Assembly (NCBI RefSeq): GCF_025717535.1
Contig: NZ_JAJIRO010000002.1
Location: 744,001 to 808,000, forward strand
Direction: 5' to 3'
DNA length: 64,000 bases
Origin: Paucibacter sp. Y2R2-4
GTDB lineage: Bacteria; Pseudomonadota; Gammaproteobacteria; Burkholderiales; Burkholderiaceae_C
Positions 1-64,000 of the stretch are shown one piece after another (within the stretch, counting starts at the first letter, position 1; each line of letters starts with the position of its first letter). Made by a program: the position numbers and the translations under genes. The notes under the pieces were generated by a model that did not search any database, was not told where the DNA came from, and was given only the letters and a program-made list of their open reading frames with translations.

Positions 1-638
1 CCTCGCCCCATCTCCTGCAACAAGCTCCTCACCTTGGTGGTGATGATGTCCACCGCCGGGCCATTGGCGCCGTGGGGCAGGATGACGTCGGCGTTGCGCT
101 TGGTGGGCTCGATGAACTGCTTGTGCATGGGGCGCACGGTGTCCATGTACTGGCTCACCACCGACTCGGTGCTGCGGCCCCGCTCCGAAATGTCGCGCTG
201 CAGGCGGCGGATGAAGCGCACATCGGAGGCGGTGTCCACATAGATCTTCAGCGACATCATGTTGCGCAGCTTGTTGTCGTACAGGGCGAACAAGCCTTCC
301 ACCACGATGATAGGCGCGGGGTTCACGGTGATGGTGTCGCTGGAGCGGTTGTCGGCCGCGAAGTCGTACGCCGGCATGGCGATGGCCTCGCCCTTGCGCA
401 GCGCCGCCAGGTGCTGGGTCATCAGCGGCCAGTCAAAGGCATCCGGGTGGTCGTAGTTCTGCTTGCGCCGGTCTTCCGCCGGCATATGGGACTGGTCGCG
501 GTAGTAGTCGTCTTGCATCACCACCGCCACGTTCTCAGCCCCGATGGCGGCCACCACCTGGCGCGTCACCGTCGATTTGCCGCTGCCGCTGCCGCCTGCG
601 ACACCGATGACGAATGGTTTGTGAGTTGATTTGGGCAT
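1..638 (-). CDS. udk: Uridine kinase, C-terminus cut by window edge
   Basis: Phosphorylates uridine and cytidine to UMP and CMP with ATP or GTP in pyrimidine salvage, in the cytosol. The reverse strand opens with MPKSTHKPFVIGVAGGSGSG; the Walker A loop GGSGSGKST lies at residues 15-23, followed by the uridine-kinase stretch MQDDYYRD and by VEGLFALYD. About 212 codons are visible, close to the usual 210-215, so only the last few residues are missing. I chose the ATG at 638 because the P-loop follows at the normal distance. It is divergent from the large PEP-CTERM gene, with 386 bp between them. Family assignment is firm; regulation is not visible. Confidence 0.93.
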   Translation of the reverse strand, partial: MPKSTHKPFVIGVAGGSGSGKSTVTRQVVAAIGAENVAVVMQDDYYRDQSHMPAEDRRKQNYDHPDAFDWPLMTQHLAALRKGEAIAMPAYDFAADNRSSDTITVNPAPIIVVEGLFALYDNKLRNMMSLKIYVDTASDVRFIRRLQRDISERGRSTESVVSQYMDTVRPMHKQFIEPTKRNADVILPHGANGPAVDIITTKVRSLLQEMGR

Positions 639-1024
639 GAGGGGTGGCGCTGCGGCGAGAGGGATCGGGGCCTGCGAAAAGGCAAGCGGGATGAGGGGTA
701 GATTTTAGAAGGGCCGAGGGCGGCATTCGGAGTTCATGCGGCCGCAGCCCTGATCGCACCCCATTCGACTCATGCGTGGAGCAAGAGGGTCAGGCCTGAA
801 TTTGAGACTCAGTCAAGGGATCAGGTGGCATGAGGCCTTGGAACTCAAGGCCGAACCGCGGTTTGCCCGAATTCTCCGGTTTGCCCGGCTTCCCCATCTT
901 CCTGACCGCCGCCGTCACAGAGAACACCCGGTCAGAGCCGACTCTTTTGATCGTTCAACGCTGATTCAACGCTGCCTGTGCAGGATGGCGCTTGCCATCC
1001 CGCATTCAGCCTTAGGAATCACCG
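639..1024. other. Divergent intergenic region udk / PEP-CTERM gene
   Basis: No credible gene. It must hold the promoters of both flanking genes, but I cannot place them with confidence. Visible structure: a hairpin with arms GGATGGC/GCCATCC at 983-1000 and a short direct repeat TTCAACGCTG at about 954-973, both in the presumed leader of the downstream gene. An AGGA ribosome-binding site precedes the ATG at 1025. Confidence 0.5.
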
Positions 1025-4000
1025 ATGAATCCGACTCAGCCCGTCCTCGCAAGCGCCACTCGCTCAAGGCAGCGACATATCGCCCGCCCCCTGGCCTTGA
1101 GCCTGGCTCTGGCCTTTGCGGCGCTGCCGATGGCGCCCGCCACGGGCGCAACCGTCATCACACTGAAGCCGGGCCTGCCGCTGACGCTGAACGACGATTT
1201 CGACCGCGACTACGGCCTGCAATGGGGCGACACCGTCTTTGACGGCCAGGGCCAGTTGGTGAAGACCGGGGCCGGTGCGATCCGCTGGCGCAACGCCAAG
1301 CTCACCTTCGCGCTGCTCGAGGGCAGCTTGATTGACATCCAGGCGGGTACTTTCTACGGCGGCGCCTCGGGCCGCGACGACTGGCGAAACAACAAGGCCG
1401 ATTTGAAGGTCAGCGGCACCGGCATCTTCGATGGCGGCAACGCCAATGTGCAGGTCGGCGCCCTGAACGGCAACGGTCTGATCCGCACCGGCGCTACCAG
1501 CGGCACGGGTTACCAGACCTTCACCCTGGGTGTGAGTAATCTGGACGGTAGCTTTGCCGGCGTGGTGGCTGACGCGCTCGGCCCGGGCCGCCTCACCAAG
1601 GTCGGCAGCGGCACGCAGATTCTGAGCGGCAACAACACCTACACAGGGGGCACCCATGTGGCGGCGGGCACCTTGGCCATCGGCAATGGCGGCAGCAGCG
1701 GCAGCATCCTGGGACCGGTGCAGGTGGACGCCGGCGCCAGCCTCGCCTTCAACCGTTCTTCCGACCTGACCTTTGCAGGCGCGATCTCTGGGGGCGGGCA
1801 GTTGCTCAAGCAGGGCTCTAGCGTCTTGACGCTCAGTACCCCCTTGGACGCTGCACTGAGCGTGCGCGTCGAAGACGGCTACCTGGAGGTGGCCACACCT
1901 TGGAAAAGCACAGCCGAGGTCAGCATTCTCGATCGTGGCTCGTTGAGCCTGACAAGAGGCGCAAGCGAACTTTCGGGACTGCTTCGGATGGAGTCCGGTG
2001 GCTGGCTAAACGTATGGAATGGCGGCCATTTGCGCCTCAGCGGCGGCGTAGAGAACGGCAGCCTCGAGTTCAACGGCAGCAGTGGCGAAATCACCGGCAA
2101 TGCGCAGCTGAGGCTGCTGTCCTTGCAAACCGACGGGGACAACCGGAGCAGCGCTGTGCAACTGGGTCGTTCCGACACCCACACCACGGTTCAGTACGAA
2201 AACATCTACGTGACCACCGGGACCGAGTTGCTGGTGACAGGGCCCAACACCACGGTCAAGTCAGGGCAGCTGGGCGATTTGAGATTAAGCGCAGAAACGC
2301 AGGTACGCGTGCTGGATGGCGCACAGCTGAGTACCAATGGGCTGAAAATGGGTGGCTCCGGCGCGAATCGAGCCAGCATCCTGGTTTCTGGCAGCGGCTC
2401 AAAGTTCCAATTTTTGCAAAAGGAACAAGTCCGGTTCAGCCGATTCACGATAGAACAAGGTGGCCAACTGTTCGGTGACCTTGCAGCCGCGAGCACCGTT
2501 TTGAACGTTCGCAACGCCGGCAGCATCGCCACCGTAAATGTGATGCAACTCCAGGCAGGCTCAGTCGAAGTTGCTGCGGGCGGCCGCCTGCAAACCAACA
2601 CCTTCGGCGGTAGCTCGGGCAATAAAAGCAGCGTCAGCGGACAGGGCAGCGTCTGGAACAACACCGGCCTTTTCACATTGGGCGGTGGGGACAATCTCAG
2701 CAGTGTGACGCTGCGTGACGAGGGCCTGCTGCACACCGCCTTCTTGGACGTCCTTCCGGGCGCCAGCGTGCTGCTGGACGGCGGCCAGCTGCGCATCGAC
2801 AAGGTGGGCAGCAGCTTCATGGCTGGACTGGACTGGCGCAGCGGCCGGCTGAGCCTGGGTGGAGACACAGCGCTGAACCAAGGCCTGTTGGCCGCCTCGC
2901 TGTCCTTGGACGCGGGGCGCCAGCTGGTCGTCAACGGTCGGCTGTCGGTGAACGAGGGCCAAAGCCTGCAGCTGGCCCAGGGCGGCAGCTTGCAAGTGCA
3001 AGGTTTGACGCTGGCCGGCGGCAGCTTTGCGGTCGGGGCCCAGGCCGACATCGGCGGCAGCTTCGACTGGCAAGGCGGCACTCTCACCTTGAGCGGCGAC
3101 GCCCAGCTGGGCCAAGCTTGGCTGGCAAAAATGCCGGTTTTGACGGCGCAGCGCTCGCTGAACATCCAGGGCTCGCTGAGTAGCAGCGCGCAGGCCGCGC
3201 CCTTGCAAATCGGCGCCCTCGGGCGGCTGACGGTGCAAGGCTCGGCCGATCTGGCTGGCGCCATCCAAATGGACAGCAGCGGCGCCCTGGTGCTGGACGG
3301 CAACAGCAGCGCACGCCTGAGCGGCGGCATCACCGGCGGATCGCTGAACCTGGTCGCTGGCAGGGGCGAACTCAGCGGCAGCGCCCAGCTGAACAACATC
3401 ACGCTGCAAGCGGGGGGCGGCGGCAACACCAGCACGCTGCAGCTGGGCGGCGGCGGCAGCTCCACGGCGGTGACGGTCGACGCATTGGCGCTGAGCGGTG
3501 GCTCGCGCTTGCTGATCACCGGCAAGAACACCACGCTGGACGGCAAGGCTGGCGCGGGCAGCCTGCTCGCCGCCAACAGCCAAGTGGACATCACCGACGG
3601 GGCCCGGGTCCGACTGAACAAGATCTCGATCAGCAACACGACCCCACGCGCCCCTGGCGATGCGCCCGATGTGCGGGTGGCGGGCAGCGGCTCGCTGCTG
3701 GAGGGCACGGCCAACACCACGCTCAACGGCGCACTGCTGATCGTGGAGCAAGGCGGCCAGCTGCAAACCGGCAGTGCCAGCCTGTTGGGTGGCAGCGCCA
3801 GCGTGAGTGGCGCGGGCAGCCTGTGGCGCAATGTCGGCGATTTGTCGCTGGGGCATGACGGCACGGTCAGCAGCTTGCAGCTGAGCCAGGGCGGCCAGCT
3901 GCAAACCGGCAGCCTGAATCTCGGTGCGGGCGCCCGCCTGCTGTTGGATGGCGGCGTGCTGAGCCTCAGCGCCCCCGGCGGCAGCTTTATGGCCGGGCTG

Positions 4001-5998
4001 GATTGGCAGAACGGCCAGCTGAAGCTAGGCGCCGACACCGCGCTGAACCAGGGCTTGCTGGCTGCCTCCCTCACGCTTGACCAAGGCCGGCATCTGGCCG
4101 TCCAGGGGCAGCTGAGCGTGAACAGCGGGCAGAGCCTGCAACTGGGCGCCACGGGCGGCCTACAGGCACAGCGCCTGCTCTTGGCCGGCGGCAGCTTTGA
4201 AAGCGTGGCCTCGGCCGACATTGGCGGCAGCCTGGTCTGGCAAAGCGGCACGCTGACTCTGCACGGCGATGCGCGCAGCTCGCAAGGCCTGCTCGCCGCC
4301 GCTGCCGCGAACCCGCTGAACAACCAGCAGACGCTGCGCGTGCACGGCGCAATGACCTTGGACGGCAGCAGCGCCTGGCAACACCAGGGCGGCACGCTGG
4401 AGGTCAATGCCTTGCACGCCAGCCCGGGTTCAGCCGCCTTGGATTGGCGCAGTGGCAGCGTCGTGATCCATGGCGATGCGGCGCTGGGCGACGGCTTGTC
4501 GGCTCAGCTGCTGCTGGACAGCGGCAAACAATTGACGGTCGATGGCCGCTTGAGCGTGGCCGGCGGCCAAAGCCTGCAGCTCCAAGGTGCAGCGCTGAAC
4601 TACGGCACGCTGGCCTTGCAAGGCGGCCGCCTTGAGATCGACGCCAAACAGGCGCAGAGCGGTCGCTTCGATTGGCAGCAGGGCACGCTGGCGCTGCGCG
4701 GTGATGCGGCGCTGGACAACGCCTGGATCGGCGGCCAGCAGGTGTATGCCAATGGACGCCATCTGGATGTCGCCGGCACGCTGGCTCTGGGCAACGCATC
4801 GCTGACGATTCAAGACGGCGGGCAAGTGGGCGCCAAGGCCATCCAGCTTGGGACCGGCAGCGTGCTGCTGGACGGCGGCGTGCTGCGCACCGACAGCTTC
4901 GGGGCTGAGCTGGCCGGCCAGCTCCGCTGGAACCGTGGCACCTTGGCCATCAGTGGCCCGGCCGGAGCCAGCCTGGGCCAAGGCGGCCTGAAGAAGCTGA
5001 CCGTGCTCGGCGAAGGCCAGACCTTGCAAGTGGCCCAAACGCTGAACGTGGGCCGCAACACCCAGCTGCTCTTGGATGGCGGCCAGCTGTCGGCCGGCAC
5101 CTTGGCCCTGCAAGGCGGCATGGTGAACAGCGGCGATGCGGCGCTGAGCCTCAAGGGCGTTCAGCAGCTGCAGGGCTTTGGCCAAGTGAACGGTGCGATC
5201 CAAGGCGACGCAGCCACGCGCATCCTTGCCAGCGGCGGCAGCTTGAGCTTGGGCGATGCCAACCAGGCGGGTGGATTTAGCCACGCGGGCGCCTTGAACG
5301 TGGCCGCGGGCGCGACCGCGCTCTTGCTCTCGGCCGATAGGGCCCACCTGAATGGCCGCACCGAGCTGGCGACGGGCGCGCGGCTGCTGTCGGTCAACGG
5401 CACTCAGCTGGGCCAAGGCGCCGAGCTGCTCGGCTTGGGTGACGCCCGCGTGGAAGGCCAGTTCATCAACGAGGGCAAAGTCAACGCGCAAAGCGGCACG
5501 CTGAGCTTCTTGGGCGACGTCAGCGGCACCGGCAGCTACGCGGGGCAGATCCAGTTCAAGGCCGGCTATGAGCCGGGTCAAGGCCTTGCTGCGGTGGACT
5601 TTGGGAGTGGCAATCTGAGCTTTGGCGACAAGTCAGTGCTGACGCTGGAATTCGGCGGTGCCTCGGCCAGCCCCGACTTCGACCAGCTGCTGCACATCGG
5701 CCAGCTCGACTTCCAGGGCACCTTGCATCTGCAGTTCGATGCCGGCTTCAAGGCCCAGGCCGGTGCTCAATACACCTTGTTCGACTTCCAGTCCTTCACC
5801 GGCTCCTTCAGCCCCGACCGCATCGTCGTCAGCGGGCTGGATGGTCAGCAACTGGACCTGAGCCGCCTGGCGCAGACCGGGCAAATTCAGATCAGCCCGG
5901 TGCCGGAACCCGCCAGCTATGCGCTGTGCTTACTCGGCCTGGTGCTGGTGGCGGGTGCGAGCCGGCGCCGCCGGCAAAGCACTGAAAGCCGCGTCTGA
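1025..5998 (+). CDS. Giant repetitive beta-helix protein with PEP-CTERM sorting tail
   Basis: A 1657-residue secreted protein. It starts with a signal peptide (RPLALSLALAFAALPMAPA, cleavage near residue 43). Autotransporter-type beta-strand repeats follow (for example LSGNNTYTGGTHVAAGTLAI near residue 200), then a very long Gly/Ser/Leu-rich beta-helix region. The last 30 residues are a PEP-CTERM signal: VPEPASYALCLLGLVLVAG, then SRRRRQS. Proteins with this tail are known to be recognised and cut by exosortase in the inner membrane and exported to the surface or matrix. There is no C-terminal beta-barrel, so it is not a classic autotransporter. The ATG at 1025 has AGGA just upstream. A role in biofilm or cell surface structure is inference; no enzyme motif was seen. 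Confidence 0.88.
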   Translation: MNPTQPVLASATRSRQRHIARPLALSLALAFAALPMAPATGATVITLKPGLPLTLNDDFDRDYGLQWGDTVFDGQGQLVKTGAGAIRWRNAKLTFALLEGSLIDIQAGTFYGGASGRDDWRNNKADLKVSGTGIFDGGNANVQVGALNGNGLIRTGATSGTGYQTFTLGVSNLDGSFAGVVADALGPGRLTKVGSGTQILSGNNTYTGGTHVAAGTLAIGNGGSSGSILGPVQVDAGASLAFNRSSDLTFAGAISGGGQLLKQGSSVLTLSTPLDAALSVRVEDGYLEVATPWKSTAEVSILDRGSLSLTRGASELSGLLRMESGGWLNVWNGGHLRLSGGVENGSLEFNGSSGEITGNAQLRLLSLQTDGDNRSSAVQLGRSDTHTTVQYENIYVTTGTELLVTGPNTTVKSGQLGDLRLSAETQVRVLDGAQLSTNGLKMGGSGANRASILVSGSGSKFQFLQKEQVRFSRFTIEQGGQLFGDLAAASTVLNVRNAGSIATVNVMQLQAGSVEVAAGGRLQTNTFGGSSGNKSSVSGQGSVWNNTGLFTLGGGDNLSSVTLRDEGLLHTAFLDVLPGASVLLDGGQLRIDKVGSSFMAGLDWRSGRLSLGGDTALNQGLLAASLSLDAGRQLVVNGRLSVNEGQSLQLAQGGSLQVQGLTLAGGSFAVGAQADIGGSFDWQGGTLTLSGDAQLGQAWLAKMPVLTAQRSLNIQGSLSSSAQAAPLQIGALGRLTVQGSADLAGAIQMDSSGALVLDGNSSARLSGGITGGSLNLVAGRGELSGSAQLNNITLQAGGGGNTSTLQLGGGGSSTAVTVDALALSGGSRLLITGKNTTLDGKAGAGSLLAANSQVDITDGARVRLNKISISNTTPRAPGDAPDVRVAGSGSLLEGTANTTLNGALLIVEQGGQLQTGSASLLGGSASVSGAGSLWRNVGDLSLGHDGTVSSLQLSQGGQLQTGSLNLGAGARLLLDGGVLSLSAPGGSFMAGLDWQNGQLKLGADTALNQGLLAASLTLDQGRHLAVQGQLSVNSGQSLQLGATGGLQAQRLLLAGGSFESVASADIGGSLVWQSGTLTLHGDARSSQGLLAAAAANPLNNQQTLRVHGAMTLDGSSAWQHQGGTLEVNALHASPGSAALDWRSGSVVIHGDAALGDGLSAQLLLDSGKQLTVDGRLSVAGGQSLQLQGAALNYGTLALQGGRLEIDAKQAQSGRFDWQQGTLALRGDAALDNAWIGGQQVYANGRHLDVAGTLALGNASLTIQDGGQVGAKAIQLGTGSVLLDGGVLRTDSFGAELAGQLRWNRGTLAISGPAGASLGQGGLKKLTVLGEGQTLQVAQTLNVGRNTQLLLDGGQLSAGTLALQGGMVNSGDAALSLKGVQQLQGFGQVNGAIQGDAATRILASGGSLSLGDANQAGGFSHAGALNVAAGATALLLSADRAHLNGRTELATGARLLSVNGTQLGQGAELLGLGDARVEGQFINEGKVNAQSGTLSFLGDVSGTGSYAGQIQFKAGYEPGQGLAAVDFGSGNLSFGDKSVLTLEFGGASASPDFDQLLHIGQLDFQGTLHLQFDAGFKAQAGAQYTLFDFQSFTGSFSPDRIVVSGLDGQQLDLSRLAQTGQIQISPVPEPASYALCLLGLVLVAGASRRRRQSTESRV
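2042..4280 (+). repeat. Internal duplication in the beta-helix gene
   Basis: Two long imperfect copies lie in frame: copy 1 about 2042-3110 (from GGVENGSLEF to WQGGTLTLSGDA) and copy 2 about 3323-4280 (from GGITGGSLNL to WQSGTLTLHGDA). Anchors in the same order include LLVTGPNTT/LLITGKNTT, VEQGGQL-type strands, SFMAGLDW, DTALNQGLLAASL and LSVNxGQSLQL. A third partial unit follows at about 4437-4720 (LDWRSGSVVIHGDAALGDGL, LSVAGGQSLQL). Only by-eye alignment was done. Confidence 0.8.
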
Positions 5999-6071
5999 GC
6001 AAGCAGCTCGCATCAAGATTGGCTTTGAAGCACGAGAGGCCTTCGCAGGTCGCTCGTGCACAGCAGCTTTG

Positions 6072-6085
6072 GGGTCAGGTCTTGC
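6072..6085 (+). repeat. REP-like 14-mer, left copy
   Basis: GGGTCAGGTCTTGC at 6072-6085 recurs inverted at 7094-7107, so the two copies bracket the PEP-CTERM gene between them. The left copy also pairs locally: GTCAGGTC at 6074-6081 with GACCTGAC at 6098-6105, between two convergent genes. The GGGGTCAGGTCTTG core resembles a widespread dispersed intergenic motif; that link is from memory. Confidence 0.6.
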
Positions 6086-6106
6086 CCGTCCAGCTTGGAC
6101 CTGACT

Positions 6107-6886
6107 TCAAACTGCCCGCCGCCGCGTCGCCCGCAGGCCAATCAAGCCCAGCAAGACCAGGGCAGCGCTGTGCGGCTCTGGGACCGCGTACGGCAGCGAT
6201 AGGCTTTGCGTCATGGTGAACAAAGAGAGCTGGGACACTTGAGCCTCATCGGCGAGGTTGTCCAGGCGGATCTGCAGGCGGCGCGTGGCACTGCCATTGC
6301 CCGACTGGCTCGCCAAGGTGTCGTTGTCCAGCCAAGCGCCCTGCTCTCCCCAGAAGCCCATGAAGGAAACGACCTCCACGGATTCCCAGGGCTCGGTCAC
6401 TTGCGCCTGAATGCTAGCCTCTGCGCTGACAATCAGCGCCATATGGGGGTCCAGCACGAAGTGAACCGGGCTGCTGCAGGCGCTGGTCAAGCTGGCGCAG
6501 ATTTGCCAGCTCCGATTGGCGCTGTTTGAATCCGGCGGCAAGCCGGTGTCCTTCAAGCTCGCCGCGAATGCCAAGCCCGAGGCGCCGTTGCTGATGCTGG
6601 CCGAGGCCTCGAACGGGTCGGACGCCCAGTGTTCCGCCACCGAGTCGGGGAAGTTCATCGTCAACCCAGAACCCCAGTTGTAGACGCCCCAGCCTTCACC
6701 CCCTTGGGCCACCCCGCCCAATTCGATCAGCTCGACAAATTGCCGAGCGCCCGTGTCGAGGTTCAACAACTCGAACTGAATATTGCTCATCGACGCAGCG
6801 GCCATGATACCGGCCGAGCTTGGGCCCGAGGCCATGATCAGTGGCAGCGCTAGCAGGCTGCACAGTGCGCGCTTCAGAGTTCTCAT
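6107..6886 (-). CDS. Small PEP-CTERM sorting domain protein
   Basis: A 259-residue exported protein of unknown function. Its signal peptide (MRTLKRALCSLLALPLIMAS) is followed by a mostly beta domain with the phrases QFELLNLDTGARQFVELIEL and WSWG-like aromatic stretches, and by the tail VPEPHSAALVLLGLIGL plus ATRRRAV, a PEP-CTERM signal. I placed the start at 6886, well inside a longer open frame, because the signal peptide begins there and GAAGG lies upstream. The gene converges with the giant PEP-CTERM gene. Both would depend on an exosortase that is not encoded in this window. No catalytic motif was recognised. Confidence 0.8.
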   Translation of the reverse strand: MRTLKRALCSLLALPLIMASGPSSAGIMAAASMSNIQFELLNLDTGARQFVELIELGGVAQGGEGWGVYNWGSGLTMNFPDSVAEHWASDPFEASASISNGASGLAFAASLKDTGLPPDSNSANRSWQICASLTSACSSPVHFVLDPHMALIVSAEASIQAQVTEPWESVEVVSFMGFWGEQGAWLDNDTLASQSGNGSATRRLQIRLDNLADEAQVSQLSLFTMTQSLSLPYAVPEPHSAALVLLGLIGLRATRRRAV

Positions 6887-7043
6887 CGAGTGGCCTTCAC
6901 GGTTGGAGGTGCTTTGCAAGGCCGGGGCCTGAGGGTTGGGAAAAGCGCAATTCTTGGGACAGAAGGTCCAAGCGGAGGGCTTTGCCTGCGGCAACGATTG
7001 TGCTTGCCCGGCTGAGGCGACCCCATTCGGAGTTCCCCTCGCT

Positions 7044-7078
7044 CGCCTCAACACGCCTCAGCACGCCTCAACACGCCT
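7044..7078. repeat. Short 10-bp tandem repeat
   Basis: CGCCTCAACA, CGCCTCAGCA and CGCCTCAACA follow directly, then a partial CGCCT. It lies upstream of the small PEP-CTERM gene and downstream of hmp. It may vary in length by slippage; no function can be read from it. Confidence 0.75.
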
Positions 7079-7093
7079 GCTGGGCGTGGTCGC

Positions 7094-7107
7094 GCAAGAC
7101 CTGACCC
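7094..7107 (-). repeat. REP-like 14-mer, right copy
   Basis: GCAAGACCTGACCC is the exact reverse complement of 6072-6085. The pair forms a 14-bp inverted repeat about 1 kb apart. Confidence 0.6.
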
Positions 7108-7145
7108 TGAGGCTCAAGGGAAGGCACGCAGTGGGGGGACACTGA

Positions 7146-8369
7146 TTATTGCAAGTCACCCAACAGGTCCGGCCCAAACACCTCGTAGTGAATGCGGCTG
7201 CGATCAATGCCTTGAGCCAGCAAGCTGCGGCGCTGCGCTTGCATAAAGGGCAGCGGGCCGCAGAGGTAGAAGTCAGCATCGTCAGGCCAGGAGGCCAGGC
7301 CTTGCGTGTCGAGCGCCATGCGGCCGGGCAAAGCCTTGGGGCAGCTGTGGCTGTCGCTTTCCAGCCAAAGCTGATAGCGCGCCTGCGGCAAGCGTGCCAG
7401 CGTGGCCTCGACTTCTTCGCGCAGCGGGTAGTGCTGCTCGGACGTGGCGGCATAGGCGAACACCAGCGGGCGATCAGGCTGGCTATGGGCAATGTGCTGC
7501 AGCATGGACACCATGGGCGTGATGCCCACGCCCGCGCTGATCATCACCACCGGCTGCGCGCCGGGTTTGAGCTGGAAGTCACCCGCAGTGGGGCCGACGC
7601 GCAGCGTGTCACCCACGCGGAGGTGCTCGTGCAGGCGCGTGGAAACCAGACCCGCAGGGCTTGGACCGCCCTCTCCTTCCTTGGCTGCTTCACACCGCAC
7701 GCGTTTGACGGTGATACGCCAGACACCTTCGCCGGGCCGGTTGGAGAGGCTGTACTGGCGGATCTGGGTGAGGCCGAGTTCAGGCAGCGGCAGCGCGACG
7801 CTGAGGTACTGGCCGGGGATGAAGTCGCTCAAAGGGCTGCCGTCTTGCGCGCGCAGGGTCAGCGTTAGGCTGTCTGAGCTGCTGGCTTCAAGAGCGCTCA
7901 CCTCCAACTCCGGCCAGGCGCCGCCCACGGTCCAATAGCGCTCTTGGTAGAGCCGCGCTTCACGAGCGATCAACTCGGAGGCCATCAGCCAGTAGACCTC
8001 GTCCCAAGCACTGGCAATCTCAGCCGTGATGGCTGCGCCCAACACCTCGCCGATGGAGGCCAAGAGATGGCGCCCCACGATGGTGTACTGCGCCGGCGTG
8101 ATGCCCAGGCTGACGTGCTTGTGAGCGATGCGGTCCAGCACGGGGCCGATCTGCTGCGGCTTGTCCATGTGGTGGGCGAAGGCGTAGACGGCCCGCGCCA
8201 AAGCCTGCGCTTGCTCGCCCTGGGCTTGGTTGCTCGCATTGAAGAGGTTCTTCAAGTCGGGGTGCTCGCCCAACATGCGTTGATAAAAGTGCCGGGTGAT
8301 GGCTTCGCCATGCTCCAGAACAACGGGCAGAGTGGCTTCGATCCAGGGGCGTGCGGTGGTGGACAACAT
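7146..8369 (-). CDS. hmp: Flavohaemoprotein, nitric oxide dioxygenase
   Basis: Converts NO to nitrate with O2 and NAD(P)H in the cytosol. The 407 residues match the family's roughly 400. The N-terminal globin carries the expected haem-pocket residues at family positions: Tyr29 in HFYQR, Gln53 in GEQAQ and the proximal His85 in IAHKHVSLG. The FAD domain has RQYSLSN and the NAD domain has SAGVGITPMVSML. The start at 8369 is chosen because the globin begins there with a GAAAG upstream; the open frame extends further but reads through the next gene in another frame. It follows the 103-residue membrane protein by 46 bp and probably shares its NsrR-controlled promoter. Confidence 0.95.
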   Translation of the reverse strand: MLSTTARPWIEATLPVVLEHGEAITRHFYQRMLGEHPDLKNLFNASNQAQGEQAQALARAVYAFAHHMDKPQQIGPVLDRIAHKHVSLGITPAQYTIVGRHLLASIGEVLGAAITAEIASAWDEVYWLMASELIAREARLYQERYWTVGGAWPELEVSALEASSSDSLTLTLRAQDGSPLSDFIPGQYLSVALPLPELGLTQIRQYSLSNRPGEGVWRITVKRVRCEAAKEGEGGPSPAGLVSTRLHEHLRVGDTLRVGPTAGDFQLKPGAQPVVMISAGVGITPMVSMLQHIAHSQPDRPLVFAYAATSEQHYPLREEVEATLARLPQARYQLWLESDSHSCPKALPGRMALDTQGLASWPDDADFYLCGPLPFMQAQRRSLLAQGIDRSRIHYEVFGPDLLGDLQ

Positions 8370-8415
8370 GTTGGGGCTTTCTTCAGAGTGTCGGAGTTGA
8401 GCGAAAGCTGGAGCC

Positions 8416-8727
8416 TTAGACCGAACGGGCCATGGCCTCTTGCGCCGCAAGGCGGGCGACATAGCCGAGCTTGAACACGCCAGCCGCCACCGGAATGGCC
8501 AGATGGGCAACGACTTGCGCCGGCAACGACAGCGCAGGGGCCAAGGGATAGGCCAGCGCCGTCGCCGCCACGGCCACCACTGCGGAGTAGCCCATGGCCT
8601 TGCGCGACCAGGCGAACACACTGCGGGCATTCCAGGCGGGTGCAGCGGTGGCGGGTGCCTCGCGGCGAGACGAGGTCGCCAAGGTTTGAGCGGGGCTGTG
8701 GGCGAGTGAGAGTGCAAGCGATGACAT
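8416..8727 (-). CDS. Small membrane protein in the NsrR/hmp unit
   Basis: 103 residues, family not recognised. The N-terminal 40 residues are Ala/Ser/Arg-rich and probably soluble. Then come two hydrophobic segments, about residues 46-67 (YSAVVAVAATALAYPLAPAL) and 69-90 (PAQVVAHLAIPVAAGVFKLG), so two transmembrane helices are likely. It is the first gene after the NsrR-like operator and lies 46 bp upstream of hmp on the same strand, which suggests a nitrosative-stress role by association only. The start at 8727 has GGAG within about 10 bp upstream. Confidence 0.7.
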   Translation of the reverse strand: MSSLALSLAHSPAQTLATSSRREAPATAAPAWNARSVFAWSRKAMGYSAVVAVAATALAYPLAPALSLPAQVVAHLAIPVAAGVFKLGYVARLAAQEAMARSV

Positions 8728-8758
8728 GGTGGGCTCCTTTGCGAGGTCGTCAATTTAT

Positions 8759-8781
8759 AAGATTCATTTTGCATGCATCTT
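8759..8781. promoter_or_regulatory. NsrR-type operator
   Basis: A 23-bp imperfect palindrome with 11-1-11 architecture: left half AAGATTCATTT, one central T, right half GCATGCATCTT. The known NsrR half-site is close to AAGATGCATTT, so the left half has one mismatch and the right half two. It sits between the divergent nsrR gene and the small membrane protein/hmp genes, where autoregulation and hmp repression would be expected. Confidence 0.8.
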
Positions 8782-8855
8782 TAAGACCATAGAAAACTAG
8801 GGTTATTGCCTAGTGCATGAAAACGGGCAGCACTGCCCTCGAATACCATGGGCGC

Positions 8856-9305
8856 ATGCAAATCACCCAGCACACCGACTACGCCCTGCGGGTGCTGATC
8901 TACCTCGCCAGCAACGAGGAACGATTGGCCACCGTGCAGGAAATCGCCGAGCGATTCGACATCTCTCGCAGCCACCTGACCAAAGTGGTGAACGGCTTGA
9001 TCCACAGCGGCTTTGTGGAAGGCCTGCGCGGCAAAGGCGGCGGCCTGCGCCTAGCCCGCCCGTCCGCCGAGATCGGCGTGGGCGATGTGGTGCGCCAGAT
9101 GGAAGGCGAACCGGTGTTGGTGGAGTGCTTTGGCGCGGAAAGCCAGTGCGTGCTCAGCAGCAACTGCCGCTTGAAAGGCGCGCTGAAGAGCGCTCTGCAG
9201 GCCTTCTTCGCCGAACTCGATGCGGTGAACCTGGCCGATTTGGTGGGCAAGCCGCAGTGGCGCCTGATGCACTCACCGACCCGGCCAGCGCCGCGCTCAG
9301 TCTGA
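8856..9305 (+). CDS. nsrR: Rrf2-family nitric oxide-sensing repressor
   Basis: 149 residues. The N-terminal winged helix starts MQITQHTDYALRVLIYLAS, with the recognition region FDISRSHLTKVVNGL typical of NsrR rather than IscR. Three cysteines that would hold the iron-sulfur cluster lie in ECFGAESQCVLSSNCRLKG (spacing C-X6-C-X5-C; the E. coli protein has X4 and X5). NO destroys the cluster and relieves repression. I used the ATG at 8856, since the usual NsrR N-terminus begins there; an in-frame start at 8817 would overlap the leader. It is divergent from hmp and next to the operator. Confidence 0.92.
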   Translation: MQITQHTDYALRVLIYLASNEERLATVQEIAERFDISRSHLTKVVNGLIHSGFVEGLRGKGGGLRLARPSAEIGVGDVVRQMEGEPVLVECFGAESQCVLSSNCRLKGALKSALQAFFAELDAVNLADLVGKPQWRLMHSPTRPAPRSV

Positions 9306-9315
9306 GTTCCATGAA

Positions 9316-9350
9316 TAAAAAAAGCCAGCGGCCCTGAGGACCGCTGGCTT
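9316..9350 (-). terminator. Intrinsic terminator of the ivd-aceK-thiolase operon
   Basis: Perfect 10-bp stem AAGCCAGCGG/CCGCTGGCTT (9322-9331 and 9341-9350) with a 9-nt loop. On the minus strand it is followed by a T-run (the A-run at 9316-9322 on plus). It lies 28 bp beyond the thiolase stop. Confidence 0.88.
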
Positions 9351-9378
9351 GCTTGGCTAGTGACGCAGTGTCTGGAAC

Positions 9379-10560
9379 TTAGATCAGTTCCACACCCATG
9401 GCGGTGGCCTCACCACCGCCGATGCACAGCGCGGCCACGCCACGCTTCAGGCCGCGGTGCTTCAGTGCGCCGATCAGGGTGACCAAGATGCGGGCACCGG
9501 AAGCGCCAATCGGGTGACCCAGGGCGACGGCGCCGCCGTTGACGTTGACGATCTCGTGCGGCAGCTTGAACTCGGCCATGGCCGCCATAGTCACGGCGGC
9601 GAAGGCTTCGTTGACTTCCCAGAGGTCGACGCTCTTGGCATCCCAGCCGTTTTTCTTCAGCAGCTTTTCAATAGCGCCGACCGGGGCGGTGGTGAACCAC
9701 TCGGGGGCGTTGGCGTGCACAGCAGTGCCGACGATGCGGGCGATGGGGGCCAGGCCCAGCTTGGCGGCGGTGCTTTCACGCATCAGCACCAGGGCAGCGG
9801 CGCCGTCGGAGATGGAGCTGGAAGTGGCGGCGGTGATGGTGCCGTCCTTCACAAAGGCAGGCTTGAGACCGGCGATCTTGTCCAACTTGGCCTTGAAGGG
9901 CTGCTCGTCGCGGCTGAAGACGGTGTCCACGCCACGGTTGCTGACGGTGACGGGCGCCATTTCCCAGGCGAAGCTGCCGTCTTCATTGGCGCGCTTGGCG
10001 CGCTCGGTGGAGGCCACAGCGAAGGCGTCTTGCGCTTCGCGGGTGAAGCCGTATTTGCTGACGCAGGTTTCGGCAAACACGCCCATGGCCTTGCCGCGCT
10101 GGTAAGCGTCTTCCAGGCCGTCCAGGGCCATGTGGTCGTACATCTGGGCGGCGCCGTACTTCACGCCCTTGCGAGCGAACATCAGGTGCGGGGCGTTGGT
10201 CATGGATTCCATGCCGCCGGCGATCAGGATGTCGGCGCTTTCGGCCTTCAGCGTGTCGTGGGCAAACATAGTGGCGCGCATGCCAGCGCCGCACATCTTG
10301 GACAGGGTCACGGCGCCCACCGATTGGGGCAGACCGGCCTTCAGCACCGCCTGGCGAGCGGGCGCCTGGCCCTGGCCGGCCATCAAGCAGTTGCCGATGA
10401 AGGCTTCTTGGATGGCGTCGCCCGGCACGCCAGCGCGCTCGACGGCGGCCTTGATGGCCACGGCAGCCAGTTCCCAAGCTTGCAGGCCGGCGAAGTCACC
10501 GAGCAGGCCGCCGATGGGGGTACGGGCGGCTGAAACAATAACGATGGAATCAGTGGACAT
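9379..10560 (-). CDS. Acetyl-CoA C-acetyltransferase (thiolase)
   Basis: Cleaves acetoacetyl-CoA with CoA into two acetyl-CoA, or runs in reverse for PHB or ketone synthesis. The 393 residues are full length. The acyl-accepting Cys90 lies in LSKMCGAGM, the catalytic His in GHPIGASGAR and the second Cys in CIGGGEA near the C-terminus. As last gene of a minus-strand operon after aceK (25 bp gap), it most likely splits the acetoacetyl-CoA formed at the end of leucine breakdown. It could be called atoB or phaA; no PHB synthase or reductase gene is next to it, so I leave the symbol open. Confidence 0.93.
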   Translation of the reverse strand: MSTDSIVIVSAARTPIGGLLGDFAGLQAWELAAVAIKAAVERAGVPGDAIQEAFIGNCLMAGQGQAPARQAVLKAGLPQSVGAVTLSKMCGAGMRATMFAHDTLKAESADILIAGGMESMTNAPHLMFARKGVKYGAAQMYDHMALDGLEDAYQRGKAMGVFAETCVSKYGFTREAQDAFAVASTERAKRANEDGSFAWEMAPVTVSNRGVDTVFSRDEQPFKAKLDKIAGLKPAFVKDGTITAATSSSISDGAAALVLMRESTAAKLGLAPIARIVGTAVHANAPEWFTTAPVGAIEKLLKKNGWDAKSVDLWEVNEAFAAVTMAAMAEFKLPHEIVNVNGGAVALGHPIGASGARILVTLIGALKHRGLKRGVAALCIGGGEATAMGVELI

Positions 10561-10585
10561 GGTGTGTGCTCCTGGTTGCGGGTGT

Positions 10586-12421
10586 TTATTGAACGGAAAG
10601 ATCGTGGTGGCTGGCCGCCATCAAGGCAGCGCCATCGACGGCGGGAGGTGATGCCGGCATCAAGCGAGTTTGCGCGTTGGCAAAGCGTTTGTGCGGTTCA
10701 TAGGGAAAAACATCGTGCACATGGCCGGCCTGGATGCGCAGCTTGTGCTGCTGCCAGTAGTCGGCATCGAGCAAATCGGCATGGTGACGCATGAAGAGTT
10801 CGCGCACGCCGGGGTGGCCGAGCAAGAAGGGGCCAAAGGTTTCGGGGAAGACATCGCGTGGCCCCACCCGGTACCAAACCTCGCCGGACATTTCTTCTTC
10901 CTCATTGCGCGGCGCGGGCACATGGCGGAAGTTGCAATCGCTCAGATACTCGATTTCGTCGTAGTCGTAGAACACCACCTTGCCATGGCGAGTGACGCCA
11001 AAGTTCTTCCACAGCATGTCGCCGGGGAAGATATTGGCGGCCAGCAGGTCTTTGATGGCGTTGCCGTATTCGATGACGGCATGCTCCATCTGCTGCGGCG
11101 TGGCTTCTTGCAGATAGATGTTCAAAGGCACCATGCGGCGCTCGATATAGACATGCTTGAGCACCAGGTCATCGCCCTTGGTTTCCATCAAGCTGGGGCA
11201 ATAGTGTTGGAGCTCGGCGAGCAGTTCTTCATCAAAACGATGACGAGGAAGTGCAACGTTAGAGAATTCCAGCGTGTCGGCCATGCGCCCCACCCGGTCA
11301 TGCTGTTTGACCAGCAGGTATTTACTCTGGATCAGCTCGCGCGTGGCGTTCTCTTTTTGCGCCGGGAAGAAGTCCTTGATCAGCTTGAACACAAAGGGGT
11401 AGCTGGGCAGGTCGAAGACCAGCATGACCATGCCTTTGATGCCGGGGGCGATGCGGAACTTGTCGCTGGAATGGCGCAGATGGGCGAGCAGGTCGCGGTA
11501 AAACAGGTTCTTGCCGTGCTTTTGCAGGCCGATGGCGCTGTAGAGCTCGGCGCGCGGCTTGCGCGGCATCATCGAGCGCAGGAAGGCCACAAAGGCGCTG
11601 GGCACTTCCATATCGACCATGAAGTAAGCCCGCGCGAAGCTGAACAGCATCAAGAGATCGTCTTCACCAAACAGGGCGGCGTCGATGCACAGCAGGCCCT
11701 GCTCGTTGTGCAAGATGGGCAGCGCAAACGGCGTCTCGGTGAAGCCGTTGATGATCTTGCCGACCAGATAGGCGCCCTTGTTGCGATAGAACAGGCTGGA
11801 CAAGACCTGGATCTGAAAATTGGTGCGCCAGCGGAAGTCGCCCAGTTGCTGGGCCACCGCGCTCAGCACCCGGTCGACATCGCGGTCCAGGTCTTCAAAG
11901 TCCCGCTCTAACTGGAAGTTAGTGACGACCCGGCGCAGGGTCTCGCGCAGCTTGTCGCGCGTGGGGTAGTAGGCCCGGTAGGTGGGCTTGGCTGCGGGCT
12001 CGTCGTTCTCGATGTACTCGGTGGAGACTGCCGGCCGCACAAAGAGGAATGAGTTGTGAAAGTAGCTGTGGTGCAGGATGCGGGTGCAGACCGAGTTGAA
12101 AAAGGTCTCGGCCAGCTCGGGCTGATGATGGTTGGTCAGCAGGCCGATGTAGTGCAGCTTGACCTGCTGCCAGACTTCCATCGGCAAGCTGCTGGCTTGG
12201 AAGCGCTCTTCAAGCAGTTGCACCGCTTCATCAACCCGCAGGTCATAGAACTCGATGCGCAGGGCTTGCGCGCGTTGCTGGCCGTGCCAGTCGCCTTGCT
12301 CGAAACGCCGCTTGGCTTCGGCGCTGGTGGCGCGAAACAAGCGGTAATGCCGGTTGAAGCCGCCCAACATTGCCTGAGCGATCTCGAAAGCGCGGGAGTC
12401 GGTCAGCTTCTGCGGGAACAT
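10586..12421 (-). CDS. aceK: Isocitrate dehydrogenase kinase/phosphatase
   Basis: Bifunctional enzyme that phosphorylates isocitrate dehydrogenase to send isocitrate into the glyoxylate shunt, and dephosphorylates it to restore the TCA cycle. The 611 residues are slightly longer than the E. coli protein (578). Family stretches include [18 protein letters not shown] (ATP-binding region), [18 protein letters not shown] and the kinase-like core [15 protein letters not shown] with [12 protein letters not shown]. The start at 12421 ([19 protein letters not shown]) matches the usual N-terminus; the open frame continues upstream into the carbonic anhydrase gene. It lies 28 bp after carbonic anhydrase and 25 bp before thiolase, and not next to aceA/aceB as in enterobacteria. 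Confidence 0.96.
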
Positions 12422-12449
12422 GGCGTGTGCTGGGCGGCCGAGGCCAGCC

Positions 12450-13142
12450 TCAGACCTGAAGGTCGTCCGGCGACTTCTGCCGCTGGCCTTCGTAGCGCTG
12501 CTTGACGGCACGCAGCGCTTTTTGAAACGCGGGTGCCACTTGCTCAGCCGCTGCCGCGGTGATGCGCAAATCTTCCAGCAAACCGTTGTGCAGGCCGTAA
12601 ACCCAACCGTGCACGACGATCTCTTGGCCGCGCGCCCAGGCGTCTTGCACGATGGTGGTCTGGCAGGCGTTGCGTGCTTGTTCCAAGACATTCAGCTCGC
12701 ACAAGGCGTTGACGCGCTGCTCGATGTCCAGCTGATCCAGCCACTCTTGGTGATGGTTGCGCACGTCTTGCACATGACGCAGCCAGTTGTCGACCAAGCC
12801 GGTGCGGGCGTCATGCAGGGCCGCCTTGACGCCCCCGCAATTGGAGTGACCCACCACGATGACGTGCTTGACCTTGAGCGCATCGACGGCGAACTGCATC
12901 ACCGAGAGGCAGTTCAAGTCGGAGTGCACCACCACATTGGCCACATTGCGGTGCACGAACAGCTCGCCAGGCAGCAGATTGACCAGCTCATTGGCGGGCA
13001 CGCGGCTGTCGGCGCAGCCAATCCACAGGTATTGCGGGGTTTGCTGCTTCAGCAGTCGAGAGAAGAAACCGGGCTCACGCGCTTCCGTGTCCGCAGCCCA
13101 TTGCTTGTTGCTGTCCAGCAGCTCTTGAAGTTCGGTGCTCAT
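12450..13142 (-). CDS. can: Beta-class carbonic anhydrase
   Basis: Zinc enzyme interconverting CO2 and bicarbonate in the cytosol. The 230 residues contain the zinc and catalytic set of the beta class: Cys43, Asp45 and Arg47 in [10 protein letters not shown], then His99 and Cys102 in VGHSNCGG. The ATG at 13142 overlaps the stop of the GNAT gene by 4 bp (ATGA), which implies translational coupling. In this operon bicarbonate could feed methylcrotonyl-CoA carboxylase, the next step after IVD in leucine breakdown; that is inference. A bicarbonate transporter gene of the SbtA type lies about 6 kb away on the other strand. Confidence 0.95.
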
Positions 13143-13729
13143 GGCGTGATTGTCAGGGGATCGAATGACAGCGAGCTTGCAGGCGAAACTTGGTGTCGAT
13201 AAGCCGCCCACACCACACGGTCAATCAAGTGCCCAGCCTTGAAGGCGCTTTGCGGCCAATGCGCCTCCAGCGTGTAGCCCGCGCTGCGCGCCACCGCTTG
13301 TGAGCCTTGGTTCCAGGCAAAGATGCCGGCACAGAGCCGGTTCAGATCGGGCTGATTGGCCCAGGCCCAGGCGGTCACAAGACGCAGCGCCTCACTGCAG
13401 ATGCCACGTCGCCAGAAGGCTTGGCCAATCCAATAGCCAATCTCGGCATTGCAACGCAGCCAACCCGCCTGCGCCTCAAAGCCGACGCAACCGATGATTT
13501 GGCCCTCGACCTCAATGCCCCAGACATGCCCACCCTCGCGCCACCCGCCGCCACACCAGGCCTCAGCGTCCGCCAAGGTATAGGGGTGCGGAAAGCCGTC
13601 GAATAGATTGCGCCAGACATCCACATCGTCAGCGTGAGCAGCCAAGGAGGGCGCATCGCCCAAGCGAAGCTCACGCAGCAAGCAGCGTTGACCTTGCAGC
13701 GTCGGGATCTGAACCTGGGCTTCGCTCAT
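13139..13729 (-). CDS. GNAT-family N-acetyltransferase, RimJ/RimL type
   Basis: 196 residues starting [20 protein letters not shown]. The layout is that of RimJ/RimL acetyltransferases: TLQGQRCLLRELRLGDAPSL at the N-terminus, IIGCVGFE in the core, and the acetyl-CoA region GYWIGQAFWRRGICSEALRL, where Q/R-x-x-G-x-A is present as FWRRGICSEA. The acceptor cannot be told. The start at 13729 overlaps the ivd stop by one base and its stop overlaps the carbonic anhydrase start by 4 bp, so it is tightly built into the operon. It may act on a CoA-linked or protein substrate; unknown. Confidence 0.85.
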   Translation of the reverse strand: MSEAQVQIPTLQGQRCLLRELRLGDAPSLAAHADDVDVWRNLFDGFPHPYTLADAEAWCGGGWREGGHVWGIEVEGQIIGCVGFEAQAGWLRCNAEIGYWIGQAFWRRGICSEALRLVTAWAWANQPDLNRLCAGIFAWNQGSQAVARSAGYTLEAHWPQSAFKAGHLIDRVVWAAYRHQVSPASSLSFDPLTITP

Positions 13730-14907
13730 TACATCGTTTCGGCAAACAGTTCGCGGCCGATCAGCATGCGGCGAATTTCCGAAGTGCCGGCGCCGATCTC
13801 GTACAGCTTGGCATCGCGCCAGAGGCGGCCCAGCGGGTACTCGTTGATGTAGCCGTTGCCGCCGAAGATCTGCACGCCTTCGCCGGCCATCCAGGTGGCT
13901 TTCTCGGCGGTCCACAGAATCACCGAGGCGCAGTCCTTGCGGACCTGGCGCACATGTTCGGCGCCCAGCAGGTCGAGGTTCTTGGCCACGGTGTAGGCGA
14001 AGGAGCGGCCGGCTTGCAGCACGGTGTACATGTCCGCGACCTTGCCCTGGATCAGCTGGAATTCGCCGATGCTTTGGCCGAACTGCTTGCGGTCGTGGAT
14101 GTAGGGGATCACGTTGTCCATCACGCTTTGCATGATGCCCAGCGGGCCGCCGGTCAGCACGGCGCGCTCGTAGTCCAGGCCCGACATCAGCACCTTGGCG
14201 CCACCGTTGACGGCACCCAGCACGTTCTCGGCCGGCACTTCCACGTTTTGGAACACCAGCTCGCCGGTGTGGCTGCCGCGCATGCCCAGCTTGTCGAGCT
14301 TTTGAGCGATGCTGAAGCCCGGCATGCCCTTCTCAATCAGGAAGGCGGTGACGCCGCGCGCGCCCAGCTCGGGCTCGCTCTTGGCGTAGACCACCAGGGT
14401 GTCGGCGTCGGGGCCATTGGTGATCCACATTTTGTTGCCGTTGAGCAGGTAGTAGCCACCCTTGTCTTCGGCTTTCAACTTCATGCTCAGCACGTCAGAG
14501 CCTGCACCGGGCTCGCTCATGGCCAAGGCGCCAACGTGTTCGCCCGAGATCAGCTTGGGCAGGTACTTGGCTTTTTGCGCGGCGTTGCCGTTGCGCTTGA
14601 TCTGGTTCACGCAGAGGTTGCTGTGCGCGCCGTAGCTCAGGCCCACCGAGGCGCTGGCGCGGCTGATTTCTTCCATGGCGATCATGTGGGCCAGATAGCC
14701 CATATTCGCGCCGCCGTACTCCTCACCGACGGTGATGCCCAGCACGCCCAGATCACCCATCTTGCGCCACAGGTCCATGGGGAACTGGTCGGAATGGTCG
14801 ATCTCGGCCGCACGCGGCGCAATCTCGGCCTGCGCAAAGTCGCGCACCGCATCGCGCAGCGCGTCGATGTCTTCACCAAGTTGGAAATTCAGGCCGGGCA
14901 AATTCAT
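13729..14907 (-). CDS. ivd: Isovaleryl-CoA dehydrogenase
   Basis: FAD enzyme oxidising isovaleryl-CoA to 3-methylcrotonyl-CoA in leucine breakdown, passing electrons to ETF. 392 residues. The catalytic Glu is at the IVD-specific place, Glu247 in [10 protein letters not shown], and not only at the usual C-terminal acyl-CoA dehydrogenase position. Other motifs are [25 protein letters not shown] and [20 protein letters not shown]. The ATG at 14907 has GGAGA upstream. It leads a five-gene operon. The other liu genes (carboxylase subunits, enoyl-CoA hydratase) are not in this window. A 28-bp palindrome about 150 bp upstream is a likely LiuR site. Confidence 0.94.
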
Positions 14908-14927
14908 GGGTGTCTCCAAGATCTCTA

Positions 14928-14946
14928 AATTGGGGTCAGAGTCATT
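14928..14946. repeat. REP-like motif upstream of ivd
   Basis: AATTGGGGTCAGAGTCATT at 14928-14946. From memory, GGGGTCAGAGTCA-type motifs recur between genes in many proteobacteria. Only one copy is seen in this window, and it lies in the ivd leader. Confidence 0.4.
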
Positions 14947-15045
14947 TATTGAGGCGATATTGAGGCGAAACGAGCCCGCGCGATGCGCTCGGCGCAGGCT
15001 CTCGCGCTGCACCGAGTCATCGTATCGCCGGGTCGGCTTTCGTGC

Positions 15046-15073
15046 CAATTGACGTTTACGTAAACGTCAATTG
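15046..15073. promoter_or_regulatory. Perfect 28-bp palindrome, probable LiuR operator
   Basis: The half-site CAATTGACGTTTAC is followed immediately by its exact reverse complement GTAAACGTCAATTG, centre between 15059 and 15060. The TTGACGTTTACGTAAACGTC core fits what I recall of the MerR-family LiuR operator of leucine-utilisation genes. It lies between ivd (start 14907) and the end of the nhaR-like gene (15126), so ivd is the only divergent or downstream target. LiuR itself is not in the window. Confidence 0.75.
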
Positions 15074-15125
15074 ATCGGCAAATTCTAATCGCAAGCCAGG
15101 GGTCATTGAAAGCTGAGAGAACGCT

Positions 15126-16010
15126 TCAATGCCAAGCCAACAGCAAGCGGCGGATCAGCGGATGCGCCACTTTTTTGTCGGCGCCAATGGCGAAGAAGTT
15201 CTCTTGCACGCCCTCGCAGTCGCCGATGCGGATCAGGTCGTAGCGCGACAGCAGCTTGTCTTCCACCAACTCGGTCGCCGGGAATACGCCCATGCCGCCG
15301 CCGCCAAAGGTGGCCAGCAAGGCGCTGTCTTCAAACTCACCGACGATGCGCGGCTTGACGCCGACGCGCTCGAACCATTGGTCGATGCCGGCACGCACCG
15401 CCGCATGGGTGGTGGGCAGCAGAACAGGCACCTCGGCCAAGGAATGCGGAAAGTTGGCCCGTGCCGCCTCCACCAAATCTGGCGGCGCATACCAGGCCAT
15501 GGCCGAAGCGCCCAGCGAATGGCTGTAGACCTTGAGATTGGGGTTGGCCGGCGCCGCACGGTCGGCCAGCACCACGTCGAGGCGGTGCAAGGCCAAGTCG
15601 CTCAAGAGGCCTTCGAACTGGTCTTCATGGCAGAGCAGGCGCAGGCCGGGGTCGTCCATCACCGGCAGCAACAAGCGCCGCACCGCCAACTTGGGCAGGC
15701 CGTTGGAGATACCCACCGCCAGCCGCACCGAGGGCGTGCTGGCGGCGTCGCGCACCAAGGCCGGCAGCTGCTCGCCCAGCTGAAAAATCTGATCGGCCTG
15801 CCGCAGCGCCGCCTGCCCGGCCTCGGTCAAGACCACGCCGCGCCCGGCCGGCTTGAGCAGGGCAAAACCCAGCGCACGCTCCAACTCGCGCACCTGGGTG
15901 CTGACGGTTTGCACCGCCATGCCTAAGCGCTCAGCGCCACGCGTCAGCCCGCCCTCCTTGGCCACCACCCAGAAGTAGTACAGATGCCGGTAGCTGTAGT
16001 TGCTGCTCAT
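15126..16010 (-). CDS. nhaR: LysR-family regulator, NhaR type
   Basis: 294 residues. The N-terminal winged helix begins NYSYRHLYYFWVVAKEGGLT, then GMAVQTVSTQVRELERALGF and VLTEAGQAALRQADQIFQLG, which is the NhaR signature rather than a generic LysR helix. The rest is a periplasmic-binding-like co-inducer domain (LRLLCHEDQFEGLLSDLALH; ATFGGGGMGVFPATELV). NhaR in E. coli activates the nhaA sodium/proton antiporter and responds to Na+, but no antiporter gene is adjacent here, so the target is open. The next gene, HPF-like, is divergent with 116 bp between them. Confidence 0.85.
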   Translation of the reverse strand: MSSNYSYRHLYYFWVVAKEGGLTRGAERLGMAVQTVSTQVRELERALGFALLKPAGRGVVLTEAGQAALRQADQIFQLGEQLPALVRDAASTPSVRLAVGISNGLPKLAVRRLLLPVMDDPGLRLLCHEDQFEGLLSDLALHRLDVVLADRAAPANPNLKVYSHSLGASAMAWYAPPDLVEAARANFPHSLAEVPVLLPTTHAAVRAGIDQWFERVGVKPRIVGEFEDSALLATFGGGGMGVFPATELVEDKLLSRYDLIRIGDCEGVQENFFAIGADKKVAHPLIRRLLLAWH

Positions 16011-16126
16011 GCTGCGCCCTTGGTTGACTACGGTTTTTCAGAAGTATTTTTCAATGATTATCTGCTTTTTCAATTGAAGTGCTCTGCCTATGCTTCAGCC
16101 ACCCTCAACCCGCCAGGAGTTTTGAT

Positions 16127-16468
16127 ATGCAAGTCCATTTCGAATCCAAAGACGCTTCGGCGCTGGCTCTTCGCGACGTCGCCGCCGAGCGACTGCGCTT
16201 TGCCATGCGTCGCGTGGCCTTGAACGTGCCACTGGCTCGGGTGCAGATGAGCGATGTGAACGGGCCGCGCGGCGGCATCGACAAGCGCTGCACGCTGGAG
16301 TTGCGCACCCATGGAGCCGGCACGCTGGTGATCGTGGCCACCGCCCGAGCGTGGCGCGCCGCCTTCGAGGCCGCGCTGGCCCGAGCAGCCCACGCCCTGG
16401 TGAAAGCCTGGCAGCGCGCCCGCAGCCATCCGCGCAATGACAAGCGCTTGCCGCTAGAAGCGCGCTGA
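16127..16468 (+). CDS. HPF/RaiA-family ribosome-associated protein
   Basis: 113 residues. MQVHFESKDASALALRDVAA opens a beta-alpha-beta fold, and DVNGPRGGIDKRCTLELR matches the conserved strand of short hibernation-factor-like proteins of betaproteobacteria. The C-terminus is basic (AWQRARSHPRNDKRL), compatible with rRNA contact. The ATG at 16127 has AGGAG 8 bp upstream. It probably binds ribosomes under stress; the role is inferred from the family. It heads the plus-strand run that continues with the Bax-inhibitor-like gene 53 bp later. Confidence 0.75.
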   Translation: MQVHFESKDASALALRDVAAERLRFAMRRVALNVPLARVQMSDVNGPRGGIDKRCTLELRTHGAGTLVIVATARAWRAAFEAALARAAHALVKAWQRARSHPRNDKRLPLEAR

Positions 16469-16521
16469 CAAAGCCTGGTCAAAACATCCACAAACCATTG
16501 AACACAAGGAAGACACCCATC

Positions 16522-17220
16522 ATGGACACCTCGAACAAAAGCTATGCCATCACCGCCAACCAGGAGATGGCCTCCCACCTGAGCGAACGCCACAGCCCCG
16601 CCGTGGCGCGCGTGCTGCGCAACACCTACGCCCTGCTGTCGATGACGCTGCTGTTCAGCGCGGCCGTGGCCGCGGCCGGTGTGGCCTTCAAGCTGCCGGC
16701 TCCCGGCCTGATCCTGACCTTGATTACCAGCTTCGGCCTGCTGTTTGGTATCCACAAGCTGCAAAACAGCGGCTGGGCGATTCCCGCCGTCTTCGCCTTT
16801 ACCGGTTTCATGGGCTACAGCCTTGGCCCGGTCTTGGCCAAGTCACTGGCACTGCCCGGCGGCGCGCAAACAGTAATGCTGGCCTTGGCCGCCACCGGCG
16901 CCACCTTCCTGGCGCTTTCCTCCTATGTATTGGCCACCAAGCGCGACTTCAGCTTCATGGGCGGCTTCTTGTTCGCCGGCATGGTGATCGCGCTGCTGGC
17001 CGGCCTGGGCGCTGTATTCCTGCAGATCCCGGCGCTGGGCCTGGCGGTTTCGGCCATGGTCGCGCTGCTGTCGGCCGGCCTGATCTTGTTTGACACCAGC
17101 CGCATCGTGAACGGTGGCGAGACCAATTACGTCATGGCCACGGTGGGCTTGTACCTGTCGATCTTCAATCTGTTCAGCAGCTTGATGGCCTTGTTCGGCT
17201 TTGGCAGCTCTGAGGACTAA
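16522..17220 (+). CDS. Bax inhibitor-1/YccA family membrane protein
   Basis: 232 residues with seven hydrophobic segments, a short cytosolic N-terminus (MDTSNKSYAITANQEM, then RVLRNTYALLSMTLLFSAAV) and the typical C-terminal part ILFDTSRIVNGGETNYVMAT followed by LYLSIFNLFSSLMALFG. YccA of E. coli binds and restrains FtsH; related proteins act as pH-gated calcium leak channels. The conserved aspartate of the pore region is in LFDTSRI. I used the ATG at 16522, preceded by AAGGAAG, rather than 16498, which has no ribosome-binding site. Confidence 0.9.
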   Translation: MDTSNKSYAITANQEMASHLSERHSPAVARVLRNTYALLSMTLLFSAAVAAAGVAFKLPAPGLILTLITSFGLLFGIHKLQNSGWAIPAVFAFTGFMGYSLGPVLAKSLALPGGAQTVMLALAATGATFLALSSYVLATKRDFSFMGGFLFAGMVIALLAGLGAVFLQIPALGLAVSAMVALLSAGLILFDTSRIVNGGETNYVMATVGLYLSIFNLFSSLMALFGFGSSED

Positions 17221-17269
17221 ACCCACAGGCCTCAGCCCAAGCTCAATTTATTCAGAAAGCGAGACCTCT

Positions 17270-17575
17270 ATGAAATGCCCACGATGCCCCGCGACCACCT
17301 TGCTGCTCAGCGAGCGCCAAGGCGTGGAAATTGACTACTGCCCCGACTGCCGCGGCATCTGGCTGGACCGCGGCGAACTCGACAAGCTGCTCGAGTTCGC
17401 CGCCAGCAACGCCAACCCAGCGCCACGCCGCGCCTCCGGTCATGCCGACTTTGAAGACTCCGACTACGGCCCAGCCCCAGTTCGCCACGGCAATCAAGGC
17501 CATCGTGGCCATGAGGTCCACGGCGGCCCGGTACAGCGCCGCAAGAAGTCGTGGCTGAACGATTTCTTTGATTGA
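17270..17575 (+). CDS. TFIIB-type zinc-ribbon protein
   Basis: 101 residues. The first 45 form a zinc ribbon: CPRCPATTL then YCPDCRGIWLDRGELDKLLE, two CxxC pairs 22 residues apart with the GIWLDxGEL signature of the zf-TFIIB family. The remainder is low-complexity, rich in His, Gly and Asp, and ends with the basic-aromatic tail RRKKSWLNDFFD, which is common at the end of these proteins. Function unknown; it may bind nucleic acid or protein. It is in the plus-strand run between the Bax-inhibitor-like gene and a 51-residue membrane protein (13 bp further). Confidence 0.85.
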   Translation: MKCPRCPATTLLLSERQGVEIDYCPDCRGIWLDRGELDKLLEFAASNANPAPRRASGHADFEDSDYGPAPVRHGNQGHRGHEVHGGPVQRRKKSWLNDFFD

Positions 17576-17588
17576 AAGAAGCCTGTCG

Positions 17589-17744
17589 ATGAATCAACTC
17601 GCTCTCGGCCTGGCCTTGCTGGCCGCCGCCATCTTGTATGGCGCCTATTTCGAATACGCCGCGAAGAACCAGCGTGACGCCGGCTTGTTGGCCGGCGTCG
17701 GCAGCGCCGGCCTAGCCGGCAGCCTCGCCGCCTTCCTGATCTGA
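17589..17744 (+). CDS. 51-residue membrane miniprotein
   Basis: MNQLALGLALLAAAILYGAY, then FEYAAKNQRDAG, then LLAGVGSAGLAGSLAAFLI. Two hydrophobic helices of about 18 residues are joined by a polar hairpin, so it is probably an inner-membrane protein with both ends on the same side. It starts 13 bp after the zinc-ribbon stop and ends 38 bp before the TerB-like gene, and its codon use looks like its neighbours. It is too short for routine gene calling. Ribosome binding: GAAAG at 17576-17580, about 8 bp upstream. No family recognised. Confidence 0.6.
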   Translation: MNQLALGLALLAAAILYGAYFEYAAKNQRDAGLLAGVGSAGLAGSLAAFLI

Positions 17745-17782
17745 GCTGATCTGAACATTTGCAAGAAGCAAGCACCGCCCTC

Positions 17783-18244
17783 ATGCGCCCCTACCCTCGC
17801 AACAGCCCGCAAGCGGCCGCCCGCATCCTGTCTTTGGCCGCCCTGGCCGACGGCAGCCTCTCACCGATCGAACTCGCGACCTTGGAGCAGATCGATGCCT
17901 ACGGCCAGCTCGGCCTGCATCCGTTGCAAATGCAAGAGGTGATGCGCGGCTTGTGCGCAGACCTGCTCAGCCAAGCGCGTCTGATGCAATCCAGCGTTTG
18001 CGCCATCGATCCAGGCACTTTGAATGAGGTGCTGGCAGAAATCGATGACGTTCAACTTCGACTGACCCTGCTGCAGCTCTGTGTGGCCGTGATTGAAGCC
18101 GATGCCTGCATCGAGGCCGGCGAATCCCTGGTGCTCTTGGCGGCGCTGGAGCAATGGAATCTGCACTGGGCCCTGAGCGACGCGGCCGATCGCCCTTTCA
18201 GCGAATCTAGTGACTCCAGCGACTCCAGCGCAATACGCCACTAA
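17783..18244 (+). CDS. TerB-like helical protein
   Basis: 153 residues, predicted all helical. RILSLAALADGSLSPIELATLEQI resembles the first helices of TerB-fold proteins, where an Asp-rich loop follows an Ala-rich helix, and VAVIEADACIEAGESLVLLAAL repeats that pattern near the C-terminus. The tail is a short Ser/Asp repeat (SSDSSDSSA). No metal-binding role is demonstrated. The ATG at 17783 is preceded by AAGAAG; a TTG at 17759 would add eight residues. Assignment is by pattern and moderate. Confidence 0.6.
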   Translation: MRPYPRNSPQAAARILSLAALADGSLSPIELATLEQIDAYGQLGLHPLQMQEVMRGLCADLLSQARLMQSSVCAIDPGTLNEVLAEIDDVQLRLTLLQLCVAVIEADACIEAGESLVLLAALEQWNLHWALSDAADRPFSESSDSSDSSAIRH

Positions 18245-18285
18245 GCCACTAAGCCACAGAAACCCAATAGAGACATCGCCCCACC

Positions 18286-18924
18286 ATGACCCAAGCCCTG
18301 TCCGAGCGACTGAGTCGCGCCGCTGCCGATCTGCCGCCCGACAGCGTCACACTGCAAACCCTGGCTGCCGCCCATGGGCCGGCTGCTCAAGGCACGCTCT
18401 TGATCCTGCTCTCGGCGCCCTGCGTGCTGCCGGTGCCCGGCGTCGGTAGCGTGCTGGGTTGGGGCTTGTTGGCGATTGCGATTGCGCTATGGAGGCAAGA
18501 CCCCTTGCAGCTTCAATCGCACGCCCAATTGCCGACCCAGGTGGCGGACATTCAACTGCCCAGACTCTGGGCCGAGCGGGTCTTGAAACTGCTGGCGCGC
18601 TTTTATGCCGCGGCGGGCCGCATGGCACGTACCCGCCTGACTCATCTGACCGAAGGCGGCGCGCAACGCTGGCTGGCCGCCAAAGTGGGCCTGATGGCCG
18701 TCCTGATCGTACTGCCCATTCCTCTGGGCAATCTCTTCCCGGCGATCAGCCTGATGTTGGTGGGCATGGGTTTGGTGGCGCGCGATGGCTTGGCCATCTT
18801 GGCCGGCAGCGCGATGGCAGCGGTCTCGGTGCTGTTCAGCGTGGCGGTGTTGGCGGCCGGTTGGATCTGGGGGCTGGAACTCTGGGACTTGATCGCCAAC
18901 TTACCCACACAAATCATGGGTTGA
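18286..18924 (+). CDS. ExoD-family membrane protein
   Basis: 212 residues with about four transmembrane segments. The family pattern is visible: GPAAQGTLLILLSAPCVLPV with GVGSVLGWGLLAIAIALWRQ after it, then VLIVLPIPLGNLFPAISLML. ExoD was named for exopolysaccharide defects in Rhizobium; its molecular role is unknown. It sits between the TerB-like gene (41 bp upstream) and the SbtA-like gene (58 bp downstream) on the same strand. Nothing here links it to a polysaccharide cluster. Confidence 0.85.
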   Translation: MTQALSERLSRAAADLPPDSVTLQTLAAAHGPAAQGTLLILLSAPCVLPVPGVGSVLGWGLLAIAIALWRQDPLQLQSHAQLPTQVADIQLPRLWAERVLKLLARFYAAAGRMARTRLTHLTEGGAQRWLAAKVGLMAVLIVLPIPLGNLFPAISLMLVGMGLVARDGLAILAGSAMAAVSVLFSVAVLAAGWIWGLELWDLIANLPTQIMG

Positions 18925-18982
18925 CTCCCATCCCTGGACAATTGCGTTCTGCACGTAAAAACCAAATGAAAGAACAAGCACG

Positions 18983-19975
18983 ATGCAGAGCTTCCTCGAT
19001 CCCGCCATCCTCTTTTTCGTGTTCGGCATCCTCGCCGGCGCGCTCAAGTCCAACCTCGAAATCCCGCCGCAGATCTCGAGATTTTTATCCCTCTATCTCT
19101 TGATGGCCCTGGGTCTGAAAGGCGGCTTCGCGCTCGCCAAATCAGGCCTCACCCCCGAAGTCAGCATCAGCCTGGGCCTGGCCTTGCTGCTGGCCGTTTT
19201 GGTACCTGCCCTCGGCTATCTGATTCTGCGTCGCTGGCTCTCGGGCTTTGACGCTGCGGCGATTGCGGCCACTTATGGCTCGGTCAGTGCGGTGACCTTC
19301 ATCACCGCGGTGCAGTTCCTCGACACCCATGGCATTGCCTACGGCGGCCATATGGCAGCGGCGATGGCGCTGATGGAGTCACCCGCCATCATCATGGCGG
19401 TGCTGCTGGCCAATCTGGTGCGCCGCAAGGAGGCCGCTAAAACAGGCGCCACAGCGGGTGCCACTGCAGCCAGCGCGCCTGGCCCCTTGTCCAAGGTGAT
19501 GCATGAAGCGCTGACCGATGGCGCGCAACTGCTCTTGATCGGCGCCATGCTGGTCGGCATTCTCAGCGGCGAGGCGGGCAAATCGGCCATGCAACCTTTT
19601 GCCGGCGACTTGTTCAAGGGCATGCTGTCCTTCTTCTTGTTGGACATGGGCCTACTGGCCGCTCGCAATATGGGCAAGCTGCGCAGCCAGCCACCACTGC
19701 TGATCGCCTACGCCTTGGGCGCGCCCTTGGTGCACGCGGGCCTAGCGCTGAGCCTGAGCGTGCTGTGCGGACTGTCCGCCGGCAATGCCGCCTTGTTGAT
19801 GGTCTTGGCAGCCAGCGCCTCCTACATCGCCGTCCCGGCGGTGGTGCGCCACGCCATCCCGGAGGCCAATCCCAGCCTTTACTTCGGCATGTCGCTGGGG
19901 CTGACCTTCCCCTTTAATATCTTGCTGGGTATTCCGCTGTATGTGAGCGTGGCTCAGCGGGTGATCCCCGGCTGA
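18983..19975 (+). CDS. sbtA: SbtA-like sodium-dependent bicarbonate transporter
   Basis: 330 residues, about ten transmembrane helices in two halves. It begins MQSFLDPAILFFVFGILAGA and has the SbtA phrases LEIPPQISRFLSLYLLMALG, LKGGFAL, YGSVSAVTFITA and MALMESPAIIMAVLLA, plus a long cytosolic linker near residue 155-170 before the second half. SbtA in cyanobacteria takes up bicarbonate with Na+. No PII-like SbtB gene is adjacent. The beta-carbonic anhydrase gene at 12.4-13.1 kb may act on the same pool. It converges with the DUF1854 gene (18 bp gap). Confidence 0.87.
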   Translation: MQSFLDPAILFFVFGILAGALKSNLEIPPQISRFLSLYLLMALGLKGGFALAKSGLTPEVSISLGLALLLAVLVPALGYLILRRWLSGFDAAAIAATYGSVSAVTFITAVQFLDTHGIAYGGHMAAAMALMESPAIIMAVLLANLVRRKEAAKTGATAGATAASAPGPLSKVMHEALTDGAQLLLIGAMLVGILSGEAGKSAMQPFAGDLFKGMLSFFLLDMGLLAARNMGKLRSQPPLLIAYALGAPLVHAGLALSLSVLCGLSAGNAALLMVLAASASYIAVPAVVRHAIPEANPSLYFGMSLGLTFPFNILLGIPLYVSVAQRVIPG

Positions 19976-19993
19976 GCCAGCGCCCGCCGGCAG

Positions 19994-20479
19994 TTAAAGG
20001 AATCGCTCGAGAATCTTCTTCGACGGGCGATCCAGGGCAAAGCGGTCTTGCACCATCAATTGCAGGCCGTGGCTGCTGGAGATCAGCAGCCGGCCCTCGC
20101 CCAGGCGGCGAATGTCTTCTTCGGTCTTCAGAATGAAGCGGGTCTCGCCCCGGTCGGTCTCCACCGTCCATTGGCTGGGGGTAGAGAAGGTCGAAACCTC
20201 TTTGATGCGCTGAATCATGGGCACGAACTCGCGGCTGGCCAGCTCAGCCGTCAGCAGCTCGCGATCAGTCGCCGGCAAATCGCTGAGCCGGTCAATCCAG
20301 GCCAGCTCATGGCCATCGCTGCCCAGCAGCGAAATACCTTCATCCGGCGCCGAGATCGGGTGCGCGCGCACCACATTGATGTCGCGGTGTTCCTGGCCCT
20401 GCAGATCGGTCAGCACCAAGCGGCCAAAGGCATTGCGCGAGAGTTTCTGAAAAATCGCCATGGTCTTGTTCTCACTCAT
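19994..20479 (-). CDS. DUF1854 protein of the cyanophycin locus
   Basis: 161 residues. The hallmark is LTDLQGQEHRDINVVRAHPI near the N-terminus, then GISLLGSDGHELAWIDRLSDLP and the ETRFILKTEEDIRRL stretch; all are typical of the DUF1854 family, which is repeatedly found beside cyanophycin genes. Function unknown; soluble, no catalytic motif recognised. Its start overlaps the stop of the ABC transporter by 4 bp (ATGA), so the two are coupled and probably act together. The ATG at 20479 is used; MAIFQKL at 20461 is an alternative. Confidence 0.88.
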   Translation of the reverse strand: MSENKTMAIFQKLSRNAFGRLVLTDLQGQEHRDINVVRAHPISAPDEGISLLGSDGHELAWIDRLSDLPATDRELLTAELASREFVPMIQRIKEVSTFSTPSQWTVETDRGETRFILKTEEDIRRLGEGRLLISSSHGLQLMVQDRFALDRPSKKILERFL

Positions 20480-22755
20480 GCTTGAGCCGTATGGGCGTTC
20501 AGATTGGGCAACATCGGCGGCACCTCATCGCCATCGGCATCCACGCGACGTGCCTGCGCCTCATACAAGCGCCAGTAGGCGCCCTGCTTGGCCATCAGCT
20601 CGTCGTGCGGGCCTTCTTCGACCACTTGGCCGCGATCCATCACCACCAGGCGGTCGGCCTTGCGCAGCGTCGACAGGCGGTGAGCAATCGCAATCGTGGT
20701 GCGGCCCTTGACCAGGTTGTCGAGCGCCTTTTGGATTTCTTTCTCGGTTTCGGTGTCCACCGAAGAAGTGGCTTCGTCCAAGATCAGGATGCGCGGGTCG
20801 ATCAGCAAGGCGCGCGCAATCGAGATGCGCTGACGCTCGCCGCCGCTCAGACCTTGGCCGCGCTCACCCACCAGCGAGTCGTAGCCCTGAGGCAGACGCA
20901 AGATGAACTCATGCGCATGGGCGGCGCGAGCTGCGGCGACGATTTCTTCGCGGGTTGCATCGGGCTTGCCGTAAGCGATGTTCTCGGCAATGGTGCCGAA
21001 GAAGAGGAAGGGCTCTTGCAGCACCAGGCCGATATGGCGGCGGAAGTCGGCCACCGCAATGCGGCGCAGGTCGACGCCGTCCACGCGAATGCTGCCTTCG
21101 GTCACGTCATAGAAGCGGCAGATCAGGTTCACCAGCGTGCTCTTGCCGGAACCGGAGTGGCCGACCAAACCAATCATTTCACCGGGCTTGATGTCCAGGC
21201 TCAGGCCGCGAATCACCGCCCGATTGCCGTAGCGGAAGCCGATGTCATGGATCTGCAAGCCGCCGCTAATCTTGGGGCTGGGCACCGGATTCGTCGGCTC
21301 CGGCACATTCGACTGGTGGTCCAAGATATCGAAGATGCGCTTGGCGCCTGCGGCCGCTTTTTGCGTCACCGAGACGATGCGGCTCATCGAGTCCATGCGG
21401 CCGTAGAAGCGGCCGATGTAGGCAATGAAGGCGGTCAAGACACCGACCGTGATTTCCTGCTTGGACACCAAGTAAATACCAAAGGCCCAGACCACCAGCA
21501 AGCCGAACTCGGTCAGCAACGACACGGTGGGCGTGAACAAACTCCAGGTTCGGTTCAGCTTGTCATTGACCTTGAGGTTGTTGGCATTGGCGTCGCGGAA
21601 GCGCTGCGCCTCGCGCTTCTCTTGCGCAAAGGCCTTCACCACTCGGATGCCCGGAATGGTGTCGGCCAGCACCGAAGTCACCTCGCCCCAAACCCGGTCG
21701 ATCTTCTCAAAGCCGGTGCGCAGACGATCACGCACGCGGTGAATCATCCAGGCGATGAAAGGCAGCGGCAGCAAAGTCACCAGCGCCAGCCAGGGGTTGA
21801 TTGAGAACAGGATGGTGGCTGTCATCAGCAGCATCAAGACGTCGGTGATGAAGTCCAGCGCATGCAAAGAGAGAAACACGCTGATGCGGTCGGTTTCCGA
21901 GCCGATGCGACTCATCAGGTCGCCGGTGCGCTTGTTGCCGAAATACTCCAGCGATAGGCTCAGCAAATGGTCAAAAGTGGCCGTGCGCAAGTCAGCCGCG
22001 ATGCGCTCGGAAGCCAGCGAGAGCAAATAAGTCTTGGCCCAGCCCAGCAACCAGGACACCAGGGCTGCACCAAACAAGCCGCTCAGAATCAGCGCCACCA
22101 GCCAGGGGTCGATCTTTTGACCGTTCTGGAAGGGAATCAAAACCCGGTCCATCAGCGGAATGCTCAAGTAAGGCGCCACCAGCGTGGCCGCCGTCGAGCC
22201 CAGCATCAGGGCAAATCCGCCCAGCAACTGACCTTGATAAGGCTTGGCAAAGCGGCTCAGACGCAGCAAGACCCAGGTGGAGGGCGGCGTGTGCAGCTCG
22301 CGGTCGCAAGTCGGGCACTCCTCGCTCTCGGGCGGCAGCGGCGCCTTGCAGCTGGGGCAGTACTCCAGGTCTTCGGCCGTCTCGCGCGGCGGCGCGTCGC
22401 CCTGCTCGATGCGGCGCTGAAAGGCTTCTTGCCAGCGCTGCGCCTGCAAATTGATCTGCAAGGTGAAGCGCCAAATGGCCAAACGGCCTTGGGCGTTGAG
22501 CAACTCCAAGGCGCCAACGCCAGCTTGGTCGGAGATTTGCATGCTCATCTCGGCCTGCAAGTCCCAATCCGTCCAGTTCCCCGTTGCCGGGTCCCAGGCC
22601 AGCAAGCGCCGGTTCGTCAACACCAGCAAGCCGCTGGCGAAGCGCAGCTGCGAGTCCAGGTCAACCTCCAGCGGGGCCAGGACGTTCTCCTGGGCAAGCA
22701 GCCGCGATTGACACTCCGCCCATTTCGGGTGCTGCAAGGACACTTCAACTGACAT
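20476..22755 (-). CDS. ABC half-transporter of the cyanophycin locus
   Basis: 759 residues. The first 130 form a soluble beta-rich domain, then a zinc ribbon (CPSCKAPLPPESEECPTC), six transmembrane helices of an exporter-type domain (LLGGFALMLGSTAATLVAPY onward; PFIAWMIHRVRDRLR), and a nucleotide-binding domain with Walker A GLVGHSGSGKST, signature LSGGERQR, Walker B ILILDEATSSVD and the switch His in IAIAHRLST. This domain order fits the transporter described next to cyanophycin synthetase genes. Substrate unknown; an arginine/aspartate dipeptide or polymer-related compound would be a guess. It is divergent from cphA', with 292 bp between them. Confidence 0.9.
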   Translation of the reverse strand: MSVEVSLQHPKWAECQSRLLAQENVLAPLEVDLDSQLRFASGLLVLTNRRLLAWDPATGNWTDWDLQAEMSMQISDQAGVGALELLNAQGRLAIWRFTLQINLQAQRWQEAFQRRIEQGDAPPRETAEDLEYCPSCKAPLPPESEECPTCDRELHTPPSTWVLLRLSRFAKPYQGQLLGGFALMLGSTAATLVAPYLSIPLMDRVLIPFQNGQKIDPWLVALILSGLFGAALVSWLLGWAKTYLLSLASERIAADLRTATFDHLLSLSLEYFGNKRTGDLMSRIGSETDRISVFLSLHALDFITDVLMLLMTATILFSINPWLALVTLLPLPFIAWMIHRVRDRLRTGFEKIDRVWGEVTSVLADTIPGIRVVKAFAQEKREAQRFRDANANNLKVNDKLNRTWSLFTPTVSLLTEFGLLVVWAFGIYLVSKQEITVGVLTAFIAYIGRFYGRMDSMSRIVSVTQKAAAGAKRIFDILDHQSNVPEPTNPVPSPKISGGLQIHDIGFRYGNRAVIRGLSLDIKPGEMIGLVGHSGSGKSTLVNLICRFYDVTEGSIRVDGVDLRRIAVADFRRHIGLVLQEPFLFFGTIAENIAYGKPDATREEIVAAARAAHAHEFILRLPQGYDSLVGERGQGLSGGERQRISIARALLIDPRILILDEATSSVDTETEKEIQKALDNLVKGRTTIAIAHRLSTLRKADRLVVMDRGQVVEEGPHDELMAKQGAYWRLYEAQARRVDADGDEVPPMLPNLNAHTAQA

Positions 22756-23047
22756 GTGAGGGTGCACTCTCGTGATAAGCCCGCCGCCCCAAAGAGACGC
22801 CAGGCAAGGTTTGACCCCCGGATTTTCACCCAGATGCAGAAGCCGGCGTCTAAATTGAGTCCTTCTTCACAAAACTAGCGCCACGCCCCGAGTCACACAA
22901 AGCCTACAAAGCTCGCTGAAACGATGGCCCAACTGAGCGCACAATTGCGCCCTGCCATGCTTAACGACGCCCGGTGAACTTCACCTGTTGGCAAGCCTGG
23001 CCCCAATTCACGCCAAAGCATGCGGCCCTGAACCGGCCCCCTCATCC
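22756..23047. other. Divergent control region of the cyanophycin locus
   Basis: 292 bp between the ABC transporter and the cphA-like genes, lower in GC in the middle (22850-22920). No gene. It must contain both promoters; I could not fix -35/-10 boxes or a recognised operator. The cphA' ATG at 23048 has no clear ribosome-binding site, so an upstream alternative start (TTG at 22988) remains possible. Confidence 0.45.
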
Positions 23048-25237
23048 ATGAGCAAGAAAGAAGACATCAAGCTGTTGCGCATCAACTATTTGCGCGGCCC
23101 CAATATGTGGACTTACCGTCCCGTGCTGGAGGTCTGGCTGGATCTGGGCGAGTTGGAAGACTTCCCGACCAACAAGCTGGACGGCTTCACCCCCCGCCTG
23201 ACCACCGCCCTGCCGGCCTTGATCGAGCACCACTGCGGCGTTGGCGAGCGCGGCGGCTTCTTGCAGCGCCTGGAAGAAGGCACTTGGTGCGGCCATGTGT
23301 TGGAGCACATCGTCATCGAGCTACTCAACCTCTCGGGCATGCCCACCGGCTTTGGCCAGACTCGCTCGACCAGCCAGCACGGCGTCTACCGCATGGTCTT
23401 CCGGGCTCGCGACGAGCAGGTCGCCCGCAGCGCCTTGGCCGAAGGCCATGCGCTCTTGATGGCCACCATCAATAGCGAGCCTTTTGACGTCAATGCCGCC
23501 GTGGCTCGCATCCGTGACAAGCTGGACGACTGCTACCTCGGCCCTTCGACGGCCGCCATCGTGGCCGCCGCCACCGACCGCCGCATTCCGCACATCCGCC
23601 TGAACGACGGCAATCTGGTGCAACTGGGTCATGGTGCCCGCCAACGCCGCATCTGGACGGCCGAGACCGACATGACCAGCGCAATTGCCGAAGGCATTGC
23701 GGGCGACAAAGACCTGACCAAGACTCTGCTCAAGTCCGTGGGCGTGCCGGTGCCAGATGGCCAGGCCGTCAAGACCCCGGCCGAGGCCTGGGAAGTGGCG
23801 CAGGACCTGGGCCTGCCGGTAGTGGTCAAGCCCAGCGATGGCAATCATGGCCGAGGCGTGACCCTGGATCTGCAAAACCAAGCCGATATCGAAGCCGCCT
23901 TCAAAGTGGCCGATGAAGAAGGCTCAGAAGTGCTGGTGGAGCGCTATATCCGCGGCAACGAGCACCGCCTGCTGGTGGTGGGTGGCCGGGTGGTGGCCGC
24001 CGCGCGCGGCGAGGCCGCTTGGGTGGTTGGCGATGGCCGTCAAACGGTGCGCGAACTGGTGGACCACCAGATCAACACCGACCCGCGCCGGGGTCTGACC
24101 GAAGAATTCCCGCTCAACCGCATCACCCTGGGCGACGACCCGGTGGTGATTCTGGACCTGCAGCGCCAGGGCCTGACGCCCGAGGCAGTGCCGGAGGCCG
24201 GCCGCCAAGTGCTGATCCAGCGCAATGGCAATGTCTCCATCGATTGCACGTCAGAGGTGCACCCGGACGTGGCCCATGCGGTCTCGCTGGCGGCCCGTGT
24301 GGTGGGCCTGGACATCGCCGGCGTCGACCTGGTCAGCGAAGACATTGGCAAGCCGATGAGCGAAACCGGCGCCGCGATTGTGGAAGTCAATGCTGGCCCC
24401 GGCCTCTTGATGCACTTGAAGCCCGCCGGCGGCAGCCCGCAGCCCGTGGGCAAAGCCATCATCGACCATTTGTTTGCTGAAGACGAATCGGGCCGCATCC
24501 CGGTGGTGGGCGTGGCCGGCTCGCGGGGCACCCACACCATCAGCCGCCTGGTCGCCTGGCTCTTGCATCTGAATGGCCGCCATGTCGGCCTGGCCTGCCG
24601 CGACGGCCTGTTCCTGGGCAGCCGCCGGGTCGAACGCCGCGCCTCCAACAACTGGGACGCTTCGCACCGCCTGCTGATGAACCGCACCGTGGACGCGGTG
24701 GTCATCGAAAACAGCGCCGCCTCCATCTTGCGCGATGGTCTGGCCTATGACCGCTGCCAAGTCGGCGTGGTCACCGATATGGGCGGCATGGACAGCTTGA
24801 GCGAGTTCGATGTGCAAACCGAGGCGCAGCTGTACAAGGTGCTGCGCACCCAGATCGACGTGGTGCTGTCCGAAGGCATGGCGGTGCTGAACGCTGCTGA
24901 GCCCGAGTTGCTGGAGATGGCCGAGCTGAGCGATGGTGATGTGCTGCTCTACGCGCTGGACGGCAGCCTGCCGGCCCTGGTGGAACACCGCGCCAAGGGC
25001 GGCCGCGCTGTCTTCTTGCAAGGCGGCGCTGCGGTGTTGGCCGATGGTGCTTCAGAAACTGTGGGCGCCAATGTCGACGCCTTGCTCAAGCGCTTCACCG
25101 CCACGCAGACCGCGGTCGGCGCCGAAGTGGACGCCGGCATTGTGCTGGCGGCCGTGGCGACCGCCTGGGCCATGAATATTTCGCCTGAGCTGATCTCTGC
25201 AGGCATGGACACCTTCGTGCCCGAACTGGCCGCCTGA
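23048..25237 (+). CDS. cphA': Cyanophycin synthetase-like protein with degenerate Mur domain
   Basis: 729 residues. N-domain (about 1-165) with GHVLEHIVIEL (His83, Glu86, His87, Glu91), which looks like the HxxEH zinc-peptidase-type site known in some CphA N-domains. ATP-grasp domain (about 220-480) has VVVKPSDGNHGRGVTL and the terminal VEVNAGPGLLMHLKP. The C-terminal Mur-ligase-like domain has VAGSRGTHTIS where a working enzyme has GTNGKTT, so the P-loop lysine is replaced (Thr495), and the domain is about 110 residues short. It probably cannot add arginine by the Mur site. It lies 59 bp before cphA on the same strand. Confidence 0.93.
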   Translation: MSKKEDIKLLRINYLRGPNMWTYRPVLEVWLDLGELEDFPTNKLDGFTPRLTTALPALIEHHCGVGERGGFLQRLEEGTWCGHVLEHIVIELLNLSGMPTGFGQTRSTSQHGVYRMVFRARDEQVARSALAEGHALLMATINSEPFDVNAAVARIRDKLDDCYLGPSTAAIVAAATDRRIPHIRLNDGNLVQLGHGARQRRIWTAETDMTSAIAEGIAGDKDLTKTLLKSVGVPVPDGQAVKTPAEAWEVAQDLGLPVVVKPSDGNHGRGVTLDLQNQADIEAAFKVADEEGSEVLVERYIRGNEHRLLVVGGRVVAAARGEAAWVVGDGRQTVRELVDHQINTDPRRGLTEEFPLNRITLGDDPVVILDLQRQGLTPEAVPEAGRQVLIQRNGNVSIDCTSEVHPDVAHAVSLAARVVGLDIAGVDLVSEDIGKPMSETGAAIVEVNAGPGLLMHLKPAGGSPQPVGKAIIDHLFAEDESGRIPVVGVAGSRGTHTISRLVAWLLHLNGRHVGLACRDGLFLGSRRVERRASNNWDASHRLLMNRTVDAVVIENSAASILRDGLAYDRCQVGVVTDMGGMDSLSEFDVQTEAQLYKVLRTQIDVVLSEGMAVLNAAEPELLEMAELSDGDVLLYALDGSLPALVEHRAKGGRAVFLQGGAAVLADGASETVGANVDALLKRFTATQTAVGAEVDAGIVLAAVATAWAMNISPELISAGMDTFVPELAA

Positions 25238-25296
25238 CTCAAGACTGAAGTCCGAGTCAAAGCGCCCGAACACTAGATTCCCGAGGAAGAGCAAAC

Positions 25297-27876
25297 ATGG
25301 AAGTCTCTCGCACCCGCGCCCTGCGCGGCCCGAATATGTGGAGCCGCCACACCGCCATCGAAGCCGTGGTGCACTGCACACCGGCCGAGCAGTCGATTGC
25401 CGACATGCCCGAGTTCGAGGCCCGGCTGCGCGCCCTCTTCCCCAGCATCGGCCCGCTGCGGCCAGCCAGCGCCAAGCGCACCCCAATCTCGCTGGCCCAT
25501 GTGCTGGAGCAAGCCACCCTGGCCCTGCAAGCGCAAGCGGGTTGCCCGGTCACCTTCAGCCAGACCCATGTGACCTCCGAGCCCGGAAGCTACCAAGTGG
25601 TGGTGGAGTACAGCGAAGAAGACGTCGGCCGCATGGCTTTTGACGCGGCTTGCAAGCTGGTGGAAGCGGCGCGGGATGGCGGCAGCTTCGATGCCGACGC
25701 CACGCTGAAGGAACTGCGCGATCTGGACGAAGACGTGCGCCTCGGCCCCTCAACCGGTTCCATCGTCAACGCCGCCGTGGCGCGCGGTGTGCCTTATCGC
25801 CGCCTGACCCAGGGCAGCCTGGTGCAATTCGGCTGGGGTGCCAAGCAGCGCCGCATCTGGGCCGCCGAGGTGGACGCCACCAGCGCCGTCAGCGAATCGA
25901 TCGCCCAAGACAAAGACCTGTGCAAGCGCCTGCTGCAATCGGCCGGCGTGCCGGTGCCGACCGGGCGTCCGGTGGAGTCCATCGACGATGCCTGGGCCGC
26001 CGCGCTGGAGATCGGCTTGCCGGTCGTGGTGAAGCCGCAAGACGGCAACCAAGGCAAAGGCGTGACTGTCAATGTGGTGACGCGCGAGCACATGGAAATC
26101 GCCTACAAGGCGGCCGACGAAATCGGCCAGGTCATGGTGGAAAAGTTCCTGCCCGGCAGCGACTACCGCCTGCTGGTGGTGGGCGACAAGCTGGTGGCCG
26201 CCGCACGCCGCGACCCGCCGCATGTCATCGGTGACGGCCAGCTGACCGTCAAGCAATTGGTCGACAAGGTCAATGCCGACCCCAAGCGCGGCGATGGCCA
26301 CGCCACCTCGCTGACCAAGATCCGCTTCGACGACATCGCCGTGGCGCGCCTGACCCAGCAAGACCTGACCCCCGATTCGGTGCCTGAAAAAGGCCGCCGC
26401 GTCATCCTGCGCAACAACGCCAATCTGTCCACCGGCGGCACCGCCACCGATGTAACCGACGATGTGCACCCCGAAGTGGCGGCTCGCGCCATTGCTGCGG
26501 CACAGGTCGTGGGCCTGCATGTCTGCGGCGTCGACGTGGTGGCCGAAAGCGTGCTGCGGCCGCTGGAAGAAATCAACGGCGGCATCGTCGAAGTGAATGC
26601 CGCGCCGGGCTTGCGCATGCACCTGTCGCCGTCCTACGGCAAGGGCCGCAATGTCGGTGAGGCCATCATCTCGCACCTCTATGGCCACGGCCACAAGAGC
26701 GAAGACGGCCGCATTCCGGTCGTCGCCGTCACCGGCACCAATGGCAAGACCACCACCTCACGCCTGATCGCCCATCTGTTCGCCACCTGCGGACTCAAGG
26801 TGGGCATGACCAATACCGACGGGGTTTACGTCGATGGCCGCCAGATCGACAGCGGCGATTGCTCCGGCCCCAAGAGCGCCCGCAATGTGCTGATGCACCC
26901 CGATGTGGAAGCGGCCGTGTTCGAGACCGCCCGTGGCGGCGTGCTGCGCGAGGGCCTGGGTTTTGACCGCTGCCAAGTGGCCGTCGTCACCAACCTCGGT
27001 GCCGGCGACCACCTGGGCATGAACTTCCTCAATACCGTGGAAGAGCTGGCCCTGGTCAAGCGAGTCATTGTGCAAAACGTTGCGCCTAACGGTTATGCCG
27101 TGCTGAACGCGGCCGACCCGGTGGTCGCCAATATGGCCAGCACCTGCCCTGGCCAGATCATCTTCTTCGCCGCCGACCGCCACCATCCGCTGATGGCCAC
27201 GCACCGCGCCCAAGGCAAGCGCTGCGTTTATGTGGACGGCGATCAGCTGGTGGCCGCTCAGGGCAGCTGGCGCGAAAACATTCCGCTGCGCGACATCCCC
27301 ATCACCCGCAATGGCGCGATCGGCTTCCAGGTCGAAAACGCCATGGCCTCGGTGGCCGCCGGCTGGGGTATCGGCATCGACTGGGACACCATACGCCGCG
27401 GCGTGGCCAGCTTCGCCAATGACGCCGACAACGCACCCGGCCGCTTCAATGTGATGGACTATCGCGGCGCCACCGTGATTGCTGACTACGGCCATAACGC
27501 CGACGCCATGCGGGCCCTGGTGGCGGCCGTGGCCGCACTGCCGGGCAATAAGCGCTCGGTGGTTATCAGCGGCGCCGGCGACCGTCGCGACGAAGACATC
27601 CGCGAGCAGACCGTCATCTTGGGCTCTGCCTTTGATGATGTGATCCTGTTCCAGGACGCCTGCCAACGCGGCCGCGAAGACGGCGAGGTGCTGGCCTTGC
27701 TGCGCCAAGGCCTGGAGGGCGCCGAGCGCACCAGCTTCATCGACGAAATCCGCGGCGAGTTCGTCGCCATTGACTCTGCGCTGGCGCGACTGCAGCCGGG
27801 CGATCTGTGCCTGGTGCTGGTCGATCAGGTGGAAGAAGCGCTGGCCCATTTGGCCAAACGAATCTCTGAAGGCTGA
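25297..27876 (+). CDS. cphA: Cyanophycin synthetase with intact ligase centres
   Basis: 859 residues, normal for CphA, which builds the Asp-Arg polymer multi-L-arginyl-poly-L-aspartate with ATP. The ATP-grasp domain has VVVKPQDGNQGKGVTV and EVNAAPGLRMHLSPS. The Mur-like domain has an intact P-loop TGTNGKTTT (Thr479-Thr487, Lys484), FETARGGVLREGLGFDRC, VVTNLGAGDHLG and APGRFNVMDYRG. In the N-domain, the place of the HxxEH motif reads AHVLEQATLAL (His68, Gln72, Ala76), so the second His and final Glu are lost. ATG at 25297 has GAGGAAG upstream. It pairs with cphA' just upstream. Confidence 0.97.
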   Translation: MEVSRTRALRGPNMWSRHTAIEAVVHCTPAEQSIADMPEFEARLRALFPSIGPLRPASAKRTPISLAHVLEQATLALQAQAGCPVTFSQTHVTSEPGSYQVVVEYSEEDVGRMAFDAACKLVEAARDGGSFDADATLKELRDLDEDVRLGPSTGSIVNAAVARGVPYRRLTQGSLVQFGWGAKQRRIWAAEVDATSAVSESIAQDKDLCKRLLQSAGVPVPTGRPVESIDDAWAAALEIGLPVVVKPQDGNQGKGVTVNVVTREHMEIAYKAADEIGQVMVEKFLPGSDYRLLVVGDKLVAAARRDPPHVIGDGQLTVKQLVDKVNADPKRGDGHATSLTKIRFDDIAVARLTQQDLTPDSVPEKGRRVILRNNANLSTGGTATDVTDDVHPEVAARAIAAAQVVGLHVCGVDVVAESVLRPLEEINGGIVEVNAAPGLRMHLSPSYGKGRNVGEAIISHLYGHGHKSEDGRIPVVAVTGTNGKTTTSRLIAHLFATCGLKVGMTNTDGVYVDGRQIDSGDCSGPKSARNVLMHPDVEAAVFETARGGVLREGLGFDRCQVAVVTNLGAGDHLGMNFLNTVEELALVKRVIVQNVAPNGYAVLNAADPVVANMASTCPGQIIFFAADRHHPLMATHRAQGKRCVYVDGDQLVAAQGSWRENIPLRDIPITRNGAIGFQVENAMASVAAGWGIGIDWDTIRRGVASFANDADNAPGRFNVMDYRGATVIADYGHNADAMRALVAAVAALPGNKRSVVISGAGDRRDEDIREQTVILGSAFDDVILFQDACQRGREDGEVLALLRQGLEGAERTSFIDEIRGEFVAIDSALARLQPGDLCLVLVDQVEEALAHLAKRISEG

Positions 27877-28725
27877 GACCGGCTCTAAGCCCGAGCGGGA
27901 GCCTGTGATCGCCTTTTTTCGCTGAAGGCGGCATAGCGCCCGGAGCGGACTGTTTGGTTTTGCGTGTGAGGCACGGCAGCCCAGGCCGTCGCTGGGCTCA
28001 TGGCTCGGGGGTCGGCCCTGGTGGGCCGACTGCCTTGCGCTGCTCGCAACTTGGGGCCGGCTCCGAACTCACTGCACTCGCTGCGCTCGTTCCGTTCAAA
28101 CATGCGGAGCCAAGCTAGAGGTGGAAGCGCGCTGCGCGCGCGCCCCAAGTCGCTGCGCTGCTCAGCCCCTCACAAATCGCCCAACAACGGCCCGGGCTAC
28201 CGTGCGCCTGCATAGCGAACGCCGTGCTTCTCCAACCGTGCCAAGAGCCCGGTTCGCATTGACTCGGCCCGCCGACGGGCGATTTGTGCTCGGCCGAGAG
28301 CGCAGCGGAGCGGGTCAGGCGCGCACAGCGCGCTTCAACTGCTGACTTGGCAGCCCCTGTTTGAGCGCAGTGAGCTTGCGCGAACGAAGCGAGTTGGCTG
28401 CCGCTGACCCGCGCAGTGAGCACCGAGGGAAGTCGGCTCGCCAGAGCCGACCCGGGAACCATGAGCACGGCGGCGGGCCGAGTCAATGCGCGTGTCAGAG
28501 CCTCAGAGGGAAGACAGCTCCGGGCACTTTGCTGTCGGTCACTCTCGGCAAGCGCTGTGATCCAAGGCAAAAAGGTGGCGCATTTCGCAGACATTGGTAT
28601 CGACTGCCGCAGGGCGCGAGGCGAGAGCCTCGTGCCTTTTCTTCTGCCGCGCCCATCCTTGGCGGCATGAGCCGCTACCATCGGCGCCATTCCAGCTTTC
28701 TTCACGGGACGCGCCTGCCCCACCC
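27877..28725. other. Gene-free stretch after cphA
   Basis: About 850 bp without a credible gene. Open frames exist on both strands, but they are rich in Arg, Ser and Ala and arise from high GC. It is largely made of an imperfect inverted repeat (see the repeat entry) with strong small hairpins. The right end (28540-28725) leads into gspA and should hold its promoter; I could not place it. Confidence 0.7.
27935..28535. repeat. Large imperfect inverted repeat, pair of elements
   Basis: Arm 1 about 27935-28200 (plus) and arm 2 about 28255-28535 (minus), aligned by eye. Exact anchors: CACAAATCGCCC at 28171-28182 against GGGCGATTTGTG at 28277-28288; GAAGCGCGCTG at 28124-28134 against CAGCGCGCTTC at 28326-28336; GCTCATGGCTC at 27996 against GAACCATGAGC near 28456. 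Each arm carries an 8-bp tetraloop hairpin near its outer part: GTCGGCCC/GGGCCGAC at 28011-28030 and GTCGGCTC/GAGCCGAC at 28432-28451. So two related non-coding elements sit head to head. Confidence 0.75.
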
Positions 28726-30456
28726 ATGTACGCGAACTTCTTTGGCCTGAAGCAAGAGCCCTTTTCGATCGCCCCGGACCCGCACTACCTCTATATGAGC
28801 GAGCGGCACCGCGAGGCGCTGGCGCATCTGCTCTACGGCCTGCGCGGTGGTGGCGGCTTTGTGCTTTTGACCGGCGAGATCGGCACCGGCAAGACCACCG
28901 TCTGCCGGGCCTTTTTGGCGCAAACGCCGAAGCGCTGCAATGTGGCCTATATCTTCAACCCCAAGCTCAGCGTCAGCGAGTTGCTGCACACGGTGTGCGA
29001 GGAATACGGCATCCAGCACCACCAGGCCTTGCCCAAGCAGGGCGAGGCCGCTGGCTCGGTCAAGCCTTTTGTCGATGCGCTGAATGAGTTCTTGTTGCGC
29101 ACCCATGCGGTCGGGCAGAACAACATCCTCATCATCGACGAGGCGCAAAACCTCTCGGCCGAGGTGCTGGAGCAGTTACGCCTGCTGACCAATTTGGAAA
29201 CCCATGAACGCAAGCTGCTGCAGATCATCTTGATCGGTCAGCCGGAATTGCGCGATATGTTGGCGCGGCCGGAGTTGGAGCAACTCTCGCAGCGGGTGAT
29301 CGCACGCTTTCATCTGCCGGCTTTGTCGGAGGCGGAGACCGCTCACTATGTGCGCCACCGCATGGGCGTGGCCGGCTTCAGCGCCGCCCTGCCCTTTGAT
29401 GCCAAGGCTCTGAAACTTGTGCATCAGCTCGCGCGTGGCGTGCCGCGCCGCATCAATCTGCTGTGCGACCGCGCCCTGCTCGGCGCCTATTCGCAAGAGC
29501 GGGCGCAGATCGATTCGCGCACCGTGGAGCGGGCGGCGGCTGAGGTGTTTGGCCCGGAAGCTCTGCCGCGCCCTTGGCTGAAACGCAGCGCAGCGCGCTG
29601 GAGTCTTGGGCTACTCAGCCTGGCAGTGCTCGGCGCTGCCGCCGGCGGCGCATGGGTCTGGCAAGCGCGCAGTGGCACGGCAAGCCTCATGGCCACGGCA
29701 GCCATCGCAAAGCCGTCTTCGACACCCGCCCTGCCGGCCGCATCAAGCGCCAGTGCCGTCAGTCGCCCTGCAGCGTCAGCCGCAGAAGCCAAGCCCGCAC
29801 CTGCTCCGGCAGCAACAGCTCTCAGCCTGGGCCTGCGCAGCGAAGGCCAGGCCTGGCAAGCCTTGGCCCAACTCTGGGGGGCTGAGGCGCCCGAACTCGA
29901 AGCCTGCGCCGCCCTGGCCCGCCAGCAATTGCAGTGTTTTCGCAGCAGCAAGGTCAACAGTGGTGACGGCGGCCTGAGCCTGCTGCGCCTGCTCAATCGC
30001 CCGGCTCTGCTGAGCCTGCGCGATGAGGCGGGTCAGCCTTTTTATGTCTTGCTGCTGCGCCTAGACGATCAAACCGCCACCTTGAGCTTGGGCAATCAAA
30101 CGCAGCGCATCTTGCTCTTGGCGCTCAGCCAGCAATGGCGCGGCGAGTTCAGCACCTTGTGGCGCGCGCCTGCGGGCTACAGCACCCGTGGGCCCAATAG
30201 CGCCTTGCAGCCCTGGGTGAAGACGCAGCTAGACAAAGCCTTTGGTGAAGCCTCGCCTTCGTCGGAATCGATGAAGCAAGACCAGAAGAGCAGGCTGGCC
30301 GCCTTCCAGCGCGCGCAAGGTTTGCGCAGCGACGGCCAGACCGGCCCGGTCACCTTGATGCTGCTGAATGCAGTGGCCGGTGTCGATGAGCCGCGGCTGC
30401 AAGCCAGCGCCGAAAAGCCTGCATCGGGCAAGCCAGCCGCCAGCTCGGCACCCTGA
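28726..30456 (+). CDS. gspA: GspA/ExeA-type AAA ATPase
   Basis: 576 residues. The start MYANFFGLKQEPFSIAPDPH is diagnostic for ExeA/GspA. Walker A is TGEIGTGKTT (Lys56) and Walker B ILIIDEAQNLS near residue 130. A single transmembrane helix lies at about 285-305 (SLGLLSLAVLGAAAGGAWVW), then an Ala/Pro-rich linker and a periplasmic C-terminal peptidoglycan-binding domain ending MKQDQKSRLAAFQRAQGLRS. Together with GspB it is known to help insert the type II secretion secretin through peptidoglycan. ATG 28726 is chosen for the motif although the frame is open further upstream. gspB follows after 22 bp. No other gsp gene is in the window. Confidence 0.93.
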   Translation: MYANFFGLKQEPFSIAPDPHYLYMSERHREALAHLLYGLRGGGGFVLLTGEIGTGKTTVCRAFLAQTPKRCNVAYIFNPKLSVSELLHTVCEEYGIQHHQALPKQGEAAGSVKPFVDALNEFLLRTHAVGQNNILIIDEAQNLSAEVLEQLRLLTNLETHERKLLQIILIGQPELRDMLARPELEQLSQRVIARFHLPALSEAETAHYVRHRMGVAGFSAALPFDAKALKLVHQLARGVPRRINLLCDRALLGAYSQERAQIDSRTVERAAAEVFGPEALPRPWLKRSAARWSLGLLSLAVLGAAAGGAWVWQARSGTASLMATAAIAKPSSTPALPAASSASAVSRPAASAAEAKPAPAPAATALSLGLRSEGQAWQALAQLWGAEAPELEACAALARQQLQCFRSSKVNSGDGGLSLLRLLNRPALLSLRDEAGQPFYVLLLRLDDQTATLSLGNQTQRILLLALSQQWRGEFSTLWRAPAGYSTRGPNSALQPWVKTQLDKAFGEASPSSESMKQDQKSRLAAFQRAQGLRSDGQTGPVTLMLLNAVAGVDEPRLQASAEKPASGKPAASSAP

Positions 30457-30478
30457 GCCCAAGAAAGCCAAATGCGCC

Positions 30479-31171
30479 ATGTCCTACATTCTTGAAGCCC
30501 TGAAACGCGCCGAGGCCGAACGCGAGCGCGGCAGCTTGCCGACGCTGATGAGCCAGACCGTGGGAGTGGACGCGCCCACGCCGGCCAGCCCGGCGCCCGC
30601 CTCCAAGTCGGGCCTGCGTCTGGCCGTCGGCCTGGCCGCTGTGCTCGGTGTTTTGGCCTTAGGGGCTTGGCTGGGTCGAGGTTTGGGGTCGGACGAGGCG
30701 ACGCCTGCTGCGCCGCCGCCAGCCCAGCCAGCGGCGGTATTGCCAGAGCCTGCGCCCATAGTCAGCACTGAAGCCCCACCTGTGCCCTTGGCCAGCCGGG
30801 TCGTGCCGCCACCGCCGGTGATGGAACCCGTGCCCGCACCCAACACCCCATCGCACATGGCGCAGAAAGAGCCGAGTCCGGTCTTGAGCAAGAGCGCCTC
30901 GACAGAGCCCGTCGCTGCGCCCACCGCCCCCACACCGGCGACCGCGATCCCCGCGCTGAAAGACCTGCCTGAAGCACTGCGCCGCGAGGTGCCAGCGCTC
31001 AGCGCCAGCGGCGCGATGTACTCAGAGATTCCGTCCAAGCGCATGCTCATCATCAACGGCCAGCTGCTGCAAGAAGGCGCACGCGTGACGCCGGACTTGA
31101 CGCTGGAGCAGATCGAGCTGAAGAGCGCGGTGCTCTCTTTCAAAGGCCAGCGCTTTCGCATCAGCTACTGA
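30479..31171 (+). CDS. gspB: GspB-type secretion accessory protein
   Basis: 230 residues. MSYILEALKRAEAERERGSL is the GspB N-terminus, followed by one transmembrane helix (LRLAVGLAAVLGVLALGAWL, residues about 43-62), a long Pro/Ala-rich periplasmic spacer (about 75-165), and a C-terminal globular domain MYSEIPSKRMLIINGQLLQE. GspB pairs with GspA in the inner membrane to place the type II secretin. The gap after gspA is 22 bp, so both form an operon closed by the hairpin at 31184. ATG at 30479. Confidence 0.92.
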   Translation: MSYILEALKRAEAERERGSLPTLMSQTVGVDAPTPASPAPASKSGLRLAVGLAAVLGVLALGAWLGRGLGSDEATPAAPPPAQPAAVLPEPAPIVSTEAPPVPLASRVVPPPPVMEPVPAPNTPSHMAQKEPSPVLSKSASTEPVAAPTAPTPATAIPALKDLPEALRREVPALSASGAMYSEIPSKRMLIINGQLLQEGARVTPDLTLEQIELKSAVLSFKGQRFRISY

Positions 31172-31183
31172 AGCCAGCCCCAA

Positions 31184-31215
31184 AAAAACGGGCCCCGATC
31201 AGGAGGCCCGTTTTT
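31184..31215. terminator. Bidirectional terminator, gspB and ybdD
   Basis: Stem AAAAACGGGCC/GGCCCGTTTTT at 31184-31194 and 31205-31215 with a 10-nt loop. There are A- and T-runs on both sides, between convergent genes. Confidence 0.92.
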
Positions 31216-31227
31216 GTTTTCGCCAGC

Positions 31228-31470
31228 TCAGCAACAGCGGCTCATGCGCCCATCCGCGCCGCCATAGCGCGCCGCCTGGCGCTCGCGGAAGAACTGCTCA
31301 TACGTCATGGCCGGCTGGTCCGGGTGGGTGCGGGCCATGTGTTCGCGGTAGGTGTCGAAGTCGGGGAAGCCGACCATCAGGCGCAGGCCCTGAGCCAGGT
31401 AGCGGCCGGCTTGGCCGACGCGCTGGCGCAGTTCGCGCGCTTGTTCGATCACGTCCTCAGCGGCAGCCAT
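31228..31470 (-). CDS. ybdD: YbdD/YjiX family small protein
   Basis: 80 residues, the usual size of this CstA companion. Typical phrases are LMVGFPDFDTYREHMARTHP, QPAMTYEQFFRERQAARYGG and the terminal MSRCC cysteine pair, common in YjiX/YbdD. It follows cstA with a 10-bp gap on the same strand. In E. coli both homologues accompany the pyruvate transporter gene, and YjiX is reported to matter for uptake; the mechanism is not known. The ATG at 31470 fits the family N-terminus. Confidence 0.93.
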   Translation of the reverse strand: MAAAEDVIEQARELRQRVGQAGRYLAQGLRLMVGFPDFDTYREHMARTHPDQPAMTYEQFFRERQAARYGGADGRMSRCC

Positions 31471-31480
31471 GGCTTGACAC

Positions 31481-33550
31481 TCAGCGTGCCGCAGCGGCTG
31501 ACAAAGCCACAAACGGCGTTTCCTGCGCCGTGGGCTTGGCCGAGGCGCGCGCGGCCAGAATGGCGCGCACGCTGTAGATCAGCACGCTGATCACCACGAA
31601 CATGAAGAGCACGCACAAGGCGGCGTCCAGGCGGTCGTTGAAGACCACGCGGCTCATGGCTTCGGGTGTCTTGGCCGGGGCCAACAGCTGGCCCTCAGCC
31701 AGGGCCTTGCTGTACTTGCTGGCGTGCGCCAGGAAGCCCACCTTGGCGTCAGTCGAGAAGATCTTCAACCAGCCGGCGGTCATGGTGCAGATCAGCAGCC
31801 ACAGGGCCGGCAGGGCCGTCACCCAGGCATAACGCTGCTTCTTCATCTTGAACAGCACCACCGTGCCCAGCATCAGGGCCACGGCGGCCAGCATCTGGTT
31901 GGCGATGCCGAACAGCGGCCACAAGGTGTTGATGCCGCCCAGCGGATCGACCACGCCCTGGTAGAGGAAGTAACCCCAAGCCGAGACGCACAAGGCGGTG
32001 GCGATCAGGTTGGCGGGCAGCGAGTCGGTGCGCTTGAGCGCGGGCACAAAACTACCCAGCAGGTCTTGCAGCATGAAGCGGCCGGCGCGGGTGCCGGCGT
32101 CCACGGCGGTCAGGATGAAGAGCGCCTCGAACAGGATGGCGAAGTGGTACCAGAAGGCCATCATGGCCTTGCCGCCGATGGCCTGGTGCAGGATCTGCGC
32201 CATGCCCACGGCCAGGGTGGGTGCACCGCCGGCGCGCGCCAGGATGGTGTTTTCACCCACGTCCTTGGCGGTCTGGATCAGCATCTCGGGCGTGATGACA
32301 AAGCCCCAGGTCGAGAGCGTGGCGGCCACGGCCTCGGGCGTCTTGCCTACCAGCGCGGCCGGGCTGTTCATGGCGAAGTAGACGCCCGGCTCGATGCAGG
32401 AGGCGGCCACCAGGGCCATCACCGCCACAAAACTCTCGGCCAGCATGCCGCCGTAGCCGATGAAGCGCGCGTGGGTTTCGTTCTCCAGCATCTTGGGCGT
32501 GGTGCCTGAGGAGATCAGCGCATGGAAGCCCGAGACGGCACCGCAGGCGATGGTGATGAACAGGAAGGGGAAGAGATCCCCCGACCAGACCGGCCCGCCG
32601 CCGGCGGCGAACTGGGTGATGGCCGGCATCTGCAGCGTCGGTGCGACAAAAACGATGCCGATGGCCAGGGCCACGATGGTGCCGATCTTCAGGAAGGTGG
32701 ACAGGTAGTCACGCGGGGCCAGCAGCAGCCACACGGGGATGGAGGCGGCGACGAAACCGTAGCCGATCAACATCCAGGTCAGCGTCGTGCCTTCGAAGGT
32801 GAACATCGGGCCCCAGACCGGGCTCTCATGCACCCACTGGCCGCCGACGATGGACAGCATCAGCAGCACAAAGCCGATGATGGAAATCTCGCCAATGCGA
32901 CCCGGGCGCAGATAGCGCAGGTAGACACCCATGAACAGCGCCACGGGAATGGTGGCCGCCACGGTGAAGGTGCCCCAGGGCGAATGCGCCAGGGCCTTGA
33001 CCACGATCAGCGCCAGCACGGCCAGGATGATGATCATGATCATGAAGGCGCCGAACAGCGCGATCAGACCGGGCACCAGGCCCATCTCCTGCTTGACCAG
33101 ATCGCCCAGCGAGCGGCCGTCGCGGCGGGTGCTGATGAAGAGGACGATGAAGTCTTGCACCGCGCCAGCGAACACCACACCGGCCAGCAGCCACAGCAAG
33201 CCGGGCAGATAGCCCATCTGCGCGGCCAGCACCGGGCCGACCAGCGGGCCGGCGCCCGCGATGGCGGCGAAGTGGTGGCCGTAGAGCACGTATTTGTTGG
33301 TCGGCACATAGTCCAGACCGTCGTTGTGCCGCCAGGCGGGCGTTTGGCGCCGCGGGTCCAGCTCCAGCACGCGGCTGGCGATGAAGAGGCTGTAGTAGCG
33401 GTAGGCGATCAAGTAGACGCAGATTGCGGCCACCACCACCCATAGAGCACTGACCGCTTCGCCGCGGCCCAGGGCCACGGTGGCCAGCGCAAAAGCGCCC
33501 AGCACCGCGACCAGAAGCCACCCAAGGTGGCGCCTGATGTTCGAGGACAT
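31481..33550 (-). CDS. cstA: CstA-family pyruvate/peptide transporter
   Basis: 689 residues with about 16-18 transmembrane helices. The CstA signature LDPRRQTPAWRHNDGLDYVP, then YVLYGHHFAAIAGAGPLVGP, is intact near residues 60-110, and ARFIGYGGMLAESFVAVMAL lies mid-protein. E. coli paralogues CstA and BtsT import pyruvate or peptides in starvation. ATG 33550 has AGGAGA 8 bp upstream. ybdD follows. The two-component system upstream, encoded on the same strand 181 bp away, is probably its pyruvate-responsive regulator, as in other cstA loci. Confidence 0.94.
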   Translation of the reverse strand: MSSNIRRHLGWLLVAVLGAFALATVALGRGEAVSALWVVVAAICVYLIAYRYYSLFIASRVLELDPRRQTPAWRHNDGLDYVPTNKYVLYGHHFAAIAGAGPLVGPVLAAQMGYLPGLLWLLAGVVFAGAVQDFIVLFISTRRDGRSLGDLVKQEMGLVPGLIALFGAFMIMIIILAVLALIVVKALAHSPWGTFTVAATIPVALFMGVYLRYLRPGRIGEISIIGFVLLMLSIVGGQWVHESPVWGPMFTFEGTTLTWMLIGYGFVAASIPVWLLLAPRDYLSTFLKIGTIVALAIGIVFVAPTLQMPAITQFAAGGGPVWSGDLFPFLFITIACGAVSGFHALISSGTTPKMLENETHARFIGYGGMLAESFVAVMALVAASCIEPGVYFAMNSPAALVGKTPEAVAATLSTWGFVITPEMLIQTAKDVGENTILARAGGAPTLAVGMAQILHQAIGGKAMMAFWYHFAILFEALFILTAVDAGTRAGRFMLQDLLGSFVPALKRTDSLPANLIATALCVSAWGYFLYQGVVDPLGGINTLWPLFGIANQMLAAVALMLGTVVLFKMKKQRYAWVTALPALWLLICTMTAGWLKIFSTDAKVGFLAHASKYSKALAEGQLLAPAKTPEAMSRVVFNDRLDAALCVLFMFVVISVLIYSVRAILAARASAKPTAQETPFVALSAAAAR

Positions 33551-33704
33551 GAGTTTTGTCTCCTGATCCGCGCGGTCTTGGCTGTTGGAGGGAGAAAGCA
33601 AAAAGGCTGAAAAACTGAGGGACCGCTGCGTGGGTCGCAGTCTCGGCCAGGCGCCCGCGGCGCGCATCCGTCAGACCACGCGCGCCATCGCGTGGGAGCA
33701 CTTA

Positions 33705-33716
33705 AGGGTCAACCCT
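33705..33716. promoter_or_regulatory. Palindrome upstream of cstA, possible regulator site
   Basis: AGGGTCAACCCT is a perfect 5-2-5 inverted repeat in the 181-bp gap between cstA and the response regulator gene, about 155 bp before the cstA start. It could be a site for the adjacent NarL-type regulator. Low certainty. Confidence 0.35.
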
Positions 33717-33731
33717 AGATTACTGCCAACC

Positions 33732-34367
33732 TCAGTGCTGACCCGCGTGCTCGACGGCGTACTTGATCAGCTCGGCCTGGCCCTCAAGGTTGAGCTTGCG
33801 CTTGATGTTCTGACGGTGCGCTTCCACGGTGCGAACGCTCAGGTCCATCGCAATGGCAATCTGTTTGCTCGATTCGCCACGCCCCAGGGCGGCCAGCACT
33901 TCGCTCTCGCGCGGCGACAGCAAGGGCCGAGGCGCTTGGGCGCGGAACAAGCGCCGCGAAACGGCGGGGCTCAAAAAAGTGCCTCCGCCCGCCACGGCCT
34001 GAATGGCGGCAATGATCTCGCTGGCCGGCGCGTCCTTCAGCACATAGCCCTGGGCGCCCGCCTGCAGCGCGCGCTGCACATACTCGGGGTTGTCGTACAT
34101 GCTCAGCATCAGCACGCGCAGGCCGGGATGGCGCTGCAACAGGTCCGTTGCCAGCTCGATGCCGCTGACCTCCTTCATGCCCACGTCCATCAGCACGATG
34201 TCCACCGCCGTGTGCGCCAACAGCGCCAAGGCCTCGCGCGCATCGCCGGCCTCGCCCACCACCGCGAACTCGGGCACCGCGCCCAGACGCAGGCGCAGGC
34301 CGTCGCGCACCAGCGGGTGGTCGTCCACCAAGGCGAGGCGGATAGCAGCGGATGCGGGAGTGTTCAT
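33732..34367 (-). CDS. NarL/LuxR-type response regulator
   Basis: 211 residues. The receiver domain has acidic pair Asp15-Asp16 in LVDDHPLV, phospho-acceptor Asp61 in IVLMDVGMKEVSG and the conserved Lys in GYVLKDA. The C-terminal LuxR-type helix-turn-helix is LSPRESEVLAALGRGESSKQ then VRTVEAHRQNIKRKL. Its start overlaps the histidine kinase stop by 4 bp (ATGA). Target most likely cstA-ybdD downstream; that is inferred from position. Confidence 0.92.
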   Translation of the reverse strand: MNTPASAAIRLALVDDHPLVRDGLRLRLGAVPEFAVVGEAGDAREALALLAHTAVDIVLMDVGMKEVSGIELATDLLQRHPGLRVLMLSMYDNPEYVQRALQAGAQGYVLKDAPASEIIAAIQAVAGGGTFLSPAVSRRLFRAQAPRPLLSPRESEVLAALGRGESSKQIAIAMDLSVRTVEAHRQNIKRKLNLEGQAELIKYAVEHAGQH

Positions 34368-35743
34368 ACAGAGGCAGTGGATGCAGGGTTCAAAGACAGC
34401 GGCACCTCGGCCCAGACCTCGGTGCCCGCGCCGGGCTGCGAGCGGATCTGCAAGCGCCCGCCGATGGAGGCCAGGCGCTCACGCATATTGCGCAGGCCAA
34501 TGCCTTGGCGCGGATGCTCTTGCACGGCAGCCTCGTCAAAACCGGCGCCATCATCGCTGATCTGCAGCCGCACCCAGCCGGGCTCGAAACTCAGGCTCAA
34601 TTGCAAATGAACCGCCGCCGCATGCTTGGCGGCATTGGTCAGCGCTTCTTGCGCGACCCGGAACAGCACGGTCTTGACCAACTCCGGCAGTTCCACCGGC
34701 TCGCCCTGCACGCTCACTTCCACCTGCTCAGCGCCGCCATCGTCCTCAAACTCACGGCCCAGGGTTTCGAGTGCGGCAGGCAGGCCCAGGCTGTCCAACA
34801 AGGCGGGGCGCAAGCGGTGCGAGATGCGGCGCACCTCGTCCAAGCTGGCCTTGAGCCGCTCCAGCGCCGTGGCCAAGACCCGCGCCGGCAAGGGCCGTCC
34901 GGCCTCCAGCGCATCCACCGCCGACTCGACCAGCAGCTTGGTCGCCACCAAGGTCTGGCTGGTGCCGTCATGCAGTTCGCGGGCCAGATGCGCGCGCTCA
35001 TCTTCTTGCGACTGCACCACCTGGTGGGCCAGCAGGCGCAGCTTGGCATCGGCTAGGCGTTGCTCGCTGACGTTCAGCAAAAGGCCGGTGCTGCTGATCA
35101 AGGCCACGCCGAAGACGGCGATGCCGGCGATCCAAAGCAAGGTGGTGGCGATATTGCTGCTGGCCTGGGCGTCCAGCTGGGCCATGGTGGCTTGGATGTC
35201 GCCGAGATACAGCCCGGTGCCAATCATCCAGCCCCAGCGCTCCAGTGGCACCACATAGCCCAGCTTGGCCTCGACCTGGCCATTGGACGGGCGACGCCAG
35301 AGGTAGTCGACAAAACCGCCGCCCTGGCGCGCCTGGGCAATTAACTGTTGGATGGTGGGCCGGCCTTGGGGGTCACGCATGCCCCACAGATTGCGCCCCA
35401 CCAACTCGGGCTGGCGCGAGTGCATCAGCGAGTTACCCTGCAGGTCGTAGACGAAGAAATAGCCGTCCGGCCCATAGTCCAGCGAGGCCAGCAGTTGGAG
35501 CGCTTGCGCGCGCTGCGCCAGCGGGTCGCCGGGCGCCTCGTACAGCGGCTTCACCGTGCTGACCGCCAGCGCCACATAGGCCTTCAGCTCAGCGCGGCGG
35601 GCCTCCATATAGGCCTGCTCCACCAAGGCATGCTCGCGCTGCACCAGCTCGCGCTCCTGATGCCGAACCGCCAGCGCGATCAGGATCAGGCTGGCCACCA
35701 GGGGCAAGACGGCGAGGAGGATGAATTTGGCGCGGAGCTGCAT
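34364..35743 (-). CDS. Cache-domain sensor histidine kinase
   Basis: 459 residues. N-terminal helix (KFILLAVLPLVASLILIALA), a periplasmic single-Cache domain of about 150 residues (YGPDGYFFVYDLQGNSLMHS; GFVDYLWRRP; ERWGWMIGTGLYLGDI), a second helix, then a HisKA_3 domain with the phospho-His in ARELHDGTSQ and an HATPase with NAAKHA and DDGAGF, and IGLRNMRERL. Cache domains of this type bind small organic acids, which fits a sensor for pyruvate or another substrate of CstA. It is directly coupled to its regulator. ATG at 35743; a TTG at 35752 would add three residues. Confidence 0.92.
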   Translation of the reverse strand: MQLRAKFILLAVLPLVASLILIALAVRHQERELVQREHALVEQAYMEARRAELKAYVALAVSTVKPLYEAPGDPLAQRAQALQLLASLDYGPDGYFFVYDLQGNSLMHSRQPELVGRNLWGMRDPQGRPTIQQLIAQARQGGGFVDYLWRRPSNGQVEAKLGYVVPLERWGWMIGTGLYLGDIQATMAQLDAQASSNIATTLLWIAGIAVFGVALISSTGLLLNVSEQRLADAKLRLLAHQVVQSQEDERAHLARELHDGTSQTLVATKLLVESAVDALEAGRPLPARVLATALERLKASLDEVRRISHRLRPALLDSLGLPAALETLGREFEDDGGAEQVEVSVQGEPVELPELVKTVLFRVAQEALTNAAKHAAAVHLQLSLSFEPGWVRLQISDDGAGFDEAAVQEHPRQGIGLRNMRERLASIGGRLQIRSQPGAGTEVWAEVPLSLNPASTASV

Positions 35744-35818
35744 GGGTGGCAAGGATAGTGCCTTGCCCTCAGCCGCCCCTCTCAGCCCGCCTCAGCCCCT
35801 TCAACAGCGCCGCAACTC

Positions 35819-36454
35819 TTAGGCTTGGCGCCGACGCAGCGCCCCACCCAAGGCCAGCAGTCCGAGAGCCATCAAAGCATAGCTCGAAGGCTCGGGCACG
35901 GCCGAGGTGATGCCGACCTGGATCTGCCCGGCATCCCACTGCCCATCGGGCACATCGGGGGCCAGGTCTTTCATGGTCTCGGCGAACTCCACCCGCAAAA
36001 TGCCGTCGGACTGCACCGCGAAAGCCAGCCCTGCATCGAGCAGGTTGACCGAGCCGGAGTAGCTCATGGTGCCGGCAAAGCCCTCGCTGCCAGGCGTCAA
36101 CCAGACCCCGTCATTGCCGGCGCTGCTGCTGAAGCGCACCTCCATATCGCTGAGCCAGCTGGCGCCAAAAGCGCTCAAGGTCACGTTCCAATCGAGCGAG
36201 TTGATCAGCGCGCCGGCACCGACCTGGAAATTCAGCACCGTGTTGCCGGGAGCGCCGGCCAGGCCGACGCTTTGCGCCCCTGCCACCTCAATGGCCAGGG
36301 TGCTGCTCGAAGCTTGGGGCAGCAGAGCAGGCAAGGCGATCTTGGTGGCCGCGGGTGCGGCGAGCACTTGAGCCGCTTGGGCATGGCCCAGAGCGAGCAA
36401 GCTGGCGAGGGCCAAGGCGGTGGCCGGGAAAATTCTGAGTTGCTTGAGTTTCAT
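35819..36454 (-). CDS. PEP-CTERM protein downstream of GH5 gene
   Basis: 211 residues. Signal peptide MKLKQLRIFPATALALASLL ending HAQA, a beta-rich middle (NTVLNFQVGAGALINSLDWN; WLSDMEVRFSSSAGNDGVWL) and a C-terminal VPEPSSYALMALGLLALGGA followed by LRRRQA, a complete PEP-CTERM tail. The fold resembles small lectin-like extracellular domains, but no family was recognised. It lies 82 bp after the GH5 gene on the same strand and may be expressed with it. ATG at 36454. Confidence 0.85.
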   Translation of the reverse strand: MKLKQLRIFPATALALASLLALGHAQAAQVLAAPAATKIALPALLPQASSSTLAIEVAGAQSVGLAGAPGNTVLNFQVGAGALINSLDWNVTLSAFGASWLSDMEVRFSSSAGNDGVWLTPGSEGFAGTMSYSGSVNLLDAGLAFAVQSDGILRVEFAETMKDLAPDVPDGQWDAGQIQVGITSAVPEPSSYALMALGLLALGGALRRRQA

Positions 36455-36536
36455 GGTTTGAATCCTTGTGTGCGCTTGATTTCTTGGGCCGAGGCGTGCC
36501 AAGCCCTTGGCACGCCCTTCTTGGGTCTGCCGCGCT

Positions 36537-39194
36537 TCAGTTCATCTTCTTGACGATGAGGTAGTTGATGTTCCAGCCGCCACCGACGGCCTGCAGGCGC
36601 AATCGATGTGAGCCTGCGGCCAGGTTGAAGCTGGCGCCACCCAAGGTCTTCCAAGACTGCCAGCCGCCGGTGTCGGGCACCGCCATCGCATCCACCTTGA
36701 CGCCGTCGATCAGCACCTCAAAGCCGGTGCTGCCGCCGCCGCTGGCCAGACGATAGTCAATGGCGAACTTGGCCGCGCTCGCACTGGAGACTTCAAACTC
36801 GATGTAGCGGCCCGGCTCGAAATGGCCCACGTCCTTGCCACCCCCGGTGTCGGAGCAGTCTTCCAGCTGAATGCCCAACATGGCGGAATAGTCTTCGGCT
36901 TCAATCTTGGCAGGCAAAGCCACGCTGTAATTCGGCAGATTGGTGACTTCCTCGCTGCGATAGCTTTCGTCCTCGGCATCGATGGCACTGACCGTGTAGA
37001 AATACCTGACGCCGGGCTCGGCAAAGGTGTCCGTGTAGGTATTCAGTTTGTGCCCACTGACCAAGCGAGTGGCACTGCTGGCGTCACCACGCAGGCGGTT
37101 GCGGTAGACGCGGTAGCCGGCCAGATCGGGCTCGCCATTGGCGGCCCAGCTGAGTTCAACCCCGTTGGCGACGGGCGTGACCGTCAAGCCTTTGGGCTGA
37201 GCTGGCAGGCTGAAAAGACTGACCCCGGCAACAGCAGGCAAATACTTGGCCAAGCCTTTGTTCACTTCGTAAGCCTGGCTGCCATAGCTCTTGAACAAGG
37301 CCTCGATCTCCGCCACCGGCGCGCGGGTGAAGTCCACCTTGCCGGCTTGGTCCACCACATCCACGCCTGGCGTTGGCTCTTGGGGCACCAGATAGACCTC
37401 GGCCCAGGTTTCCGTGCTGTTGTTGCTGCGGAAGCTGCCGCTCAAGCTGTAGCTCTGCCCGCCTTGCAGCGTGACGGCTTGGTAGACCGCGCCATTGATC
37501 AGGCCACTCACACCCGCCGGGCGCGAAGCACGCAAGACCGCACCGTCGCCGCCCACCGGCGTCTTGTCGCCCACTCGGTAGTTGAAGTCAAAGTTCTCGC
37601 TGCCGTTGATGGTCAGCGTGGTCCATCCGTTAGCGCTGCCAAAGCCGCCGTTGACCAGCATCTCGGCCTTGCTGGCGTCGTGGACCAGGCTGATATTGTC
37701 AAAGGTCACATCGGGTGAGCCGCCGCCGGTGGCGCCGGTCTTGATCACCAGGTAATAGGTCTTTGCGCCGCTGCCGCCAATCTTGATGGTGCTGGGCTTC
37801 TTGGCGCAGGCATCGGCGAAACGGGCGTCCCATTTGGCGCAATCCCAGGTGCTGGCCTTGACCGCCAGGCCCAGGCCGGTGTCACGGTTGACATCGACCG
37901 CATTGGTCACCATGCCCCAGGTGCCCTGACCTTGCCCGCCGCCGGTGCTGACAAATTTATAGGCCCAGTTGGTGGCTGCCCAGCCATAGGAGCCGTAGGT
38001 GTCATAGGTCGCGCGCCCGATGCGACCGCCCAAGTCCAGCCCGGCCGATTGCCAGGGCTGAAACTCGCCCATCAGCATCGGTGTGTTGCTCGCCTTGACG
38101 CGCCGATTCACATCGCAAACCCCGCCCGTGCCCTGCGGGCCGCAGCGCAGCCAATCGCGGTGGATGTCGTAGGGGGCGTCATTCGGCCGGTCGCCAAACA
38201 GGCCCGGATAGGGATGCAACTCAAAGGCCACATTGCTCATGCCCTTGGCTGCGGGGTCGCCATAAACCTCGAAGTTGCCGTAATGCGCCGGCAGCAAGAC
38301 GATGTGCTTGTTGTCGATCTTGCGAATGGTTTGGTAGAGCTCGGTGACGCGCGTGGCCATGTCTTCGGCGGTGGAGCCCCAGGGCTCATTGAGCGGGTCG
38401 TAGGCGGCGACCGCCGGCTCGTCCTTGTAGCGCGCAGCGATCTGTTCCCAGAGCCAGCGGGTGCGCTCCTGAAACTCAGTGCTGGTCCAGTACTTGTTCT
38501 GGCCCGAGCAGCCGGTATGGTCATTGGGCGTTTGGCCGCCTACAGCGCCGTGCAGATCAAGAATTAGGTAGATGCCGCGCTTCTTGGCCTCGGCAATCGA
38601 CCAATCCAAATACTTCCAGGCATCGGCGCGCAGGGTCTTGGGCTTTTTCTCGTCCTCAATGACGCTCCAGAGAATTGGCAGGCGCACCAAGTTGAAGCCG
38701 AAGGCTTTGATCTGGTCCCAATCGCGCTCTTTGATCCAGTTGTCGCGGTAGAGCTGGATCAGGCGCTCCTTCTCGGCATAGCCAAAGCGTGTGCTCAGTT
38801 GCGCCTCTAGCGTGCATTGGTCAATGACGCCATTGCCGCCCTGACCCATCATCCAAAACTCTTGCACCAGCCAGTTGCCGAGATTGGTGCCCTTCAGCTG
38901 CACTGCCTCGCCATTGGCCTTGACCCACTGCGTGCCGCTGCTGCGCAGAAAGCTCAGCTCCACAGCGGGCGGCGTGACTGGCGGGGTGATCTTGCCGATA
39001 GAAGCGGCCAAGGCGCGGGCATTCGCGGTTTGGGCCTGGGCCGATTCATCCGGGGCGGATGTGCCCCCACAAGCAGACAAGCTGAGCAAGGCCATCACGG
39101 CCAGCCAGCCGGAGGGTCGACTGGGCACAAGTGGGCTTGATTGGGTCGCTGGGACGTGACGCGCCAGGGCGCGGACAGGGCGGGATGCAGGCAT
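36537..39194 (-). CDS. GH5-family glucanase lipoprotein with FN3 and CBM6
   Basis: 885 residues. A lipobox LLSLSAC at about residue 42 makes it a lipoprotein. The catalytic domain (about 85-440) starts VQLKGTNLGNWLVQEFWMMG, typical of exo-beta-1,3-glucanase-like GH5; acid/base Glu270 is in YDPLNEPWG and nucleophile Glu377 in MLMGEFQPW. A beta-sandwich of CBM type follows (about 455-600), then an FN3 domain (PKGLTVTPVANGVELSWAA) and a C-terminal CBM6 (IEAEDYSAMLGIQLEDCSDT to LAAGSHRLRLQAVGGGW). It likely cuts beta-glucans such as laminarin or curdlan at the cell surface; exact substrate open. ATG 39194 has GGAGGA upstream. Confidence 0.9.
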   Translation of the reverse strand: MPASRPVRALARHVPATQSSPLVPSRPSGWLAVMALLSLSACGGTSAPDESAQAQTANARALAASIGKITPPVTPPAVELSFLRSSGTQWVKANGEAVQLKGTNLGNWLVQEFWMMGQGGNGVIDQCTLEAQLSTRFGYAEKERLIQLYRDNWIKERDWDQIKAFGFNLVRLPILWSVIEDEKKPKTLRADAWKYLDWSIAEAKKRGIYLILDLHGAVGGQTPNDHTGCSGQNKYWTSTEFQERTRWLWEQIAARYKDEPAVAAYDPLNEPWGSTAEDMATRVTELYQTIRKIDNKHIVLLPAHYGNFEVYGDPAAKGMSNVAFELHPYPGLFGDRPNDAPYDIHRDWLRCGPQGTGGVCDVNRRVKASNTPMLMGEFQPWQSAGLDLGGRIGRATYDTYGSYGWAATNWAYKFVSTGGGQGQGTWGMVTNAVDVNRDTGLGLAVKASTWDCAKWDARFADACAKKPSTIKIGGSGAKTYYLVIKTGATGGGSPDVTFDNISLVHDASKAEMLVNGGFGSANGWTTLTINGSENFDFNYRVGDKTPVGGDGAVLRASRPAGVSGLINGAVYQAVTLQGGQSYSLSGSFRSNNSTETWAEVYLVPQEPTPGVDVVDQAGKVDFTRAPVAEIEALFKSYGSQAYEVNKGLAKYLPAVAGVSLFSLPAQPKGLTVTPVANGVELSWAANGEPDLAGYRVYRNRLRGDASSATRLVSGHKLNTYTDTFAEPGVRYFYTVSAIDAEDESYRSEEVTNLPNYSVALPAKIEAEDYSAMLGIQLEDCSDTGGGKDVGHFEPGRYIEFEVSSASAAKFAIDYRLASGGGSTGFEVLIDGVKVDAMAVPDTGGWQSWKTLGGASFNLAAGSHRLRLQAVGGGWNINYLIVKKMN

Positions 39195-39267
39195 GGTTTC
39201 AGTCCTCCGTTTGAGGCCCATCCCGATGACAGGCCGCTGGCGCTTTCGCCGGCGGATTATTGAATTC

Positions 39268-39283
39268 GTTAATTTATTGTTAA
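39268..39283. promoter_or_regulatory. Shared operator-like motif, copy 1 (GH5 side)
   Basis: GTTAATTTATTGTTAA, 74 bp upstream of the GH5 start. It differs only in three central bases from the copy at 39421-39436, on the other side of the same divergent region. Confidence 0.55.
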
Positions 39284-39417
39284 ACCCGCATTAACCCTGA
39301 ATACAGGCAGCAAGGTCAAGCGATCACGATCCAGCCCAACACCGCGAGCGACAAACAGCGGACCACTGCCTGATACCGGCGATAGCTTCCGGGTCATCAG
39401 TAGCCTAGGGTTAAAAC

Positions 39418-39440
39418 GAAGTTAATAATTTGTTAACTTC
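39418..39440. promoter_or_regulatory. Shared operator-like motif, copy 2 (PEP-CTERM side)
   Basis: GAAGTTAA, seven bases, then TTAACTTC: perfect 8-bp inverted arms. The inner GTTAATAATTTGTTAA repeats the motif at 39268-39283. It lies 112 bp upstream of the PEP-CTERM start. A dimeric repressor or activator of both genes is likely. Confidence 0.6.
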
Positions 39441-39551
39441 AATAAGATCGATTCCAACCCCATGCTTAACGAACGGCGGATCAGTCGGAACCGGGGTCTT
39501 GCGCAAGCGGCGCAAACTGATCTTGTTCGCTCTTCTAGGAAAGAACGCCCA

Positions 39552-40187
39552 ATGAATTCAAAGTTTCACCTTTGCCTCCTGGCTGCCGCGTGCCTGGCCG
39601 CCGCTGGCGCCGCTAACGCCGAATCGCTGCTGATCGACGGCGACTTCAACAATGCCGCCTCTTGGAACAAAAGCACTGAGAGCGGTGGCTGGGCCAATGT
39701 GGAGAACGCGGCCGCTGTCAGCCTGAATGGCTCGCAATACCTGGTCACTGGCGCTGCCGGCAACGGCGGCGGCGGGCGCTTCTGGCAAACCGTGGCGGCC
39801 AGCGCCGGCTTGAACTACACCCTGGACGTCTTCAGCGGCGCCGATGCCTGGTGGCTGCCCACCGGCACCATGACGCTGTACTTCCTGAACAGCGATTCAA
39901 CACTGCTGAGCAGCGCATCGAGGAACACCGTCGACCCTGCCGTCTATGGGCAGAACTACGACATCCCTCACCCCTGGGAGGCCTACTCGCTCAGCGCCGT
40001 CGCCCCCGAAGGCACGACTGCGGTGAAGGTCGAATTCGCCGCCAACAACGCCACCGGCAGCATCTGGTTTGAAAACGCAGCACTGAACGTCAGCGCCGTA
40101 CCCGAACCCAGCTCCTGGCTCTTGATGAGCTTGGGCGGGGTGGCCTTGCTTGGTGCGCGCCGCCGCAAGCAGGCCTCGCAGCACTGA
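39552..40187 (+). CDS. PEP-CTERM protein with carbohydrate-binding-like fold
   Basis: 211 residues. Signal peptide MNSKFHLCLLAAACLAAAGA ending ANA, then a beta-sandwich pattern (LIDGDFNNAASWNKSTESGG; FWQTVAASAGLNYTLDVFSG; VKVEFAANNATGSIWFENAA) of the kind seen in CBM4/9-like or PEP-CTERM-specific modules, and a C-terminal VPEPSSWLLMSLGGVALLGA plus RRRKQ. ATG 39552 has AGGAAAG upstream. It is divergent from the GH5 lipoprotein and shares a motif with its promoter side, so the two may be co-regulated for glucan use. Function otherwise unknown. Confidence 0.85.
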   Translation: MNSKFHLCLLAAACLAAAGAANAESLLIDGDFNNAASWNKSTESGGWANVENAAAVSLNGSQYLVTGAAGNGGGGRFWQTVAASAGLNYTLDVFSGADAWWLPTGTMTLYFLNSDSTLLSSASRNTVDPAVYGQNYDIPHPWEAYSLSAVAPEGTTAVKVEFAANNATGSIWFENAALNVSAVPEPSSWLLMSLGGVALLGARRRKQASQH

Positions 40188-40214
40188 GCTTCAAATCACT
40201 CCAACTCAAGCACA

Positions 40215-40242
40215 GGAAAAGGGCGCCTGGGCGCCCTTTTCC
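40215..40242 (+). terminator. Terminator after the PEP-CTERM gene
   Basis: Perfect 12-bp stem GGAAAAGGGCGC/GCGCCCTTTTCC with loop CTGG, starting 28 bp after the stop at 40187. The T-run is inside the stem, so it may work in both directions. Confidence 0.88.
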
Positions 40243-40337
40243 TTCACCAGTCAGCAGACTAAAAACTCCTCTGGAGTGCACACCGCTTGGCCTCTCGGCA
40301 AGTCATGTTCTGCCGCAAGTCTCTGGCCCCACCCCGC

Positions 40338-41234
40338 TCAGCGGATCACCGAAGGCTTGGCTCGGTTCTTGAAGAAGACCTCCATGCGAGCCCCGTATAC
40401 CCTGCGTGTTTCTGGCGTAAGCCATTCCGCAGCCGACTCACGCAGCATGGCCGCCGCTTCCGGCGTTCCCAAAATTTTGTCGATACCCTGGATTGCCGCG
40501 AGTCCCCATGGCGTGCGCGGGCAGACCACACCCGACAACAAGGGCTGGCTGGCGCCGGCAATCGGCTGGCTGACCAGGTCTGCAAAATTTGGAACGGAGC
40601 GGCGCGCCTGGGCAATGCCTACTTCATAGTCGATGGTGTAGTCGATCCTGCCTTTGCCCAACATGGGCAATAAGTTACTGCCGTAATCGGCGGATGAATA
40701 GCGAGTGAGCGACGACTTCCCAGGGGCAGTTCGAGTCAGCATCGCATCGATGAAATCGCCATAGCTGCGCCCATCGACAAGACCTCCTTGCAGCCGACTT
40801 TCCTTGAGAAGTTTTTCAAGATCGATCTCGCCAGCCGCATTGCGCGGCAGCTTTTTCAGTTGGCTGCGATGCACGATCAACTGCATGGGCGGCCCGATGA
40901 AGGTATTGGAAAAATAGGCCAATTTCTCGCGTTCGGCCGTGCGGACCGATGGAACTTGGCAGACATTTTCACCACTGCTGATCATTTGCCAGGCACGGCG
41001 CGGATTGGCGCGGATGACTTGATGCTTCACTTCCGGCCAGCGCTCCGCCACATATGGTCTGATCCGGTCCAAAAGCTCATCCTCTGGCTTGGCCTCTCTG
41101 TCGGCGGCCACAGATTCAGGCACGATAGAAATCCAGGTGACGGTGTCAAGCTGCAGACTCAATTCGCCCTGAGCCTGCAACGCAGGGGAAGTCAAGAGAA
41201 GGGCGAAAAGGACGATGCTGGACAGGGCGCTCAA
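40338..41234 (-). CDS. Periplasmic substrate-binding-like protein
   Basis: 298 residues with a TTG start at 41234 preceded by GGAG. Signal peptide MSALSSIVLFALLLTSPALQ cleaved after AQA. The body has the type-II periplasmic-binding layout: TVTWISIVPE, a lobe with CQVPSVRTAEREKLAYFSNT and the C-terminal MLRESAAEWLTPETRR. It resembles the TIGR02285-like group of solitary binding proteins. No transporter genes are adjacent; the next gene is an EAL protein on the same strand, 113 bp upstream in transcription, so a sensory link is possible but not shown. Ligand unknown. Confidence 0.75.
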   Translation of the reverse strand: MSALSSIVLFALLLTSPALQAQGELSLQLDTVTWISIVPESVAADREAKPEDELLDRIRPYVAERWPEVKHQVIRANPRRAWQMISSGENVCQVPSVRTAEREKLAYFSNTFIGPPMQLIVHRSQLKKLPRNAAGEIDLEKLLKESRLQGGLVDGRSYGDFIDAMLTRTAPGKSSLTRYSSADYGSNLLPMLGKGRIDYTIDYEVGIAQARRSVPNFADLVSQPIAGASQPLLSGVVCPRTPWGLAAIQGIDKILGTPEAAAMLRESAAEWLTPETRRVYGARMEVFFKNRAKPSVIR

Positions 41235-41347
41235 GCGAGAAGCTCCGCGGAATGGACCAAGGGTCTCAGGGTACCAAATTCAATGCAGGCGCTGCAACCG
41301 GCCTCATGAGGACCGGCGCGAAGTGGCACTCGCGGAACACGAGAAGT

Positions 41348-43243
41348 TCAGGGGCCCAACAATTGCTCCAGCGGCTGCGGCCGCGCGAAGTAGAAGCCTT
41401 GCAGGCAAACGCCATGAAGCCCGCTGATGCACGCGACCTGGCCTGCTGTCTCCACCCCTTCGATCACCACCCGGCAGTCGAAGTCGCGCCCAAGTTCGCA
41501 CAGGGTCGACAAGACCATTTGGCTACGGCGATCGGTTTCTATGCGCTGAACAAAAGAACGGTCGATCTTGATCTCGTCGAAGTGCACCTCACGCAAATAG
41601 CTCAGCGATGAGAAGCCGCTGCCGAAGTCGTCCAGCGAGACCTGCACCCCCAGGTCGCGCAAAGCCCCACAGGCCTGACGCAAGCGCTGCAGATCTCCCA
41701 CGAAGACTTCCTCGGTGATCTCGACGATGAGATTGCTGGGCGACACGCCGCTTTCTAGCAGCAGGCGCTGCAGCAGATCGGGAAAGCTCGGCGAAAGAAA
41801 CAAGGCGGGCGACACATTGGCAGCCACCTGGGTATCGGCGCCATAGCGCTCACACAGGGCCGGCACGTCTTGCAAGATGCGCTGCAGCATGCGCTCGCCG
41901 AACTGAGTCATCCATCCCTCGGCATGCAAGACGCCAATGAAAGTCGCAGGTCCAGGCACCTGCTCCTCGCCGACGGGCCGCATGCGCGCCAAACCTTCAA
42001 AGCCAACGATCTGCTGGTGCTCACGGTCGACCTTGGCCTGATAGACGGCATAAAAGCCGTCTTGGTCTAAGGCTTGACGCACACGCTCTCGGAGCAATTG
42101 CTCCTCGTGCAGCTGTTGCACCATCTCGGCCGCAAAGGCCACGCAGGCGCCCGGCCCTTGAGCGACCGCACGCTGCAAGGCCACTTGCGCACCACGTCGC
42201 AAGGCATCCAGGTCGAGGCCATGCTCCGGAAAACTCACCAAGGCTGCATGGAACTGAATGCCCAGCCTGTCCAGTGACAGCTTGCTTCGTGCATGAGCCA
42301 TAAACGCCTGGCTGGCCTCTTCCAGTCGATGGGACTCAGCCTCGGGCGCCCATACTGCCAGCTGATCACCAGACAAGCGACAGAGCATCAAGGTTTTGGC
42401 GGACAGGTTTTTGCGCAAGAGCTCAACGCCCTCGCGCCAAAGCTGGTCCACCCGCATCGGTCCATGCAAGGCACTCAGTTCTCGCAAGCCCATGAGCTCA
42501 ATCACCATCAACTGATGCGCCACTCCCTTGGCGCGGTGGCGCTCCAATTCGCGAGCCAAAAACTCCACATTCCACAGCCCTGTGACTGCGTCTTGGTAAG
42601 CGAAGCGAAAGAGCTTGCGGTTGCCGGACTCCAGCAGCTCGATCTGGCCCAGCAAGCGATGCTTCAACTCAAAGATTGCTCCGCCCATGGCCGTACCCAG
42701 CAGCACCACGGTCAAGCAAACAATCAACCAAGCCTGCGGCCGACCCGAGAAATTGGGCGCATCCGTGGTCACCTGGATCCAATCCAAGTTGACCCCGACG
42801 GCCACTGCCGCAAGTAGCAGCACGCAGCTCACCGGTAGCGCCAAGGCGCGCGGGCCACTCCAATTGGTAAAGGACAAGGCCATCACCCCAGCCACCAACA
42901 GGTAGCCGTCTGGGGAATACGGATTAAAGACGATCGCCGGCACAGCCACAAAGATGCCGGTCAATGCCAGGCAAGCCAAGCGCCGACCGGACGGTATGCG
43001 ATGCCGGCTCAGCCACAACAAGATCAAGCCCACGGCGGCTAGGGCATCAACCAGCATAGAAACCGGATAGACCTTGGCTTGCAGCAAAACCAAGGCACAG
43101 GCCGCAGAGACAAGGCTAGCAATCAACACCATGCGATCGATCAAGCGATCGCTCAGCCCCAAGCTCATCGCCGGCTCAAGCCTATGCAGGGATGGGTCAC
43201 TGACAGCGCCGTCAGCAACCGGGGAAGCCGGGGATGAATTCAT
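41348..43243 (-). CDS. Membrane EAL phosphodiesterase with degenerate GGDEF
   Basis: 631 residues. About six transmembrane helices (residues 30-190: MVLIASLVSAACALVLLQAK and onwards), then a GGDEF-fold domain whose active motif is CRLSGDQLAVWA, so SGDQL replaces GGDEF and no cyclase activity is expected. The EAL domain (about 390-631) keeps the usual residues: EGLARMRP for the EAL glutamate, ANVSP, VEITEE, DDFGSGFSSLSYL, KIDRSFV, IEGVET and QGFYFARP. It probably breaks down cyclic di-GMP at the membrane; the GGDEF part may bind GTP as a regulator. ATG 43243 has GGAG upstream; a GTG at 43270 is an alternative. Confidence 0.9.
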   Translation of the reverse strand: MNSSPASPVADGAVSDPSLHRLEPAMSLGLSDRLIDRMVLIASLVSAACALVLLQAKVYPVSMLVDALAAVGLILLWLSRHRIPSGRRLACLALTGIFVAVPAIVFNPYSPDGYLLVAGVMALSFTNWSGPRALALPVSCVLLLAAVAVGVNLDWIQVTTDAPNFSGRPQAWLIVCLTVVLLGTAMGGAIFELKHRLLGQIELLESGNRKLFRFAYQDAVTGLWNVEFLARELERHRAKGVAHQLMVIELMGLRELSALHGPMRVDQLWREGVELLRKNLSAKTLMLCRLSGDQLAVWAPEAESHRLEEASQAFMAHARSKLSLDRLGIQFHAALVSFPEHGLDLDALRRGAQVALQRAVAQGPGACVAFAAEMVQQLHEEQLLRERVRQALDQDGFYAVYQAKVDREHQQIVGFEGLARMRPVGEEQVPGPATFIGVLHAEGWMTQFGERMLQRILQDVPALCERYGADTQVAANVSPALFLSPSFPDLLQRLLLESGVSPSNLIVEITEEVFVGDLQRLRQACGALRDLGVQVSLDDFGSGFSSLSYLREVHFDEIKIDRSFVQRIETDRRSQMVLSTLCELGRDFDCRVVIEGVETAGQVACISGLHGVCLQGFYFARPQPLEQLLGP

Positions 43244-43485
43244 TGCGGGTCTCCGGGTGTTCGTACTCACCAGTGCACCTTGAAGCCAGGTGGTCGCGCT
43301 GCGAATTGTAGGAAGGCGATTGCCTCAACACGCATGCACAAAACCCTGCATTTCTAGCCATTTGAATGCCTTCTGGTGAATGGATCCTGACCAGCTCTAC
43401 AAGTGCGGCCCCAGCATGTCGGTCGAGCCGAGCCTATGCTCGCGTGCGATTGCGTGCGATTGCGTGTGAGCAAACGCACGACATG

Positions 43486-43534
43486 CCCTCCGCCCTCCGC
43501 CCTCCGCCCTCCGCCCTCCGCCCTCCGCCCTCTG
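43486..43534. repeat. Heptanucleotide tandem repeat CCCTCCG
   Basis: Six perfect CCCTCCG units (43486-43527), then CCCTCTG. Just before it, at about 43442-43468, lies GCGTGCGATT repeated about two and a half times. Both lie in the gap between the EAL gene and glmS. They can vary by slippage; function unknown. Confidence 0.95.
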
Positions 43535-43553
43535 CACGCAAGCAAAACAGGCA

Positions 43554-43583
43554 AAAAGAATGACGCCTAAGCGCCATTCTTTT
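43554..43583 (-). terminator. Terminator of glmS
   Basis: AAAAGAATG (43554-43562) pairs with CATTCTTTT (43575-43583), the inner part CGC/GCG closes a CTAA loop, with one A-C mismatch. On the minus strand it ends with a T-run. It lies 72 bp after the glmS stop. It may also work for plus-strand transcripts. Confidence 0.8.
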
Positions 43584-43654
43584 GTTCACGCCTCAACCGG
43601 CGGAATGCTGACTGTCTCTATATTTTCAGCTACAGCATGAGCAAAACATAACCA

Positions 43655-45526
43655 TCACTCTACAGTGACCGACTTGGCAAGGTTACGAGGCTTGTCCACA
43701 TCAGTGCCGCGCGCGCAAGCCGTGTGATAAGCCAGCAATTGCAGCGGGATCACGTGCAAGATGGGGCTGAGCGCGCCGTAGTGCTCGGGCATGCGGATCA
43801 CATGCAGACCGGGCTCGGATTGGATCTCGGTGTCGCCGTCGGCGAAGACATAGAGCTGGCCGCCGCGGGCCCGGACTTCTTGCATATTGCTCTTGAGCTT
43901 TTCCAGCAAGGTGTCATTCGGAGCCACAGTCACAACGGGCATCTCGGCGGTGACGAGCGCCAAGGGGCCGTGCTTCAGTTCACCGGCCGGGTAGGCCTCG
44001 GCGTGGATGTAGCTGATTTCTTTCAGCTTCAAGGCGCCTTCCAAAGCGATCGGGTAATGCAAGCCTCGGCCCAGGAACAAAGCGTTTTCCTTGCGAGCGA
44101 ACTCTTCGCTCCAGGCGATGACTTGAGGCTCCAAAGCCAGCACCGCCTGAACGGCCACCGGCAAGTGACGCAGCGCTTTCACATGTTCGGCTTCTTGGTC
44201 TTCACTCAGATGCCCGCGGGTTTGCGCCAGGGCCAAGGTCAACAAGAACAAGCCCACCAGTTGCGTGGTGAAGGCCTTGGTGGAGGCGACGCCGATCTCG
44301 GCACCGGCACGCGTGATGTAGGCCAACTCGCACTCGCGCACCATGGCACTGGTGGAGACATTGCAAACGGTCAGGGTGTGCTTCATGCCCAGCGAGCGGG
44401 CATGCTTGAGGGCCGCCAGAGTGTCTGCGGTTTCGCCGCTTTGGCTGATCGTAACGACCAGGGTGCGCGGATTCGGCACGCTGTCGCGGTAACGGTATTC
44501 GCTGGCGATTTCAACGCTGGTGGGGATCTTGGCAATGCTTTCCAGCCAGTACTTGGCGGTGGAACCTGAGTAGAAGCTGGTGCCGCAGGCCAGGATCAAG
44601 ACGTTGTCCACCTCCTTGAAGATGCGGTAAGCACCGTCACCGAACAACTCGGGGCTGATGCCGGTGATGGCTTCCAGGGTGTTGGCAATGGCCGTGGGCT
44701 GCTCGAAGATTTCCTTCTGCATATAGTGGCGATAAGGGCCCAGTTCGGCCGCGCCGCTGTGCGCATGCACGGTGCGAACCTCGCGCTGCTGCGACTCATA
44801 ACGACCGGTTTCAGCGTTCAACTGGCTGATCCAGAAGCGGCCTGGCTGCAGGTCCACCACATCACCCTCTTCCAGGTAGACGATTTGATCGGTCACACCG
44901 GCCAGCGCCATGGCGTCAGACGCCACGAAGTGCTCACCATCCGCGGCTTCCATGCCCACACCCAAGACCAAGGGCGAGCCTTCGCGAGCCGCCACCACAC
45001 GGTGCGGTTCATCGCGGCAGAACACGGCCACGGCGTAAGCGCCCTTCAGGCGCGGCAAGGCTTGCTGCACCGCTTCGAGCAAATCGCCGGTGTAGAGATG
45101 GTCGATCAGATGCGCGATCACCTCGGTATCGGTCTGGCTGCTGAAGACATAGCCACGCGACTTCAGTTCCGCACGCAACTCATCATGGTTCTCGATGATG
45201 CCGTTGTGCACCAGGGCGATGCGACCGACGCTGTCGGCCGCGGCATTCGGGCCTTGCGAAAAATGCGGGTGGGCGTTGTGCACCGCCGGCGCGCCATGGG
45301 TGGCCCAACGGGTGTGGGCAATGCCGGTGCCGGAGGCAATACCGTCCTCAGCCGCCAAGCCGGTCAATTCAGCCACGCGTGAAGTGCTGCGGGCGCGCTT
45401 CAGGCCGCCGTCTTGGTGCACGGCCACGCCGCAAGAGTCATAGCCCCGGTATTCGAGACGCTTCAGGCCCTCGATCAAGATTGGGACGATATTGCGCTGG
45501 CTGACGGCTCCGACGATTCCACACAT
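43655..45526 (-). CDS. glmS: Glutamine-fructose-6-phosphate aminotransferase
   Basis: Makes glucosamine-6-phosphate from fructose-6-phosphate and glutamine, the first step to UDP-GlcNAc for peptidoglycan and LPS. 623 residues. Cys2 (after Met removal) is the glutaminase nucleophile in [18 protein letters not shown] domains carry [13 protein letters not shown] and the C-terminal [13 protein letters not shown]. The length is a little above the usual 609. ATG at 45526 is set by the required N-terminal Cys. It is divergent from an Lrp-type regulator gene, an arrangement common in betaproteobacteria. Confidence 0.97.
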
Positions 45527-45597
45527 GATGTTGGGCTCCAGAAAATGTTTGGGCTTGAGTTCGGAGCGAATCGTAGGCATTCAACCGAAATGATTGC

Positions 45598-45622
45598 TTT
45601 CAAAATATCAATCTATTTGAAA
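45598..45622. promoter_or_regulatory. Inverted repeat between glmS and Lrp-type gene
   Basis: TTTCAAA (45598-45604), 11 bases, TTTGAAA (45616-45622), in an AT-rich 149-bp divergent region. It may be the site of the adjacent Lrp-type regulator. Low certainty. Confidence 0.4.
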
Positions 45623-45675
45623 TAATTAGCCACACCCATATATCGGCGACGACATATTTCACGAGTAGGCTATTT

Positions 45676-46164
45676 ATGAATGATTCGGTCACATCGTTGG
45701 AGTTGGACGCCAGCGATCTGCGCATCCTGGAGCTGCTGCAACAAGATGCCGCACTGTCCAACCAAGACTTGGCCGGTCTGGCTCATGTCTCGCCAGCGAC
45801 CTGTTTGCGGCGCGTCAAGCGCTTGGTAGACACCGGCATCATCGAGCGCCGAGTGGCGCTGCTGTCGGCTGAAAAGCTCGGCGCGGGGCTGACGGCCATC
45901 GTTGAAATCACTTTGGACCGACAGGGTGCTGAACATCTGCAGGCTTTTGAGGCGCGAGTGCTGGCTGATGTGGCCGTGCAGCAGTGTTACCAGGTGTCCC
46001 CTGGGCCCGACTTTGTGCTGATTTTGCAGGTACCCGATATGCCGGCCTACCACGCCCTGGTGCTGCGCCTGTTCACCCAGGATGCCAATGTGCGCAACGT
46101 CAAGGCTTTCTTCAGTGTGCGACGCGGCAAGTTTGAGCCGCGCGTTCATTTGCCTAGCCGCTGA
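45676..46164 (+). CDS. Lrp/AsnC-family regulator
   Basis: 162 residues. Helix-turn-helix LSNQDLAGLAHVSPATCLRR after LDASDLRILELLQQDA, then the RAM ligand-binding domain with VQQCYQVSPGPDFVLILQVP. Lrp-type proteins form octamers that bind amino acids. It is divergent from glmS, so it may control glmS or a more distant target; effector unknown. ATG at 45676, starting after an AT-rich divergent region; a terminator follows at 46195. Confidence 0.92.
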   Translation: MNDSVTSLELDASDLRILELLQQDAALSNQDLAGLAHVSPATCLRRVKRLVDTGIIERRVALLSAEKLGAGLTAIVEITLDRQGAEHLQAFEARVLADVAVQQCYQVSPGPDFVLILQVPDMPAYHALVLRLFTQDANVRNVKAFFSVRRGKFEPRVHLPSR

Positions 46165-46194
46165 ACGATTCAACAGCCAGGCCGGCGAACAAGA

Positions 46195-46220
46195 AAAAAG
46201 CGGCCCGAGGGCCGCTTTTT
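46195..46220. terminator. Bidirectional terminator, Lrp gene and protease
   Basis: AAAAAGCGGCC (46195-46205), loop CGAG, GGCCGCTTTTT (46210-46220). It lies between the convergent Lrp-type and protease genes. Confidence 0.92.
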
Positions 46221-46247
46221 GGTTCAAGGCAGAACGCGTCGAAGCGA

Positions 46248-47366
46248 TCAGGCCTTGTTGCGACGGCGCGCAGCGCCAGCCACCACCCACAGGCCCAGGG
46301 CCATCAGGGCATAGGTTTGGGGTTCAGGAACAGCGGTCACGCTCGCGATGAAGTCAAGGTGCGAGAACACGGCGGTGGAACCCGACAGGTCGCCATAGCT
46401 GGACTTGTTGACCGAGCTCACATCGCAGTCCAGACCGAAGGTGCTGCAAGCTTGCCAGCCCCAGGAATGCACACCCGACAAGACCCACTCGCTACCGTTC
46501 CAGACGAAGTCGCCACCCCCGGAGTCTCCGCCGGCAATCAGGCCTTCCATGCCGCCCAAGCCTTCATTGCTGCTGAACTTGTTGCCGGTCATGTCAGCAA
46601 TGCGCTGCATGGTGTTGTTCTGTGCAGTGCCCTTGTCGAAGTCCACCATATAGGTGACACCGTGCTTGTAGTAATTCTCGTCGTAGCCCCAATCCGGACC
46701 CACCGCATCGCCCACCACCTTGTTGAAGGTCTTGCTGTCGATGTCAAAGGTGTTGAAGGCGTAGTGACCGTACTTGCCGTCATTCCAGTTGGTGGCAGTG
46801 TTTGCGCCGCCATTGCTGGTGGTGCCATAGCCGGCGGTCAGATGAGTCTTGCCCACATCGTTGGTGGTGCTGAGGTTGTAGCCCTTGATGGTCGTAACCG
46901 GGGCGTCCAGCTTCAAGATGGCGATGTCTGCGCCCGTGTCCAGTTCGCCAGTCCAGCCGGCGTGGATGAAGGCATTGCCCACCGAGACATTGCGGGTCTC
47001 AACGGCCTTGCCGTCGTACCAACCAAACTGCACGGTCATTTTGCTGAAGTCGTCAGCGCAGTGCGCGGCGGTCAGCACGTACTGACCACCCGCCAGCAGC
47101 GAGCCCGAGCAGGCGTAGTTGCCGCCCGAGGTGGTGAAGCTCAGACGAGCCACGCCGTCCAGCAAGCCGGCCACGCCGCCAATGTTTTGGCCGGGGGCAA
47201 AACGCCAGTTCGCGGGGTCGCTGGTGTTGCCAGTCAGCGGATCCATGCCAATCGCGCTGGCAGGAGGCAAGCGCAGGTTTGCTGCGTTTTGATCGCCGGC
47301 GGCGTGGGCGGCGCCGACCAAAGACAGCAGCGCGGCTGCGGCGATGACATTCAAATGCTTGACCAA
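46248..47366 (-). CDS. Trypsin-like serine protease with PEP-CTERM tail, copy 1
   Basis: 372 residues. TTG start at 47366 with GGAG 8 bp upstream; no ATG sits before the signal peptide MVKHLNVIAAAALLSLVGAA, HA. The S1 triad is visible: His in VLTAAHCADDF, Asp in ADIAILKL and Ser in GGDSGGGDFVW. The tail is VPEPQTYALMALGLWVVAG plus ARRRNK, so the enzyme should be anchored or released at the surface by exosortase. It is secreted. It stands in tandem with a close paralogue starting 276 bp further along. Substrate unknown. Confidence 0.9.
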   Translation of the reverse strand: MVKHLNVIAAAALLSLVGAAHAAGDQNAANLRLPPASAIGMDPLTGNTSDPANWRFAPGQNIGGVAGLLDGVARLSFTTSGGNYACSGSLLAGGQYVLTAAHCADDFSKMTVQFGWYDGKAVETRNVSVGNAFIHAGWTGELDTGADIAILKLDAPVTTIKGYNLSTTNDVGKTHLTAGYGTTSNGGANTATNWNDGKYGHYAFNTFDIDSKTFNKVVGDAVGPDWGYDENYYKHGVTYMVDFDKGTAQNNTMQRIADMTGNKFSSNEGLGGMEGLIAGGDSGGGDFVWNGSEWVLSGVHSWGWQACSTFGLDCDVSSVNKSSYGDLSGSTAVFSHLDFIASVTAVPEPQTYALMALGLWVVAGAARRRNKA

Positions 47367-47576
47367 GGTCCTACTCCTCAAAATTTGTTTTAAAACGATC
47401 GATGCCCTGATCAACGCTGCCAGGCGGTGCCCGAAACTGTCATTGCCAGTGGTTCTTTTGTACCCATCGATGCGTGAATATTGTCACGCCACCGACACCC
47501 CGCCAACCCCTACACAAGGGCAGTGAAAACCCCATCAAGGAAGTCACCTAGCCGAGGTGACAGGCAGTTATGCAAG

Positions 47577-47610
47577 CGGCGCCCTTGGACCTTTCGATCC
47601 AAGGGCGCCG
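47577..47610. terminator. Strong hairpin between the protease genes
   Basis: Perfect 13-bp stem CGGCGCCCTTGGA (47577-47589) and TCCAAGGGCGCCG (47598-47610), 8-nt loop. It lies 33 bp past the stop of the second protease on the minus strand. There is little T-run, so it may be a terminator or an RNA-stabilising hairpin. Confidence 0.65.
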
Positions 47611-47642
47611 TCTCTTGTTGGCCTTCAGAAGGCCACGTGATG

Positions 47643-48749
47643 TCAGCCTTGCTTGCGACGGCGAGCGGCAGCGGCCACACCAATGAGGCCCAGGGCCATC
47701 AAGGCATAAGTCTGCGGCTCAGGCACAGCGGTCACGCTGTTGATGAAAGCCGCATGCGAAAACACAGCGGTGGAGCCCGACAGGTCACCGTAGCTGGAGC
47801 CGTTGGCGGTGGCGTTGTCGCAGGTTCCGGGCGTGGGGACGCCGTAATAGCTGCAAGCCGAGCTACCACCCCAGCCCCACGAGTGCACGCCAGACAGCAG
47901 CCATTCGGTGCCGTTCCAGACGAAGTCGCCACCACCCGAGTCACCGCCGGCGATCAAGCCCTCGTTGGCCAGATTCGAGATGCCGGTATTGCCCCAGTTC
48001 TGACCCACTTTGGCGCCAATACGGCCAATCGTGTTCTTGTCAGCTGTGCCGTTGTCGAAATCGACCATATAGGTCACGCCGTACTTGTAGTAGTTGGCGT
48101 CATAGGCTGGATCAGCCAGGCTGTTCAGCGTCTTGCTGTCGATGTCGAAGGTATTGAAGGCGTAGTGGCCGTAGTTGCCGTCATTCCAGTTGGTTGCACT
48201 ATTGGTGTTGGCCGCCTGGGTGGTGCCATAACCCGCCATCAAATGCTCTTTGCCCACATCGTTGGTGGTGCTGATCTTGTAGCCCTTGATGGTGGTGACC
48301 GCTTGGTCGAGCTTCAGGATGGCGATATCGGCGCCGGTGTCGAGATCGCCGTTCCAGCCGCTGTGCACGGTAGCGCCGCCCACAGCCACATTGCGCGTAA
48401 CGGTCGCCGTGCCGTTGTACCAGCCGAACTGCACCTTCATGCTGGTGAAGTCATCGGCACAGTGGGCCGCGGTCAGCACGTATTGGCCGCCTTCCAGCAG
48501 CGAACCCGAGCAAGCCCAACTGCCCGACGAATTGGTGAAGCTCAAGCGAGCCACGCCGTCCAGCGCGCCAGCCACGCCGCCGATCGTCTGGCCCGGCGCA
48601 AAGCGCCAGTTCGATGGTGCCGAGGTGTTGCCCGTGCTGGGGATCAAGTTGTCCAGCGAGGTGACTTGCCCGTTGCTGGCTTGCGCTGCGCCAGTCAGGG
48701 CCAAAGCAGCAGCGGCTGCGAGCAGTTTGATGGTGTGAACCTTTGCCAT
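47643..48749 (-). CDS. Trypsin-like serine protease with PEP-CTERM tail, copy 2
   Basis: 368 residues, clearly homologous to copy 1 along its whole length (NWRFAPGQTIGGVAGALDGV, LTAAHCADDF, DIAILKLDQA, AGYGTTQAAN, HYAFNTFDIDSKT, GGDSGGGDFVWNG, SGVHSWGWGG). The triad His, Asp and Ser are kept. The signal peptide is MAKVHTIKLLAAAAALALTG, AAQA. The tail is VPEPQTYALMALGLIGVAAA plus ARRRKQG. It differs most in a loop near SSACSYYGVPTPGTCDNAT, which has extra cysteines. ATG at 48749 has AAGGA upstream. Tandem duplication of the neighbour. Confidence 0.92.
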   Translation of the reverse strand: MAKVHTIKLLAAAAALALTGAAQASNGQVTSLDNLIPSTGNTSAPSNWRFAPGQTIGGVAGALDGVARLSFTNSSGSWACSGSLLEGGQYVLTAAHCADDFTSMKVQFGWYNGTATVTRNVAVGGATVHSGWNGDLDTGADIAILKLDQAVTTIKGYKISTTNDVGKEHLMAGYGTTQAANTNSATNWNDGNYGHYAFNTFDIDSKTLNSLADPAYDANYYKYGVTYMVDFDNGTADKNTIGRIGAKVGQNWGNTGISNLANEGLIAGGDSGGGDFVWNGTEWLLSGVHSWGWGGSSACSYYGVPTPGTCDNATANGSSYGDLSGSTAVFSHAAFINSVTAVPEPQTYALMALGLIGVAAAARRRKQG

Positions 48750-48981
48750 GATGTCCGAGTCCTTCCGTGATCGGCGCCCACAGGCGCCTCCTCCCAAGCG
48801 ACTCAAAGCCTCTTGTGCCTGAGCCGCGCCAGACGATGCAGCGTGCTGCAATCGATGGCGGGAATATGTCACGCTCGAAGCCGGGGGCAACTGATGGCTT
48901 TTGCCGAAGTGCAAACCCTTAGGCACTCACCCAGTTGACCTGCTAGACGCCCCTCTTGTAGACGCGCAGCCTTTCAGGCCA

Positions 48982-50163
48982 TCAGGATTTCAGGATCAGC
49001 AAACCCTTCAGATACTCCCCTTCCGGGAAGCAAATGGTCTGCGGGTGGTCTGGCGTGGCGCCGACGCGGTCGAGGATGAAACCGTCCACCTGCGCATCCA
49101 AACCCGCACCGGCCACAATTTTGTGGAACAAATCGGGTGAGATTCCACCTGAACAAGAGAAGGTGAACAGCAGCCCTCCCGGCGCTAGCAGGCGCAGCGC
49201 CAAACGGTTGATGTCTTTGTAAGCGCGCGCCGCACGCTCTGCGTGGGCTGCAGTGGGGGCGAACTTAGGCGGATCCAGCACGATGGCATCGAACTGGCGA
49301 CCCTCCTTTAAAAAGCCCCGCAGGGTGGCATTCACATCGGCGTCCATGGCCTGGTGGCGAGCGGGATCAAACCCGTTCAAGACCACATGAGCTTGCGCTC
49401 GCGCCAGGGCCGGCCCCGAAGAATCCACACTGATCACCTGCTCGGCACCACCGGCCAAGGCCGCAACGGAGAAGCCCCCGGTGTAGCTGTAGCAATTCAA
49501 GACAGTCTTGCTGCCGTAGTGCCGGACGGCGTCGGCAAAACGTTTGCGGTTGTCTCGCTGATCCAGGTAATAACCCGTCTTATGGCCTTCAGCCACGTCC
49601 AAGCTGAGGCGCCACTCGTGTTCGCTGATCGTCACTTCTGTCGCGCCTTCGCCACGCAGCCAACCGGTTTGAAGGGGCAGGCCTTCGAGCTCGCGGACTT
49701 GCGCGTCGGAGCGCTCATACAGACGACTCAGGCCGGTGGCGGCCATCAAGTGCTCGATGATCTGCGCCTTCCAGCGCTCCACCCCGCTGGAGAGAAACTG
49801 TGCCACCAAGGTGTCGGCATAACGGTCGACCACCAGGCCGGGCAAGCCGTCGGCTTCGCCATGAATCAATCGGATCGAGTCCGAAGCGACCGGCAGGCGT
49901 GCTCGCATGGCCAAGGCACGGGCGATGCGCCGCTGGAAGAAGGCGCTGTCGATGCGCTCACTCTCGTCAAAGCTCCACGCGCGCAGGCGAATCTGCGATT
50001 GCGGACTGAAGGCAGCCCAGCACAGGAACTGCCCTTCGGCCGATTCAACACGCACGGTTTCGCCGCTGTCCGCCCCGCCGCGAGCAATGGAGCTTTCAAA
50101 GACCCAGGGATGGCGGCGCTCCAAAGAGCGCTCTTTGCCGGGACGGATGACAACTTTTTTCAT
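48982..50163 (-). CDS. rlmI: 23S rRNA (cytosine-5) methyltransferase RlmI-like
   Basis: 393 residues. N-terminal PUA domain (MKKVVIRPGKERSLERRHPW, VFESSI) and a Rossmann SAM domain with LNCYSYTGGFSVAALAGG and the catalytic-type IVLDPPKFAPT, ending FSCSGGIS. RlmI methylates C1962 of 23S rRNA in E. coli. It lies 27 bp downstream of the outer-membrane-like gene on the same strand and is probably the last gene of the dapF-xerC unit. The closely related YccW name applies too. Confidence 0.93.
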   Translation of the reverse strand: MKKVVIRPGKERSLERRHPWVFESSIARGGADSGETVRVESAEGQFLCWAAFSPQSQIRLRAWSFDESERIDSAFFQRRIARALAMRARLPVASDSIRLIHGEADGLPGLVVDRYADTLVAQFLSSGVERWKAQIIEHLMAATGLSRLYERSDAQVRELEGLPLQTGWLRGEGATEVTISEHEWRLSLDVAEGHKTGYYLDQRDNRKRFADAVRHYGSKTVLNCYSYTGGFSVAALAGGAEQVISVDSSGPALARAQAHVVLNGFDPARHQAMDADVNATLRGFLKEGRQFDAIVLDPPKFAPTAAHAERAARAYKDINRLALRLLAPGGLLFTFSCSGGISPDLFHKIVAGAGLDAQVDGFILDRVGATPDHPQTICFPEGEYLKGLLILKS

Positions 50164-50190
50164 GGCCTGGACCTTTTCTTTCGCACAAGT

Positions 50191-51735
50191 TCAACGCGCC
50201 AGGCTGCCAAAGGCATAACCGACCGAGAGGTTCAGCAGCGGCGCGGATTGGGCGCCACTGCGCATGCCGCGCCAGTGACCCAGGCCCGCGCGCAAACGCA
50301 GGCGTTCGCCTTCCCACAGCGCATAGGCTTCGGCCTGCAGCAAGGCGCCGCCACCCACATCCACCCCGCCGCCGCCAGCCGCGCCGGCGAGCAATTCGGC
50401 GCCGAAACGCGTGGAAGCCCACAGCGGCTGGGTCTGCAGGCCCAGGCCAAACAGCCCGAAGGAATAGGCGCCGGCCTTGCCGAAAGCCGCACTGCCGGCC
50501 TGCGCAACGCCGTAGACCGAAGGCGTCAGCTCACGCGTCATCACCATGGCCATCTGGCCAATCGCGTCTTGGCTGCCATTCTTGAAGCGAACCTTGGGCA
50601 GGTATTGATAGCTGGCAAAGAGCTGCTGGGTGCGCACCGTGCCGGACTCTTGTTCCAGACTGTTGCCAATGGAAGGCGTGATGTCCAGCGGCAAGGCCAG
50701 GCCCAAGCGGACAAAATTGGCCGAGAACTGGCCGCGCGGCGCTTTGCTGAGACCCCCATCCAGGCGCACGGTCGCACCCCAAGGCGTGATCCAGCGCAGC
50801 GTTGGGCCGGCACGCAACAGCCAACCGCTGCCGGTATCGATATTGCCACCGCCGCCCAAGCCCAAGCCTAACTGCCCGCCTGCGCGCAAACGGGGGCTGC
50901 CAATCGCCCAGTCTTGCCCGGCCGTAGCCAGCACCTCCATATAGCCGTCGGCGCCGCCCTGTGCGGCACCGGCAGCCTCGACGCCCCACCAGCTGCCATC
51001 GGCGATGTACTGGCGCAAGTCCGCGCCGGCAAAGCCCATGCGCTTGGTGCTGGGCACACCGCTGCGATTGCGGGTGCCAGCGCGCGGGGTGGCAAAGCCG
51101 CCCTGCAAAGCGATTTCGTCAAAGCCCATGCCTGTGCGCTGGCTGGCGCGACCGCGCTTACCCGAGTCGCTGGGCGCGAAGCTGGCAAAGCTGCTCGAGC
51201 GCCCCAGCACCAAGCCGATGCTGCTGTCGCTGATATTGCCGCTGGGGAAGCGAACATGGCTGAGCGCCACGCCGCTGTACCAGTCGCCCGCCTGCAAACG
51301 CAAGGACAACTCGGGCCGCAACATCAGTCCGCCACCAAAGCGCACCTGATTCGAGCCGACGCCCCCGCCAGCTCCGGCGTACAAACCGGCCGCCACATGT
51401 GCGTTTGAGCCCAAGCGCCAGCGTCCTTGAGCCGTCAAGCCGAGCGTGAACAGTCCACCGTAATTGCCCTTGGCCGCGCCATAGACGCTGGGGCCGAAAC
51501 CCCAATCGTCGTTGACCGCCATCAAATAGCTGCCGCCCAGCAAGGCAGTCTTGTCGCCATTGGGCATGCGCAGCGGCGTCCAGCTGGTTTCAATCGCGGC
51601 AGGACGCAAAGAGGCGGGGCGCACGAGCGCAGCATCGGCGCCCACGGCAGCACCAGACTGAGTCAAGGAAGCCAGCGCGACCGCAAGGGGCGCCAGGGCG
51701 GGCAAAGTAGGCATGGTCTGAACAGAAAGTGACAT
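50191..51735 (-). CDS. Outer-membrane beta-barrel-like protein coupled to xerC
   Basis: 514 residues, family not recognised. Signal peptide LPALAPLAVALASLTQSGAA, then alternating aromatic and small residues with many Gly: LGGSYLMAVNDDWGFGPSVY, GGLFTLGLTAQGRWRLG, SPRLRAGGQLGLGLGGGGN and a C-terminal strand LLNLSVGYAFGSLAR. The pattern suggests a 14- to 18-strand barrel or a porin-like surface protein. Its ATG at 51735 shares one base with the xerC stop (TAATG), so translation is coupled. An inner start (Met8) is possible. Role unknown. Confidence 0.65.
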   Translation of the reverse strand: MSLSVQTMPTLPALAPLAVALASLTQSGAAVGADAALVRPASLRPAAIETSWTPLRMPNGDKTALLGGSYLMAVNDDWGFGPSVYGAAKGNYGGLFTLGLTAQGRWRLGSNAHVAAGLYAGAGGGVGSNQVRFGGGLMLRPELSLRLQAGDWYSGVALSHVRFPSGNISDSSIGLVLGRSSSFASFAPSDSGKRGRASQRTGMGFDEIALQGGFATPRAGTRNRSGVPSTKRMGFAGADLRQYIADGSWWGVEAAGAAQGGADGYMEVLATAGQDWAIGSPRLRAGGQLGLGLGGGGNIDTGSGWLLRAGPTLRWITPWGATVRLDGGLSKAPRGQFSANFVRLGLALPLDITPSIGNSLEQESGTVRTQQLFASYQYLPKVRFKNGSQDAIGQMAMVMTRELTPSVYGVAQAGSAAFGKAGAYSFGLFGLGLQTQPLWASTRFGAELLAGAAGGGGVDVGGGALLQAEAYALWEGERLRLRAGLGHWRGMRSGAQSAPLLNLSVGYAFGSLAR

Positions 51736-52703
51736 TAGTTTTTTCGCTTCGCCCGCGGGTGCGCGGCGTCGTAGATTTTCGCTAGGTGTTGAAAGTCCAG
51801 CTGGGTGTAGACCTGGGTGGTGGTGATGTGGGCATGGCCCAGCAGTTCTTGCACCGCTCGCAAATCACCACTGGACTGCAGCAGATGCGAAGCAAAGGAA
51901 TGGCGCAACATATGCGGATGCACATGGCTGGGCATGCCTGCGGCCAAAGCACGCTGTTTCAGCATGGCGCGAATCTGCGAAGCGCCGAAACGAGCCCCAC
52001 GAGCGCCGACAAACAAGGCCGCCTCATCCGCACGAGCCAATTGCCCCCGCACCGCCAGCCATTGCTGCAGGGCTTGCATCGCGGCTGCGCCGACGGGCAC
52101 GCTGCGGCGCTTGGATCCTTTACCCAGCACATGAGCCTCGCCAGCCTGTTGATCCACCCAACCCAGCGCTTGAACGCTGGCCAACACATCCAGTCCGACC
52201 ACCTCAGAAATCCGCAAGCCGCAGCCATACAGCAACTCGACCACACAGCGGTCGCGCGCCTCGGTGCGCACGTCCAGTGCTGCGGCCTCGGGCTGGTAGT
52301 CCGCCAATTGCACGGCATCGTCCACGCCCAAGGCTTTGGGCAAAGGCTTAGGCGCTTTAGGCGCTCGCAATCCTTCAAAGGGATTCAGATCCACCAAGCG
52401 CTGTTGACCCAGCCAGCGATACAAGCCTCGCCAGACCGACAGCATCAAAGCCAGGCTACGCGGGCCGAGATCGCTTTGCGCATGCAGCGTGGCCAACAAA
52501 GCGCGCGCCTGATGCGAACGCAGCGTCAGCAGATTTTGGCCACGCTGTGCAGCCAAACCCTGCAAACGCCGCAGGCCGTCTTCATAAATGAGCAAGGTGC
52601 GTGGCGCCAGTCGGCGCTCCACCCGGACATGGCTCAAATAATCCAGCAGTTGAGAGGCCAGCGGCTCCGGCGCATCCGCAGCGTTGAAATCTTCTTCAGA
52701 CAC
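51735..52703 (-). CDS. xerC: Tyrosine recombinase XerC
   Basis: 322 residues. Joins with XerD to resolve chromosome dimers at dif. N-terminal SAM-like domain (LASQLLDYLSHVRVERRLAP), C-terminal catalytic set: Arg in GCGLRISEV, Lys in LGKGSKRRSVPV, His and Arg in HMLRHSFASHLL, His in GHAHITTTQ and Tyr in VYTQLDFQHL. It is part of the dapF-DUF484-xerC order known from E. coli. The gene lies 17 bp after DUF484. Confidence 0.97.
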   Translation of the reverse strand: MSEEDFNAADAPEPLASQLLDYLSHVRVERRLAPRTLLIYEDGLRRLQGLAAQRGQNLLTLRSHQARALLATLHAQSDLGPRSLALMLSVWRGLYRWLGQQRLVDLNPFEGLRAPKAPKPLPKALGVDDAVQLADYQPEAAALDVRTEARDRCVVELLYGCGLRISEVVGLDVLASVQALGWVDQQAGEAHVLGKGSKRRSVPVGAAAMQALQQWLAVRGQLARADEAALFVGARGARFGASQIRAMLKQRALAAGMPSHVHPHMLRHSFASHLLQSSGDLRAVQELLGHAHITTTQVYTQLDFQHLAKIYDAAHPRAKRKN

Positions 52704-52720
52704 GCCTAGGCCGCATGCGA

Positions 52721-53464
52721 TCAGGGCTGCGTGGATTCAGCGCCGGCGCCCTTGCCCGCGCCGTTCTGAGGCGCCAGGCGCGACAAAGCCGCGCTGGCGA
52801 TCTCACCCACACGCGACAAGAACTCGGTGCCCATCTCCGCGGTGTAGCGAGTCGGATCGGGCGAACCCAGCACCAGCAAGCCAATGCTCTGGCCCGGCTG
52901 CGCGCCCAAGGTCAGCGGAATCAAGGCCAGGGAGCTGGCGTTGGCGGCCGCGCCCTCCTCACCACTCAACCAGCGCGCCGCCTCAAAGCCGGAGTTGACG
53001 CCGCAATAGGGCTGACTCAGGCTGGCCGCAAAGCTCTTCACATCTTGGCTGACAGCCTGAGCGAACTCAGCCCCAGCGTGCTCGGGCGCCACATCCCAAA
53101 GGCGCAAACCCGCCAGCGGAATCATGAACTGGTGGCGCAACTCCTGCGTCAACACCGCCGGCAGCTCGGCCGGCTGTGCCGTCAGCATCAGACGTTTGGT
53201 CCAGCGATGCAGACGGTCGGCAATGGCCACATTTTCTTGGCCGTTGCGGATCATCTCGATGATCTTGAACTCCAGGCCCTTGATCTTCTCGCGCAGCATT
53301 TCGGCCTGACGCTCTTGCAAGGAAACCGCGCGGGCACTGTGCGGGTGGGTCAATTGCACCGAAGCCAAGAGTTCGGCGTGGCGCTCAAAAAAGCCCGGCG
53401 TATTGGCCAAAAAGTCCGCGATGTCTTTTTCGGTAATGCCCTGCGTACCCAGTTCTTTACTCAC
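52721..53464 (-). CDS. DUF484 family protein
   Basis: 247 residues. The N-terminus has [20 protein letters not shown] then [16 protein letters not shown], the DUF484 signature, with a coiled coil after it and a GAF-like C-terminal half ([30 protein letters not shown]). GTG start (53464) overlaps the dapF stop by 4 bp (GTGA). The same gene lies between dapF and xerC in E. coli (yigA). Function unknown. Confidence 0.94.
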
Positions 53465-54318
53465 AGCTCGATCTCTCCTTCAAACACGGTTTGCGCAGGT
53501 CCTGTCAAGAACACCGGCGCTTGCAGACCGGCGCTCAGGCCGGCCCATTCGATTCTCAAATCACCCCCGCGGGCATGCACTTCCACCGCCTCGTCCAGCA
53601 AACCCAAACGGATGCCGGCCACCACGGCAGCGCAGGCCCCCGTGCCACAGGCCAGGGTTTCGCCGGCATCGCGCTCAAACACCCGCAGTCGCACCTCTTG
53701 GCGCGACACGATTTGCATAAAGCCGGCATTGACCTTGCGCGCAAAGCGCGCATGCGCCTCCACCAAGGGTCCGATCCGTTCCACTGGCGCTGCGTCCACA
53801 TCGGCAACCAATTGCACCGCATGCGGGTTGCCCATGGACAGCACGGCGACTTCACAAGCAGCCTCAGCCAGCGGCCATAAGTCGAAGCCACCCAAGTGGC
53901 GAGCGTTCAAGCCCTGCGAATCAAAGGGCAGGCGCGCGTGTTCAAACACCGGCGCGCCCATGTCCACGCTAACCCGGCCGTCTTCGCGCAAATGCAATTC
54001 CAGCAAGGCATTGACGGTCTGCACCCGGATGCTGCGCTTGGGGCTGAGGCCTTTCTCGTTCACATAACGAACAAAGCAGCGGGCGCCATTGCCGCAGTGC
54101 TCGACCTCGTCACCGCTGTTGTTGAAGATGCGGTAGCGAAAGTCCACCTCGGGCGAGTCGCTGCGCTCGATCACCAAGATCTGGTCACAACCCACGCCAA
54201 AGCGCCGATCGCCCAAACGGCGGATCTGCTCGGGGCTCAAGGTCAAGGGGGCTTGCAGGGCATTGATGACGCAAAAGTCATTGCCCGCGCCCTGCATTTT
54301 GGTGAAGCGCAGTTTCAT
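53461..54318 (-). CDS. dapF: Diaminopimelate epimerase
   Basis: 285 residues. Converts LL- to meso-diaminopimelate for lysine and peptidoglycan. Starts [20 protein letters not shown]. Two catalytic cysteines: Cys75 in [11 protein letters not shown], and the second in [16 protein letters not shown] near residue 220. First of the coupled dapF-DUF484-xerC-OM-rlmI series; the gap to the acyltransferase gene upstream is 45 bp. Confidence 0.97.
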
Positions 54319-54363
54319 TCTTGGATTATCACCGCGCGCCTCTGCGTGGCACCTGGCTCGCCC

Positions 54364-55254
54364 TCAGTTGTAGAAAGACGGCTCGCCCTCCGGTCGTGTC
54401 TTGAAGCGTTTGTGCACCCACAGGTACTGCGCCGGGTTCTCGCGCACCCGCGCTTCCAGCCAGGCATTCATCTGCGTCGCATCCGCCACCAGGTCGCCGC
54501 TGGGGTAGCCCTCGGGCGCGGCCCAAGCCTCGACCACATAGCCTTGGCCGCCCGGCAGCATGGTGACGATCAAGGGTTGCACCACCATGCCCATAGAACT
54601 GGCGATCTTGGAGGGCGCAAGCAAGGTGCAGGTCGACACGCCGAAGAAAGGCACAAAGGCCGAATCCTTGACGCCAAAGTCCATATCGGGCGCGTTCAAA
54701 AAGGCATAGCCTTGGCGAATCAAGCGCAAAACGGGGCGGATGCCCTCGTGCCGGTCGACAAACGCGGTCTTGCCGAAGCGAGCACGGCCCGCCAGCATGC
54801 GGGCGTCAAACACCGGATTGCTTTGCGGCTGATAGACATCAACGCCCGGATTTTTCTGATTCAACATCAGCGCCGGCGCGGCCCATTCCAGGCCCGCGAA
54901 ATGCGGCAACACCCACATCACCGGCGCTTCGCTGGTCTCGGCCAGTTTGATGTCTCCCTTGATCTGAACCAGGCTTTGCAGGCGCTCGGCCGAGGCAAAC
55001 CAAAGCAGACCTCGCTCCAACACGCTGCGCCCCATCCAGCCAAAGTGCTCACGCGCCAGTTGCTCACGCTCAGCAGCGGAGCGCTCGGGAAAGCAGAGTT
55101 CCAAATTGCGCAAGGCAATCCGGCGACGGCGTTTCGCCAGATGCCAAAGCAGCCAACCTAGACCGCGACCCAAGGCCGCCAAGATCGACAGGGGCAAAAA
55201 ATGCAAGAGCCACAACAGGCCGATGGCGAAATGCGCGGCGAGGCGAGATCCCAT
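54364..55254 (-). CDS. Lipid A biosynthesis acyltransferase, LpxL/HtrB family, copy 1
   Basis: 296 residues. N-terminal hydrophobic segment, then LRNLELCFPERSAAEREQLA, the HX4E catalytic motif LPHFAGLEWA, AFLNAPDMDFGVKDSAFVPF and PAQYLWVHKRFKTRP, all of LpxL/LpxM. It adds a secondary acyl chain to lipid A at the inner membrane. ATG 55254 has GGGAGG 7 bp upstream and lies 2 bp after the stop of the second acyltransferase. The pair probably places two different acyl chains. Confidence 0.93.
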   Translation of the reverse strand: MGSRLAAHFAIGLLWLLHFLPLSILAALGRGLGWLLWHLAKRRRRIALRNLELCFPERSAAEREQLAREHFGWMGRSVLERGLLWFASAERLQSLVQIKGDIKLAETSEAPVMWVLPHFAGLEWAAPALMLNQKNPGVDVYQPQSNPVFDARMLAGRARFGKTAFVDRHEGIRPVLRLIRQGYAFLNAPDMDFGVKDSAFVPFFGVSTCTLLAPSKIASSMGMVVQPLIVTMLPGGQGYVVEAWAAPEGYPSGDLVADATQMNAWLEARVRENPAQYLWVHKRFKTRPEGEPSFYN

Positions 55255-55256
55255 GT

Positions 55257-56150
55257 TCAAGCCTCCCGTCCGGCGTCAACGTCGGCAGGCGCGACGCCAA
55301 TATCGAGGCCGCGGGGTTGCTTGTAGCGGTTGTAGCCCCAGAGGTACTGCTCGGGGGCCAGGCGGATCAACTGTTCCATGGATTGATTGATGAGGGAGGC
55401 TGCGGATTCTGGCGCGGAATCGGCCGAAATTTCGGGCCCCGGGTAGACGTGAATGGCATAACCGCGCCCGGCGCTCAGTCGCTCCCCCCAAATCAGCAAC
55501 GGTGTCGCACCGGTTTGTTGCAGCAAACGCGCCGCCAAAGTCATGGTGTAGGCCGAGCGGCCAAAGAAAGGCGCCCACACCCCCAAGCCCTCGGGCGGCA
55601 CCTGATCGGGCAAGAGACCAATGGTTTGACCACGGCGCAGCGCGCGGATCATTTGCCTCACACCCGCCAAAGTCGCGGGCGCGGTGGCCAAACCTGGCCG
55701 ACTGCGCGAGGCCTCCACCACGGTGCGCAACCAAAGCTGCCGCGCCGGACGATACAAGACGGTGATCGGAGCCTCCGGGCTGGCAAAGCGCTCGGCATAG
55801 GCTTGCGCGGTGATTTCGAAACAACCCAAATGCGGCGTCAACATCACAATGCCTCGCCCATGAGCCAGCGCCTGTTCGATCAATTCAGCGCCATGCCAGC
55901 GCACAAAATCCCCCAGCGGCAAACTCGGCGGGCGCATCCACAACCAGGGGATCTCCATCATCATGCGTCCGGCACCGGCAATGCCCCCACGCGCCGCGCG
56001 CCACGCCAGTCCAGCGATCTGCACATTCGCCTGGTAGCGACGCCGATAACTGGCCGAAGCCCAATAGGTCAACCAACCCATGCTTGCACCCACACCGTGC
56101 AGCACACGCAAGGGCAATTTCGCCAGGGTTCGGAACAGCAGCATCAACAT
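55257..56150 (-). CDS. Lipid A biosynthesis acyltransferase, LpxL/LpxM family, copy 2
   Basis: 297 residues. Same family as the neighbour but only distantly alike. Motifs: VMLTPHLGCFEITAQ (HX4E), VLYRPARQLWLRTVVEASRS, LLPDQVPPEGLGVWAPFFGR and LAPEQYLWGYNRYKQP. It starts MLMLLFRTLAKLPLRVLHGV. It is divergent from metK with 176 bp between. Which chain it adds cannot be read. Confidence 0.93.
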   Translation of the reverse strand: MLMLLFRTLAKLPLRVLHGVGASMGWLTYWASASYRRRYQANVQIAGLAWRAARGGIAGAGRMMMEIPWLWMRPPSLPLGDFVRWHGAELIEQALAHGRGIVMLTPHLGCFEITAQAYAERFASPEAPITVLYRPARQLWLRTVVEASRSRPGLATAPATLAGVRQMIRALRRGQTIGLLPDQVPPEGLGVWAPFFGRSAYTMTLAARLLQQTGATPLLIWGERLSAGRGYAIHVYPGPEISADSAPESAASLINQSMEQLIRLAPEQYLWGYNRYKQPRGLDIGVAPADVDAGREA

Positions 56151-56155
56151 ATTTC

Positions 56156-56326
56156 TATAATCTCGTTATCGCCGAGTTAATTTGGACAACTTGCGGGGCG
56201 ATGCGGGCTTTATTCAAATGAATGAAACATCCGCCGGGCAGCGATGCTCAACAAATGCTGCTAAAGCGTTCGCCGCGTCTCCCGACAGCACGGCAACGCC
56301 GATCAACTGTTAACTGGAGTGTAAAA
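56156..56326 (+). promoter_or_regulatory. metK promoter and long leader
   Basis: TATAAT at 56156-56161 is a good -10 box on the plus strand; the -35 is unclear. A transcript from about 56168 would have a leader of about 160 nt. GCAGC (near 56240) can pair with GCTGC (near 56257), followed by CCGACAGCACGGCAACGCC, which could fold further. The leader looks like a candidate regulatory RNA, but I match no known riboswitch. Confidence 0.4.
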
Positions 56327-57508
56327 GTGGCGAACAACGATTTTCTCTTTACTTCTGAATCTGTCTCTGAAGGTCACCCCGACAAAGTCGCGGACCAGAT
56401 CTCGGACGCGATTCTCGACGCAATCTTCGCCCAAGACCCACGCTCGCGTGTGGCGGCCGAAACCTTGACCAACACCGGCTTGGTCGTGTTGGCCGGTGAA
56501 ATCACCACCAACGCCCATGTGGACTACATCCAAGTGGCGCGCGACACCATCAAGCGCATCGGCTACGACAACACCGAGTACGGCATCGACTACAAGGGTT
56601 GCGCGGTGCTGGTCGCCTATGACAAGCAAAGCAACGACATCGCCCAAGGCGTGGACCATGCGTCTGATGATCACCTGAACATCGGCGCCGGTGACCAAGG
56701 TCTGATGTTTGGCTATGCCTGCGATGAGACGCCCGAGCTGATGCCCGCGCCCATCTATTACGCTCACCGCCTGGTGGAGCGCCAAGCGCAACTGCGTAAA
56801 GACGGCCGCCTGCCCTTCCTGCGCCCTGACGCCAAGAGCCAGGTGACGATGCGCTATGTGGACGGCAAGCCGCACTCGATCGACACGGTGGTTTTGTCCA
56901 GCCAGCACAGCCCCGAGATGAGCGACGGCAGCAAGATGAAGCCCGAGTTCATCGAAGCGGTGATCGAAGAAATCATCAAGCCGGTGCTGCCGCCCGCTTG
57001 GTTGAAGGAAACCAAGTATCTGATCAACCCAACCGGCCGCTTCGTCATTGGCGGCCCGCAAGGCGATTGCGGTCTGACCGGCCGCAAGATCATTGTTGAC
57101 ACCTATGGCGGTGCCTGCCCGCACGGCGGTGGCGCCTTCTCCGGCAAAGACCCCAGCAAGGTGGATCGCTCGGCCGCTTATGCCGCCCGTTATGTGGCCA
57201 AGAACATCGTGGCTGCCGGCCTGGCTCGCCAATGCCAAATTCAGGTCGCCTACGCCATCGGCGTGGCCAAGCCCATGAATGTGACGGTGTACACCGAAGG
57301 CACCGGCGTGATCAGCGACGACAAGATCGCCGCCCTGGTCAACGAGCATTTCGATCTGCGCCCCAAGGGCATCATCCAGATGCTGGACCTGCTGCGCCCC
57401 ATCTACGCCAAGACCGCCGCCTACGGCCACTTCGGTCGCGAGGAGCCCGAGTTCACGTGGGAGCGTACAGACAAAGCTGCAGCGCTGCGCGCAGCGGCTG
57501 GCCTGTAA
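56327..57508 (+). CDS. metK: S-adenosylmethionine synthetase
   Basis: 393 residues. Makes SAM from methionine and ATP. GTG start at 56327 with GGAG about 8 bp upstream; the protein begins [20 protein letters not shown], the family N-terminus with the GHPDK motif. Other motifs are [51 protein letters not shown] and [14 protein letters not shown]. Upstream start codons in frame would put extra residues before the conserved start. A strong terminator follows. Confidence 0.97.
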
Positions 57509-57544
57509 AGCCACTCACAGTCTTTAGGCTCTAGCCCTCTCGCC

Positions 57545-57570
57545 AAGCCCGCGCCCTGCGCGGGCTTTTT
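57545..57570 (+). terminator. Terminator of metK
   Basis: AAGCCCGCGC (57545-57554), loop CCT, GCGCGGGCTT (57558-57567), then TTT. A perfect 10-bp stem, 36 bp after the metK stop. Confidence 0.93.
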
Positions 57571-57590
57571 GTTTGGCCTTTGCTGCTGAG

Positions 57591-57985
57591 GGCAAATGGC
57601 GGGATCTGGCGCATTGCGGTCTTTAGGGTTCCTCTTGCAGAGGCCATCGGGGGCACGATTCCGCTCATGTCCTCCGGCTCTGGCTGCGCCAGACCCTCCC
57701 CCTTTACTTCGCTTCACCGTACCCCCGACGCCCTCGGCGATTGTTCTTGCGCCACGACCAATCCTGCCGGAGCAGGACGGCTGGGCGCTCTGAACCGCGA
57801 GGTAAATGAGGAGACCCGGGCGCAAGCTCGGGGCGGGGGACTGAGCTCGGACTCAAGGCGTCCTGAGGACGGCTTGAGCCTAGCGAAGGGCTGGTCCGCT
57901 GGACCAGACAGGAGCGGCGTGAAGCCCCCAAGTGGCTTGATCGCCGCCAAGCCAAAGGACTGCAAAGCGCCATTTGCAGCCAAGC
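57591..57985. repeat. Imperfect inverted repeat pair after metK
   Basis: Arm A about 57591-57700 (plus), arm B about 57880-57985 (minus). Anchors: CAAATGGCG at 57593-57601 against CGCCATTTG at 57968-57976; CCGCTCATGTC at 57661-57671 against GACAGGAGCGG at 57907-57917 (one mismatch). Both arms then carry a small hairpin, as do the arms near 28 kb: GGTCC/GGACC at 57892-57904 in arm B. The layout GCTCATG followed by hairpin is shared by both loci. Confidence 0.6.
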
Positions 57986-58008
57986 AATCCAAAAACCTCG
58001 GAACAAAA

Positions 58009-58056
58009 AAAACCGCCGGCACTGAGCAAGAGCCTTGCTAGGTGGCGGCGGGTTTT
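58009..58056 (-). terminator. Probable terminator of the lnt-ygjP operon
   Basis: Outer stem AAAACCGCCG/CGGCGG-G-TTTT (58009-58018 and 58046-58056, one bulged G) around a perfect inner hairpin AGCAAG/CTTGCT (58025-58039). The A-run 58004-58012 reads as a T-run on the minus strand. It lies about 214 bp after the ygjP-like stop. Confidence 0.6.
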
Positions 58057-58269
58057 CAGCCTTTTATTTTGGCAAACAGCGAAAGGCGAACTTGAAGCCT
58101 TGCGAAGTGATCGGTCTTGAACTGATCCTGTTTGCTGGCGATGACAGCATGTGAAGAAAGTTTGCTGGAAGGCCAAGACATCAACAAGCCCCCCTTTGGT
58201 GGGATAGCCCCATCCACGCAAACTCACGTCTGGTATTCGCCTGGTATTTTCGGTTTGAAGTGCCGATTT

Positions 58270-59103
58270 CTACTCGGCAATGATGGACTCATCGCGCAAC
58301 TGGCTGCGGGCCTGCTCAAACTCAGGCAACACTGAGCGCACCACCTCCCAGAAGCGGGCGCTGTGGTTCATCTCGCGCAAATGAGCCAACTCATGCGCCA
58401 CCACGTAGTCGATGATGGCGGGCGAGAAATGGATCAAGCGCCAGTTCAGGCGAATCGAGCCATCGACACTGGCGCTGCCCCAGCGGGTTTGGGCCGAGCT
58501 CAGGCGCAAATGTTTCATCTCCACACCCAAGGCCTGCGCAAAGTGTTGGCAGCGAGGCTCAAACACTGCGCGTGCACGGCGCTTGAGCCAAGCTTGCGCC
58601 AGATCGCGAATCTGCTCTTCGCTGGCTTGCGCTGGCAGCCCCAAAAGCAGCAAGGCGCCGGTTTCATCCAGACGCACACCCGTCAGGTTTGGGTCTAAAC
58701 GCAGCCAAACTGGCTGGCCCAGATACCTCAACATACCGCCTTCACGCCACTCGATTCGTGCCGCTTCGACACGCCGAGCGCGCTCGCCCTGCTCGACCAG
58801 CTTGCGCAAGATCCAATCTGATTTTTGCAACAGCGCCCGCTCGATATCGGCTTGCGGCAACCAACGCGGGGCACTGACGCGCAGGCCCTCGGTGCTCACG
58901 ACAAAGCCGATGCTGCGGCGCCGGGCTCTGCGCAACTCATAGGCGACCCGGTGTTCACCCAAGCTCAATTCACGGGTGCTTTTGGCGGAAGGCGAGTCTG
59001 CAGCTCCGGGCGCCTTGGCCATGCGGGGCGCCACCGACTCGGTGTCCGCATGAAACAAAGACAGTTGCGAATCTTGCAGGAGCTGAGCCAGTCGCTTGAG
59101 CAT
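58270..59103 (-). CDS. YgjP-like M48/DUF45 metalloprotease
   Basis: 277 residues. Zinc site VVAHELAHLREMNHSARFWE (HExxH, and a third His in MNHS) at about residues 235-255, after VRLNWRLIHFSPAIIDYVVA-like helix context. The N-terminal 45 residues are unlike the family and may be flexible. YgjP-like proteins are small metal-dependent hydrolases of unknown substrate. It follows plsC on the same strand with a 39-bp gap and is the last gene of the lnt series. The ATG at 59103 (MLKRLAQLLQDSQLSLFH) is open to doubt. Confidence 0.9.
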   Translation of the reverse strand: MLKRLAQLLQDSQLSLFHADTESVAPRMAKAPGAADSPSAKSTRELSLGEHRVAYELRRARRRSIGFVVSTEGLRVSAPRWLPQADIERALLQKSDWILRKLVEQGERARRVEAARIEWREGGMLRYLGQPVWLRLDPNLTGVRLDETGALLLLGLPAQASEEQIRDLAQAWLKRRARAVFEPRCQHFAQALGVEMKHLRLSSAQTRWGSASVDGSIRLNWRLIHFSPAIIDYVVAHELAHLREMNHSARFWEVVRSVLPEFEQARSQLRDESIIAE

Positions 59104-59142
59104 GCTGTGAGCGCCTCTTGCCGAGAGTGGTAACGATCAGAC

Positions 59143-59922
59143 TTACGCGGCCGCCGCGCTGGCCTTGGATTCGCGGTAGGCCGAGGGGTCAAGGCGACGC
59201 ATTTCCGTCTCGATCCAGGTTTCGACTTCGCGCATCAATTCGCCAGCCTCTCGGCCCACCGATGGAATCGGTTTGCCAATCGAGATGTCCACCACGCCAG
59301 GCCGCAACAAAAAGCTCTTACGGGGCCAGCACACGGCCGAGTTCGCCGCAATCGGCACCACCGGCACGCCGGTTTCGATCGCCAAACGGCTGCCGCCAGT
59401 TTTGTACTCGCCCTTTTGACCCCGCGCGATGCGGGTGCCTTCAGGGAACATGATGACCCAATGGCCCAGAGCGGCCAATCGCTTACCCTGCTCGGCCACT
59501 TTGGTCCAGGCCTGAGCCCGCTTGCTGCGATCGATATGGATCATGTCCATGCGCGCCATCGCCCAACCGAAGAAAGGCACATATAGCAGTTCGCGCTTGA
59601 ACACATAGGCCAAGGGGTGCGACATCAGCGCCGGGTAGGCAAAAGTCTCCCAGGTACTTTGATGCTTGGACAAGAGAATCACCGCCGAGCGCCGGTCGGC
59701 TTCAGTCGGCAAGTTCTCCATGCCCTGAATGCGCCACTGCACGCCACAGATATAGCGTGCGCCGTAAATCGCCAGACGCAACCATCCCGCGCAAGACCAG
59801 TAGACCTTGTCGCCCTTGGCGAACACAGAGATCAACAAGACGGCCAGGGCCCAGGGAATCACCGTGACGGTCAGAAACAAAACAAACAAGAAAGACCGCA
59901 CAGCGGCGAGCAAGAAAGACAT
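59143..59922 (-). CDS. plsC: 1-acyl-sn-glycerol-3-phosphate acyltransferase
   Basis: 259 residues. Makes phosphatidic acid at the inner membrane. N-terminal hydrophobic segment (LFVLFLTVTVIPWALAVLLI); motifs LLSKHQSTWETF (HX4E), VFKRELLYVPFFGWAM and VIMFPEGTRIARG, and VPVVPIAANSAVCWPR. Ends in an Ala-rich tail. Its ATG shares one base with the gmhB stop (TGATG), so it is coupled. Acts on lysophosphatidic acid by family; acyl preference unknown. Confidence 0.95.
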   Translation of the reverse strand: MSFLLAAVRSFLFVLFLTVTVIPWALAVLLISVFAKGDKVYWSCAGWLRLAIYGARYICGVQWRIQGMENLPTEADRRSAVILLSKHQSTWETFAYPALMSHPLAYVFKRELLYVPFFGWAMARMDMIHIDRSKRAQAWTKVAEQGKRLAALGHWVIMFPEGTRIARGQKGEYKTGGSRLAIETGVPVVPIAANSAVCWPRKSFLLRPGVVDISIGKPIPSVGREAGELMREVETWIETEMRRLDPSAYRESKASAAAA

Positions 59923-60542
59923 CAGTTCAATTCTCCAGGGCCGGTATTCGGCGGCAAGTCTTCACCGCGCGCATCGGCTTTGCTACGGCGTTCTTCATGA
60001 ATCAAGGTTTCGGCAAAGGCGCTGAGGCTGGCATGCACCCGCGTGCCAGGCACCAGGGCCACCATATCGGCCAACTGCTCCTCATCCAGCATGCCCAGGC
60101 GATCGCTGCGCACCAAGTGCGGAATGCAGCCCGCCGCCTTGGCCGTCTGCAGGTCCCGCAAGGACGCGCCCACCATATGCACTTGCGACAGACCGACGCC
60201 AAAGCGCTCGCCAATCTGCAAGAGCAAACCGGGCAAGGGCTTGCGGCAATCGCAGCCCTCTTCCGGTGTGTGCGGGCAGAAGAAGGCAGCGTCCAGGCGA
60301 CCGCCCTTTTCGGCCAGCAACTGATTGAGTCGCAGGTGAATGGCGTTCAGCGAGGCCATGTCCAAGAGCCCGCGGCCAATACCGGGCTGGTTGGTCGCCA
60401 TCACCGTGTGCCAGCCTGCATGATTCAAGCGAGCCACGGCCTCCAGTGCACCCGGCAGAGGCTGCAACTCCTCGACCGACTTCACATGATCGTCGCGGTA
60501 ATGGTTGAGCGTCCCGTCACGCCCCAAGATGACCAGCTTCAT
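59922..60542 (-). CDS. gmhB: GmhB-like HAD phosphatase with lost catalytic aspartates
   Basis: 206 residues. GmhB normally removes the 7-phosphate of heptose 1,7-bisphosphate in LPS core synthesis. The zinc-binding FFCPHTPEEGCDCRKPLPG and TNQPGIGRGL regions are intact. But motif I reads MKLVILGRDGTLN: Gly7 (codon GGG) stands where the nucleophile Asp should be, and motif IV reads VGASLRDLQTAKAAGC: Ala126 (GCG) stands where the first metal-binding Asp should be. The ATG at 60542 fits the family N-terminus; 60572 is an alternative. It lies between glyS and plsC, the usual place. It may be inactive or do something else. Confidence 0.9.
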   Translation of the reverse strand: MKLVILGRDGTLNHYRDDHVKSVEELQPLPGALEAVARLNHAGWHTVMATNQPGIGRGLLDMASLNAIHLRLNQLLAEKGGRLDAAFFCPHTPEEGCDCRKPLPGLLLQIGERFGVGLSQVHMVGASLRDLQTAKAAGCIPHLVRSDRLGMLDEEQLADMVALVPGTRVHASLSAFAETLIHEERRSKADARGEDLPPNTGPGELN

Positions 60543-60590
60543 GGGGTGACTGTGATCGGAACGCATGGGCATATCCTTGTGAGTAAAGCG

Positions 60591-62696
60591 TTAGCTGGCC
60601 AGGCGCGACAGATCGGCCACACGGTTCATGGCCTCGTGCAGCGTCTTCAAGAGCCCCAAGCGATTGGCGCGCAAGGCCGGGTCTTCGGCGTTCACCATCA
60701 CGCCATCAAAGAAAGCGTCGACCGGTGTGCGCAAGGTCGCCAGTTCGCGCAGCGATGACTCGTATTGACCCGCGTGGAAGAGGCTGTCCGCAATCGGCCG
60801 CACATTCTTCAAAGCCGTCGCCAGATGCTGCTCGGCCGCTTCCTGCAGCAGGGCCTCATCGATACGCGCCGCCACCGCCTGCTCGCTCTTCTTCAAGATA
60901 TTGCCGATGCGCTTGTTGGCTGCTGCCAAGGAGGCGGCTTCAGGCAAGCCCGCAAAAGCGCGCACGGCCTGCAAACGCGCAGCCACATCGGCGAGGCGCT
61001 GCGGGCGCAGGGCCAGCACGGCGTCGACCTCTTGCGCGCTATAGCCCTGCTCGCGCAGCGAGCCAGACAAGCGATCAAAGACAAACTCGCCCAAGGCCAC
61101 GCTCGGGTCTTGAATCAAAGCACCAAAAGCCGGCACCGCGGCCTGAATCAGGGCATCCAGACCCAGGCCAGACGCGCGCTCGCTGAGCATGCGCACCAAG
61201 CCCAAGGCGTGACGGCGCAAGGCAAACGGATCCTTGTCGCCGGTCGGCAACTGACCAATACCGAACATCCCGACCAGGGTTTCCAGCTTGTCGGCCAGAG
61301 CCACAACCAAGCCGACCTCGTTGCGCGGCAACTCGTCGCCGGCAAAGCGCGGCTTGTAATGGTCTTCAATGGCGATGGCCACCGCTTCGCTGAGGCCGTC
61401 ATGGCGCGCGTAATAGCCCCCCATGATGCCTTGCAGCTCGGGGAACTCACCAACCATATCGGTCAACAGGTCGGCCTTGGCCAGATGGGCCGCTTGATCG
61501 ACTTGCTCGGTCAGCACACCGCCGCCCAACAGCCCCGCAATCGCGCGGGCGATCGCACGCACCCGCTCGACGCGTTCGCCCTGCGTGCCCAGCTTGCCGT
61601 GGTAAACCACCTTGGCAAGACCTGGCACCCGATCGGCCAGCGTCTTCTTGCGGTCCTGATCGAAGAAGAACTTCGCGTCGGCCAGGCGCGGGCGCACGAC
61701 GCGCTCATTGCCTTCAATCACCGCGCTGGCGTCGGCCGGGCTGATGGCGCTGACAACCAGGAAATGATTCGTTAGCTTGCCAGCAGCGTCCAGCAGCGGG
61801 AAGTACTTCTGATTGGCCTTCATGGTCAGAATCAGGCATTCCTGCGGCACAGCCAAGAACTCGGGCTCGAACTGGCAGCTCAGCACATTCGGGCGCTCGA
61901 CCAGAGCCGTCACCTCGTCCAGCAGGGCTTCGTCCTCGATGGGCTTCAGGCCTTGCTTGGCCGCAGCCGCCTGCAGCTGGCGCGCGATCTCGGCGCGGCG
62001 CTCGGCAAAGCCGGCGATCACGGCGCCCTGATCGCGCAGCTGCGCGGCATAGCTGTCGGCGCTCTCAATCGTCAACTCAGGCGTGCTGGCCTCGAAGCGG
62101 TGGCCGCGCGTGGTGCGGCCCGATTGCAGGCCCAGGGCGGACACGGCCACCAGCTCCGCGCCGTGCAGGGCGACGATGCCGTGCGCCGGACGCACGAACT
62201 TCACATCGGTCCAGCCGTCTTTCAGCTGGTAGGTCATGACCTTGGGAATAGGCAGCTTGGCCAGGCTCTCGTCCAGGGCTTTTTGCAGGCCTTCGGCCAG
62301 GGTGGCACCGGGCACCAGCTGGTCCAGGAACAGGGCCTCGGCCTTGCCATCGGGCAAGCGCTTGAGCTGGGGCAGCACCGAGGTATCGGCGCCGATGCTG
62401 GCCAGCTTCTTCAGCAGGGCCGGCGTGGCTTGACCTTCGGCGTTCAGCGCCACCGCCACCGGCATCAGCTTTTGCTGCACGGCGCGGTCGGCGGCCTTGG
62501 GCGCCACATTCGTCAGGTGCAGGCCGAGGCGACGTGGCGTGGCGATGGCGGTCGCTTGCGCGCCCTCGCCCACCAGGCCCTGGGCCTTGAGGCTGTCCAC
62601 CAGCACGGCGGAGAAAGCCTCGCCCAGCTTTTTGAGCGCCTTGGGCGGCAGCTCTTCGACAAACAGTTCGATCAGCAGGTTCTTGTGCGCGCTCAT
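60591..62696 (-). CDS. glyS: Glycyl-tRNA synthetase beta subunit
   Basis: 701 residues. MSAHKNLLIELFVEELPPKA is the GlyS N-terminus; LDEVTALVERPNVL, ECLILTMKANQKYFPLLDAA and GILKK-type later motifs occur, with the C-terminal anticodon-binding part ending LLKTLHEAMNRVADLSRLAS. The beta subunit recognises tRNA and works only with the alpha subunit (alpha2-beta2). It follows glyQ by 3 bp. Confidence 0.97.
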   Translation of the reverse strand: MSAHKNLLIELFVEELPPKALKKLGEAFSAVLVDSLKAQGLVGEGAQATAIATPRRLGLHLTNVAPKAADRAVQQKLMPVAVALNAEGQATPALLKKLASIGADTSVLPQLKRLPDGKAEALFLDQLVPGATLAEGLQKALDESLAKLPIPKVMTYQLKDGWTDVKFVRPAHGIVALHGAELVAVSALGLQSGRTTRGHRFEASTPELTIESADSYAAQLRDQGAVIAGFAERRAEIARQLQAAAAKQGLKPIEDEALLDEVTALVERPNVLSCQFEPEFLAVPQECLILTMKANQKYFPLLDAAGKLTNHFLVVSAISPADASAVIEGNERVVRPRLADAKFFFDQDRKKTLADRVPGLAKVVYHGKLGTQGERVERVRAIARAIAGLLGGGVLTEQVDQAAHLAKADLLTDMVGEFPELQGIMGGYYARHDGLSEAVAIAIEDHYKPRFAGDELPRNEVGLVVALADKLETLVGMFGIGQLPTGDKDPFALRRHALGLVRMLSERASGLGLDALIQAAVPAFGALIQDPSVALGEFVFDRLSGSLREQGYSAQEVDAVLALRPQRLADVAARLQAVRAFAGLPEAASLAAANKRIGNILKKSEQAVAARIDEALLQEAAEQHLATALKNVRPIADSLFHAGQYESSLRELATLRTPVDAFFDGVMVNAEDPALRANRLGLLKTLHEAMNRVADLSRLAS

Positions 62697-62699
62697 AAC

Positions 62700-63641
62700 T
62701 CAGGCCGCCTTTGCTTTCTTTTCAATCTGGGCGATGACTTGCTCGGCCCATTCCTTCGGTGCCATCGGGAAGCCCAGGCGTGCGCGGCTGTCCAGATAGC
62801 TCTGCGCCACGGCGCGTGCCAGATTGCGGATGCGGCCGATGTAGGCCGCGCGCTCGGTCACGCTGATGGCGCCGCGGGCGTCCAGCAGATTGAAGCTGTG
62901 GCCGGCCTTGAGCAGCTGCTCGTAGGCGGGCAGCGCCAGCTGCTGCTCCATCAGGTGCTTGGACTGCTTCTCGTGCGCGGCAAAGGCGGTCAGCAGGAAC
63001 TCGACGTCACTGTGCTCAAAATTGTAGGTCGACTGCTCGACCTCGTTCTGATGGAAGACATCGCCATACTTGATGTCCGGCGCGCCGTCCTTGCCTTCGA
63101 CGTAGACCAGGTCATAGACCGACTCCACGCCCTGCAGATACATGGCCAAACGTTCCAGGCCGTAGGTGATCTCGCCAGTGATGGGCTTGCAGTCGATGCC
63201 GCCGACCTGCTGGAAATAAGTGAACTGGGTCACTTCCATGCCGTTGAGCCAAACCTCCCAGCCCAGGCCCCAGCAGCCAAGGGTCGGGTTCTCCCAGTCG
63301 TCCTCAACGAAGCGCACATCGTTCTTCTTCAGATCAAAGCCCAGGGCTTCGAGCGAGCCGAGATAGAGCTCCAGGATGTTGGCCGGCGCGGGCTTGAGCA
63401 CCACCTGGTATTGGTAGTAGTGCTGCAGGCGATTCGGGTTCTCGCCGTAGCGGCCGTCCTTGGGGCGGCGGCTCGGCTGAACGTAGGCGGCCTTCCAGGG
63501 CTCAGGGCCCAGGGCGCGCAGAAAAGTGGCGGTGTGGCTGGTGCCGGCGCCGACTTCCATGTCGTAAGGCTGGAGGAGCGCGCAGCCCTGCTTGGACCAG
63601 TAGTCCTGCAGGGTCAGAATGATTTGCTGGAAACTCAGCAT
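62700..63641 (-). CDS. glyQ: Glycyl-tRNA synthetase alpha subunit
   Basis: 313 residues. Catalytic subunit that binds ATP and glycine. [20 protein letters not shown] opens it; [20 protein letters not shown] (motif 2 region) and [20 protein letters not shown] (motif 3) are intact. It sits just before glyS, forming the bacterial alpha2-beta2 enzyme. ATG at 63641. Confidence 0.97.
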
Positions 63642-63720
63642 GGGCGTGATGGTGAAAAGCCAAACATTGAGGAAAGCGGCCGCGCCAAGACTGAGCAGCC
63701 GCTAGAAACTGCGCCCGATT

Positions 63721-64000
63721 CTACGAGGCGCGCCGACGCCACCCGGCAAAGCCCAACAGCAAGGCCAAAGCCGCGTAGAACGGCCAGAGCCCAAAGGCCT
63801 GCAGCCAGCGTGCATAAGGGGTGCTGCCGCTGCGACCTTCGACCTCGGCCTCTAGGACGCCAGTGGTGGCAGGCGCCAGGCGAGCTGTGACGCGACCACG
63901 GTGGTCCAGCACGGCGGTGGCGCCGGTATTGGTTGAACGCACAAAGGGCCGCTGAAACTCCAGCGCGCGCATTTGCGAGAACTGCAGATGCTGGTCTTGC
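63721..64000 (-). CDS. lnt: Apolipoprotein N-acyltransferase, C-terminal part only
   Basis: About 92 residues visible, stop at 63721; the rest lies beyond the right edge. LEFQRPFVRSTNTGATAVLD is the typical nitrilase-domain end of Lnt, and WLQAFGLWPFYAALALLLGF is the last transmembrane helix. Lnt adds the N-acyl chain to lipoproteins in the inner membrane. It is followed by glyQ after 79 bp on the same strand, the common order in betaproteobacteria. The catalytic Glu-Lys-Cys lies outside the window. Confidence 0.92.
   Translation of the reverse strand, partial: QDQHLQFSQMRALEFQRPFVRSTNTGATAVLDHRGRVTARLAPATTGVLEAEVEGRSGSTPYARWLQAFGLWPFYAALALLLGFAGWRRRAS

Follow-up and report, generated by a model that had tools for sequence, protein, structure and literature searches.

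Two adjacent cyanophycin synthetase genes of Paucibacter sp. Y2R2-4, here termed A and B, divide between two chains the three active sites that CphA1 enzymes carry on one: A keeps the site of the N domain and has lost the aspartate pocket of the G domain and the Mur site, while in B the N site is lost and the other two are retained. We regard the split as a variation, apparently new, on a known enzyme; the tandem cphA genes themselves are already in print. We consider it likely that A is a primer-making endo-cyanophycinase subunit and B a primer-dependent polymerase of aspartate and arginine. This reading combines observed residue states, phylogeny, complementary selection and tandem linkage with site functions that are presumed by analogy with other CphA1s.

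Layout and distribution of the tandem pair

The pair lies in a stretch of 64,000 nucleotides (the window), whose coordinates are used throughout. Both genes, and hence all the features within them given below, are on the plus strand, with A first and a gap of 59 bp: A (23048..25237) begins with an ATG and encodes 729 aa (749 aa if read from a TTG further 5', at 22988), and B (25297..27876) encodes 859 aa. Against TIGR02068, the CphA1 equivalog model, B scores 963.4 bits, above the curated cut-off of 850, and A 701.2 bits, below it; A does exceed the cut-off of the wider model NF010623 (1020.3 bits versus 877). The PDB matches of both copies are CphA1 and CphA2 from other bacteria, followed by remoter ligases. 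Divergently oriented on the minus strand are genes for an ABC exporter (20476..22767; NF052233, cyanophycin metabolism-associated ABC transporter, 1385.8 bits, cut-off 880) and a DUF1854 protein (19994..20479; NF052234, cyanophycin metabolism-associated, 225.9 bits, cut-off 150), the association of both families with cyanophycin being already in their NCBIfam names. On the 3' side of the pair, 28594-31171 encode an AAA ATPase (below the cut-off of its nearest NCBIfam model, pepcterm_ATPase) and a GspB-like type II secretion factor, with no evident cyanophycin connection. A promoter scan gave no signal above shuffles.

Of 300 surveyed genomes from the order to which the window belongs, 108 have a cyanophycin synthetase match above the curated cut-off; we examined 100 regions, five further survey loci and the window itself. 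These loci comprise 93 tandem pairs, two B genes truncated at the end of a contig and eight stand-alone CphA1s; three carry a second, different kind of pair. A lies directly 5' of B on one strand in all 93 loci of the order in which both are visible. Five pair genomes outside the fetched regions (G160, G242, G137, G118 and G020) were viewed together with G010, G029 and eight others, and A adjoins B in 7/7 of these further pair genomes, A being cut in G160 and B by the contig in G029. Split reading frames occur in both copies: A is in two pieces in L205 and B in two overlapping pieces in G010 (G010:C67), due to either sequencing error or true breakage.

A scan of named genomes gave at least 593 pattern matches, and the best 80 of 587 confirmed stretches were kept; the ranking was by similarity to the window's A, so this set does not count as independent of that protein. 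They come from Roseateles, Paucibacter, Acidovorax, Variovorax, Polaromonas, Rhodoferax, Aquabacterium, Sphaerotilus and other genera, and by A protein the nearest named relatives among them are an unclassified Burkholderiales MAG and strains of Roseateles and Paucibacter. Among these best 80 of the 587, A is followed by B in 79, the remaining locus (L225) stopping after A. The divergent ABC exporter and DUF1854 genes stand 5' of the pair in 67 of these 79, and in most of the remainder a contig end interrupts the locus; three of the best 80 (L172, L179, L185) show no ABC match above 500 bits in the 3.4-3.9 kb upstream.

Residues were counted in 171 A proteins, which form 144 groups at below 90% identity, and 172 B proteins. 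The counts leave out the partial A of L014, the two halves of the L205 A, the B of L120 and L130 (contig ends), the L146 and six f7 proteins considered below, and SuCphA1 itself. If the sites are scored as present or absent, every A is N+/Asp- and every B is N-/Asp+/Mur+, with three contig-cut B as the sole exceptions, and all three sites are present in 19 of 19 stand-alone CphA1s, which were drawn from the order, the class and the phylum. Chance as the source of the N-site split is ruled out, for the 171 A and 172 B follow the pattern without a single departure at that site.

Residue states of the two copies

The N site of SuCphA1, which resembles that of metallopeptidases and has the signature Cx19HxxEH found in 83% of CphA1s, is a slow endo-cyanophycinase that makes primers (PMC9262961). 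In an alignment with SuCphA1 from the PDB, H61, C63, H83, E86, H87 and E91 of A (23228..23320) coincide with H57, C59, H79, E82, H83 and E87, and all six are identical in 171 of 171 A. The initial annotation, whose coordinates and residues for both copies agree with the open reading frames and alignments, had reported His83, Glu86, His87 and Glu91 as kept and had named the alignment of the N domains as a check that could refute it; HVLEH falls exactly on the metal site, and H61 and C63 make up the full set of six.

For the G domain, the TeCphA1 structure assigns K220, K261, D431 and E450 to ATP/Mg, R309 to the primer end and H267 to the acylphosphate; for the incoming aspartate it provides N394, R323, R458 and the space next to S396 (PMC9427784). 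In A, K220, K261, E300, R309, D431, E450 and N452 are invariant across all 171 proteins, the P-loop DGNHGRG (23837..23857) retains the H267 equivalent (H in 169/171), and the pocket has its own set of conserved residues. Its aspartate pocket is gone: G321 (24008..24010) occupies the R323 position, L454 (24407..24409) that of R458, and the G-omega loop is shortened (NGNVS, 24224..24238) by a deletion of five residues at 396-400 that includes the S396 equivalent. R323, S396 and R458 are each missing from 171 of 171 A, which leaves A unable to bind aspartate in the known way. The earlier statement that both copies keep ATP-grasp motifs is accurate for the ATP residues; it passes over the loss of this pocket in A and a Q in place of H267 in B.

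The Mur P-loop of A survives as a remnant, VAGSRGTHT (24512..24538). A has no match to any Pfam Mur domain and its alignment to SuCphA1 stops at residue 722, short of the Mur lid, all as expected from the original remark that the first copy has no working Mur P-loop and a shorter C-terminus. R561 is absent from 171 of 171 A, although the Mur P-loop and DH persist in 10 of them. A structure model of A (pLDDT 77, pTM 0.55, 27 sequences), which bears out the fold only, has a TM score of 0.80 to TeCphA1 (7wae), with pLDDT mostly 76-96 in the Mur core. Thus, among the defining features of CphA1, A has the N-site Cx19HxxEH and neither the aspartate pocket nor the Mur site; among those of CphA2, it is Mur-less with a shortened C-terminus, and it contains the N motif whose absence marks that family.

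This mixture raises the alternative that A is CphA2-like, its G domain joining ready-made beta-Asp-Arg dipeptides or pieces, such that A recycles while B synthesises. The absence of Mur function and lid, the invariant ATP residues, a residue other than Arg at position 458 (L in A, Y and F in two CphA2 structures, 7ta5 and 8fxh) and the T352, P356, K462 and A464 that A has in common with Stanieria CphA2 fit this idea. However, Stanieria CphA2 retains R323 and the ANLSSGG loop, both lost in A, and CphA2 is described as being without the N-site motif (PMC9262961) that every A keeps, making A its opposite on each of these points. Nor is A closer to CphA2 in its G domain as a whole: in a comparison with one CphA2 sequence over a subset of 43 A, 43 B and 19 stand-alone proteins, the likeness is 0.371 for A, 0.374 for B and 0.373 for the stand-alone enzymes, and 8 A-specific columns match CphA2, versus 8 for B. 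Further, in three pairs from outside the order (f210, below) the G domain of A decays. A is ruled out as a CphA2 by its overall identity, by its N motif and by its lack of R323 and of the loop, a few shared pocket residues notwithstanding, and we regard a CphA2-like role as very unlikely.

The losses in B are the converse. Its degenerate N-site helix AHVLEQATLAL (25495..25527) retains H68 and E71, equivalent to H79 and E82, with Q72 and A76 replacing H83 and E87; a deletion has removed the H57-C59 loop. Across the 172 B the site is always lost: H57 and C59 occur in none and H83 in four, even though H79 is retained in 157 and E82 in 128. The aspartate pocket is intact (26209..26616), with R305 and R440 equivalent to R323 and R458 and the loop NANLSTGG at 26416-26439; it is complete in every B but one contig-cut protein. 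Likewise, the Mur site has the P-loop VTGTNGKTTT with K484 (26728..26757) and D571 H572 (27007..27012), aligned with SuCphA1 D585 H586; both Mur_ligase_M and Mur_ligase_C are matched in Pfam, and the site is complete in 169 of 169 uncut B. The description of the second copy as keeping TGTNGKTTT (K484) and losing the metal residues (Q72, A76) is therefore borne out, and can be extended by the two Mur domains and the deleted loop. In sum, B has what distinguishes a CphA1 in its G and M domains (R323, N394, S396, R458 and the ATP residues; the Mur P-loop, D585 H586 and the lid), lacks the N-site Cx19HxxEH, and fits the primer-dependent minority. A further peculiarity is Q252 (26050..26052) at the H267 position, where H is found in only 2 of the 172 B.

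At two positions involved in subunit contacts the copies behave alike. W672 of the SuCphA1 tetramer is conserved neither in A nor in B and is thus uninformative on assembly. E215 of TeCphA1, a residue that extends over to the other half of the G dimer, has given way to small residues in either copy, with an E at 214 in 90 of 93 A and 93 of 93 B.

Selection, phylogeny and the origin of the split

Per-domain selection, estimated from 23 close relatives as the median of pairwise Nei-Gojobori values, is complementary between the two copies. In A, dN/dS is lowest in the N domain (0.197), with 0.296 for the whole G domain, 0.478 for the Mur core and 0.486 for G-omega, the aspartate module; in B, it is highest in the N domain (0.280), with 0.231 for G, 0.218 for G-omega, 0.214 for the Mur core and a minimum of 0.172 in the lid. 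The relaxed Mur core and G-omega of A, together with members that are split or frameshifted (L205), are what one would see if A were a redundant duplicate in decay. That notion is rejected by the universally conserved N site, the domain of A with the lowest dN/dS, and by the presence of A wherever a contig covers the upstream side of B; we assign it a negligible probability.

Within the Mur core of A, 6 of 235 positions are invariant, and two of them are R600 and D604 (24845..24859), the equivalents of SuCphA1 603 and 607, which are Mur residues contacting cyanophycin in the N site (PMC9262961). The probability of this coincidence by chance is about 5e-4, and hence the core looks to have been retained both to wall the N-site cleft and to serve as a scaffold. 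The residues themselves are R and D in A versus S and E in SuCphA1, and the SuCphA1 cleft contacts Y14, E90 and T101 are unconserved in A. Of 92 A from the order, 10 still possess the P-loop, DH and some or all of the lid; at least seven changes of this trait are counted on the B tree (FastTree), suggesting that Mur loss in A probably happened repeatedly.

In a G-domain tree of 71 rows, A forms one clade (support 100/100) and B another (91/81), and the two group with the protein of L146 (99/99) apart from the stand-alone CphA1s; support of 79/78 is too low to fix the branching order among A, B and L146. In L146 (also L241; G416:C9), the same ABC and DUF1854 genes adjoin a gene for a CphA that has Q267, an intact aspartate pocket and an intact N site; its Mur site is intact as well up to where the contig stops inside the gene. 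No other copy was found in this genome, where the contig end leaves room for a second copy downstream. In its residues L146 resembles a pre-duplication state, though 8% genome contamination and a contig ending inside the gene make it a weak ancestor.

Three genomes of the f7 group (L037, L039, L043) contain the tandem pair plus a second, divergent CphA-like pair, in which aspartate and Mur residues are kept, the N site is lost in both members and position 267 is Q. By eye only, isoaspartyl peptidase-like and cyanophycinase-like frames were seen nearby in L037. An N-terminal extension of 230-275 aa in an f7 protein was discarded as apparent, since in L037, at any rate, it is an open frame 5' of the first Met.

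The H267 pattern invites another interpretation, namely a divided G site, with H267 chemistry supplied by A, the aspartate pocket by B, and neither adding aspartate alone. Indeed, H267 is present in 169 of 171 A as against 2 of 172 B, the aspartate pocket is confined to B, and H267A is described as inactivating in SuCphA1 (PMC9262961). However, H267 works on a loop of its own protomer in TeCphA1 (PMC9427784). Moreover, Q267 accompanies an otherwise complete G domain in L146 and f7, so that Q267 in B is poor evidence for a dead G site; and H267 is found in the B of two order pairs and of two of the three outside pairs, whose A have L, R or A at this position. Complementary G sites are rejected on these grounds, and we see this option as highly improbable.

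The outside pairs (f210: L298, L299 and L300) come from the same class and lie beyond the order. Besides the substitutions at 267, one of their A proteins lacks K220, D431 and most of G-omega, pointing to a decaying G domain, while all retain HCHEH, R603 and D607, and their B proteins retain the aspartate and Mur sites. The N site is thus the sole catalytic site of A retained in every lineage examined, with the caveat that f210 offers few pairs, namely three. The occurrence of A-B pairs outside the order might reflect horizontal transfer or an older origin.

A proposed two-chain arrangement of priming and synthesis

We propose that a cyanophycin synthetase gene was duplicated and that its three active sites were then divided between the copies. 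B would add aspartate by its G domain and arginine by its M domain, and A, through its N site and the cleft-lining residues of its Mur core, would cut long cyanophycin into short pieces that become the primers of B. Being without an N site, B alone is expected to behave like a primer-dependent CphA1. We infer from the above not only the cutting by A and the primer dependence of B, but also a cooperation of the two in which the A:B ratio would set priming against elongation. The initial annotation had envisaged a split between primer making and arginine ligation, which conservation, selection and phylogeny support, with the amendment that aspartate addition too must be B's, the pocket of A being gone. 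Its assertion that both are needed is too strong given that primer-dependent CphA1s such as TmCphA1 exist (PMC9262961). As for a putative mixed oligomer of A and B, for which the tandem genes and the retained Mur-core fold of A are indirect hints, we see the chances as evenly balanced.

Precedents for action across chains come from experiments with SuCphA1: its isolated N domain rescues a primer-dependent enzyme (TmCphA1) in trans, and an artificial, cyanophycin-making heterodimer of the form N-G+M+/N+G-M- equals the cis arrangement when primer is supplied and is somewhat lower in activity when it is not (PMC9262961). The latter drop suggests that separating the N site onto the other protomer costs something. 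The distribution of sites in that heterodimer is equal to the one seen here; there, however, it resulted from point mutations and forced dimerisation, whereas the A-B pair appears to have evolved.

Counting against A as a pure primer maker are its conserved ATP and own pocket residues, which such an enzyme should not need and which decay only in the three f210 pairs. Within the order, these residues may be read as serving a re-joining of cyanophycin pieces, in keeping with some CphA2-like residues, or a structural function of bound ATP. If pieces are re-joined, the carboxylates of the acceptors would already be bonded and R323 and R458 unneeded. A more elaborate scheme, in which A and B form an obligate hetero-oligomer, the A:B ratio governs chain number and length, and, within the order, the conserved G domain of A, able to use ATP and blind to aspartate, re-joins cyanophycin pieces in addition to the cutting by the N site, strikes us as unlikely.

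It is also conceivable that A is a mobilising enzyme whose N site degrades stored cyanophycin, rather than making primers, in bacteria that are mostly devoid of cyanophycinase. Cleavage of cyanophycin is the known activity of the N site (PMC9262961), and a recognisable cyanophycinase is reported in only 2.8% of 903 CphA1-bearing betaproteobacterial genomes (PMC10206079). Yet the N site of SuCphA1 is slow and used for priming (PMC9262961), all 19 stand-alone CphA1s have this site as well, and the window's own genome encodes two cyanophycinases above the curated cut-off, making such a role for A rather improbable. These two cyanophycinases, just above the TIGR02069 cut-off, belong to a putative cyanophycin-scavenging cluster away from the window (L160, contig C5:1-20000), along with two TonB-dependent receptors, a YfcC-like antiporter, a desuccinylase-like protein that matches no NCBIfam model, an AraC-type regulator and an arginine succinyltransferase-like protein.

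Setting the preferred reading, A as primer maker and B as polymerase, against known enzymes, the domain order and fold are those of CphA1 (SuCphA1, 7lg5 and 7txv; TeCphA1, 7wae), with A sharing the N-site residues and B the aspartate and Mur residues, but what is there on one chain is here on two. Like the primer-dependent TmCphA1 (7lgn), B combines polymerase sites with the lack of the N-site motif; TmCphA1 is, however, described as lacking all four motif residues, with no companion mentioned in the accessible part of the report (PMC9262961), whereas B often has H79 and E82 and has A as its neighbour. Tandem genes are on record as cphA1/cphA2 of Sideroxydans (PMC5178258), as two cphA with an ABC transporter and no cphB in the 'Group 1' clusters of activated sludge (PMC10687191), and as two homologues in wild-type R. 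eutropha, in which no cyanophycin was seen (PMC11362209). These are probably the same type of locus as A-B, and divided active sites go unreported in the accessible portions of the three papers. Our literature search, with most subscription journals outside its scope, turned up no account of a synthetase that is divided or hetero-oligomeric, and an earlier description is possible. Adames reportedly pointed out in 2013 that a motif is missing from one of the R. eutropha copies.

The pair is of interest for separating two activities regarded in the literature as bound to a single chain. With priming and synthesis on a single chain, their balance cannot be tuned by expression, as has been argued (PMC9262961); this betaproteobacterial group appears to have separated the two, and the balance could be tuned there by expression. 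The split offers a reason for the occurrence of tandem cphA genes matching one general model (NF010623), and the pair supplies proteins that are N+ and N- by nature, with which the primer model can be tested. In practical terms, expressing only one gene of a pair may yield little polymer, while A and B together are a possible two-part production system.
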